Source: a virus
Virus record (IMG/VR): IMGVR_UViG_3300037861_000061
Location: 1-30,659 of that record
Strand: one strand, 5' to 3'
DNA: 30,659 bases
Shown here in pieces: positions 1 to 30,659 of this stretch (positions are counted from its first letter, which is position 1; each line of letters begins with the position of its first letter). Made by a program: the position numbers and the translations under genes. The notes below the pieces were generated by a model, which saw nothing but the letters and a program-made list of their open reading frames with translations, had not been told where the DNA came from and searched no databases.

Positions 1-127
1 AGATGAGCTTAGAACAATTCAGCTTTGAAGTTGAAGGCAAAAAGTACAAGATACCCCACTTTGGACAAATCCCTATGGGTGCAATCCGCAAGGCAAGAAA
101 AGGGTCAGACGACGCTGACCAAGTTTT
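1..127. repeat. Terminal direct repeat, copy 1 (circular assembly overlap)
   Basis: The first 127 bases are identical to the last 127 (30533-30659). The repeat begins 2 bases before a gene start and ends inside that gene, so it has no biological boundary. A length of 127 matches a common assembler k-mer size, which points to a circular contig, not a true phage terminal repeat. Confidence 0.95.
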
Positions 128-269
128 TATAATTCTTGAAATAGTAATGGGCGAAGATAGCAAAGAACTAGCTGCAGTTGACAGGCTGAACGCTACTGAT
201 TTTGCTGAGTTTATCCAGAACTGGACCCAAGGAGCGCCGCTGGGGGAATCCTCAAGCTCCGAGAGCTAA
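3..269 (+). CDS. Tail assembly chaperone, short form (gpG-like)
   Basis: An 88-residue acidic protein lying between the major tail protein (upstream across the circle junction) and the tape measure gene, the fixed place of siphovirus tail assembly chaperones. The short form helps tail-tube subunits assemble around the tape measure protein and is not in the virion. The sequence has an N-terminal beta-rich part (residues 4-20) and an acidic helical part, ending in a serine-rich tail. The ribosome binding site is AGGA just upstream, seen in the copy at 30526-30529. The last codons lie over a G-run (242-246) where a -1 shift would give the long form. The call rests on position and on the overlapping frame; the protein itself has no catalytic motif. 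Confidence 0.8.
   Translation: MSLEQFSFEVEGKKYKIPHFGQIPMGAIRKARKGSDDADQVFIILEIVMGEDSKELAAVDRLNATDFAEFIQNWTQGAPLGESSSSES
242..248 (+). promoter_or_regulatory. Probable -1 ribosomal frameshift site GGGGGAA
   Basis: The zero-frame codons here are CTG GGG GAA. Slipping back one base keeps GGG in the P site and turns GAA into GGA. The -1 frame is closed upstream by TGA at 206-208 and the zero frame stops at 267-269, so the shift must occur within 209-269. This is the only good slippery run in that interval. The A-site re-pairing is imperfect, so a GGG-only slip is also possible. Confidence 0.65.
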
Positions 270-637
270 TCGAGGAGCATACCGCTGCCATAGCCTATGA
301 CTTTAGGCACAGATTCACGATAAGTTATCTGGACATTGGCACTAAAATTACGTGGCTTGAGTCTATGCACCTAGTTTCAATACTTTTGCAAGACCCATCA
401 AGCTGGCTGCAGGCCGCTGCAAGAGACTGGAAGTATCCAGTTAGCTACGAGTGGACAGTTGCAGCTAACACTTACGACCTTCTGGCTAGAGTCAACTCCG
501 GCAAGAAGCAACCTAAGCCCTATCCAACTCCTTGGCAGTCAAAAGAGAAGAAGATTAGGTCTAAGTACAAGCAGAGTCGTGAAGCGGTCATAAGCCGCTT
601 GAGAAAAATGAATCCAAGGGAGAATAATGGCACGTAG
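245..637 (+). CDS. Tail assembly chaperone, -1 frameshift extension (gpT-like)
   Basis: This frame is open from 209 to 637 without needing its own start. Joined to the upstream gene by a -1 shift it gives a protein of about 211 residues. The reading just after the shift (LRELIEEHTAAIAYDFRHRF) and the ending PKPYPTPW are hallmarks of the T-half of actinophage tail assembly chaperones. The middle contains LLQDPSSWLQAA, also typical. A normal ATG exists at 365, but starting there would discard the conserved 248-364 part, and no clear ribosome binding site precedes it. The last bases overlap the start of the tape measure gene by 11 nt. In this family the long form binds the tape measure protein and the short form recruits tail-tube subunits. 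Confidence 0.85.
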   Translation, partial: GILKLRELIEEHTAAIAYDFRHRFTISYLDIGTKITWLESMHLVSILLQDPSSWLQAAARDWKYPVSYEWTVAANTYDLLARVNSGKKQPKPYPTPWQSKEKKIRSKYKQSREAVISRLRKMNPRENNGT

Positions 638-2798
638 TCGTATAGCTGAGGCTTATGTACAAATTGTCCCTATGGTTGACGGCTTCGGCGGCAAGATAAA
701 GTCTGGCCTAAACAAAGAGCTAAGTTCCGCTGGAGCTGACGGTGGCGGAACGCTGGCAAAGTCAACAGGCACGGGGTTCGCTAGCAAAATAAAAGGAGCG
801 CTTGGGCCGGCGCTTGGAATTATTGGCGCAAGCTTTGCAGCCGTAAAAATTGGAGGCTTCCTAAAGGGCGCAATTGAGGAAGCTACTGGACTCAGGACTG
901 CACTTACAGAAGTCGTGACCCTAACCGGGAACACTGGAGCGTCTGCCGTTGCAGACTTCGGGCAGTTCCAGAGTGTCGTAAAAGACACCTCAAAAGAGTT
1001 CGGCATAGCTCAAGACGTTCTAACTAATGGTCTTTATAACGCTATTTCTGCCGGTGTACCAAAAGACAACGTACTTAGCTTCATGCAAGTAGCCTCACAG
1101 GCCTCTATCGCCGGTGTAACTGACGTGAATACTGCAGTTGACGGTTTGAGTACGGTCATAAACGCGTTTGGACTAAACGCCGTAGACGCTCAAGCGGTAG
1201 CTGACTCAATGTTTACAGCGGTCAAGGGTGGTAAGACTACATTCGGAGAGCTATCTGCCTCCATGTTCCAAGTTGGCCCCGCTGCCGCTGCTGCCGGTGT
1301 AAGTTTCCAAGAGGTAAACGCTGCAGTCGCTACCCTAACCGCTGCCGGAACTCCTACCTCAGTGGCAACTACTCAGATAAAGTCTGCCCTAGTTGCTCTA
1401 CAAAGACCATCAGAAAACATGACGGCGCTATTCAATGACCTAGGTTACGACAGCGCTCAAGCCGCAATTGAAGCAGAAGGATTTAGCTTTGCACTAGGTG
1501 CAGTTAGCGACTACGCCGGCGGTAGCAACGGAAAAATGATTGAGCTACTTGGCTCAGTTGAGGCCGTATCTGCGGTTCAAGTATTGGCTGGAACAGGTGC
1601 AGAAAAGTTTGCAGCGGAACTAGACGGTCAGACTACAGCCGCCGGCTCAACTCAAGAAGCTTTTGAGGCTCTTGACGCTACCCGTAGCGCTGAGAGAAAC
1701 AAGGTAGCTTTTGATAACTTGACCCTAGCTCTTGGAACCGCGCTGCTACCAATTGCCGAGAAGTTCACAGACTTTTTGGGCGAGGTGTTTGTCCCTTTCA
1801 TGGAGGAGAAGCTAGTGCCGGCGTTCGAGGCGGCTAGCACTTTTGTCACAGAGACATTCCTGCCGGCTATTCAAACTATCTTTGGGTTTATCCGGGACAA
1901 TGTTCCAGTGATTGCCACATTCGTGGGAGTCTTGGGTGGGCTACTTATAGCGTTCAACCTAGTTAGAATAGCAACCACGCTCTGGTCAGTAGCTACTGGT
2001 ATCTTAAACACGGTATTAGCCCTAAACCCAATGACACTAGTTGCCATCGCCGTTGCCGCCCTGATTGCTGGCATTGTTTACCTAGCTACCCAGACAACAT
2101 TTTTCCAAGACATCTGGGCAGCTATGACGGAGTTTGTGAGCAAAGCTTGGGAAGGCTTCAAGGATTTATTTGTCAGAACTATGGAAGCTATCGGTGACTT
2201 CTTTGTAGGGATTGGCGAAAGCCTAAGCGAAAGCTGGGAAAAAACCACTGAGTTCTTGGGTGGAATTTGGGAAGGCTTTACTGGCTTCATAGCTGGAATC
2301 TGGGAAGGGTTCAAAGAAGGCTTTGATGGCATAGTAAACGGCTTCAAAACAATCTTTGAGAACGTGTTCAACGGGATAAAGGGCTTCTTTGTCGGTATAG
2401 TCAATGGTTACATAAGTATTTTTGAAAATTTCATCAACTTTGTCATTGACGGTATAAACGGCATGATAGACCTACTCAACACAATCCGGATAGATGTCCC
2501 GGCTACTGCACTAACCGACGCTTTTACTATCGGGCTGAGCCTGCCTAACTTGAGCAGGCTATCTATTCCTAGAATTGCACTTGCAGAGGGTGGTTATGTT
2601 GACCGCCCGACTACTGCTCTAATCGGAGAGGCTGGGCCAGAAGTTGTTATGCCACTTGATAGATTTGAAAGCATGATGGGAATCGGGGAAGGGGGCAGTA
2701 GGGTTGTCAACTATTACGCTGCACCTAATGAGTCAATTAGTGCTGAGCAAGCTCTGTTCCAAGCCATGAAAAGAGCTAAGGCGGTGGGCGCGTGGTAA
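627..2798 (+). CDS. Tape measure protein
   Basis: The longest gene (723 residues), placed directly after the chaperone pair. Residues about 90-290 resemble the PhageMin_Tail/TP901 core region, rich in Ala, Gly, Thr and Val. Residues about 425-490 are strongly hydrophobic with two or three possible membrane-spanning stretches, as expected for a protein that enters the host membrane on DNA ejection. Residues about 500-630 carry repeating aromatic patterns (WEGF, GFFVGI, NGF). The C-terminal GGYVDRPTTALIGEAGPEVV is a family signature. At about 1.5 angstrom per residue it would set a tail near 110 nm; this is inference. It overlaps the next gene by 7 nt. Confidence 0.93.
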   Translation: MARSRIAEAYVQIVPMVDGFGGKIKSGLNKELSSAGADGGGTLAKSTGTGFASKIKGALGPALGIIGASFAAVKIGGFLKGAIEEATGLRTALTEVVTLTGNTGASAVADFGQFQSVVKDTSKEFGIAQDVLTNGLYNAISAGVPKDNVLSFMQVASQASIAGVTDVNTAVDGLSTVINAFGLNAVDAQAVADSMFTAVKGGKTTFGELSASMFQVGPAAAAAGVSFQEVNAAVATLTAAGTPTSVATTQIKSALVALQRPSENMTALFNDLGYDSAQAAIEAEGFSFALGAVSDYAGGSNGKMIELLGSVEAVSAVQVLAGTGAEKFAAELDGQTTAAGSTQEAFEALDATRSAERNKVAFDNLTLALGTALLPIAEKFTDFLGEVFVPFMEEKLVPAFEAASTFVTETFLPAIQTIFGFIRDNVPVIATFVGVLGGLLIAFNLVRIATTLWSVATGILNTVLALNPMTLVAIAVAALIAGIVYLATQTTFFQDIWAAMTEFVSKAWEGFKDLFVRTMEAIGDFFVGIGESLSESWEKTTEFLGGIWEGFTGFIAGIWEGFKEGFDGIVNGFKTIFENVFNGIKGFFVGIVNGYISIFENFINFVIDGINGMIDLLNTIRIDVPATALTDAFTIGLSLPNLSRLSIPRIALAEGGYVDRPTTALIGEAGPEVVMPLDRFESMMGIGEGGSRVVNYYAAPNESISAEQALFQAMKRAKAVGAW

Positions 2799-3649
2799 AC
2801 ATAGCAATTTCGCTAGTCGGTTCAAACGGCGACACTATAGCGCTTCTTGATAGTGGAGACTTCGTGCTGACTTCTGGACTAACGGGGTTCGGCATACCGA
2901 TAACTCAAGTAAGAATTGACACGTCTGCTGGGGACGGCGGCAACTACCGCCACACCAAGAAGGGCATTAGGGAAGTTGACCTTCCAGTTACGATTCTTGG
3001 AACCAGTGAGGCTGATGTTCAAGCCAAGTTGAGGAGGCTATCAAGGCTCTTGCAGACAACGCTTGGAGCCACTAGAATAGTAGCTACCTTCCCAGACAGC
3101 ACTAGCCTTTTCCTAGAAGCGCATTATGTCGGTGGAGCCGAGACTGAATTTGGGGAAAACGCTACTTCTTACTTCTGTAATTGGGTTCTGCAGATGCAAG
3201 CGCCTCAACCCTACTGGCAAACTAGCTCTGAAATTTCTTACGTAATTGGTGAAGCTGAAACCGGCAGAGGCTTACTACCTCAATTGACAAAATTGAAGCT
3301 AGCCTCCTCCTCAATACTTGGAGAGTTGACAATCAACAACGTAGGAGACGTGCCAAGCTTCCCAAGATGGTCAATAATGGGGCCAATAACGGACTTGGCA
3401 ATTTCTAACGGAACTCAAGAGTTCACACTTCCTGCGACAATAGATGCCGGAGACGTGGTAACAATAAACACGGCTACCGGAACCGTGGTCAACGCTGCCG
3501 GCGAGAATGTTTACGCGCTGCTAGGCGCTGCACCTAAATTGTTCAGCTTCCCGACAGGCATAACTGACATAACCGTAACGGGGGCTGACATAACTGACGA
3601 CACTCGACTAGCCTTCTTTTATTCACCACGCTACGAGGTAGTCCACTAA
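2792..3649 (+). CDS. Distal tail / minor tail protein (Dit-like)
   Basis: 285 residues starting at GTG inside the end of the tape measure gene. The N-terminal half has the layout of the Sipho_tail (Dit) family: an early strand-rich part, then GGNYRHTKKGIREVDLPVTI, then a helix with KLRRLSRLLQ and a strand pair ending in QAPQPYWQ. Dit proteins form the hexameric ring connecting tail tube to baseplate hub. The gene directly after the tape measure is the normal Dit position. The C-terminal 130 residues are beta-rich with no motif I recognise. Its stop overlaps the next ATG by one base. Confidence 0.8.
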   Translation: MVNIAISLVGSNGDTIALLDSGDFVLTSGLTGFGIPITQVRIDTSAGDGGNYRHTKKGIREVDLPVTILGTSEADVQAKLRRLSRLLQTTLGATRIVATFPDSTSLFLEAHYVGGAETEFGENATSYFCNWVLQMQAPQPYWQTSSEISYVIGEAETGRGLLPQLTKLKLASSSILGELTINNVGDVPSFPRWSIMGPITDLAISNGTQEFTLPATIDAGDVVTINTATGTVVNAAGENVYALLGAAPKLFSFPTGITDITVTGADITDDTRLAFFYSPRYEVVH

Positions 3650-4812
3650 TGAAAATTGAGGAGCTTACGGTAGAGGTTAGGAACTCAAGCTTAGACAGAG
3701 TTGGTCAGATTACCCCTAATTATCTAGCCGGTTTCACTGCAGTATTGAGGCATAACGACGTTGGTTCTTGGTCGGTCACTTTACCAGTAGGGCTTCTAAT
3801 GGCTGAGGCCTTGACGCTACCGGGAGCCGGCATAGTAGTGACAACTGCTCAAGGCACTTTACTATCAGGCCCTACTACTTCTGTAATACTGAACCAATCA
3901 ACAGCTGACCCAGACGGCTCTTACATTATTCAAGGTGTTGACGACTCCATAATCTTGCAAGACAGGCTTGCATACCCTAAGCCTTCAACTGCAGACGTTA
4001 CCCTTCAAACTGACGCATACGACATTAGAACCGGTAGCGCCGAGGACGTAATAAAACAATACGTGAACGTGAACATTGGCCCCGCTGCACCGGCTGCTAG
4101 AAAAATTGCTTCTTTGTCAATACCGACCTCAACTGGATTAGGCGGCACGGTTGATGGCTCAGCTAGATTCGTAAAACTTCAAGAGCTACTCGCCGGTCTG
4201 GCTGACGTGGGCGAAGTTACATTCTCAGTAGAGCAGGTGTCTAGCGGCCTCGTATTTAGCGTTACTGAACCGGTAGACAGGTCTACTTACATTAGGTTGG
4301 ACTTGCAGAACGGAAGGCTCACACGAACCGAGTATGTCTACGCTCAACCGCTTACAACTAGGACTATAGTTGGAGGCTCTGGAGACAACGCTGGCAGGGT
4401 GTTCCTTGAGCAATCAAACACCGAGTCTTTGAGCGCTGAAACTCTTTGGGGCCGTAGAATTGAAAAGTTCGTTGACGCTCGCGGCACTGACGTTGAAGAT
4501 GAGCTGCAGGCCGCCGGTAACGAAGTTTTGGCCAAGGACGGCAAGACCCAGATTAGTGCTACCGTTAGCCCGTCAGACGACCAAACTATGCTTTATGGTG
4601 TTGACTGGAATCTTGGAGACAAGGTTTCTGTGGTAATAGGTGAAATACAGTTGGTTTCAGTGGTTACAGAAGTTGGAATACTAATCTCTCCAGACGGTGT
4701 TCGTATCGGCGCAACAATTGGAGAACCAAGAACCAAGGACTATGAAAGTCAAATACTAATCCGCCAAAACGACTCAACTTTACGCATTAGTAAACTAGAG
4801 CGAACTAAGTAA
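3649..4812 (+). CDS. Gp37-like minor tail protein (tail-tip hub)
   Basis: 387 residues. The start (VEVRNSSLDRVGQI, then RHNDVGSWSVTLP) and the section VDDSIILQDRLAYP match the siphovirus ReqiPepy6 Gp37-like family found in many actinophages. It stands where other siphophages have the Tal/baseplate hub protein, so a role in closing the tail tip is likely. The central region SIPTSTGLGGTVDGSARF and the end region with LYGVDWNLGDKVSV are also family-typical. No peptidase motif is visible. It is translationally coupled to the Dit-like gene. Confidence 0.8.
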   Translation: MKIEELTVEVRNSSLDRVGQITPNYLAGFTAVLRHNDVGSWSVTLPVGLLMAEALTLPGAGIVVTTAQGTLLSGPTTSVILNQSTADPDGSYIIQGVDDSIILQDRLAYPKPSTADVTLQTDAYDIRTGSAEDVIKQYVNVNIGPAAPAARKIASLSIPTSTGLGGTVDGSARFVKLQELLAGLADVGEVTFSVEQVSSGLVFSVTEPVDRSTYIRLDLQNGRLTRTEYVYAQPLTTRTIVGGSGDNAGRVFLEQSNTESLSAETLWGRRIEKFVDARGTDVEDELQAAGNEVLAKDGKTQISATVSPSDDQTMLYGVDWNLGDKVSVVIGEIQLVSVVTEVGILISPDGVRIGATIGEPRTKDYESQILIRQNDSTLRISKLERTK

Positions 4813-4820
4813 GGAAAACA

Positions 4821-5969
4821 ATGGCACAGAGTAGCTTCCCTTTTGAGAACATAGATACAACTGAGGCTGAGTTTAGTCAGTGGGCCGGCAACTTTCAGGA
4901 AACTGGAGTTCAAGGCTCACCCGCTGGCACAAAGCTTGGCATTACGGTCACGGGGTCAGACCTCAACCTAACTATTGCGGCAGGTCAAGCTTTTATCAGG
5001 GGCCACTATTACATAAACACCAGCGACCTAGTTCTGGCAGTCACATCGGCGGGCGTGAACACTCGCATTGACATAGTGGTGGTTGAGCTAGACCCAACTG
5101 CCAACACGATTGTGACCAAGATTGTTTCAGGCGAAGCGGTTTCAGCTGACCCAGTAGCACCCACGTTGACACAAAGCGCAACGGGTATCTACCAGCTCCC
5201 AATCTCAACGCTCACAATCCCAACCAGCACCGTAGCAATTACCGCTGGGATGTTGGCAGACACTAGAACTTTTATGGGCAACCGAATTGGTATCTGGACA
5301 ACGGACACAAGACCAGCGAACCCAACCGCTTATCAAACCCTTGGTTACAACACAACAATTGGGTCTCACGAATCTTGGAACGGCACTGGTTGGGTTGGAT
5401 TCTTTGACCCTATAACTACTGAGGGTGACTTGGTGGTTGGTGACGCTACTGGTCAAGCTGTGCGCTTGCCCGTTGGCGAAAATGAGCAAGTTTTGACTGT
5501 GGTTGAGGGCGCTCCAACTTGGGCGGCGGGCGGCGGTGGTGGGCTAAACACTTCGGTCAAAATAATTGCAAGTAATGCCACTTATACAGTGCCAACATTA
5601 GCTTCCCCAATTGTAAGGTTTACGCTAGTTGGAGGCGGTGGAGGTGGTGCTGGTTCGGTTTATCTGGAAACGGCTGGTAATGGGGGGACTACTTCAGTAA
5701 GTGATGGAAGTAACACTATTGAAGCGCTTGGAGGGCGTGGAGGTAACAGAGACGGAAGTGTTGTCTACGGATTTTCTTCTGCCAATTTTGGAAGAGCAGC
5801 GAGACCACAAGGATACATACCAACAGGAAACGGTGGGGCAATAGTAATTGATTACATGGATTTGACAGGAATTTCAACTATAAATTTGACAGTTGGGGCT
5901 GGTGGGTCTGGCGTTTCGGGCGGGCTTTCAGGAACTCAAGGTGAAATAGTTATGGAGTACACGGTATGA
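4821..5969 (+). CDS. Glycine-rich minor tail protein / probable receptor-binding fibre
   Basis: 382 residues. The first 140 residues look like a baseplate or tail-attachment domain seen at the front of many phage fibres, with SDLNLTIAAGQAFIRGHYY and a later ADTRTF. A middle linker (about 180-240) includes WNGTGWVGF and TTEGDLVVGD. The last 140 residues are very rich in glycine (GGGGGAGS, GAGGSG), like glycine-rich adhesin tips. This is the best candidate for host recognition. The ribosome binding site is AAGGAAAAC just before the ATG. The stop overlaps the next gene by 4 nt. The exact receptor cannot be told. Confidence 0.72.
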   Translation: MAQSSFPFENIDTTEAEFSQWAGNFQETGVQGSPAGTKLGITVTGSDLNLTIAAGQAFIRGHYYINTSDLVLAVTSAGVNTRIDIVVVELDPTANTIVTKIVSGEAVSADPVAPTLTQSATGIYQLPISTLTIPTSTVAITAGMLADTRTFMGNRIGIWTTDTRPANPTAYQTLGYNTTIGSHESWNGTGWVGFFDPITTEGDLVVGDATGQAVRLPVGENEQVLTVVEGAPTWAAGGGGGLNTSVKIIASNATYTVPTLASPIVRFTLVGGGGGGAGSVYLETAGNGGTTSVSDGSNTIEALGGRGGNRDGSVVYGFSSANFGRAARPQGYIPTGNGGAIVIDYMDLTGISTINLTVGAGGSGVSGGLSGTQGEIVMEYTV

Positions 5970-6262
5970 GCAGAATAGCGGCAGTAATCAAACATGGATT
6001 AGTTGAAAACATTATCAAAATAGCAGAGGGTGCAAAAGGTGACTCTGAAATACAGACTAGAAATGGAATTGACATAACTGGTCAAGCCGTGTCTATCGGC
6101 TGGGCTTATGAAAATAAAGAATTTATAGCACCCCCTAAAACTCAAGAGCAGTTAGATAGCGAGGTTGAACAACTGGCTAAGGCAGAATTACGCTTAGCGG
6201 CAGAAGCCAAGCTAGAGGCGTTAGGAATTACGGCTGAGGACCTGAAAGCACTACTCGGCTAA
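5966..6262 (+). CDS. Small tail-region protein, possibly fibre-associated
   Basis: 98 residues, overlapping the fibre gene by ATGA. The front part (VIKHGLVENIIKI ... VSIGWAYENKEFIAPP) resembles short proteins that follow fibre genes in many phages. The back half is a charged helix, LDSEVEQLAKAELRLAAEAK, ending in LEALGITAEDLKALLG. It may assist fibre folding or be a minor tail-tip part. Function is not established. Confidence 0.6.
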   Translation: MSRIAAVIKHGLVENIIKIAEGAKGDSEIQTRNGIDITGQAVSIGWAYENKEFIAPPKTQEQLDSEVEQLAKAELRLAAEAKLEALGITAEDLKALLG

Positions 6263-6504
6263 TGGAAGAAAAAGAGCCTCACGCTAGGGTCACGCTCCAA
6301 ATGCTCTATGGCAAGCAACTGGAAAATGAACGCCTACTAATTGAGTTGAGCGCCAAACTCAACTATCTTGACAAGTTACCGGAACGGGTTTCCGCCCTTG
6401 AAATTTATCAAGCCAAATCCGCGTGGGTTGAAAAGATAGCGTGGGCCGCTCTAGTTGGAGCGGTTGTAGGTATCTTGAACCAGCTAATAGGAGTCCTACG
6501 TTGA
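6262..6504 (+). CDS. Small membrane protein with coiled coil (XhlA-like layout)
   Basis: 80 residues. A helical, coiled-coil-prone front (ENERLLIELSAKLNYLDKLPERVSALE) is followed by one membrane segment near the C-terminus (IAWAALVGAVVGILNQLIGVL). This layout is that of haemolysin XhlA-like proteins, which sit beside lysis genes and may act at the membrane with the holin. It starts one base inside the previous stop. Family membership is inferred from shape and position only. Confidence 0.6.
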   Translation: MEEKEPHARVTLQMLYGKQLENERLLIELSAKLNYLDKLPERVSALEIYQAKSAWVEKIAWAALVGAVVGILNQLIGVLR

Positions 6505-6542
6505 ACAAGACCAAGTACAAACCAAAAAAGCGAAAGGGTTGA
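6501..6542 (+). CDS. Possible 13-residue basic peptide
   Basis: A TTG start with a near-ideal AGGAG (6489-6493) seven bases upstream opens a 13-codon frame encoding MNKTKYKPKKRKG, of which seven residues are Lys or Arg. It overlaps the previous stop and ends four bases before the endolysin ATG. It may be a real micro-gene or a coupling device keeping ribosomes on the message up to the endolysin start. Nothing else supports expression. Confidence 0.3.
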   Translation: MNKTKYKPKKRKG

Positions 6543-6546
6543 TTCA

Positions 6547-7101
6547 ATGACGGCTATCTGGCAGCACCCGTTTCCAAAAAGCACGATAACTGACAAGTAT
6601 GGTGACAACCAAGCTCCAAGAACTAGCCCTCACAGAGGAACTGATTACGCGCCAAAAGCCAAGACCCTAATACCGGCGGTCACTGACGCGGTGGTTAGCA
6701 AAATCTTCTATTCCGACTGCCTCGGCTGGGTCTGTGAAATCAAGACGGTTGAACACGGTATCTACATTGGATACTCACACCTTTACTGCAACAAACACGA
6801 CTCCATCAACTGCAGCGGTGAGGGCCATCAGGACGGGTCTACTTGCATGAGCAAGCTAGCCGTAGGTGACTCCGTAAAGACCGGTGATTGGGTAGGTAGA
6901 GTCGGTAACAGCGGCACTTGTAGCCGTGGCGCTCATTGTCACCTGACTTTTAGCAAGCAAAGCGACCCTCGGTACGCCAAGACTTTTGACGGTGAGAAGT
7001 TTATAGACCAGAAGATTGCAAGTCAGTCCAAGCGGGCCAAAAAAACAGCCGCGAAAGTTGTCAAAAAGGAGGTCTGCAAGTGCTGCAAAAGACCACTATA
7101 A
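6547..7101 (+). CDS. Endolysin, M23-family metallopeptidase
   Basis: 184 residues. Zinc-site signatures of the M23 (LytM/lysostaphin-like) peptidases are present: HRGTD with H29 and D33, and GAHCH with H130 and H132; YSH gives H78. Such enzymes cut peptide cross-links of peptidoglycan. There is no signal peptide, so release depends on the holin. The catalytic domain fills residues about 5-150. The tail is Lys-rich and ends in CKCCKRPL. Ten cysteines is unusually many for a cytoplasmically made lysin and could mean disulfides that form after export. No separate wall-binding domain is seen. AAAGGG precedes the ATG by eight bases. Confidence 0.9.
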   Translation: MTAIWQHPFPKSTITDKYGDNQAPRTSPHRGTDYAPKAKTLIPAVTDAVVSKIFYSDCLGWVCEIKTVEHGIYIGYSHLYCNKHDSINCSGEGHQDGSTCMSKLAVGDSVKTGDWVGRVGNSGTCSRGAHCHLTFSKQSDPRYAKTFDGEKFIDQKIASQSKRAKKTAAKVVKKEVCKCCKRPL

Positions 7102-7382
7102 AGAGGTTAGCTCAGACGGCTATTGACAGCCTGTTCTTCTTGGGTGGCGAAAGCCAAACTCAGTCTGACAATTGGAAGTTTAGAAGACGCTTGATTTATG
7201 GAGCTTACAGACTAAGCGTGGCCATAATTCTATTTGGAGCTTTGACGTTCTTCTGGGATACTCAAGTGAGCAACAATTTGGTAGTCGGCGGCATAGCGCT
7301 ATTGACCATAATCGTGACGGCCTACACTGCCTCTGCTACATACGAGGACATCAAGCGAAATAGACAGGACATTGAACCATGA
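7080..7382 (+). CDS. Membrane protein of the lysis cassette (holin-like)
   Basis: 100 residues, starting at GTG inside the end of the endolysin gene with a very strong AAGGAGG (7066-7072) seven bases before it. Two hydrophobic segments are visible (about residues 44-60 and 67-84), with a basic N-terminal part and a charged tail ending in KRNRQDIEP. Two-membrane-segment proteins beside an endolysin and a holin often act as a second holin or antiholin. I do not recognise a specific family. The stop overlaps the next ATG. Confidence 0.65.
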   Translation: MLQKTTIKRLAQTAIDSLFFLGGESQTQSDNWKFRRRLIYGAYRLSVAIILFGALTFFWDTQVSNNLVVGGIALLTIIVTAYTASATYEDIKRNRQDIEP

Positions 7383-7570
7383 AAATAATGACTAAAGCGT
7401 TTTGGACGTATTCCACTGAGCGCGCCATCAAGACTTTTGCACAAGCCGCAATTGCTTACCTAGGAACGGGAACGGTTGGACTACTTGCAGTTGACTACAC
7501 TGGACTATTTTCAATAGCCGGTGGAGCTGCACTCCTATCTATTTTGACAAGCGTGGTTACCGCTAAGTAA
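7379..7570 (+). CDS. Holin, r1t-like
   Basis: 63 residues. The order ERAIKTFAQAAIAYLG ... VDY ... GGAALLSILTSVV matches the short r1t-type holin family common in phages of Gram-positive hosts. It has two hydrophobic stretches separated by a short polar turn, enough to make pores that let the endolysin reach the wall. The start overlaps the previous stop as ATGA; a second in-frame ATG lies nine bases later. It is the last gene before a strong terminator. Confidence 0.8.
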   Translation: MKIMTKAFWTYSTERAIKTFAQAAIAYLGTGTVGLLAVDYTGLFSIAGGAALLSILTSVVTAK

Positions 7571-7582
7571 CTTACCCGACAG

Positions 7583-7615
7583 GCCCCTCTTGACTTCGGT
7601 TGAGGGGGGCTTTTT
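7583..7615 (+). terminator. Strong rho-independent terminator after the lysis genes
   Basis: Twelve paired positions (7583-7594 with 7599-7610, some G-T) close on a TTCG tetraloop, followed by five T. It begins 12 bases after the holin stop and ends the late tail/lysis transcript. Confidence 0.92.
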
Positions 7616-7619
7616 ATGT

Positions 7620-7674
7620 CGTTATGAAGTCGTTACATTCAAGTGTTGCACTCGGCGAGGCGAGGTGTCATAGT
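7620..7674 (+). promoter_or_regulatory. Promoter with paired CGTTAY boxes (copy 1)
   Basis: The -35 is TTGCAC (7646-7651) and the -10 CATAGT (7669-7674), 17 bases apart. Upstream lie CGTTAT (7620-7625) and CGTTAC (7631-7636), 11 bases apart, then TTCAAGTG running into the -35. The whole block closely matches 20764-20818, so both are probably switched by the same factor. It directly follows the late terminator and drives a single gene. Confidence 0.78.
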
Positions 7675-7702
7675 TGGTAATACGACAACTAAAGGAGACA
7701 AA

Positions 7703-7942
7703 ATGACCGACACAATAACAGAAACAAACTGGGCAAGCCTAGACACTTTTGCCAACCCTAGGCACGACACCTACTTGACTATTGGGCATAGGGCTGAGTA
7801 CCTGCACTTCTATGGCAAGTTTGTTCATTACTACGTTGTAACAGGCAAGGTCAAGGGCCAGATAATTGCTGAACACTATGATTGTGTTGACGGTGGCAAC
7901 AAAGCTGACGCATACAAGTCTTATTGGGCGCATAAGGGCTGA
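7703..7942 (+). CDS. Small protein of a stand-alone transcription unit, unknown function
   Basis: 79 residues beginning MTDTITETNWASL. AAAGGAGA at 7691-7698 fixes the ATG; an in-frame ATG further upstream lies inside the promoter and is not used. The protein is polar with many aromatic residues (FYGKFVHYYVV) and looks like a small folded beta-rich domain. It has its own promoter before it and its own terminator after it, an arrangement typical of strongly expressed early takeover proteins. I do not recognise the family. Confidence 0.75.
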   Translation: MTDTITETNWASLDTFANPRHDTYLTIGHRAEYLHFYGKFVHYYVVTGKVKGQIIAEHYDCVDGGNKADAYKSYWAHKG

Positions 7943-7958
7943 GCCAAGAAGCAGAATT

Positions 7959-7985
7959 ACCCCGCTGATACCGGCGGGGTTTTCT
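7959..7985 (+). terminator. Rho-independent terminator
   Basis: A seven-base stem, ACCCCGC (7959-7965) with GCGGGGT (7974-7980), has an eight-base loop and is followed by TTTCT. It sits 17 bases after the stop of the small gene, closing a one-gene unit. Confidence 0.8.
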
Positions 7986-8062
7986 GTTATCCGACACGCG
8001 CCCCTTCTAATTTCTCGTGATTACGGAAAAGATACTAGTCTTGAATTGAAAGAAGGAGAATC

Positions 8063-8317
8063 ATGAACCTAGAACTTTTGCTGGAGGAAGTCAAGCCCGT
8101 AATAAGGCAGTGCAAAATGGCGCGGATAATTGCACTCCTAGACGAACCTTACAAAGAGGCGTTGACTAAGTTGGTTGCAACATCGTGGAGGGAAGGCGGG
8201 CTATCAGATGGTGGCTTGGCTAGAAGGCTAAAGACTGCAGGCATTTCCGTAAGTCACCCGACAGTCTATAGACACCGAAGTGGGCAGTGCTCATGTGATT
8301 GGATACCTAATGGATAA
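8063..8317 (+). CDS. Small helix-turn-helix DNA-binding protein
   Basis: 84 residues. The C-terminal half has a helix-turn-helix pattern, GGLARRLKTAGISVSHPTVYRH, followed by a CSC-containing tail. The front is helical. AAGGAG lies at the right distance before the ATG. It overlaps the phosphoesterase gene by eight bases, a pairing seen in other actinophages where it is annotated only as DNA-binding. A regulatory or site-recognition role is plausible; the target is unknown. The 77-base gap before it holds no promoter I would defend. Confidence 0.65.
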   Translation: MNLELLLEEVKPVIRQCKMARIIALLDEPYKEALTKLVATSWREGGLSDGGLARRLKTAGISVSHPTVYRHRSGQCSCDWIPNG

Positions 8318-9560
8318 AGACCTAGATGCATTACTTGGAGTAGGCACAGACGGCGCTAGCGGTGACGTTCGGCGTGAGCGTGGTTCACACCCGAAAGGGT
8401 GGCAGCCTAGCATTGAGTTTGACGGCAATTCTGGAACGGCCACGCTCCCACCGAGCGAAGGTGTCCCGAACTTTGACGATTTTTTGATTGAGCAAGGATT
8501 TGACCCCGCCGAGTATCGTGTTGTCGGCGCTCCTAGAACTTCCCGGTGGCAGACATACTATGGCGACTGGCTCTGCAGCTACCGGTTTAACTTTGAAAAG
8601 ATAGGCAGCGCTGCAGCGGAGGTTGACCTAGAGGCAATAATCAAGGCAGCTAAGGGCGCTAAGACCAAGCCGCTGACGGCGGCCCTCAATGAGCGGGCTT
8701 ACTTTATACAAATAACAGACTTGCAGGCCGGTCAAGCTGATGGTGATGGCGTTCAAGGAATGGTAGACAGGGCGCTGCAGATTCCAGCACTGGTTGCAGC
8801 CGACCTAAAGCTGCTCAAGAAGGCAGGCACTCCAGCGACTTCTATCTTCGTGCCGGTGACAGGTGACCTAGTTGAGGGCATTAGCGGTTGGTATGAAATG
8901 CAAACCTTTAGCGTAAGTCTTGACCGGCGTGAGCAGACAAAGCTGGTCAGAAGAATGTTGTCACAGATAATTATTGAGCTAGCCAGCCACGGGCTTCCAG
9001 TTCATGTTGCAGTAGTACCGGGAAACCACGGTGAAAACAGACAAAATGGCAAGGCCTACACGACCCTAGGTGACAACGATGATGTTGCAGTGGTTGAGCA
9101 GATAGCCGAAGCGTTCAAGATGACAGACAAAATGCAGCACGTTACATTCAGCTTCCCGGCCAATAACAGATTGTCTTTGACGGTTGAAGTGATGGGTTGG
9201 GTCGTAGCTCTTACTCATGGCCACTTGGCTAGGTCAGGAAGCAGCCCTACTCAGAAGGTGGCTAACTGGTTTAAGACCATGGCCGGTATAAAAGACCCAG
9301 TGGGTGACGCTGAGATTCTGTTCGTGGGACATTACCACCATCTAATCTTGACTCAACTTATTGGAGACGTTGTAATGATTATGGGCGGAGCTCTTTGTGA
9401 CGCGTCTGATTGGTTCACCCAGAGCTATGGGTTGGTCAGTGACCCGTGCATTGTCAAGGGGACAATTACTGCAGACAAGAAAATTGAGAACTTTATGCCA
9501 TACTTCTGGGATAGAAGCAGACCACAATCAACCTTGATAGGCAGCGAAAATGTCACTTGA
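8310..9560 (+). CDS. Calcineurin-like metallophosphoesterase (Mre11/SbcD-like nuclease candidate)
   Basis: 416 residues from the ATG at 8310; a GTG at 8280 is also in frame. The metallophosphoesterase motifs appear in order: TDLQ (D137, Q139), GDLVE (D186), GNHGE (N239, H240), THGH (H303, H305) and GHYHH (340-344). These bind two metals and cut phosphodiesters; phage members are often called Mre11-like double-strand-break nucleases. The first motif reads D-x-Q instead of the usual D-x-H. The first 125 residues form an N-terminal domain of unknown role. It lies between DNA-binding and sigma-like genes and ends 11 bases into the next gene. Confidence 0.8.
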   Translation: MDKDLDALLGVGTDGASGDVRRERGSHPKGWQPSIEFDGNSGTATLPPSEGVPNFDDFLIEQGFDPAEYRVVGAPRTSRWQTYYGDWLCSYRFNFEKIGSAAAEVDLEAIIKAAKGAKTKPLTAALNERAYFIQITDLQAGQADGDGVQGMVDRALQIPALVAADLKLLKKAGTPATSIFVPVTGDLVEGISGWYEMQTFSVSLDRREQTKLVRRMLSQIIIELASHGLPVHVAVVPGNHGENRQNGKAYTTLGDNDDVAVVEQIAEAFKMTDKMQHVTFSFPANNRLSLTVEVMGWVVALTHGHLARSGSSPTQKVANWFKTMAGIKDPVGDAEILFVGHYHHLILTQLIGDVVMIMGGALCDASDWFTQSYGLVSDPCIVKGTITADKKIENFMPYFWDRSRPQSTLIGSENVT

Positions 9561-10140
9561 CCTAACTTCACGCGAACTGGAGCTGGCAGAGAAGGCAGCC
9601 CGCCGGATTGGCAACCGGTGGACGGCGGTAGAGGTAGAAGACTTGACTTCGTTTCTATACCTATGGCTGGTTGAGCACCATCAAACTTTGACCCGTTGGA
9701 GAGAAGAACCTTACGGTGACGGAAAACTCTATGTGAGCCTTAAGCGCGAGGCCGCCAAGTATTGCGCCGCAGAGCAAGCGGCCAGAGTAGGCCGTCCAAT
9801 TCATGCTGAAAACTTCTACACCTCAACGCTATTGACTAGAGCTATGCCATACCTTTTTGAGGACGTAGCTCAAACGACAGTGACCGTAGACCCTCGCACC
9901 GGCGCTCCACAGAAAATGGACGGAGAGTTCAACGAAGCGGTCACAATAATGGCTGACATCAGTGGGGCTTATCATGGACTGCAGGGCCACATTCGAGAAG
10001 TGCTTGCATTACGTTTCAGAGACGGTCTAACTTACGAGGAAATCGGTGAGCTTAGAGGCCTAACCAAGGACGGTGCATTGAAGCAGGTGCAGCGCGCCCT
10101 TGACAGGCTATCTAACGCCCTTTCAGGTCAACCCCTATAG
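9550..10140 (+). CDS. Sigma-factor-like helix-turn-helix protein
   Basis: 196 residues. The last 50 residues match sigma-70 region 4: VLALRFRDGLTYEEIGELRG, then KDGALKQVQRALDRL. The front part (residues 27-80) has the helical, aromatic look of a reduced sigma region 2 (VEDLTSFLYLWLVEH, then LKREAAKYC), but I cannot assign it firmly. It may act as a phage sigma factor or an activator for middle or late genes, or only as a DNA-binding protein. It overlaps the phosphoesterase gene by 11 nt and runs into whiB tail to tail, their stop codons abutting. Confidence 0.75.
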   Translation: MSLDLTSRELELAEKAARRIGNRWTAVEVEDLTSFLYLWLVEHHQTLTRWREEPYGDGKLYVSLKREAAKYCAAEQAARVGRPIHAENFYTSTLLTRAMPYLFEDVAQTTVTVDPRTGAPQKMDGEFNEAVTIMADISGAYHGLQGHIREVLALRFRDGLTYEEIGELRGLTKDGALKQVQRALDRLSNALSGQPL

Positions 10141-10428
10141 GTTTGTTAGGGTAGTACGCCTCAAGTGCTTAGAGCGCATCTGGTTACGTTCTTTGGCGCT
10201 TAGGCCTCCCCAAATTCCTTCACGTTCCCACTTGAGAGCGTAGACTGCACACTCTTTTATAACCGGGCAAGTATTGCAGAGCTTTTTGGCTTCGCGGTTA
10301 GCACTGTTCTCGTTGCCGGTTGGAAAAAACAGGTCTGGAAAACTGGTACAACTTATAGTCTCCGGCGCTTCTTCAATTTCGGTCATTAGCGTCTGCCAAT
10401 CCCTTTGTTGTTGGTATGTATCAAACAT
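10135..10428 (-). CDS. whiB: WhiB-family iron-sulfur transcription regulator
   Basis: The only minus-strand gene; 97 residues from the second of two adjacent ATGs (10428; the first is at 10431). AGAAGG on the minus strand sits seven bases before the second ATG, so I prefer it. The four cysteines of the [4Fe-4S] site are present with WhiB spacing: C, 23 residues, C-x2-C, 5 residues, C (C27, C51, C54, C60 here). The GIWGGL turn and a basic tail follow. WhiB proteins bind the host primary sigma factor and DNA; phage copies can interfere with host WhiB2 and division. It is expressed from its own promoter, opposite to everything else. Confidence 0.95.
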   Translation of the reverse strand: MFDTYQQQRDWQTLMTEIEEAPETISCTSFPDLFFPTGNENSANREAKKLCNTCPVIKECAVYALKWEREGIWGGLSAKERNQMRSKHLRRTTLTNL

Positions 10429-10455
10429 CATTACCCCTTCTAGTTTGTAAAATGT

Positions 10456-10468
10456 CTGGCCTAGCCAG
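10456..10468. promoter_or_regulatory. Palindrome CTGGC-CTA-GCCAG in the whiB leader
   Basis: A perfect 13-base inverted repeat lying between the whiB -10 and its start codon, a position suited to an operator. Its half-sites (TGGC/GCCA) resemble those of the palindromes at 14629 and 19326 but point the other way. Confidence 0.45.
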
Positions 10469-10481
10469 TAGGCTTACGTAG

Positions 10482-10510
10482 AACATAAACTATAAGGGTG
10501 AAAAATGCAA
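10482..10510 (-). promoter_or_regulatory. whiB promoter
   Basis: Read on the minus strand: -35 TTGCAT (10510-10505), 17-base spacer, -10 TATGTT (10487-10482). The TTGC-type -35 matches the other promoters of this phage. Confidence 0.6.
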
Positions 10511-10567
10511 AACCGAGGGGAGCCAGTGGCTACAACCCTCGGTAATGCGACACCAGAAGAAGGGTAA
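10505..10567 (+). CDS. Possible 20-residue leader peptide before the exonuclease gene
   Basis: The ATG at 10505 follows AAGGG (10494-10498) by six bases and opens a 20-codon frame encoding MQNRGEPVATTLGNATPEEG. It stops at TAATG, overlapping the first exonuclease ATG by one base. The frame runs through a strong stem-loop (10513-10542). This layout suggests that translating the leader opens the hairpin and feeds ribosomes to the exonuclease start. Coding value of the peptide itself is unproven. Confidence 0.4.
   Translation: MQNRGEPVATTLGNATPEEG
10513..10542 (-). terminator. Two-tier stem-loop, terminator-like on the minus strand
   Basis: CCGAGGG (10513-10519) pairs with CCCTCGG (10536-10542). 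Inside, AGCC (10521-10524) pairs with GGCT (10528-10531). Read on the minus strand it is followed by TTTTGCATTTTT, so it could stop antisense transcription entering whiB. On the plus strand it has no T-run and would fold in the exonuclease leader. It also abuts the whiB -35. Confidence 0.5.
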
Positions 10568-10569
10568 TG

Positions 10570-11475
10570 ATGTCTAAGACAAATACTAATGAACTACCGG
10601 CAGAACTAGGCACGGCGCGCCGAGCTTTGAGGGCTGAAAAAACGCCTGAATGGTTTGAGCTACGCCGAACTGGAGTAGGCGGGTCAGAGGTGGCGAGCAT
10701 TATTGGCGTTAGCCCGTGGCGTTCAGCTATAAACCTTTGGGCCGAAAAGACGGGCCTGCTAGACCGTGAGTTTGTTGACAATGACGCGGTGGAGTGGGGC
10801 GTAAGATTAGAGCCGGTTGTACTTGACAAGCTGGCTGACCTGCACCCAGAGCTAACACTGCACCGGAACGTAGGTAGCTGGACACACCAAGACAGGCCGT
10901 GGCAGATAAGCAACCCAGACGCAATTTTCCAAGACGGAGATTCTTGGGGCATAGTTGAGGTCAAAACTGCAGCCTATGAAGATAACTGGAAACAGGCCGG
11001 TGAGTATGCCTGCCCTGATTACTACGAGACTCAGGTTCAGTGGTACTTGCAGACTTTTGGTTACTCAAGGGCCATAGTTGCCGTTCTGTTTGCCGGCAGA
11101 AAGTACGTTGAGATTGAGGTGCTGGCTAGCCCGCTGCAGCAGAGCTTGAACCTAGAGGCTGCAGAGGTTTTTAGGCAACACGTGGCAGCCAAAAAGCGAC
11201 CAGAGTGGGACGGGTCTGACAGCACGGTTGAAACCATACGGCGCATGAACCCAGAGCTTGACGGCAGCGAAGTGGAGCTGGGAGAGCTAGGTGGCAACTA
11301 CCAGTCGGCTTTGGCAGAACATGTCAAGGCTACGGAGGCTCTAAACATAATGAAATCACGCGTGTTATCCTCCATGGGCGGGGCAAAACGTGGCACACTT
11401 ACAGGTGTAACGATAGTAAGTAGAATGTCTAGGGCCGGTGGCTTACCGTACCTAGTAAACAAGAAGGGAAACTAA
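10570..11475 (+). CDS. YqaJ-family viral exonuclease (recombination nuclease)
   Basis: About 301 residues; two adjacent ATGs (10567, 10570) follow AGAAGG, the second at better spacing. YqaJ/lambda-exonuclease motifs are clear: WFELRRTGVGGSEVASIIG near the front, E81 in RLEP, then NPDA with D117, GIVEVKT with E130 and K132, and ETQVQWYL with Q155. Such enzymes chew the 5' strand of double-stranded ends to make 3' single strands for annealing. The annealing partner (ERF) follows directly, its ATG overlapping this stop. Together they form a Red-like recombination pair. Confidence 0.92.
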   Translation: MSKTNTNELPAELGTARRALRAEKTPEWFELRRTGVGGSEVASIIGVSPWRSAINLWAEKTGLLDREFVDNDAVEWGVRLEPVVLDKLADLHPELTLHRNVGSWTHQDRPWQISNPDAIFQDGDSWGIVEVKTAAYEDNWKQAGEYACPDYYETQVQWYLQTFGYSRAIVAVLFAGRKYVEIEVLASPLQQSLNLEAAEVFRQHVAAKKRPEWDGSDSTVETIRRMNPELDGSEVELGELGGNYQSALAEHVKATEALNIMKSRVLSSMGGAKRGTLTGVTIVSRMSRAGGLPYLVNKKGN

Positions 11476-12053
11476 TGAAGGCACAAGACGTAATAATAGC
11501 GGTAATGCGCGAGGTAGAAGGCCTTGCCAAGCGTGACAAAAACACTGCTCAGGGCTTTAACTTCCGTGGCATTGACGCGGTTATGAACGCGGTGGGGCCG
11601 GCGCTTAGAAAGCATGGCGGATTCGTAGTGCCTAAAGTTATGGGCCTACAGCACGACACCATGACGGCCAAGAACGGTGGAGCGCTAAATGTAGTCCGGT
11701 TGAACGTGGATTACAGCGTTTACGGCGATGAGGGCGAACCAATTACCGGCGCGGTAGCTGCAGAAGCTTTTGACAGCGGGGACAAAGCTACGGCCAAGGC
11801 TATGAGCGTGGCTTACCGTACTTTTTTGTTGCAGTTGCTCTGCCTGCCTACTGATGAAACTGACCCAGACGCTGAAAGCTATGAAGTTGTAGAAACTGCA
11901 GTGAGAGACTGGGACTTGGAGATAGCAGCCCTGCCAGACATTGACACTGCTCGCAAGCTTTACGCTGAGGCCCGTGGAGCTAAGGCTGGACCCAAGGTGT
12001 TGAAAAGCATTGAGGCAAAAGTAGCTGAGTTTGCACCCGCTGCAGCTAAATAG
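11475..12053 (+). CDS. ERF-family single-strand annealing protein
   Basis: 192 residues. The ERF superfamily pattern is clear: AKRDKNTAQGFNFRGIDAVM near the front, then LRKHGGFVVPKV, EAFDSGDKATAKAMSVAYRT and LLQLLCLPTDETDPD. ERF proteins form rings and anneal complementary single strands; here it is paired with the YqaJ nuclease. The last 50 residues are a helical extension. GAAGGG precedes the ATG, which overlaps the nuclease stop. A terminator-like hairpin begins 16 bases after its stop. Confidence 0.9.
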   Translation: MKAQDVIIAVMREVEGLAKRDKNTAQGFNFRGIDAVMNAVGPALRKHGGFVVPKVMGLQHDTMTAKNGGALNVVRLNVDYSVYGDEGEPITGAVAAEAFDSGDKATAKAMSVAYRTFLLQLLCLPTDETDPDAESYEVVETAVRDWDLEIAALPDIDTARKLYAEARGAKAGPKVLKSIEAKVAEFAPAAAK

Positions 12054-12057
12054 AAAA

Positions 12058-12210
12058 ATGCTAACCGCCTGCCTAGCTGACCTTATCGGGTTAGCTAGGC
12101 AGTTTTCTCATGACCCGAAGCTGGCCGAGGAGTATGTTCTTGAGGCCACTCGGATAACTGCAAGACTAAAAGACCTACAAATCCAGATTGAGGAGTTACA
12201 CCTTGATTGA
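12058..12210 (+). CDS. Possible 50-residue helical protein
   Basis: The frame starts at ATG four bases after the ERF stop and ends overlapping the next gene's TTG. The translation is protein-like from residue 19 on: HDPKLAEEYVLEATRITARL, continuing as a charged helix to the stop, similar in character to the coiled-coil gene after it. The ribosome binding site is weak, so translation would be coupled to the ERF gene. The first 15 codons lie inside a terminator-like hairpin, the main reason for doubt. Confidence 0.45.
   Translation: MLTACLADLIGLARQFSHDPKLAEEYVLEATRITARLKDLQIQIEELHLD
12069..12106 (+). terminator. Terminator-like stem-loop after the ERF gene
   Basis: Fourteen paired positions (12069-12082 with 12089-12102, one G-T) have a six-base loop and are followed by TTTTCT. 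The upstream GCTAACC (12060-12066) could pair instead with GGTTAGC (12089-12095), which would break this stem. It may therefore be a regulated or partial terminator. Confidence 0.65.
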
Positions 12211-12553
12211 GTTTCCAAACGATGTCATAAAAGAGCTGGCTCACATAAGGCAGCAGTCCGAGAAAGGCGTACAGATACTAGCTGACGCTGAAATCAAGTA
12301 TGTTGAGCTGGAGCTGGAAGCAGACAAGGCAGAGTATTCAGCGTTTCTAGACTCTACCGGCAACGTAGCCGAGCGCAACGCCTTGAGTAAGCTCCTAAGC
12401 CTCTCAAAGCGCCGTGACGCTGAGTTAGCTAAGGTAGAGGTCAACCGTGTCAAAGTGAAGCTTAGACAGCTCAGTGAGGGCATGAACGCTACTCAAACAG
12501 CCGGCAAAATGATTGAACTGCAGTGGCGAACAGCGGGCGTGGGTGAACGCTAA
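12203..12553 (+). CDS. Coiled-coil protein of the recombination module, unknown function
   Basis: 116 residues from the TTG at 12203, chosen because GAGGAG (12190-12195) lies seven bases before it; an in-frame TTG at 12188 has no such site. The protein is almost entirely charged helix: IKYVELELEADKAEYSAFLD, then KRRDAELAKVEVNRVKVKLR. It sits between the annealing protein and an HNH gene, where many phages have a small accessory gene for recombination or replication. No family recognised. Confidence 0.65.
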   Translation: MIEFPNDVIKELAHIRQQSEKGVQILADAEIKYVELELEADKAEYSAFLDSTGNVAERNALSKLLSLSKRRDAELAKVEVNRVKVKLRQLSEGMNATQTAGKMIELQWRTAGVGER

Positions 12554-12908
12554 ACAGTTCCAGCGCCTTCTTGACCGAGACAGCTATTGCCTACATTGTG
12601 GCGAGCAGGAAGCCGTGGCCCCGAACCACAGAGCTAATCGCGGGATGGGCGGGAGCAAGCTTCGTGACGGGTCGGAGAATCTGATTGTCTTATGCAGCGA
12701 GATGAACGGCTTGATTGAAAGCGACTCAAGGGCAGCTGAGCTGGCAAAAAAATACGGCTGGAAGCTTGAAAGCTGGGAGAAGCCTCTTGAAATTCCAGTG
12801 CATGACCTAGTTTCTGGAGTTGCTTACTTGCTAAATAATAGTTTTGGCCGTAAAGTCATGTTGCTTGAAGGGAGCAACCATGAGCGTAACGAAGGTTTAC
12901 CGGCTTGA
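12543..12908 (+). CDS. HNH-type endonuclease-like protein
   Basis: 121 residues from the GTG at 12543, giving MNAKQFQRLLDRDSYCLHCG; a TTG 30 bases earlier is possible but weaker. Zinc pair C16-x2-C19, then PNHRANRGMGG with H29, and NLIVLCSEMNG with C51, form the HNH-like core seen in many actinophage replication modules. The C-terminal half is helical (DLVSGVAYLLNN). It could nick or process DNA during replication. It overlaps the genes on both sides (11 and 29 nt). Confidence 0.7.
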   Translation: MNAKQFQRLLDRDSYCLHCGEQEAVAPNHRANRGMGGSKLRDGSENLIVLCSEMNGLIESDSRAAELAKKYGWKLESWEKPLEIPVHDLVSGVAYLLNNSFGRKVMLLEGSNHERNEGLPA

Positions 12909-13707
12909 CAATCAGCCGTTTGCACAGATACCCAATGAGGCCATAAGAGACATAAGGATAACCGCTAACAGCTTTAGGCTCTTGGCTTACCTTATGAGCC
13001 ACGCTGACGGCTATGAGCTTACCTACAGCCAGATAGAACGGCAGACAGGGCTTGGCCGTTTTGCCATCAACACCTCCATAGATAATCTAAGTGAGCTTGG
13101 TTGGCTGAGGGTCGTAAGGACAAAAAAGGACAATGGCCAGTTTGGTTCTAAGGCTTGGCAAGTTCTAAATCCAACCACCGTTGGCCATTCCACAGTGGAA
13201 CCGCCCCACATGGAGCCACCCACGGACATTAAGAATACAAAAGAACCTAAGAATACTAAGTTAGAGAAATACCCCCAAGCAGAGCTTAGGGAAGCGTTCA
13301 ATAACTTTTGGAATAGCTACCCCCGTAAGGTTGACAAGCTAGCTGCAGAGAAGGCCTTTGACAAGGCAGCTAATGAGTATGAGCTGGTAGACATAATGGC
13401 CGGCCTGCAGCGATTAGCAGTAGACCCCAATCTGCCCCCTAAGCAATTTATTCCATACCCCGCTAGCTGGCTCAAGGCCGGCGGGTGGACTAATGAGGGC
13501 TACCCAGAACGGCAACTAAGCAAAGACGAAACGGAAGCTAAGCAGCTTTATGAGCGCGAGGGCCGGCTAAAGCGCGAGGCAGAACAACGTGCCAAGGACA
13601 AGTCCAAAATGGACGAGGAGCGGGCTACTGCAGAGAAGGCCCGCGAGCTACCGCTTGCTAAGTGCGAACACGGCAGGATAAAGCAAGCTTGCATGAAGTG
13701 TTACTAG
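12880..13707 (+). CDS. Replication initiation protein (winged helix, phage O/DnaD type)
   Basis: 275 residues from the ATG at 12880, preceded by GAAGGGAG; an upstream in-frame ATG inside the HNH gene lacks a site. Residues about 28-80 form a winged-helix domain (SFRLLAYLMS, YSQIERQTGLGRFAINTSI, LSELGWLRV). Residues about 140-205 carry the pattern FWNSYPRKVDKLAAEKAF ... PPKQFIPYPASWLKAGGW found in phage replication initiators. The C-terminus has a small zinc-like knuckle (C262, H264, C271, C274). It probably binds the phage origin and loads the host helicase, since no phage helicase is visible. Confidence 0.85.
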   Translation: MSVTKVYRLDNQPFAQIPNEAIRDIRITANSFRLLAYLMSHADGYELTYSQIERQTGLGRFAINTSIDNLSELGWLRVVRTKKDNGQFGSKAWQVLNPTTVGHSTVEPPHMEPPTDIKNTKEPKNTKLEKYPQAELREAFNNFWNSYPRKVDKLAAEKAFDKAANEYELVDIMAGLQRLAVDPNLPPKQFIPYPASWLKAGGWTNEGYPERQLSKDETEAKQLYEREGRLKREAEQRAKDKSKMDEERATAEKARELPLAKCEHGRIKQACMKCY

Positions 13708-13711
13708 GCTT

Positions 13712-13738
13712 GACCCGCGTGTCTAACGCTGGTCTTTT
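13712..13738 (+). terminator. Likely rho-independent terminator
   Basis: GACC-C-GCGT (13712-13720) pairs with ACGC-T-GGTC (13726-13734), nine positions with one mismatch and a five-base loop, followed by TTTT. It begins five bases after the replication initiator stop. Confidence 0.6.
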
Positions 13739-13770
13739 GGCCATTAGTCAAGTAGGGTTAGCAGTAAGAG

Positions 13771-13785
13771 CTTGCATACTGCAAG
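13771..13785. promoter_or_regulatory. Palindrome CTTGCA-TAC-TGCAAG before the SSB-like gene
   Basis: A perfect six-base inverted repeat around TAC, in the 71-base gap between a terminator and the SSB-like gene. It contains CATACT, the -10 word of the promoter at 20790, but no fitting -35 is seen. It could be an operator or a short hairpin in the leader. Confidence 0.4.
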
Positions 13786-13809
13786 ACCCAATTAGGAGAG
13801 AAGGGCAAC

Positions 13810-14139
13810 ATGGCACTAAACATTGAGTTTCAAGGCTTTGTAAACGAAGTGAAAGAGTTCGGCTGGGGAACGGTTGCAAAAATGACGCACTCCAGACGGC
13901 AGCTAAACAAAGAAACAGAGCAGTGGGAAACAATCGGCAAGGACTACATTGACGTAGTTCTGCCAGAGGGTGTCAGTGTTGAGAAAGACCAGTTGATAGA
14001 AGTGGCTGGAACCTTTAAGGTTGAAACCTACGAAAAGCGTGATGGCAGTACCGGCGTTTCCTTAAAAGTAAGAGCTGAGCTATGCCAAGAAGTTCAGCGC
14101 GGTAAGAAAACAATTCCAGACGCAGACTTGCCCTTCTAA
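13810..14139 (+). CDS. ssb: Single-stranded DNA-binding protein (SSB-like)
   Basis: 109 residues. The sequence is strand-rich like an OB fold (IEFQGFVNEVKEFGWGTVAK, YIDVVLPEGVSV, LIEVAGTFKVETYEKRDG, VSLKVRAEL). It ends in an acidic tip, DADLPF, closely matching the D-D-D-I-P-F type tail by which bacterial SSBs recruit partner proteins. It is shorter than host SSB and differs in sequence, so it is a phage-type SSB. GAGAAGGG precedes the ATG. It overlaps the RusA gene by one base, placing it with replication and recombination. Confidence 0.82.
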   Translation: MALNIEFQGFVNEVKEFGWGTVAKMTHSRRQLNKETEQWETIGKDYIDVVLPEGVSVEKDQLIEVAGTFKVETYEKRDGSTGVSLKVRAELCQEVQRGKKTIPDADLPF

Positions 14140-14618
14140 TGGACAGGCAAGAGTTTTATTTCACGGCCCTTGGTATTCCAAGACCGCAAGGAAGCAAGCG
14201 ATACGTAGGCAACGGCAGGTTCATTGAAGCCTCAAACGTCAAGCCGTGGCGTAAAGCTATTGCCGAGGCTATGGATAGAGCTAGGGTGGCTACAGGCGAT
14301 GATTCGACGTTCACTGAACCGGTCATTGTCTGGGCCACCTTTTTTTTGCCCCGCCCTAAGACCGTCAAGCGTATTCTGCCGACAGTTCCACCTGACTTGG
14401 ATAAATTGTGCAGGGGGTTAGGTGATGGGATGTCCATAGATAGCTCAATGCTTGCTGACGATAGCCTCATAGTGAAGTGGCACGCTGCAAAAGTCTACGC
14501 TGATGAGCATGAGGCTGGAGTAAGGGTTGCAATCAAGACAGTAGCCCTCGCAGAGTCTCTTGGTAACGATGTCGTAACGAAGCTAGCGGGCTTGCACTTG
14601 GACATAGAAAACCTATAA
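14139..14618 (+). CDS. rusA: RusA-family Holliday junction resolvase
   Basis: 159 residues. RusA hallmarks are present: GIPRPQGSKR at the front, FFLPRPK in the middle, then PPDLDKLCRGLGDGM with D86 and D88, and ADDSLIVKWHAAKVYA with D107, D108 and K113. The aspartates form the metal site that cuts four-way junctions. In phages it removes branches before packaging. The ATG overlaps the SSB stop, so the two are co-translated. A promoter for the next gene lies within its last 27 bases. Confidence 0.9.
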   Translation: MDRQEFYFTALGIPRPQGSKRYVGNGRFIEASNVKPWRKAIAEAMDRARVATGDDSTFTEPVIVWATFFLPRPKTVKRILPTVPPDLDKLCRGLGDGMSIDSSMLADDSLIVKWHAAKVYADEHEAGVRVAIKTVALAESLGNDVVTKLAGLHLDIENL

Positions 14619-14619
14619 G
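14592..14619 (+). promoter_or_regulatory. Promoter for the small-gene block at 14.7 kb
   Basis: -35 TTGCAC (14592-14597), 16-base spacer, -10 TATAAG (14614-14619). The -35 lies inside the end of the RusA gene. The expected start point falls just before the palindrome at 14629. Confidence 0.65.
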
Positions 14620-14628
14620 CTCTTTTTA

Positions 14629-14643
14629 TAGCCAAATTGGCTA
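14629..14643. promoter_or_regulatory. Operator-like palindrome TAGCCAA-A-TTGGCTA
   Basis: A perfect 15-base palindrome (7-1-7) beginning nine bases after the -10. It matches the palindrome at 19326-19340 at 10 of 15 positions, with the same length and promoter placement, suggesting one regulator binds both. Confidence 0.7.
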
Positions 14644-14659
14644 GGAAAGAAGGGGCAAA

Positions 14660-15034
14660 ATGACAACCATGGCAGAGGTAATGGTACAAGCAAAACTGGC
14701 GGCAAAGACAGCAGGGGACGGCGCAAGACCAACTCCAATTATTGTTAGCCAAACTGACCTAGACGGAAACGTTGTCCAGCAGTGGCATGAAGCTGCAGGA
14801 ATGTGCGGGTTTGCTTGGGTAAGTGTTTACGCAGACGGGCGCTCAAAGCAAGCCAAAGAACTAAAGCAACACGGATTCACTACAAGCTATCAAGGCGGGC
14901 TTGAGCTATGGGGTAATCAGGTTTATACCTACAACGGTCAAAGTGTTGAGGTAAAAGAAGCAGCTTGTCAGGCTTTTGCAAAAGTTTTGACCGGCCACGG
15001 CATAACAGCCTACGCGAACAGCAGGCTTGACTGA
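14660..15034 (+). CDS. Conserved phage protein, unknown function
   Basis: 124 residues. AAGGGG precedes the first of two near ATGs (14660). The front is helical (MAEVMVQAKLAAKTAG); the rest is a mixed fold with repeated aromatic strands (GFAWVSVYADG, FTTSYQGGLELWG) and a final helix (ACQAFAKVLTGHGI). It resembles actinophage proteins of unknown role that have a small alpha/beta domain. It is first in a set of small genes under the promoter/operator at 14592-14643. Confidence 0.7.
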   Translation: MTTMAEVMVQAKLAAKTAGDGARPTPIIVSQTDLDGNVVQQWHEAAGMCGFAWVSVYADGRSKQAKELKQHGFTTSYQGGLELWGNQVYTYNGQSVEVKEAACQAFAKVLTGHGITAYANSRLD

Positions 15035-15044
15035 TGGGTAAAAG

Positions 15045-15239
15045 ATGATGGACATGGGCGAATTGAGCAACAAGCTCTATTTCACAAAAGGCTACGAAGC
15101 AGGAATTGAAGTAGAGCGCGAACGAATCATAAAGGCCATGAAAGACCTAGCTGCAACCAGAGACATTCTGCAGACGCTAAGTTACCCGTTTCTTGCTGAG
15201 GAAATAGAGGCAGCCATTAAGAAGGGGCAAGATGATTGA
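15045..15239 (+). CDS. Small helical protein, paralogue A
   Basis: 64 residues starting with two adjacent ATGs. The front, LSNKLYFTKGYEAGIEVERE, aligns with the following gene, so the two are tandem duplicates. The G-x-x-x-G-x-E-x-E-R helix occurs in many small phage proteins, some with zinc sites; this one has no cysteines. The rest is helix (AATRDILQTLS, AEEIEAAIKKG). Function unknown. It overlaps its paralogue by eight bases. Confidence 0.65.
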   Translation: MMDMGELSNKLYFTKGYEAGIEVERERIIKAMKDLAATRDILQTLSYPFLAEEIEAAIKKGQDD

Positions 15240-15435
15240 CATGAAAGACATGAGCGACAAGCTTTACTGGACAAGGGGCAAAGAAGTCGGGGCAGAAAGA
15301 GAGCGAAACAGAATTTCAGTTATAGCTGAAGCACGTATTTGTTTTGACTTCCACTACAGGGGCGAATGCGAACACTCAGTCTGCTACGGCATGGCTGAGC
15401 TTGTTGAGACAATTGCGGAGGCACAAGATGTCTAA
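15232..15435 (+). CDS. Small helical Cys/His protein, paralogue B
   Basis: 67 residues, with AAGGGG before the ATG. The front, MSDKLYWTRGKEVGAERERN, repeats the pattern of paralogue A. The back half differs by carrying C37, H41, C46, H48 and C51 (CFDFHYRGECEHSVCYG), which could hold a metal. It was probably born by duplication and then gained or kept a metal site. Function unknown. Confidence 0.65.
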   Translation: MIDMKDMSDKLYWTRGKEVGAERERNRISVIAEARICFDFHYRGECEHSVCYGMAELVETIAEAQDV

Positions 15436-15553
15436 TAAACACGGAAAAGTGCGACAAACTCCATACGATTTTTCATTCTGCGCCGGGATGGCAGTGGGCA
15501 TGATTGCTTTTGCGACATTCTTTTTGGCCCTAGTGCTACTGGACAGGATGTAA
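15428..15553 (+). CDS. Small single-pass membrane protein
   Basis: 41 residues from the ATG at 15428, after GGAGG-like bases; a longer frame starts upstream but only within paralogue B. Residues 16-38 are one membrane segment (FCAGMAVGMIAFATFFLALV), and the basic front (KHGKVRQ) suggests the N-terminus stays inside. Small membrane proteins of this kind in early regions can affect host envelope functions or superinfection, but nothing specific is shown. Confidence 0.6.
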   Translation: MSNKHGKVRQTPYDFSFCAGMAVGMIAFATFFLALVLLDRM

Positions 15554-15787
15554 GGCAGTGCAAAAAAATGGAAAAGCGTCCACAATAGTGAAATGTAACC
15601 GTTACCGCACAAACGCCATAGTAACCAATTGGTTACAAGTGGTATCCAGAAAACCCCTTGCGATTGTTTAGAGGGCTAAACGATTGTTAGGACTACCTTT
15701 TTCACCTTCGCTAGACTACGTTTTTTGACAATCAACACTTGACTACGTTTTTCGAGAACTAAGAGCAGAAAGTTGGAACCCAGAAAA
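15554..15787. other. Repeat-dense non-coding block: candidate origin or control region
   Basis: The largest gene-free stretch in the early half. It contains GTAAC-C-GTTAC (15595-15605); a perfect 16-base palindrome GTAACCAATTGGTTAC (15621-15636); an inverted repeat GTTTAG/CTAAAC (15666-15671, 15676-15681) whose ends are marked by CGATTGTT twice (15661 and 15681); and GACTAC-C/G-TTTTT three times (15691, 15714, 15741). TTGACA at 15725 has no good -10. Iteron-like repeats plus palindromes fit replication initiator binding or multi-site repression. Confidence 0.55.
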
Positions 15788-15994
15788 ATGCCTGACTTAG
15801 TAAATAACCCGCTGCACTATACAAGTCACCCCAGCGGTGTTGAGGCCATAGAAATAACGCGACACATGAACTTCAACCTAGGGAACGCGCTCAAGTACAT
15901 CTGGCGCTCAGACCTAAAGGGGAATAACATTCAAGACCTTGAGAAGGCTCGGTTTTACATAGAGGACGAAATTCAGAGAATTACCAACCGGTGA
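15788..15994 (+). CDS. DUF3310 protein (T7 gp1.7-type, nucleotide-kinase-related)
   Basis: 68 residues from the ATG at 15788; an in-frame TTG at 15773 would add five residues, and neither start has a strong ribosome site. The family sequence is unmistakable: NNPLHYTSHPSGVEAIEITR, then MNFNLGNALKYIWRSDLKGN and DLEKARFYIEDEI. T7 gp1.7 of this family phosphorylates nucleotides; many short phage copies, like this one, contain just this helical domain and their activity is untested. It precedes the ParB/PAPS-reductase cassette. Confidence 0.85.
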   Translation: MPDLVNNPLHYTSHPSGVEAIEITRHMNFNLGNALKYIWRSDLKGNNIQDLEKARFYIEDEIQRITNR

Positions 15995-16016
15995 TGTATC
16001 TACAATGTATCTACAT
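15995..16016 (+). repeat. Tandem repeat TGTATCTACA(A/T), two units
   Basis: Two 11-base units lie head to tail between the DUF3310 stop and a strong AAGGAGG (16017-16023). They are one helical turn apart and stand right before the first gene of the ParB/PAPS-reductase cassette, so they may bind a regulator. Confidence 0.6.
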
Positions 16017-16027
16017 AAGGAGGCAAC

Positions 16028-16615
16028 ATGGAAATCAAGGCAGTAGCACTAAGCGACCTAATCTTTGACCCTAAGAACGCCAGAAAGCACCCTGACGAAA
16101 ACTTGAGCGCGCTGCAGGCGAGCCTAAAAGAGTTTGGACAGCGTAAGCCTATTGTCATTGACTCCGGTGGCGTAGTAATCGCGGGAAACGGAACTCTAAA
16201 GGCCGCCATGAACCTAGGCTGGTCTACTATTGAAGTAGTTGAGGTTCCTGCAGCTTGGAGCGCTGAAAAGATTACAGCTTTTGCCCTAGCAGACAACCGA
16301 ACTGCAGAGCTTGCTCAGTGGGACGCGCGTGAACTGTTAAGCCAGTTAGAAAGCCTTGACAGCTTTGACATGAGCGCTTTTGGCTTTGATGAGTGGAACC
16401 GGCCCGAAGATACTGAGTCAACCGGCGGTGAAAGCCCTGAGTCAAAGGGCCTAGGCACTCCAATAATTAGCTTTGAGATTATCTTTGATACCTCAGAGCA
16501 ACAATCGGTCTGGTTTGAGTTCTTGAAGGTGGCCAGAATAGAACACCCTGATGCTGAGACTAACGCTGGCCGTATAACCTCAGCCCTTACGGCCTACATG
16601 GAGGGCAGCGAATGA
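16028..16615 (+). CDS. ParB/Srx-like nuclease-domain protein
   Basis: 195 residues with a very strong AAGGAGG before the ATG. Residues 5-100 are a ParB N-terminal-like domain: SDLIFDPKNARKHPDENLSA, KEFGQRKPIVID, VVIAGNGTLKAAMNLGW and ALADNRTAELAQWD. The G-N-G version is the form often linked to phage or mobile-element DNA modification genes, not to chromosome partitioning. Residues 145-195 add an unassigned alpha/beta domain. It leads a six-gene run with overlaps. It may bind nucleotide or nick DNA; which is not shown. Confidence 0.82.
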   Translation: MEIKAVALSDLIFDPKNARKHPDENLSALQASLKEFGQRKPIVIDSGGVVIAGNGTLKAAMNLGWSTIEVVEVPAAWSAEKITAFALADNRTAELAQWDARELLSQLESLDSFDMSAFGFDEWNRPEDTESTGGESPESKGLGTPIISFEIIFDTSEQQSVWFEFLKVARIEHPDAETNAGRITSALTAYMEGSE

Positions 16616-16878
16616 CTCCCGTGCCAGTTACACTTTATACGACCCCAAATTGCGTCCAGTGCGCTGCTACAGCTAGACAACTTGAGAAGCACGGCATTGA
16701 GTTCAAGACGGTAGACCTATCTAAGCACCCTGAGCTCTTAGAAAAGTTCAAGGCAGAGGGTCACATGTCTGCGCCGATAGTAACCACCGACATCAAAACG
16801 TGGTCTGGCTTTCGTATAACCAAAATCAAGAGCTTGGCTCAATACATAGCCTCAGAGGACAAAAGTGGCAAGGTATAA
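16612..16878 (+). CDS. nrdH: NrdH-like glutaredoxin
   Basis: 88 residues with the thioredoxin-fold pattern LYTTPNCVQCAATARQLEKH (active site C14-x-x-C17), FKTVDLSKHPELL, then SAPIVTT and WSGFRITKI. NrdH redoxins pass electrons to ribonucleotide reductase. No reductase gene is present here, whereas a PAPS-reductase-like enzyme, which also needs a thiol donor, follows with a 14-nt overlap. A role as electron or sulfur-transfer partner of that enzyme is therefore attractive, though feeding host reductase remains possible. Confidence 0.88.
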   Translation: MTPVPVTLYTTPNCVQCAATARQLEKHGIEFKTVDLSKHPELLEKFKAEGHMSAPIVTTDIKTWSGFRITKIKSLAQYIASEDKSGKV

Positions 16879-17917
16879 GAAATACATAGAGGTAGACGTA
16901 CTTGAGGAAGCCAAGAAGCGGATTCACCATGTCTACGACATCTTTGACAGCGTGGTTGTATGTTTCTCCGGCGGCAAAGATAGCTTGGCAGTGCTGCACC
17001 TAGTGCATGAGGTAGCAAAAGAGCGCGGAATAGACACCGTGGACGTAGTATTTCGGGACGAGGAGCTAATACCCGAGACGGTTATTGAGTTCGTGAACTA
17101 TTACCGGCAGCTACCATGGGTCAACATGAAGTACTTGACGCTACCTCTTGAATCAACCAAGTTCATCCTCGGTCAGACTCATGAGTACGTGCAGTGGGAC
17201 CCTTCTCGCGAGTGGGTAAGGCCTAAGCCAGAACACGGTCTAAATAATAGCGACATGGGATACCCAGAAGGCAAGACTTGGAACCAGTACAACACTGACG
17301 AATTGACCGCCTCTTGGTACAAGGGTAAAGTCGCGTTAGTAAACGGCATTAGGTCAAGCGAAAGCCTCATGCGTTATCGCGCCTCAGTAAATAAGCTCAA
17401 TGAGAACTACATCAACGCCTCCGGCTCAAAGCGGGCCAAGCTTGTCAAGCCCCTCTTTGACTGGGAGGAAAACGACATCTTTCGATACTTTTATGACGCT
17501 GAAATCAAGTATTGCCCTATCTATGACACCCAAATCTGGAACGGGTCAGAGTTACGCGTAGCAACGCCGCTCCACGCCGAGGCGGCCAAGAAGCTTTCAG
17601 GACTTAGCTCACTTGACCCCCAATTGTATGAGCAGCTTATGGTCGTGTTTCCAGAGACAGCCGTTCAGGCACGTTATTGGCGTGAGTATGACCGTAATGC
17701 CGTGGTCGAGAAGTATGGCCATAGCTATGCCGGCGTTCACGACTGGATTATGAAGCACCTAGACAACGGGCAGCAGAAAAAGGCGCTGCACGAACTTAGG
17801 TCAATTGAGGCTAGGGCAATAGCTTCCCCTCACAGCTATCCAGCAGATTACGTACTGAAAGCTATGGTGGCCGGTCAATTCAAGCGAGTAATTCAACCTA
17901 TGCAAAGGAAGAAATGA
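16865..17917 (+). CDS. PAPS-reductase-like ATP-pyrophosphatase enzyme (IbrA/DUF3440-like)
   Basis: 350 residues starting at GTG after GAGG. The PP-loop SGGKDS (35-40) binds ATP. Later hallmarks are VFRDEEL, NGIRSSESLMRYRA and a KYCPIYDTQIWNG section. The superfamily includes PAPS reductase, DndC (DNA phosphorothioation) and the IbrA group. Because it is flanked by a redoxin and two ParB-like genes, I favour the IbrA type, part of a two-protein IbrA/IbrB set known from E. coli as a regulator; a nucleic-acid sulfur chemistry is speculative. Cysteines are few, unlike iron-sulfur PAPS reductases. Confidence 0.85.
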   Translation: MARYKKYIEVDVLEEAKKRIHHVYDIFDSVVVCFSGGKDSLAVLHLVHEVAKERGIDTVDVVFRDEELIPETVIEFVNYYRQLPWVNMKYLTLPLESTKFILGQTHEYVQWDPSREWVRPKPEHGLNNSDMGYPEGKTWNQYNTDELTASWYKGKVALVNGIRSSESLMRYRASVNKLNENYINASGSKRAKLVKPLFDWEENDIFRYFYDAEIKYCPIYDTQIWNGSELRVATPLHAEAAKKLSGLSSLDPQLYEQLMVVFPETAVQARYWREYDRNAVVEKYGHSYAGVHDWIMKHLDNGQQKKALHELRSIEARAIASPHSYPADYVLKAMVAGQFKRVIQPMQRKK

Positions 17918-18456
17918 CAATTCAAGACCCAATTGACAGCATTGAGTGGGTAGAAGCCTCCTCCTTGAAGGCAAACTACTGGAACCCAAACAGAGTTCAC
18001 AAGCCGGAGATGAAGCTTCTTGAGCACTCACTTCTTACTACCGGCTGGATACAACCTATTCTGGTGAACAAGAACGGTGTCGTAATTGACGGCTTTCACC
18101 GCTGGAGACTTACCCAAGACAGTAAGAAGGTGCTAGAGCGCTACAAGGGCCGTCTGCCGGTTGCAGTGTTGCCAGTTGAGGACGATGAGGCTATGGCGAT
18201 AACCGTCAGAATAAATAGGGCCAAGGGGACTCACGCGGCGGTGGAGATGCACAAACTGGTTCAAGCGTTAGTGGACGATTACGGCTGGTCAAGAGAACAA
18301 ATTGCTCAGGAGATTGGCGCTCACAAAAACGAGGTAGACCTTCTACTGCAGTCTGGAGTGTTTCAAGCCCGCGACATCAAGAATTGGGCCTACTCAAACG
18401 CTTGGTATCCGGCAGAAGGGAAGTTTGATGAGCCAAATCAAGGAAGTGAGCTATAA
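17914..18456 (+). CDS. IbrB-like ParB-domain protein
   Basis: 180 residues overlapping the previous gene by ATGA. A ParB-like domain includes NYWNPNRVHKPEMKLLEHSL, GWIQPILVNKNGVVIDGFHR (DGFHRW at 59-64), then AMAITVRINRAKGTHAAVEM. A helix-turn-helix follows (SREQIAQEIGAHKNEVDLLL, 126-145) and the end has SNAWYPAE. Adjacent IbrA-like and IbrB-like genes are a known pair. Its G-F-H-R box differs from the G-N-G of the first ParB-like gene, so the two are not simple duplicates. Confidence 0.82.
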   Translation: MTIQDPIDSIEWVEASSLKANYWNPNRVHKPEMKLLEHSLLTTGWIQPILVNKNGVVIDGFHRWRLTQDSKKVLERYKGRLPVAVLPVEDDEAMAITVRINRAKGTHAAVEMHKLVQALVDDYGWSREQIAQEIGAHKNEVDLLLQSGVFQARDIKNWAYSNAWYPAEGKFDEPNQGSEL

Positions 18457-18826
18457 TCAAGCCATGAAACTATTCCAGTATTTGTACAAGATGGAAAACC
18501 TCCCCAGCGGACCGGTTGCAGGTGGGACATGGTATGCCAGTGATGGCTCATGCGCTGCACTGGTCAAGATTGGGAACGGCAAGAAGTACAGAATAAAAGG
18601 CACTGTCACAGCTCCGGAGCTACGCGGTGAGGGTTATGGAGACGCTATGTTGCGTCACTTGATAGCTATGGCCGTAGAACGCGGTGCAGAGGTTATTGAG
18701 TCCTATGCTAAAGAGCCGGCGTGGTACTTACGTAACGGCTTTGAGGTCAATAGGGTGACCAAGTGGGGCGTAACCGTAGTTCAAAAGAACCTGCTAAGCT
18801 CTGTTGATGGTAAGCAGAGCGTATAA
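18428..18826 (+). CDS. GNAT-family acetyltransferase-like protein
   Basis: 132 residues from the ATG at 18428, chosen for AAGGG (18416-18420) seven bases ahead; ATG 18464 lacks a site. Acyl-CoA motif A is seen as GTVTAPELRGEGYGDAMLRH (R66-G-E-G-Y-G), and the fold ends with EPAWYLRNGFEV. GNAT enzymes move acyl groups to small molecules, proteins or, in the related Mom protein of phage Mu, modify DNA bases. Being locked into the cassette (29-nt overlap with the IbrB-like gene, 20-nt with the HNH gene) argues for a shared pathway. Confidence 0.78.
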   Translation: MSQIKEVSYNQAMKLFQYLYKMENLPSGPVAGGTWYASDGSCAALVKIGNGKKYRIKGTVTAPELRGEGYGDAMLRHLIAMAVERGAEVIESYAKEPAWYLRNGFEVNRVTKWGVTVVQKNLLSSVDGKQSV

Positions 18827-19262
18827 CGGTTTTCCGGCAACATACCGCGACAAACAGGGCGGCAGGGTCTACAGAGAGTTCCGCTCAGGCAAGCAGATAC
18901 GTCCTGACACCTGCAGGCTATGCGGGCTAAAAGACTATGAAGCAACGGTGCAGGCCCACAATGAGGACTACCATGAGCCAGACACGTTCATAGGCATCTG
19001 CTTTTATTGCCACATGGCCGTACATAAGCGGTTTGACTCCTTGAAGCGATGGCAGAAGTGGCGTGAACTGGTATCAAGCGGGTGGCAACCACCTCGCAAC
19101 CGCGACTATCGTATTTTTATAAAAGTTTGGGACGACATTCTGGCCGTTTCCAACCAAAACCCCCAGACCACAGACTATTCCAATTGGGCATGGACTCTAA
19201 CTGACTACGAGCCTGACCTTTATTCGCCTAGAGCCGCAGAGCTCGGCCTACCTCCTTTATAA
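18807..19262 (+). CDS. HNH-like zinc protein of the cassette
   Basis: 151 residues from the ATG at 18807. Two zinc pairs, CRLC (C36, C39) and CFYCH (C65, C68), bracket VQAHNEDYHEPDTFIGI (H51, H56), with H73 in MAVHKRF, matching a small HNH nuclease fold. The C-terminal 70 residues are rich in Trp and Asp with no recognised motif. It may be a nuclease or a metal-binding adaptor. It closes the cassette, with a promoter for the next genes following within 30 bases. Confidence 0.65.
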   Translation: MVSRAYNGFPATYRDKQGGRVYREFRSGKQIRPDTCRLCGLKDYEATVQAHNEDYHEPDTFIGICFYCHMAVHKRFDSLKRWQKWRELVSSGWQPPRNRDYRIFIKVWDDILAVSNQNPQTTDYSNWAWTLTDYEPDLYSPRAAELGLPPL

Positions 19263-19289
19263 CGACTTGGTAACAATAGCCTCCTTGAC

Positions 19290-19318
19290 TTGCAGTGGGC
19301 TTTTGAACCTGCCATTAT
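19290..19318 (+). promoter_or_regulatory. Promoter of the small early-gene block
   Basis: -35 TTGCAG (19290-19295), 17-base spacer, -10 CATTAT (19313-19318). It lies in the only non-coding gap between the cassette and the small genes and is followed at once by a palindrome. Confidence 0.68.
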
Positions 19319-19325
19319 CTACCTA

Positions 19326-19340
19326 TGGCCACCGTGGCCA
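19326..19340. promoter_or_regulatory. Operator-like palindrome TGGCCAC-C-GTGGCCA
   Basis: A perfect 15-base palindrome beginning seven bases after the -10, at the likely transcription start. It shares length, symmetry and the GCCA/TGGC core with 14629-14643. Confidence 0.7.
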
Positions 19341-19357
19341 GCAAGAAGGGGAATAAA

Positions 19358-19579
19358 ATGCCAAACCAAACCCAAAGCCAAAAGCGAACTACCATCGCAA
19401 TTGGGCATGAGTCGCTAAGAGCTATAGGTAACGAATTGAAAAGGTTGCGGACAGAGCTACTTGAAATAAGAGACTGGGATAAGTGGGAATTTCAACAAAA
19501 CGAAATCCGCCAAAACGAAGGCGCGCAATACGCAATTATTGCCCGCATACAAAAACTTGAAAGCGAAGACCAAAAATGA
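19358..19579 (+). CDS. Small coiled-coil protein, unknown function
   Basis: 73 residues from the ATG at 19358 (AAGGGG upstream); an in-frame ATG at 19325 lies at the transcription start inside the operator and is unlikely. The protein is helical and charged (LRAIGNELKRLRTELLEIRD, then QNEIRQNEGAQYAIIARIQK), probably a coiled coil or oligomeriser. It is first in a chain of tightly overlapping small genes. No family recognised. Confidence 0.65.
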   Translation: MPNQTQSQKRTTIAIGHESLRAIGNELKRLRTELLEIRDWDKWEFQQNEIRQNEGAQYAIIARIQKLESEDQK

Positions 19580-19785
19580 ACATGACTGAGGTTGAGCTAG
19601 GCGAGAGCTATGACGAAATGCTGAACGAGTGTTGGGGCGAAGAAGGCGTAGTCATTATTGCAGGCCACGGGTATGAAGTGGCAAGAGCCTTGAAAGAGGT
19701 TGACCCAATTGCCTACAGAGTTGGACTAAGCGATTACGCCTCAAGCCTTATGGCAGACGGCTATGAAATTGAAGGGTGGAACTAA
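19576..19785 (+). CDS. Small acidic phage protein, unknown function
   Basis: 69 residues, overlapping the previous stop by ATGA. The pattern SYDEMLNECWGE, then AGHGYEVARALKEVDPIAYR and GLSDYASSL resembles a widespread family of very small phage proteins with no known activity. It is acidic and helical, with one cysteine. Confidence 0.65.
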   Translation: MNMTEVELGESYDEMLNECWGEEGVVIIAGHGYEVARALKEVDPIAYRVGLSDYASSLMADGYEIEGWN

Positions 19786-19967
19786 TGAATAATGCACTGA
19801 CCGCGATAGGGCTGATTGGCTTGATAGTCTTGGCCCACTTAGTAGCAGAACTCCTAGCCTTACTACTGCCCTTCTGGGTGCAGGTGGTTATGACCCTAGG
19901 CCTTGTCTTTGCCCTAGTGGCTGCCCTTCTGTGGGTTGCCGTGCAACTTGCTAGGACGGTGAGGTAA
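19785..19967 (+). CDS. Small two-pass membrane protein
   Basis: 60 residues from the ATG overlapping the previous stop (TAATG), with AAGGG ahead; a GTG nine bases earlier is possible. Almost the whole protein is hydrophobic: segments at about 5-28 (ALTAIGLIGLIVLAHLVAEL) and 29-55 (LPFWVQVVMTLGLVFALVAA), ending in a basic RTVR. It could act at the host membrane early in infection. It is far from the lysis genes, so a holin role is unlikely. Confidence 0.6.
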   Translation: MNNALTAIGLIGLIVLAHLVAELLALLLPFWVQVVMTLGLVFALVAALLWVAVQLARTVR

Positions 19968-20252
19968 TTGGCTAACGCAAGAACCCTTGACCCGCTCACT
20001 AGCCACTTGGCTGCCGCGAGCGTGACTAACCAAAAGACAATAAGGCACTGGGTCTATAAGCTCCTAGCAACCCCTAGAACTGACGCTGACTTAGTGGAGT
20101 TGTTTGCCTTGACTACGAGCGCTCCACGGGCCAGTCAGAGCGGTATCCGTACCCGCAGAGCAGAGTTAGTAGCTGCCGGACAAGTGGTTGACAGCGGTAG
20201 ACGCGTGAAGTTAGTGTCGGGCCGGTATGCAACCGTCTGGGAACGCGCATGA
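19968..20252 (+). CDS. Small winged-helix DNA-binding protein
   Basis: 94 residues starting at TTG directly after the previous stop, with GAGG just ahead. The middle is a winged-helix pattern: RTDADLVELFALTTSAPRAS, then SGIRTRRAELVAAGQVVDSG and RYATVWE. Such proteins are common in early regions of actinophages and probably bind DNA as repressors or activators; this one is a candidate ligand for one of the palindromes described here, which is inference only. Confidence 0.7.
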   Translation: MANARTLDPLTSHLAAASVTNQKTIRHWVYKLLATPRTDADLVELFALTTSAPRASQSGIRTRRAELVAAGQVVDSGRRVKLVSGRYATVWERA

Positions 20253-20485
20253 ACTGCAAGAACTGCCAAAGAGGCGATGAATGCAAAGACGGGTGCTTCT
20301 TTAGCGTGATTTTTGCAGACGAGTACGCAAACTGCCTGACCATAGAGCAAGAAAAAGCTGAGGCCAGAGTCTACGGTGCTGCAAAAGAGCGGGAAAGGGT
20401 GCTTAGGATACTTAGGGCAGACAAAAAGCCTTCTAAAGCACTGCTAACCATTATTGACAGGATAGAGAACGCTAATGATGAATGA
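20249..20485 (+). CDS. Small Cys-rich protein with helix, unknown function
   Basis: 78 residues, starting ATGA over the previous stop. The first 30 residues hold five cysteines (CKNC, CKDGC, then C29), suggesting a zinc knuckle. The back is a charged helix with YGAAKERERVLRILRADKKP, a pattern related to the E-R-E-R helices of the tandem pair at 15.0-15.4 kb. No defined role. Confidence 0.65.
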   Translation: MNCKNCQRGDECKDGCFFSVIFADEYANCLTIEQEKAEARVYGAAKERERVLRILRADKKPSKALLTIIDRIENANDE

Positions 20486-20762
20486 CGAAATACTAAGAAC
20501 CATAATCCAGACCGTGTTTGACTTGGGCCGAGAGCATGAGAGTGCCGGCTTCATAGGTGAGCCAATAGACCTAGACGAGTTTGAGGACGATGATTCAATA
20601 ACCTTGAGCAACCTGACTCTCAAGAACAGCTTGCGGGAAGCCCAAGAAGCCCAAACAGAGCTAATCCTAGAGCAGCTAAGGCAGGCGAGGTACAACTGCA
20701 GCTCTTTTTACGCTGATGGTCTAGAACACGCGATAGATGTCATAAACGGGAAGTTTGATTGA
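20475..20762 (+). CDS. Small acidic helical protein, unknown function
   Basis: 95 residues, starting at two adjacent ATGs 11 bases before the previous stop. An acidic patch (DLDEFEDDD) divides a front helix (LRTIIQTVFDLGREHESAG) from a longer back helix (REAQEAQTELILEQLRQARY). The acidity could suit DNA mimicry or protein binding, but there is no direct evidence. It is the last gene before the second CGTTAY promoter. Confidence 0.6.
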   Translation: MMNDEILRTIIQTVFDLGREHESAGFIGEPIDLDEFEDDDSITLSNLTLKNSLREAQEAQTELILEQLRQARYNCSSFYADGLEHAIDVINGKFD

Positions 20763-20763
20763 C

Positions 20764-20818
20764 CGTTACCTAACCGTTATGTTCAAGTGTTGCGCTCAAA
20801 CAGGTGAGGGGTCATACT
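20764..20818 (+). promoter_or_regulatory. Promoter with paired CGTTAY boxes (copy 2)
   Basis: -35 TTGCGC (20790-20795), 17-base spacer, -10 CATACT (20813-20818). CGTTAC (20764-20769) and CGTTAT (20775-20780) sit 11 bases apart and nine bases before the -35, exactly as in the block at 7620-7674; TTCAAGTG and parts of the spacer are also shared. Confidence 0.78.
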
Positions 20819-20857
20819 AATTGCATGAACGTTTTACCGGCAACCAAAGGAGACAAA

Positions 20858-21034
20858 ATGCAAAAATTGACAGGCTTTGAAAAGCTAACTGCCCCTGAGC
20901 TTGAGGCTTTTATAGCCAAGAACGCTGCCAAGGCAGAGGCCATGAGCAAAATTGGCGTTAGTGGTATCAGCAACATGGTGGCAGACGCTAGGGCTGAGTT
21001 GGCCCGCAAGCAAGTGATGCTAGGTGGCTTCTAA
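20858..21034 (+). CDS. Small early protein, unknown function
   Basis: 58 residues from the ATG at 20858; the leader AAAGGAGACAAAATG is identical to that of the gene at 7703. A longer in-frame start lies inside the promoter and is rejected. Helical and mildly acidic: KLTAPELEAFIAKNAAKAEA, then ISNMVADARAELARK. It resembles small phage proteins with no known role. First gene of a block reaching to about 21.7 kb. Confidence 0.7.
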   Translation: MQKLTGFEKLTAPELEAFIAKNAAKAEAMSKIGVSGISNMVADARAELARKQVMLGGF

Positions 21035-21123
21035 TGGTTAGCTGCCCAAGCCACGAAGGCGCTTTTGACTGCACACCGTTCTGCAACTTATGCCAAGGCT
21101 CCCAAGAAGTAAAAGCAAAATGA
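21034..21123 (+). CDS. Tiny Cys-rich zinc-ribbon-like protein (29 residues)
   Basis: The ATG overlaps the previous stop (TAATG). The translation, containing CPSHEGAFDCTPFCNLCQG, holds C4, H7, C13, C17 and C20, enough for one zinc site. The core G-A-F-D-C-T-P-F-C is one I associate with actinophage proteins, where it is usually part of a slightly longer protein. The small size and motif argue for a real gene. Function unknown. Confidence 0.6.
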   Translation: MVSCPSHEGAFDCTPFCNLCQGSQEVKAK

Positions 21124-21151
21124 CCGCGCCAATGACGGCAGGAGAGTTTTT

Positions 21152-21409
21152 ATGCAAGGACAAGTGACGGACACCGGCAACGGAGAGTCTAGACACCATC
21201 TAGTGGGCTACACCGTGCATGACGGGGGCAAGATAACCGCCGACATAAAATTGTACGGCCACGAAAACGCGGTGAACTATGAATGTATTGACCATAACTG
21301 CAGAGGCCCGTGGGTCACTAGCCTGCTCTTTACCAGCCATCAACCATGGTCTGACCTAGTGGGCTGCACCGGCTGCAGTATTGACATCTACTTCCCAATT
21401 GGAGACTAA
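21152..21409 (+). CDS. Small Cys/His-rich protein, unknown function
   Basis: 85 residues; AGGAGA lies ahead of the ATG. Strand-rich, with GYTVHDGGKITADIKLYGHE, then C46 and C51 (CIDHNC) and C73 and C76 (CTGC), which could hold one metal ion. It looks like a small folded zinc domain. No family recognised. It stands two bases before the next gene. Confidence 0.65.
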   Translation: MQGQVTDTGNGESRHHLVGYTVHDGGKITADIKLYGHENAVNYECIDHNCRGPWVTSLLFTSHQPWSDLVGCTGCSIDIYFPIGD

Positions 21410-21411
21410 GC

Positions 21412-21699
21412 ATGATAGTAAACAACTCTAAAGCTGACATCAACGGTACGAGCTTGATGGGCCACGTCAAGGCAACCTACACAGAGCTAAGACTATGCTT
21501 CGGTATGCCGGTAATGTTTGAAACAGACAAGAGTACCGCAGAGTGGCGGTTAGAGGCCGGTGGACAGGTAGTAACCATCTATGACTACCATAGCTCCGGC
21601 ATGACGGGTCTGCCTTATGACTGGCACGTGGGCGGTAAGACACCAGAAGCCGTTGACATAGTTGATGAAGCCTTACTGCAGCACAGAAAAACCGCCTGA
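21412..21699 (+). CDS. Widespread phage protein of unknown function
   Basis: 95 residues. The pattern TSLMGHVKATYTELRLCFGM, then DKSTAEWRLEAGGQVVTIYD and YDWHVGGKTPEAVDIV is one I recognise from many unrelated phages as a small alpha/beta protein without known activity. It is the last early gene before the packaging module. Confidence 0.75.
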   Translation: MIVNNSKADINGTSLMGHVKATYTELRLCFGMPVMFETDKSTAEWRLEAGGQVVTIYDYHSSGMTGLPYDWHVGGKTPEAVDIVDEALLQHRKTA

Positions 21700-21826
21700 T
21701 TAGTATTCTTTTGGGGTCAAAATGCCCTCTACTATCTATGTAGAGTGTAGGCGACTCCGGATAACTGCACGTCACAGTTTCCGTTGAGGGGTTGGTCGGC
21801 GGGAGACTTACACCTAGGAGAAGATA

Positions 21827-22174
21827 GTGCTGGCCCCAACACCATGTATAGAGACTGACTGCCCCGACAAAACTTTTAAGGGGGGCAGGTGTATCCAACA
21901 TCAAAGACCATGGGCGGGGTCTACCCGTAAGAGCCGACTACCAAGCGACTGGTCAACACGTAGGCTCATAGTCTTGAAACGTGATAATGGTATCTGTTAT
22001 TTATGCGGGGGTGCAGGAGCAGACACGGTAGACCACGTTGAAGTAGGTGACAACCACTCACTGAGCAACCTAGCTGCAGTTCACGACCACGTGGCCCCAC
22101 ACTGCCACCGGTCTAAGAGCAGTAAAGAAGGACACGAAGCTAAGGCTTCCATGCGCCCTAGGCCACGTAACTAG
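21827..22174 (+). CDS. HNH endonuclease of the packaging module
   Basis: 115 residues starting at GTG with AGGAGA ahead. Zinc pairs (C57-x2-C60 in CYLC; C93 and H94 in HCH) frame the HNH core DTVDHVEVGDNHSLSNLAAV (D69, H70, N81), ending RSKSSKEGHEA. A second cysteine cluster lies near the front (C7, C12, C22). HNH proteins next to terminase are needed for cos cleavage and maturation in several phages with cohesive ends. The next 207 bases are non-coding and may hold cos. Confidence 0.88.
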   Translation: MLAPTPCIETDCPDKTFKGGRCIQHQRPWAGSTRKSRLPSDWSTRRLIVLKRDNGICYLCGGAGADTVDHVEVGDNHSLSNLAAVHDHVAPHCHRSKSSKEGHEAKASMRPRPRN

Positions 22175-22381
22175 CTTTTATTGTATTATGCTAATGAACC
22201 ACTATTTTTTGCTTCACAGGCTATACTGAGGCCCATAGGGGGACAGCCCCCCCGGTCCCCCACCTCAAGGCACGGCGTGGTTAGCCAACATACACAGACG
22301 CGAAACTCCAAGGGGGGTAGCCCCTAAAGTTTTTACCCGCATGGGAACATAGAGCCGCATGGTTCAGAAAAGAGTCAAGAC
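22175..22381 (+). other. Non-coding region before terminase: candidate cos site
   Basis: G/C runs are unlike the rest of the genome. GGGGGAC (22238-22244) and GTCCCCC (22255-22261) form a seven-base inverted repeat around AGCCCCCCCG, and a second AGGGG...CCCCT hairpin follows near 22311-22326. A TATACT (22222-22227) could be a late -10 but has no proper -35. The position between HNH and terminase is where actinophage cos sites lie. Confidence 0.5.
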
Positions 22382-22897
22382 ATGGCTAGTACAGGAAGGC
22401 CTACAGGACGTCCAGCCAAGCCGGTTGAGGTCAAGAGGGCATTAGGCAATCCCGGCAAACGCCCGCTGCCTGACGCTCCTACTCCTGACACGGGTATGCC
22501 TGCAGCCAAAAAGATTCCAGACGCTCCAGTTCTAGGTGCAGACGGCAGGCTCTTATGGGAGCAGATTTGGATAGCCGGAAAGACTTGGCTAAGCCCCGCT
22601 GCAGACTCTCACATAATTACTATGCTTTGTCAGACTCATGATGAAGCCGAGGACATTCGCCGAGCAATCGCAATTGGCGAGGTTCCTCGTTTTTACAAGT
22701 TGCCGAACGGAAGTTTTGTGACTCACCCTCTGGTCGTTCAGCTAAAGGATTGCAGAACGCAAGCAACGGCATGGTTAGCCGCAATTGGGTTTAGTCCGGC
22801 AGATAGAGCTAGACTAGGTCTAGGCGAAGTCAGACAGTCTGATGAATTTGATGAACTAAATGCTCGCCGAGCGAATCGCATGAGGGCCGGTGCATGA
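22382..22897 (+). CDS. terS: Terminase small subunit, P27 family
   Basis: 171 residues. The Pro/Lys-rich front (GRPTGRPAKPVEVKRALGNP) and a helical body (LLWEQIWIAGKTWLSP, SHIITMLCQTHDEAEDIRRA) with a late FSPADRARLGLGEV are typical of P27-type small terminases. These recognise the packaging site and bring in the large subunit. The gene is directly downstream of the candidate cos region. ATGA overlap with the next gene. Confidence 0.85.
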   Translation: MASTGRPTGRPAKPVEVKRALGNPGKRPLPDAPTPDTGMPAAKKIPDAPVLGADGRLLWEQIWIAGKTWLSPAADSHIITMLCQTHDEAEDIRRAIAIGEVPRFYKLPNGSFVTHPLVVQLKDCRTQATAWLAAIGFSPADRARLGLGEVRQSDEFDELNARRANRMRAGA

Positions 22898-23280
22898 GTA
22901 TTCAAGACATTGCAATTGACAAATTGACTCAAGCGCTACGCGGCGGAAACGACATTGAAACGGCTGCTCACTTTGCAGGCACTTCTGTCAACAACGTCTA
23001 CCGGTGGCTTGAGCTAGGAAAGATTGAAGCCGAGAAGATTGCGATAGGCGAAACCCTTGACCCAAACAACTCTGCTTATTTAGAGTTCTGGGAAGAACTA
23101 CGAAAAGCACGGGCAGAAGCAATAGTGCGAAACGTGGCATACGTCCAGAGCGCGGCCCAAGGTGGTTCTTGGCAAGCGGCGGCATGGTGGCTAGAACGCT
23201 CAGTGCCGGAGACTTACTCAAAAACTGCCGGTGCAAAAAACACCGAACAAAAAGGCCAGAACCAGATAGCCGGAGAATGA
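22894..23280 (+). CDS. Helix-turn-helix protein, second small-terminase-like candidate
   Basis: 128 residues. Residues about 19-42 form a helix-turn-helix (NDIETAAHFAGTSVNNVYRW), and the end has AAQGGSWQAAAWWLERSVPE, a signature of another group of phage DNA-packaging proteins. It lies between P27-type TerS and TerL with ATGA overlaps on both sides. It may be the true DNA-recognition part, or assist TerS. Having both types is worth noting. Confidence 0.72.
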   Translation: MSIQDIAIDKLTQALRGGNDIETAAHFAGTSVNNVYRWLELGKIEAEKIAIGETLDPNNSAYLEFWEELRKARAEAIVRNVAYVQSAAQGGSWQAAAWWLERSVPETYSKTAGAKNTEQKGQNQIAGE

Positions 23281-24803
23281 CCATAACCCGCCTACAAGAA
23301 CCGAATGATTCGTGGAAACCGGCTTACGCTGTTGATAGCCTAAGCAACACGACACGGGGTGAAGATGTCACCGATTTCGCGGCAACCTTACTGAAAGCCT
23401 CTAGGGGATTCAAAGCTGGGGAGCCACTTGATTTCACTGATTGGCAAAAATGGCTCATGGACCGGCTGCTAGAAACTGACCCAACTACCGGACTGCTCCG
23501 CTACAGACGCGCCCTAATAGGCCTCCCCCGAAAAAACGGGAAGTCACTTTTGGGTACAGCTATTGCATTGGAACATCTGGTCTACGGGCCTCAAGGCGCT
23601 CAAGTTTATTCAGCTGCAGGAGACAGGGCGCAAGCTCGTATCGTGTTCGGAGAAGCAAGACAACAAGTTATGAACAACCCTGCTCTTAGCAAGGTCATAA
23701 AGGTTTATCGAGACGTTCTGGAAATGCCGAGCAACGGTGGTATCTACAGAGCAATTTCCGCAGACGCTATGCGAGCTCACGGCCTAGGCCCTTCGCTGGT
23801 CGTAGCAGACGAGTTGCACGGCTGGCCAAGTAGCCCGTCAAATAAACGTGGAGATGAACTCTGGGAAGCGTTGACAACTGGTTCTGCTGACAGGCCTGAG
23901 TCTTTAGTAGTAGCGATTACTACTGCAGGCGGAAACACGGACACTCTACTCGGCAAGATGTATGAGTACGGCAAGCAAGTAGTTGAGTCTGGTGGAATCA
24001 TTGACAAGCAATTTGGATTCTGGTGGTGGGAAGCCGGCAACGAAGCCGACCCTACTGACCCTAAAATTTGGGAGCAAGCTAACCCCAATTTGGCCGAAGG
24101 CCTTCTGGACAAGGCTGACTTTGACGCTGCAATAGCGTCTGCCGGTTCTTCCGGTTTTGCCGGATTCCAGAGATACCGCTTGAACCAGTGGGTTCGCCTA
24201 GCGGGCGAGGACTTCGTTAGCCCCCACTTCTGGGCTGAGGCAAAAGCTGAGGCCACGATACCCAAGGGCGCTACGGTTACAGCCGGCTTTGACGGTTCTG
24301 TTTCTGGTGACGCTACCGGGATAGTAATTCAAGACGTAAACACTGGAGTGCTAGCCGTCCACGCGGTTTGGGAGCCAGACGCTCAAGACCCCGACTGGAC
24401 AGTTGACAGAACCGAAGTCAACGCGCAGATACAGCGGCTATTTGAGCAGTATGATGTAAAAATGCTCTGGGCTGACCCAAGCTTCTACGAACCAGACGTA
24501 TTAGAGTGGTCAAGACAGTGGCGTAAACGGGTGGAGCGTATTCCTCCCACGAACCAGAGAGTAGCACCTATGGCTCAACAGTTCATAGCAGACTTAGTGG
24601 CCAAAGAAATTGGTCACGATGGAGACAAGAGACTTGAGCGCCACGTATTGAACGCGGTGGCAACGGAAGCAGGCTCCTTTAGAAAAGAGAAAAAGGCTTC
24701 ACCTAGAAAAGTGGACTTATTGGCTTGTGCAATACTGGCTAATGGAGCAAGACATGCAACCAAAGACCGCCAGAAAACAACACGGAAGGCAATAATTTTA
24801 TGA
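23277..24803 (+). CDS. terL: Terminase large subunit
   Basis: 508 residues from the ATG at 23277, overlapping the previous stop; an in-frame upstream ATG lies wholly inside the preceding gene. ATPase motifs: Walker A GLPRKNGKS (82-90), Walker B SLVVADE (173-179) and coupling motif TTAG (215-218). Nuclease domain acidic residues include D339 in TAGFDGS and D400 in LWADPS. It is the motor that pumps DNA into the prohead and cuts it. It overlaps the portal by ATGA. Confidence 0.95.
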   Translation: MTITRLQEPNDSWKPAYAVDSLSNTTRGEDVTDFAATLLKASRGFKAGEPLDFTDWQKWLMDRLLETDPTTGLLRYRRALIGLPRKNGKSLLGTAIALEHLVYGPQGAQVYSAAGDRAQARIVFGEARQQVMNNPALSKVIKVYRDVLEMPSNGGIYRAISADAMRAHGLGPSLVVADELHGWPSSPSNKRGDELWEALTTGSADRPESLVVAITTAGGNTDTLLGKMYEYGKQVVESGGIIDKQFGFWWWEAGNEADPTDPKIWEQANPNLAEGLLDKADFDAAIASAGSSGFAGFQRYRLNQWVRLAGEDFVSPHFWAEAKAEATIPKGATVTAGFDGSVSGDATGIVIQDVNTGVLAVHAVWEPDAQDPDWTVDRTEVNAQIQRLFEQYDVKMLWADPSFYEPDVLEWSRQWRKRVERIPPTNQRVAPMAQQFIADLVAKEIGHDGDKRLERHVLNAVATEAGSFRKEKKASPRKVDLLACAILANGARHATKDRQKTTRKAIIL

Positions 24804-26206
24804 GCCTAAGTACAGACGAGCTTGGTCTTATTGACTATCTATTCCTTGAGCTCAAAAGCCACGACTATAACAACCTAATGCTAGAGCGTTATTACGAAGG
24901 CAAGAATAAGCTCAAAGACCTAAGAATCTCAATACCTCCTCAGTTGACGGCGGTTGAAGCTGTCGTGGGTTGGGCAGGAACCTCAGTGGACGTACTGGAG
25001 GAACGACTAGACTTTGAGGGCTACATTGGCGGAGACGGTCTTGGGATAAACGAGATTTATCGTGCGAATGAGCTTGACCTTGAATCCAGCCTTGGTCACA
25101 AAGACTCACTAATCTACGGAACCGGCTTCATTACAGTAGGTAAGGGCATGGAAGGCGAGGCCGACCCTCTAATTACCATTGAGTCCCCCAAAAAGATGAC
25201 AGCTATCTACGACCTAAGAACTCGTAGGGTTTCCGCTGCACTAATGGTCAACCGTGATGATTACGGCTCCCCTCTAAGCGCCTCACTTTACACCGCTAAT
25301 GAAACGGTTTACCTCGGCTACTCATCTAGTGGCGGCTGGTTTGACATAGACCGCGACCAGCACAATCTTGGTAGAGTACCGGTGGCCCCTCTAACGAACA
25401 ACCCCCGCTCAGGTGACCCTTATGGTACTTCTGAGATTACTAGGGCCGTCAGGAGCTACACAGACAGCGCTATGAGAACACTATTGGGTGCTGAAATAGC
25501 CCGTGAATTCTACAGCGCGCCTCAACGCTACATCTTGGGCGCTAAAGAGGACACCTTCACAGACGCAGACGGTGCTCCACTAAACGCGTGGTCAGTTTAT
25601 CAAGGCCGAGTTCTTGGAGTGCCTTACAACGAGTTTGAGAGCGTTATGCCTCAAGTGGGTCAGTTCCCTGCCGGCGATACCCGTCCATACTTTGACCAGA
25701 TTAGGGCCTACGCGACACTATTGGCTGCAGAGACAGCGATACCCGCGTCCTACTTGGGTTTCCAAACAGACAACCCTGCTTCGGCAGACGCAATACGTCA
25801 AATGGAGTCAAGACTGGTCAAGCGAGCTGAGCGCAGACAGGGTCAGTTTGGCAGAGCGTGGTCAGAAGTTGCTAAGCTTGCACTATTGGTTCGCGATGGC
25901 GTAATACCAGAAGAAGCCAAAGACATTCGGCCAATCTGGCGTGACGCTTCAACTCCTACGAGAGCTGCAGCGGCAGACGAGGTCATAAAGCTAATAAGCG
26001 CCGGCGTTCTTTTGCCAGACAGCATGATTACCTATAATCGAATCGGGCTATCTGATTCTGATAAGGAAGTTATCAAAGTTGAGAAGCGACTAGCGAGGGC
26101 CAATAACTTGGTCGGGAACCTAGCTGCAGCGGCTCAAGCTGCAACCGAAGCCAATCGAACAGTAGCGGAGCTAGCGGCAACTAATGACCCTATTATTAGC
26201 GAATGA
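24800..26206 (+). CDS. Portal protein (SPP1 gp6 type)
   Basis: 468 residues in the normal place after TerL. Typical features are the front RYYEGKNKLKDLRISIPPQL, VGWAGTSVDVLEERLDFEGY, the central GRVPVAPLTNNPRSGDPYGT, and IPASYLGFQTDNPASADAIR followed by a long helical stem. Portals form the 12-subunit ring through which DNA passes. The C-terminal 60 residues are an Ala-rich helix. It overlaps the MuF-like gene by 23 nt. Confidence 0.93.
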   Translation: MSLSTDELGLIDYLFLELKSHDYNNLMLERYYEGKNKLKDLRISIPPQLTAVEAVVGWAGTSVDVLEERLDFEGYIGGDGLGINEIYRANELDLESSLGHKDSLIYGTGFITVGKGMEGEADPLITIESPKKMTAIYDLRTRRVSAALMVNRDDYGSPLSASLYTANETVYLGYSSSGGWFDIDRDQHNLGRVPVAPLTNNPRSGDPYGTSEITRAVRSYTDSAMRTLLGAEIAREFYSAPQRYILGAKEDTFTDADGAPLNAWSVYQGRVLGVPYNEFESVMPQVGQFPAGDTRPYFDQIRAYATLLAAETAIPASYLGFQTDNPASADAIRQMESRLVKRAERRQGQFGRAWSEVAKLALLVRDGVIPEEAKDIRPIWRDASTPTRAAAADEVIKLISAGVLLPDSMITYNRIGLSDSDKEVIKVEKRLARANNLVGNLAAAAQAATEANRTVAELAATNDPIISE

Positions 26207-26951
26207 GCATAAGCGGAACATTGGTTTTGCGACCACGCTTGCAATTTCAGAAGTAACTGGGTTATTTGACCTCCTAAAAGACCGGCCTATTCCTGAGTAC
26301 GCTTATCAAATGCGACAAGCTTTACCCGCTATAGGCGAAACGTATTCTGGAGCAGCGGAGATTTTAGCACAAAGCTACTATGATGAATCTAGAAGTCTTG
26401 CACCGGCCCTGACTACAGCGTATGCCGCAAAAGTCGCAGTCTACAATCCAGTGCCAGACCTTGACTCATCTATTGGATACTCAATAGCTCGGTTGACCAA
26501 GGGCGGTGACCAATCTAAAGTGCTAGGAATGTTAGCGGGGTCTATGCAAAGAGCAGTGGCAAACGCTGACCGGCAGACAATTTCATTCAACATAGCCGAG
26601 GACCCTGATGGCACGATGTATGAGCGCATACCTCAACAAGATGCCTGCACCTTCTGCCTCACCATGGCTGCAGTTGCAGAGCTACAGACAGAAAACTTTT
26701 TTACTAAGTATCATGACTACTGCAGGTGCGTGACTATGCCGGTGTTCACCGGACAAAGTTCTACCAAGCTGCCAATCTACGGGCAGGTCAATGAGGCTTA
26801 CGATTTAGCTGGGAAACAGCTACAGGCAGAACGGCAGGCAGTTGGTTACAACAGCATGAGAAGCAGAACAGCCGCCAAAAAGTTCCCTGAACTTACACTC
26901 ACCACTGAAAACTATCTCAGAAAAATGAGGCAGACAACAGGTTGGAAATAA
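26184..26951 (+). CDS. MuF-like minor capsid protein
   Basis: 255 residues starting inside the portal gene; the ribosome site is weak, so coupling to portal translation is likely. The C-terminal half has the MuF pattern: QDACTFCLTMAAV (C-x2-C), then YHDYCRCVTMPVF (H, C-x-C). MuF proteins enter the prohead and sometimes carry toxins or proteases; here no extra domain is seen beyond the helical front. In this place other phages have the capsid maturation protease, but no protease motif is visible. Confidence 0.82.
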   Translation: MTLLLANEHKRNIGFATTLAISEVTGLFDLLKDRPIPEYAYQMRQALPAIGETYSGAAEILAQSYYDESRSLAPALTTAYAAKVAVYNPVPDLDSSIGYSIARLTKGGDQSKVLGMLAGSMQRAVANADRQTISFNIAEDPDGTMYERIPQQDACTFCLTMAAVAELQTENFFTKYHDYCRCVTMPVFTGQSSTKLPIYGQVNEAYDLAGKQLQAERQAVGYNSMRSRTAAKKFPELTLTTENYLRKMRQTTGWK

Positions 26952-27016
26952 AGACTTCCGGCAAGCCGCCGGTAAGACAGCCGCATGGCTGATAATCCTG
27001 CATAGGAGAAAACGCA

Positions 27017-27505
27017 ATGAGCAACGAAGAAACCATAGTAGAGGTAACGCCAGAAACCGAAGTTGAAGATACCACCGAACTGCATAGTGAAGTGGACTCA
27101 ACTGATTGGAAAGCCGAAGCTCGCAAGTGGGAGAACCGCGCCAAGGCCTCAAAAGCTGACGGCGAGGACGCTGCCAAGTGGCGAGACTATGAAGGTAGTC
27201 AAAAGACAGAGCATGAAAAGCTGGCAGAAAAGCTAGCAAGTGCAGAGGAAGTGGCTACTCAGGCCTCTACCAAACTATTGCGATACGAGGTTGCCTCTGA
27301 GAAGGGCATACCAAGTGAGGCAGTAGAACTTTTGACCGGCTCTAGCCGTGACGAGTTAGAGGCGGCGGCTGACAAGCTGCTAAGACTCATTGCCTCTCAG
27401 TCAAAGACGCAACTTACAAAGCCGGACTACAATTCTGGAAAAGCTGCTGGACATGGTTCTAGTACTGCAGACCAGTTTGCAGCGGCACTAAACGACATTA
27501 TCTAG
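27017..27505 (+). CDS. Scaffolding protein
   Basis: 162 residues, directly before the major capsid gene. Very acidic front (EETIVEVTPETEVEDTTE), then charged helices with KAEARKWENRAKASKADGED and KLAEKLASAEEVATQ, and a C-terminal helix ending FAAALNDII that probably docks on the capsid protein. This matches phage scaffolds (DUF4355-like), which guide prohead assembly and then leave. AGGAGA lies ahead of the ATG. The 65-base gap before it holds two short hairpins (CCGGC/GCCGG and CAGCC/GGCTG) and nothing else. Confidence 0.85.
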   Translation: MSNEETIVEVTPETEVEDTTELHSEVDSTDWKAEARKWENRAKASKADGEDAAKWRDYEGSQKTEHEKLAEKLASAEEVATQASTKLLRYEVASEKGIPSEAVELLTGSSRDELEAAADKLLRLIASQSKTQLTKPDYNSGKAAGHGSSTADQFAAALNDII

Positions 27506-27514
27506 GAGATAAAA

Positions 27515-28369
27515 ATGGTAGACATGCAAAGAGGCTCCTCTGGAATCGCACTTCCAGCGGCAGTATCACAGGAAATCCTTTCCAAAACACTTGAGGCTAG
27601 CGTTATTCAGACAGCCGCTCGTCAGATTACGCTTCCCGGCAACGGTGCAGCGGTCAACGTAGTAACCGGAGAGCCAACCGCTTCATGGGTCGGCGAAACT
27701 GCAGCCAAGTCAGTATCTAACGGCACTGCAGTCACCAAGGTTCTACGACCTTACAAGCTGGCAGTTATCGAGACGTTCTCAAACGAGTTCCGTCGCGACA
27801 TTCCTGCTCTATACGCCGCTCTTGCACAGAGGCTTCCACAGGCACTTGGTCGCAAGTTTGACGAAACCGTGTTTCACGGTACAGCTCCGGGGTCAGACTT
27901 TGACACACTAAAGGACTCAACCACTAACGTTGTTAGTTACGCCGGTCTAGTAGGCGCTCTTGAAGCAATCGGTATCGCCGGTTACGACATGAACGGAATT
28001 ATCATCTCCCCACAGGGCGAGGCTGCAATTCTAAACCTAACTGACACTCAGGACAGGCCGTTGTTCATCAACAACCTACAGGGCGAGGGCGCAATTGGTT
28101 CAATCCTCGGACGTCCAGTGTTCAAGTCCCGTGCAGCATACAAGGACGCTACTCCTGATGTACTTGGATACGCCGGTGACTGGACTCAGGCAATCTGGGG
28201 TGCAGTTGAGGGCGTTACTATCAAGATTAGCGACCAAGCTACTCTCGTTGATGGTGAAACCACAATCAACCTATTTCAGCAGAACATGTTCGCAGTCTTG
28301 GCAGAAATTGAAATCGGTTTCCGCGTAGGAGACGCTGCAGCATTCCGCGAGCTAGTGGCTGCCGCGTAA
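27515..28369 (+). CDS. Major capsid protein (HK97 fold)
   Basis: 284 residues. Typical elements: IALPAAVSQEILSKTLEASV, GEPTASWVGETAAKSVSNGT, KLAVIETFSNEFRRD, GRKFDETVFHGT, IISPQGEAAILNLTD and FAVLAEIEIGFRVGD at the end. These trace the N-arm, E-loop, P-domain spine and A-domain of HK97-type capsid proteins. There is no N-terminal delta domain, consistent with a separate scaffold gene. AGGAG lies ahead of the ATG. It is followed by a strong stem-loop. Confidence 0.94.
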   Translation: MVDMQRGSSGIALPAAVSQEILSKTLEASVIQTAARQITLPGNGAAVNVVTGEPTASWVGETAAKSVSNGTAVTKVLRPYKLAVIETFSNEFRRDIPALYAALAQRLPQALGRKFDETVFHGTAPGSDFDTLKDSTTNVVSYAGLVGALEAIGIAGYDMNGIIISPQGEAAILNLTDTQDRPLFINNLQGEGAIGSILGRPVFKSRAAYKDATPDVLGYAGDWTQAIWGAVEGVTIKISDQATLVDGETTINLFQQNMFAVLAEIEIGFRVGDAAAFRELVAAA

Positions 28370-28390
28370 TAATAGCCACAAAGTAACAAA

Positions 28391-28425
28391 GTTAGGGGAG
28401 TGGGTCAAAAGCCTGCTCCCCTAAC
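28391..28425 (+). terminator. Strong stem-loop after the major capsid gene
   Basis: A 15-position stem (28391-28405 with 28411-28425; outer ten perfect, inner five with G-T pairs) has a CAAAA loop. There is no T-run right after it; the nearest, TTTT, starts ten bases later. It may be a partial terminator, an mRNA stabiliser or a processing site separating abundant capsid message from the connector genes. Confidence 0.65.
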
Positions 28426-28448
28426 ACCCAAAATTTTAGAAAGGCGCT

Positions 28449-28871
28449 ATGAGCTGGGCTGACCCTCAAGACATAATTGACAGGTGGATTGGCAACGACC
28501 CTCCAACTGACACTGACCTACTGGCCGCGCTAATCGCTGACGCTGAATCGGTAATAAAGTCAGAGTATCCAAGCATTCAGTCAAGGATTGACGCAGACAC
28601 GCTGCCTATCGCAAGAGTCGTGATGGTGGTAGCTCGAATGGTAACTAGGGTCTATAGAAACCCAGACTCAGTTACCTACCTGCAGCAGACTACCGGCCCC
28701 TTCGGACAGGCCAAGAACTTCAACGCTGAGGCTATGGACATCTGGCTCACAGACCAAGAGGTTTCTATGCTGGCCCCTGCTAACAGAGGCAAGGCTTTTG
28801 AGGTGAACCAAGGCTGGAACGCGGTAAGTACCAGTGACGACCTAATCTGGTTTGAAATTAGCGAGTATTAG
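28449..28871 (+). CDS. Head-tail connector protein (Gp19/gp6-like adaptor)
   Basis: 140 residues in the adaptor position after the capsid gene. The helical pattern ADPQDIIDRWIGNDPPTDTD, ADAESVIKSEYPSI and RVVMVVARMVTRVYRNPDSV is that of connector proteins that dock under the portal ring. The end, with NQGWNAVSTSDDLIWFEI, is variable. AAAGGC lies ahead of the ATG. Confidence 0.82.
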   Translation: MSWADPQDIIDRWIGNDPPTDTDLLAALIADAESVIKSEYPSIQSRIDADTLPIARVVMVVARMVTRVYRNPDSVTYLQQTTGPFGQAKNFNAEAMDIWLTDQEVSMLAPANRGKAFEVNQGWNAVSTSDDLIWFEISEY

Positions 28872-28873
28872 AA

Positions 28874-29215
28874 ATGACTAGCTTTATACGCGGCGGAGAA
28901 TCTGTAACAATCAAGAGTCGCTCAGTGGCTTCTACAGACGATTACGGTAATCCGACCTACGTAACTACCTCTAGGGTAGTAAAAGACGCTCTATTGGGCA
29001 TAGGTGGCACGTCAGAGCCGGTTGACGCTCAACGTGACGCTACAGACGCTAGTGTGACCCTATACTTACCCGCCGGAACAGTGGTTCTTGAAGGTGACCA
29101 CTTCGTTATTCGTGGCAGTAATTGGGAAAGAGCAGGCGAGGCCCTTGAGTGGGTATCCCCGTTCAGTAATTTTGAAGCCGGTGTCGTGGTTCCACTTAGG
29201 AGGAAACTTGGCTAA
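28874..29215 (+). CDS. Head-tail stopper / head closure protein
   Basis: 113 residues, two bases after the adaptor gene. A beta-rich small protein (GESVTIKSRSV, DDYGNPTY, VTLYLPAGTVVLEGDHFVIR, GSNWERAGEA) with the pattern of SPP1 gp16-like stoppers that seal DNA in the head before the tail joins. Its last bases contain the AGGAGG that serves the next gene. Confidence 0.75.
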   Translation: MTSFIRGGESVTIKSRSVASTDDYGNPTYVTTSRVVKDALLGIGGTSEPVDAQRDATDASVTLYLPAGTVVLEGDHFVIRGSNWERAGEALEWVSPFSNFEAGVVVPLRRKLG

Positions 29216-29468
29216 GCGCATAGGCGTAAGAGTTGACTTTGATGAGGTAGGCAAAATCCTCAAGTCACAGGAATTGGCTGCAGTACTTAGGTCAGAAGCC
29301 GAAGGTATCGCTCAAGCTGCCGGCAGTGGTTACGAAGTAGAGGTTTCTGAGGATAGGCGCAAGAGTCGCTTTATTTCCATGGTCAAAGACGTTAGTGAAA
29401 ACGGGTTTGGCCGAGAAATAGCAACCGGCAACCTCGCAAGAGCAGTTAGCGGCAAGGAGCAGGCATGA
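29208..29468 (+). CDS. Neck / minor capsid protein (HK97 gp10-like position)
   Basis: 86 residues from the TTG at 29208, fixed by AGGAGG (29198-29203) four bases before it; the in-frame ATG at 29088 lies deep in the stopper gene. The helix LKSQELAAVLRSEAEGIAQA, then AGSGYEVEVSEDRRKSRFIS matches small neck proteins in which a helix is followed by a basic strand pair. It is shorter than classic gp10-like proteins (about 140-150). Likely joins head to tail. Confidence 0.7.
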   Translation: MAKRIGVRVDFDEVGKILKSQELAAVLRSEAEGIAQAAGSGYEVEVSEDRRKSRFISMVKDVSENGFGREIATGNLARAVSGKEQA

Positions 29469-29869
29469 ATGTAATCTTTCCGGACATTGAAAAGGTCTTA
29501 GTGGCGGCTTTCAAGACCACGCTGGCCACTAGGTCAGAGCCTTACGCTCAAAACGTGTTGGTATCAACGGTCAAGCCGGCTCCAGACGTTAGCCCTTACC
29601 CCTCAAGAATTATTACGATACGCGGAGACGGTGGCCCAGAGCTTGACTACGTTCGCAAACAAGAACGTGTTGGTATCACTATTTGGGCAGATACCTACTC
29701 AGACGCTTCCAGCTTGGCTCGCCTCATTGAAGCCTTAGTAAAAGGTATGACAGGTGAGGCAATCAAGTTGGTAGAAATAAACCTATCACCGGTACGAGTT
29801 GACGAGGCTGGCCCTCAAGAGTGCCGTTACATAACAATTCAATGCATCACAAAGGGGATAGCATTGTAG
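29465..29869 (+). CDS. Tail terminator protein
   Basis: 134 residues, ATGA overlap with the neck gene. The order FPDIEKVLVAAFKTTLATRS, PSRIITIRGDGGPELDYVRK, GITIWADTYSDASSLARLIE and ending YITIQCIT follows the tail terminator (lambda gpU / HK97 gp10-neighbour) pattern: a helix-flanked sheet that caps the tail tube. It is directly before the major tail gene, as expected. Confidence 0.8.
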   Translation: MNVIFPDIEKVLVAAFKTTLATRSEPYAQNVLVSTVKPAPDVSPYPSRIITIRGDGGPELDYVRKQERVGITIWADTYSDASSLARLIEALVKGMTGEAIKLVEINLSPVRVDEAGPQECRYITIQCITKGIAL

Positions 29870-29870
29870 G

Positions 29871-29902
29871 TTTCTGCACCGCAGAAAGCGCCCAAATAGG
29901 GC
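29871..29902 (+). promoter_or_regulatory. Two small hairpins in the major-tail-gene leader
   Basis: TTTCTGC-ACC-GCAGAAA (29871-29887) is a perfect seven-base stem; GCCC-AAATA-GGGC (29890-29902) follows. They fill the 57-base gap before the major tail gene and could stabilise or process its mRNA. The ribosome site AAAGGAGA comes after them. Confidence 0.5.
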
Positions 29903-29926
29903 AACCCTTATCTAAAGGAGAAAAAC

Positions 29927-30454
29927 ATGGCACTAACGCCTGATAACGTAGTTGTCGGAATTACCGGCGCGGTCTATGCCGGTGCAACTGACGCGGCTGC
30001 ACCCACTGGAGCGACTAGCACCCTAGAAGCCTTCACAGAACTTGGATACGTAAGTTCTGATGGAGTTAGCTTTACAATTGACAAGTCAACTAACCAGATT
30101 AGAGCTTGGCAGAACGCCGACCTCGTGCGAGAAGTCGTAACCGAAGGTACAGTTACTTACTCTTTCATGTTGATGGAGAGCAGCCAAGCCGTCATTGAGG
30201 CCTACTTCGGCTCAACTATGACCACTGGTAAAGTTGAAGTCAACGCTACAGCTACCGGCGGCAAGAAGTCTTTTGTCATTGACGTAGTTGATGGTGACAA
30301 GGCAATTCGCCACTATGTTCCATCTGGAGAAATCTTGAGCGTTGACGCGCAGAGCATTGTGAACGGTGACGCGTTGATGTACGGAATTACGATAACCGCT
30401 TATGCCGTTGCAGGCCGAAGCGCAGACGTATTCTACTCAGAGTTTGAGGCCTAA
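29927..30454 (+). CDS. Major tail protein
   Basis: 175 residues, with strong AAAGGAGA before the ATG. A beta-sandwich tail-tube protein: TSTLEAFTELGYVSSDGVSF, then TNQIRAWQNADLVREVVTEG, TYSFMLMESSQAVIEAYFGS, and the end KSFVIDVVDGDKAIRHYVPS. This order is typical of actinophage major tail proteins. It lies between the tail terminator and the chaperone pair and is followed by a terminator. Confidence 0.92.
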   Translation: MALTPDNVVVGITGAVYAGATDAAAPTGATSTLEAFTELGYVSSDGVSFTIDKSTNQIRAWQNADLVREVVTEGTVTYSFMLMESSQAVIEAYFGSTMTTGKVEVNATATGGKKSFVIDVVDGDKAIRHYVPSGEILSVDAQSIVNGDALMYGITITAYAVAGRSADVFYSEFEA

Positions 30455-30468
30455 AACTCAATAGAACG

Positions 30469-30505
30469 CTAGGGGGTGGATAGCGGTCATTCGCCCCCTA
30501 GTTTT
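30469..30505 (+). terminator. Rho-independent terminator after the major tail gene
   Basis: A 13-position stem (30469-30481 with 30489-30501; outer eight perfect) has a seven-base loop and is followed at once by TTTT. It lies between the major tail gene and the tail chaperone genes and would lower the transcript going into the latter. Confidence 0.88.
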
Positions 30506-30532
30506 ACCTCAGACCGCTAGACCGTTAGGAAA

Positions 30533-30659
30533 AGATGAGCTTAGAACAATTCAGCTTTGAAGTTGAAGGCAAAAAGTACAAGATACCCCACTTTGGACAA
30601 ATCCCTATGGGTGCAATCCGCAAGGCAAGAAAAGGGTCAGACGACGCTGACCAAGTTTT
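30533..30659. repeat. Terminal direct repeat, copy 2 (circular assembly overlap)
   Basis: Identical to bases 1-127. It shows the sequence immediately upstream of the first gene in the circle: the terminator at 30469 and the AGGA ribosome site lie just before the chaperone ATG at 30535. Confidence 0.95.
30535..30659 (+). CDS. Tail assembly chaperone, partial second copy
   Basis: The first 125 bases of the gene at 3-269, cut by the window end. It is not a separate gene; in the closed circle it is the same gene. The ATG is preceded by GTTAGGAAAAG, which confirms the start. Confidence 0.9.
   Translation, partial: MSLEQFSFEVEGKKYKIPHFGQIPMGAIRKARKGSDDADQV

Follow-up and report, generated by a model that had tools for sequence, protein, structure and literature searches.

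A conserved phage gene cassette joining two ParB-fold proteins and a PP-loop enzyme with an exchangeable acyl- or methyltransferase: a possible nucleic-acid modification pathway

Results

The locus lies in a 30,659-nucleotide stretch of viral DNA (IMG/VR record IMGVR_UViG_3300037861_000061, positions 1 to 30,659), here called the window, and holds the following features.

15994..16015, + strand: two tandem copies of the 11-mer ATGTATCTACA, sharing bases with the stop of the preceding DUF3310 gene
16017..16023, + strand: strong Shine-Dalgarno sequence AAGGAGG of ParB-1
16028..16615, + strand: ParB-1, ParB/sulfiredoxin fold, 195 aa; core member, 68/68 clusters
16612..16878, + strand: NrdH-like redoxin (CVQC); Pfam Glutaredoxin 1.3e-12; lineage-specific add-on outside the conserved system
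16865..17917, + strand: 350-aa PP-loop enzyme of the ATP-pyrophosphatase type, PAPS-reductase superfamily, with SGGKDS and a GTG start; core catalytic member; PHROG 2302 5.1e-113
17914..18456, + strand: IbrB-like ParB protein, 180 aa, DGFHRW, INRAKGTH; core member, 68/68 clusters; PHROG 2159 3.2e-73
18428..18826 (alternative start 18425), + strand: GNAT acyltransferase, RGEGYG acyl-CoA motif; Pfam Acetyltransf_7 3.9e-7
18807..19262 (alternative start 18804), + strand: HNH-like "YNGF" zinc protein with conserved residues; PHROG endonuclease profile 2e-8

A preliminary description of this DNA proposed a chain of six overlapping genes opened by AAGGAGG and an 11-base tandem repeat. All six open reading frames are present on the + strand, with overlaps of 4, 14, 4, 29 and 20 nt in order when the ATG starts at 18428 and 18807, chosen for their agreement with relatives, are used for the GNAT and HNH-like genes. 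Both upstream elements lie as listed, and the motifs it named (SGGKDS, CVQC, GNG, DGFHRW, RGEGYG and two CxxC pairs) are all there. The repeat is the sole exact tandem 11-mer of the whole window; it was not seen ahead of ParB-1 in the two closest relatives checked (L002 and L003) and was thus rejected as a conserved regulatory element. Among the gene labels, those of the redoxin, the PAPS reductase and the GNAT are borne out by Pfam (1.3e-12, 5.6e-16 and 3.9e-7). The ParB labels hold in PHROGs (1.6e-37 and 3.2e-73) and fall short in Pfam, where ParB_N is under its cut-off for both proteins. The HNH label is weak, with the PHROG endonuclease profile in its favor and no Pfam or NCBIfam match.

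We compared 68 clusters, each a non-redundant locus carrying the PP-loop subfamily of the window. ParB-1 and the IbrB-like ParB are each found in all 68, a transferase (GNAT or SAM methyltransferase) in 61 and the HNH-like protein in 58. The 42 clusters fetched by PP-loop searches alone give 42 for ParB-1, 42 for the IbrB-like protein, 23 for the GNAT, 13 for the methyltransferase and 35 for the HNH-like protein. The expectation that the genes stay adjacent more than chance was upheld for five of them, whose grouping is well beyond chance, and not for the redoxin. The conserved cassette is ParB-1, the PP-loop enzyme, the IbrB-like ParB, the GNAT and the HNH-like zinc protein. Its gene order is shuffled among divergent phages with the gene content retained, and in one locus (L124) the GNAT is fused to the HNH-like protein. 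Phages that carry it infect Mycobacterium, Arthrobacter, Bacillus and a large number of uncultured hosts, and it commonly stands before the terminase. Relatives of the HNH-like gene mostly do not occur freely without the PP-loop/ParB pair, the PP-loop gene being present in 59 of the approximately 62 loci with enough flank to be counted; the same is true of the GNAT, with 6/6 close loci in a scan built on the closer GNAT set. We found no description of this five-gene system in the literature searched.

The view that all six genes form one system therefore stands for five and fails for the redoxin, which was found only in three related contigs, the window and two close relatives, and was rejected as a member. 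This protein carries CVQC and scores 80.7 bits with the NrdH model TIGR02194 (cut-off 85.75).

The preliminary description missed the interchange of the GNAT with a methyltransferase. Either enzyme can fill a single slot, the two exclude each other, and the one has repeatedly replaced the other: the GNAT is in 33 clusters, the SAM methyltransferase in 28 and both together in 0 of 68 (Fisher 7e-13). On a careful tree there are at least 15 switches between them, and well-supported branches force 11-12 changes of each label. A transferase is not always needed, since 7/68 clusters are without a detected one and some of these are core only. The methyltransferase has the class I Rossmann motif; it lacks the (D/N)PP(Y/F) motif of amino-DNA methyltransferases and is thus not a standard DNA methylase. 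In profile searches the matches of the GNAT were to ordinary GNAT families only, with no Mom family among them.

The HNH-like protein has invariant C37, C40, H52, E54, D55, C66, C69, H70 and H74 and a predicted strand-strand-helix fold at 49-75. The motif has no conserved Asn in the middle, where one usually stands, and confirmation of an HNH nuclease by fold failed, with no Foldseek match in the PDB. The protein is present in 56/61 transferase clusters (Fisher 4e-4), leaving 5 with a transferase and no HNH, and its gene adjoins the transferase gene in 53 of the 56. Allowing for relatedness leaves 7 independent pairs, of which 4 agree and 0 oppose (p 0.125), too few to test. At another locus (L120) an HNH relative stands beside a ParB gene and a helicase-methyltransferase gene.

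The PP-loop enzyme keeps SGGKDS in 114/114 relatives. The nearest solved folds to its AF2 model (pLDDT 87.8) are FAD synthase, PAPS reductase, TtuA and CysD, with TilS also among the nearest, and so include FAD-synthase-type adenylyltransferases. No cysteine is invariant across the 114 relatives. C217 is kept in 103 of them (A in 8, S in 2, P in 1), and no second conserved cysteine was found in this set; C217 had been a candidate catalytic cysteine, being invariant among 14 sequences, and was rejected on its loss in 11/114 of the wider set. Profile scores for known families are low: 25 bits with the DndC model TIGR03183 (cut-off 290), 22.8 and 26 bits with the CysH models TIGR02057 (cut-off 254) and TIGR00434 (cut-off 165), and no match at E<=1 to DUF3440, the extended IbrA type. 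PHROGs classes the family as moron, auxiliary metabolic gene and host takeover.

ParB-1 matches PHROG 620 (1.6e-37), PHROG 498, a DNA methyltransferase family (1.9e-34), and PADLOC MTase_II (3.1e-19). Its closest counterparts are ParBs that stand alone in phages and the ParB domain found fused to DNA methyltransferases. ParB_N homology, Box I (GxxR-like) and Box II (N..R) of the NTP-binding ParB/sulfiredoxin fold were all found.

Discussion

A bundle conserved in many unrelated phages, with either an acyl- or a methyl-transferring enzyme and never both, suggests an undescribed nucleic-acid-marking pathway. Our favored reading, to which we give about an even chance, is a nucleic-acid modification pathway encoded by the phage; its most likely substrate would be phage DNA that has been replicated and is soon to be packaged. 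From these linked genes we infer both the DNA target and the following chemistry. The two ParB-fold proteins would bind NTP and DNA and set the PP-loop enzyme in place. That enzyme could use ATP, as FAD synthase or TilS does, for the adenylation of a group carried either by a base or by a small molecule that is then attached to a base, rather than insert sulfur. The nucleophile so formed, an amine for instance, might then be finished by acylation with the GNAT or by methylation, with the HNH-like protein as a putative DNA-binding or nuclease partner of the transferase. The finished mark may shield phage DNA against host nucleases or tell it from host DNA. The more specific proposal is tentative, and we think it somewhat more apt to fail than to hold: an undescribed phage DNA hypermodification whose PP-loop enzyme, free of the catalytic cysteine and guided by ParB proteins, adenylates a base or a group that will be attached to one. 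The product would be capped by an acetyl/acyl or methyl group, and the marks of related phages would differ by a one-gene swap.

In favor of a modification pathway are the counts for both ParBs, the HNH-like protein and the exclusive transferases, the switches on the tree, the gene content kept through shuffled order, the L124 fusion, the scarcity of these partners in IbrA/IbrB loci, the lack of an invariant cysteine, the FAD-synthase-like fold, the likeness of ParB-1 to methyltransferase-fused ParBs, the ParB fusions and DpdB described below, and the pre-terminase position. Against it are a methyltransferase without the amino-DNA motif, the clusters lacking a transferase, the five with a transferase and no HNH, and the report of E. 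coli IbrA/IbrB as an activator of gene expression and not a DNA modifier.

The target could be something other than DNA. Many GNATs act on protein or small molecules, and the transferase could act on either instead. TtuA and TilS, two tRNA-modifying PP-loop enzymes, are among the nearest folds, and with a PP-loop enzyme working as they do the cassette might modify RNA (e.g. tRNA) or protein for host take-over, or yield a modified small molecule. Frequent substrates of GNATs and class I methyltransferases include tRNA, rRNA and proteins, and the PHROGs class of the PP-loop family would suit such a role. However, two ParB-fold proteins, one of them like the ParB domain of DNA methyltransferases, and the common place just before the terminase point to DNA, and we consider this reading unlikely.

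Some phages cut host DNA to recycle host nucleotides. In a restriction-modification-like module, the core and transferase would put a mark on phage DNA, leaving unmarked host DNA to be cut by the HNH-like protein. The co-travel and adjacency of the HNH-like and transferase genes, the one fusion and the L120 neighborhood are consistent with this. However, the HNH-like protein has neither a Pfam HNH match, a PDB match by Foldseek nor the conserved middle Asn, it is missing from some loci holding the rest, and its association with the transferase is not significant after allowing for relatedness. We consider this reading, too, unlikely.

The closest named relatives are IbrA/IbrB of E. coli ECOR-9, to which co-activation of prophage gene expression has been ascribed (Sandt et al. 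2002, as cited in PMC8065619). They and their many homologues in phages share with the cassette a PP-loop PAPS-reductase-like gene beside a ParB-like gene; a PP-loop partner was present in 75/75 distant IbrB loci. The DndB ParB protein has moreover been reported as an ATP-dependent repressor (PMC10853773). The PP-loop/IbrB pair and ParB-1 could thus control phage or host expression, with the transferase and HNH-like protein tuning the regulator, for example by protein acetylation or methylation. This seems improbable to us, given that IbrA-type proteins are only 21-31% identical to the cassette enzyme, which has no DUF3440 match, and that the cassette partners are absent from the 75 IbrA/IbrB loci with few exceptions (ParB-1 in 2, GNAT in 1, methyltransferase and HNH in 0). 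Gene activation by IbrAB may in turn depend on a mark on nucleic acid, and the cassette could help explain IbrA/IbrB function.

Sulfur chemistry, either an NrdH-fed PAPS reductase or a DndC-like sulfur inserter, is suggested by the family names, by the NrdH gene adjoining the PP-loop gene in the window, and by the DndC similarity that the authors of an M. abscessus prophage study noted for PAPS-reductase-like proteins (PMC8092301). The preliminary description likewise entertained thiol or phosphorothioate chemistry. This does not fit the cysteine pattern, with none invariant and C217 in 103/114, whereas DndC depends on both an Fe-S triad and a cysteine dyad (PMC10853773). Redoxin-fed thiolation is unlikely because there is no invariant cysteine, the cysteine features of DndC and CysH are lacking, and the nearest folds include adenylyltransferases. 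With the redoxin limited to three related contigs and the CysH and DndC models far under cut-off, we regard the sulfur reading as very unlikely; sulfate assimilation by a CysH-type PAPS reductase was rejected on the CysH scores and the lack of an invariant cysteine. DndABCDE/SspABCD and BrxP of type 4 BREX do share a PP-loop enzyme with the cassette (weak DndC and BrxP matches), and DndABCDE also a ParB-superfamily protein, DndB. The cassette differs from these systems in having no DndC cysteine set and no Dnd/Ssp neighbors that we noticed, and in its second ParB and its GNAT or methyltransferase.

Plasmid-style partition, which the ParB fold and the database name "ParB-like partition protein" would suggest, was rejected as extremely unlikely given that no ParA gene was noticed beside the cassette, that the NCBIfam partition model TIGR00180 gives 22 and 18.5 bits for the ParB proteins against a cut-off of 58, and that the PP-loop partner is invariable.

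Several known systems resemble the proposed modification pathway in part. Mu Mom is a GNAT-fold DNA modifier, and we know of no PP-loop activation step in Mom, thymidine or cytosine hypermodification. With the proposed pathway they have in common the GNAT fold, in Mom, a tailoring step and ParBc partners, the last through CmoX, near which ParBc genes occur (PMC12783734); no Mom family came up for the cassette GNAT in the profile searches. In the Dpd 7-deazaguanine system (DpdA/DpdB), too, a ParB-like protein is involved: the ATPase DpdB helps to put the modified base dPreQ0 into DNA (PMC12839542). No TGT (DpdA) or DpdC homologue was noticed with the cassette. In a survey of ParB proteins (PMC12704722), ParB domains occur as fusions with SAM methyltransferases, with acetyltransferases and with HNH domains, and several of these proteins bind ATP, CTP or GTP. 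The same functional partners are thus found in one chain, whereas in the cassette they are separate genes and come with a PP-loop enzyme; phosphoadenosine and IbrB have no match in the text of that survey.

PAPS-reductase-like and ParB-like genes are common and puzzling phage annotations, often filed as sulfur metabolism or partition. The present analysis links them in a single cassette whose acyl- or methyltransferase can be swapped. A modification pathway of the kind we favor would predict that some cultured phages bear a methyl-type mark and related phages an acyl-type mark. Isolates of the methyltransferase and core-only forms exist, and the idea is therefore directly testable: the methyltransferase form is found in Arthrobacter phages Salgado/Laroye and Bacillus phage 031MP004, and the core-only form in Mycobacterium phage Phlyer.

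Conservation of the cassette

On re-reading the window, the six ORFs, their overlaps and their motifs were found to be as the preliminary description had them.

16028-16615, + strand, ParB-1
16612-16878, + strand, NrdH-like redoxin
16865-17917, + strand, PP-loop protein
17914-18456, + strand, IbrB-like ParB
18428-18826, + strand, GNAT
18807-19262, + strand, HNH-like zinc protein

In profile searches ParB-1 hits phage ParB families as well as the ParB domain found in fusions of ParB to a DNA methyltransferase. The full length of the PP-loop protein is covered by PHROG 2302 (5e-113), with Pfam PAPS_reduct as a further match; for the fourth protein the match is the IbrB-type PHROG 2159 (3e-73). 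By sequence the fifth is a GNAT of the ordinary kind, and a Pfam search with the sixth gave no match.

Profiles made from six alignments were run across all fetched loci, with the PP-loop proteins collapsed at 90% identity to 68 clusters. Counts vary with the profile thresholds, divergent transferases can escape detection and the contigs are frequently incomplete. ParB-1 and the IbrB-like gene were each found in 68/68 clusters, the HNH-like gene in 58, GNAT in 33 and a methyltransferase in 28. Since part of the loci had been fetched via the HNH, methyltransferase or GNAT families, the fair subset is the loci found by the PP-loop protein alone; its 42 clusters contain ParB-1 in 42, the IbrB-like gene in 42, GNAT in 23, methyltransferase in 13 and the HNH-like gene in 35. 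The 75 control loci with ordinary IbrB/IbrA pairs had ParB-1 in 2, GNAT in 1 and neither methyltransferase nor HNH. Together with the 68 clusters, this scarcity of partners in the control bears out the proposal that ParB, PP-loop, IbrB, GNAT and HNH genes form one set. The redoxin, which had been proposed as a sixth member of the system, is present in just two close relatives besides the window and is incidental to the cassette. What is left is a real cassette of five genes, widespread among phages, in which the tailoring enzyme can be swapped; we found no account of it in the open literature searched.

In all 16 viral contigs whose PP-loop proteins are close relatives (52-82%), the order ParB-1, PP-loop, IbrB-like is kept. 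Across the 68 clusters the gene order is variable (IbrB last, HNH inverted or HNH first) and the gene content constant.

Free occurrence of HNH relatives, named earlier as an argument against a joint pathway, was mostly not seen, as the PP-loop gene is present in 59 of 72 HNH-found loci. Ten of the other 13 end at a nearby contig edge, and three (L113, L120 and L156) truly lack it. It is also present in 36/40 methyltransferase-found loci and in the loci of 6/6 close GNAT relatives; because cassette members served as the starting point of every search, these counts do not reach distant relatives elsewhere. In L113 (3094-3627) a single reading frame joins ParB-1 to the IbrB-like protein's C-terminal half, either by recombination or by misassembly. 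In L120 (312-3963) the HNH-like protein lies beside a ParB gene and a large helicase-methyltransferase gene.

The interchangeable transferase

Many of the 16 close contigs carry a class I SAM methyltransferase (ARR-FPE motif) after IbrB, not a GNAT, and then the same HNH-like protein. Among cultured phages, Arthrobacter Salgado, Bacillus 031MP004 and M. abscessus prophi79-1 likewise have a methyltransferase, and Mycobacterium Phlyer has only the core (ParB-1, PP-loop and IbrB-like genes). GNAT and methyltransferase never co-occur in the 68 clusters (Fisher p 7e-13). On a maximum likelihood PP-loop tree (careful search, 69 sequences, long branches) the distribution of the two requires 15 or more switches, with 11-12 changes of each label forced by well-supported branches alone. 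Non-homologous enzymes that substitute for one another while the rest of the gene set stays fixed usually have equivalent roles. These two may have such roles as well, and here the role would be the addition of a small group to a product of the core.

The transferase and HNH genes are adjacent in 53/56 clusters, and their co-loss is suggestive at most. In L124 (4539-5402) one ORF holds both GNAT and HNH-like domains (GNAT Pfam E 8e-12). L227 has an additional GNAT-like protein missed by the GNAT profile. In L128, a truncated cassette, a gene at 193-939 adjoining HNH and transferase-like genes weakly resembles halogenase D (Fe/2-oxoglutarate family, E 0.0025) and could possibly be a further tailoring enzyme.

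Possible chemistry and target

SGGKDS is found in 114/114 PP-loop relatives, and their alignment contains no invariant cysteine. DndC requires an Fe-S triad together with a cysteine dyad (PMC10853773). The predicted PP-loop structure (pLDDT 87.8) is nearest to FAD synthase/FMN adenylyltransferase, followed by PAPS reductase, CysD, TtuA and TilS, with TM-scores low enough (0.3-0.4 over the query) that they place the fold of the enzyme and not its substrate. For its reaction, adenylation is a likelier candidate than sulfur transfer.

The cassette is best explained as a pathway that modifies nucleic acid, a reading with about an even chance of being right, and the likeliest target would be DNA. 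DNA modification repeatedly involves a ParB-fold partner; one is the ParB-like DpdB (PMC12839542), ParBc genes adjoin CmoX (PMC12783734), and ParB is found fused to methyltransferases, acetyltransferases and HNH domains, with several binding ATP, CTP or GTP (PMC12704722). Where large genes follow directly 3' of the cassette, most encode a terminase large subunit or a portal protein.

Distribution and genomic setting

The PP-loop subfamily is rare in bacterial genomes. Of the 80 best loci 9 belong to it (at least 41% identity), the core being present in at least 7 of these, and the others hold mainly IbrA-type proteins. Such a distribution agrees better with a phage system than with one for housekeeping or defence. 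According to annotations and one citation, IbrAB is an activator. All 75 of the distant IbrB loci (L018-L092) have an IbrA-like PP-loop gene close by, with IbrB first in most and the order reversed in about 15. In Mycobacterium phage Gaia (L359, 4106-5005) gp104 is annotated as an IbrB-like ParB fused to an ectoine-synthase-like domain, and a PAPS-reductase-like gene adjoins it.

The window, a virus record of 30,659 bases, comes from a siphophage whose capsid protein is nearest to those of Mycobacterium prophages (44%). The replication and recombination genes YqaJ, ERF, RusA and DUF3310 lie 5' of the cassette, and the terminase small subunit, at 22382, is about 3 kb 3' of it. Two further HNH-like zinc proteins, both unlike that of the cassette, are encoded at 21827-22174, directly ahead of the terminase small subunit, and at 12513-12908, the latter with weak DUF968 similarity. 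The product of 9550-10140 has a C-terminus like sigma-70 region 4 (E 5e-5) and is possibly a phage transcription factor.
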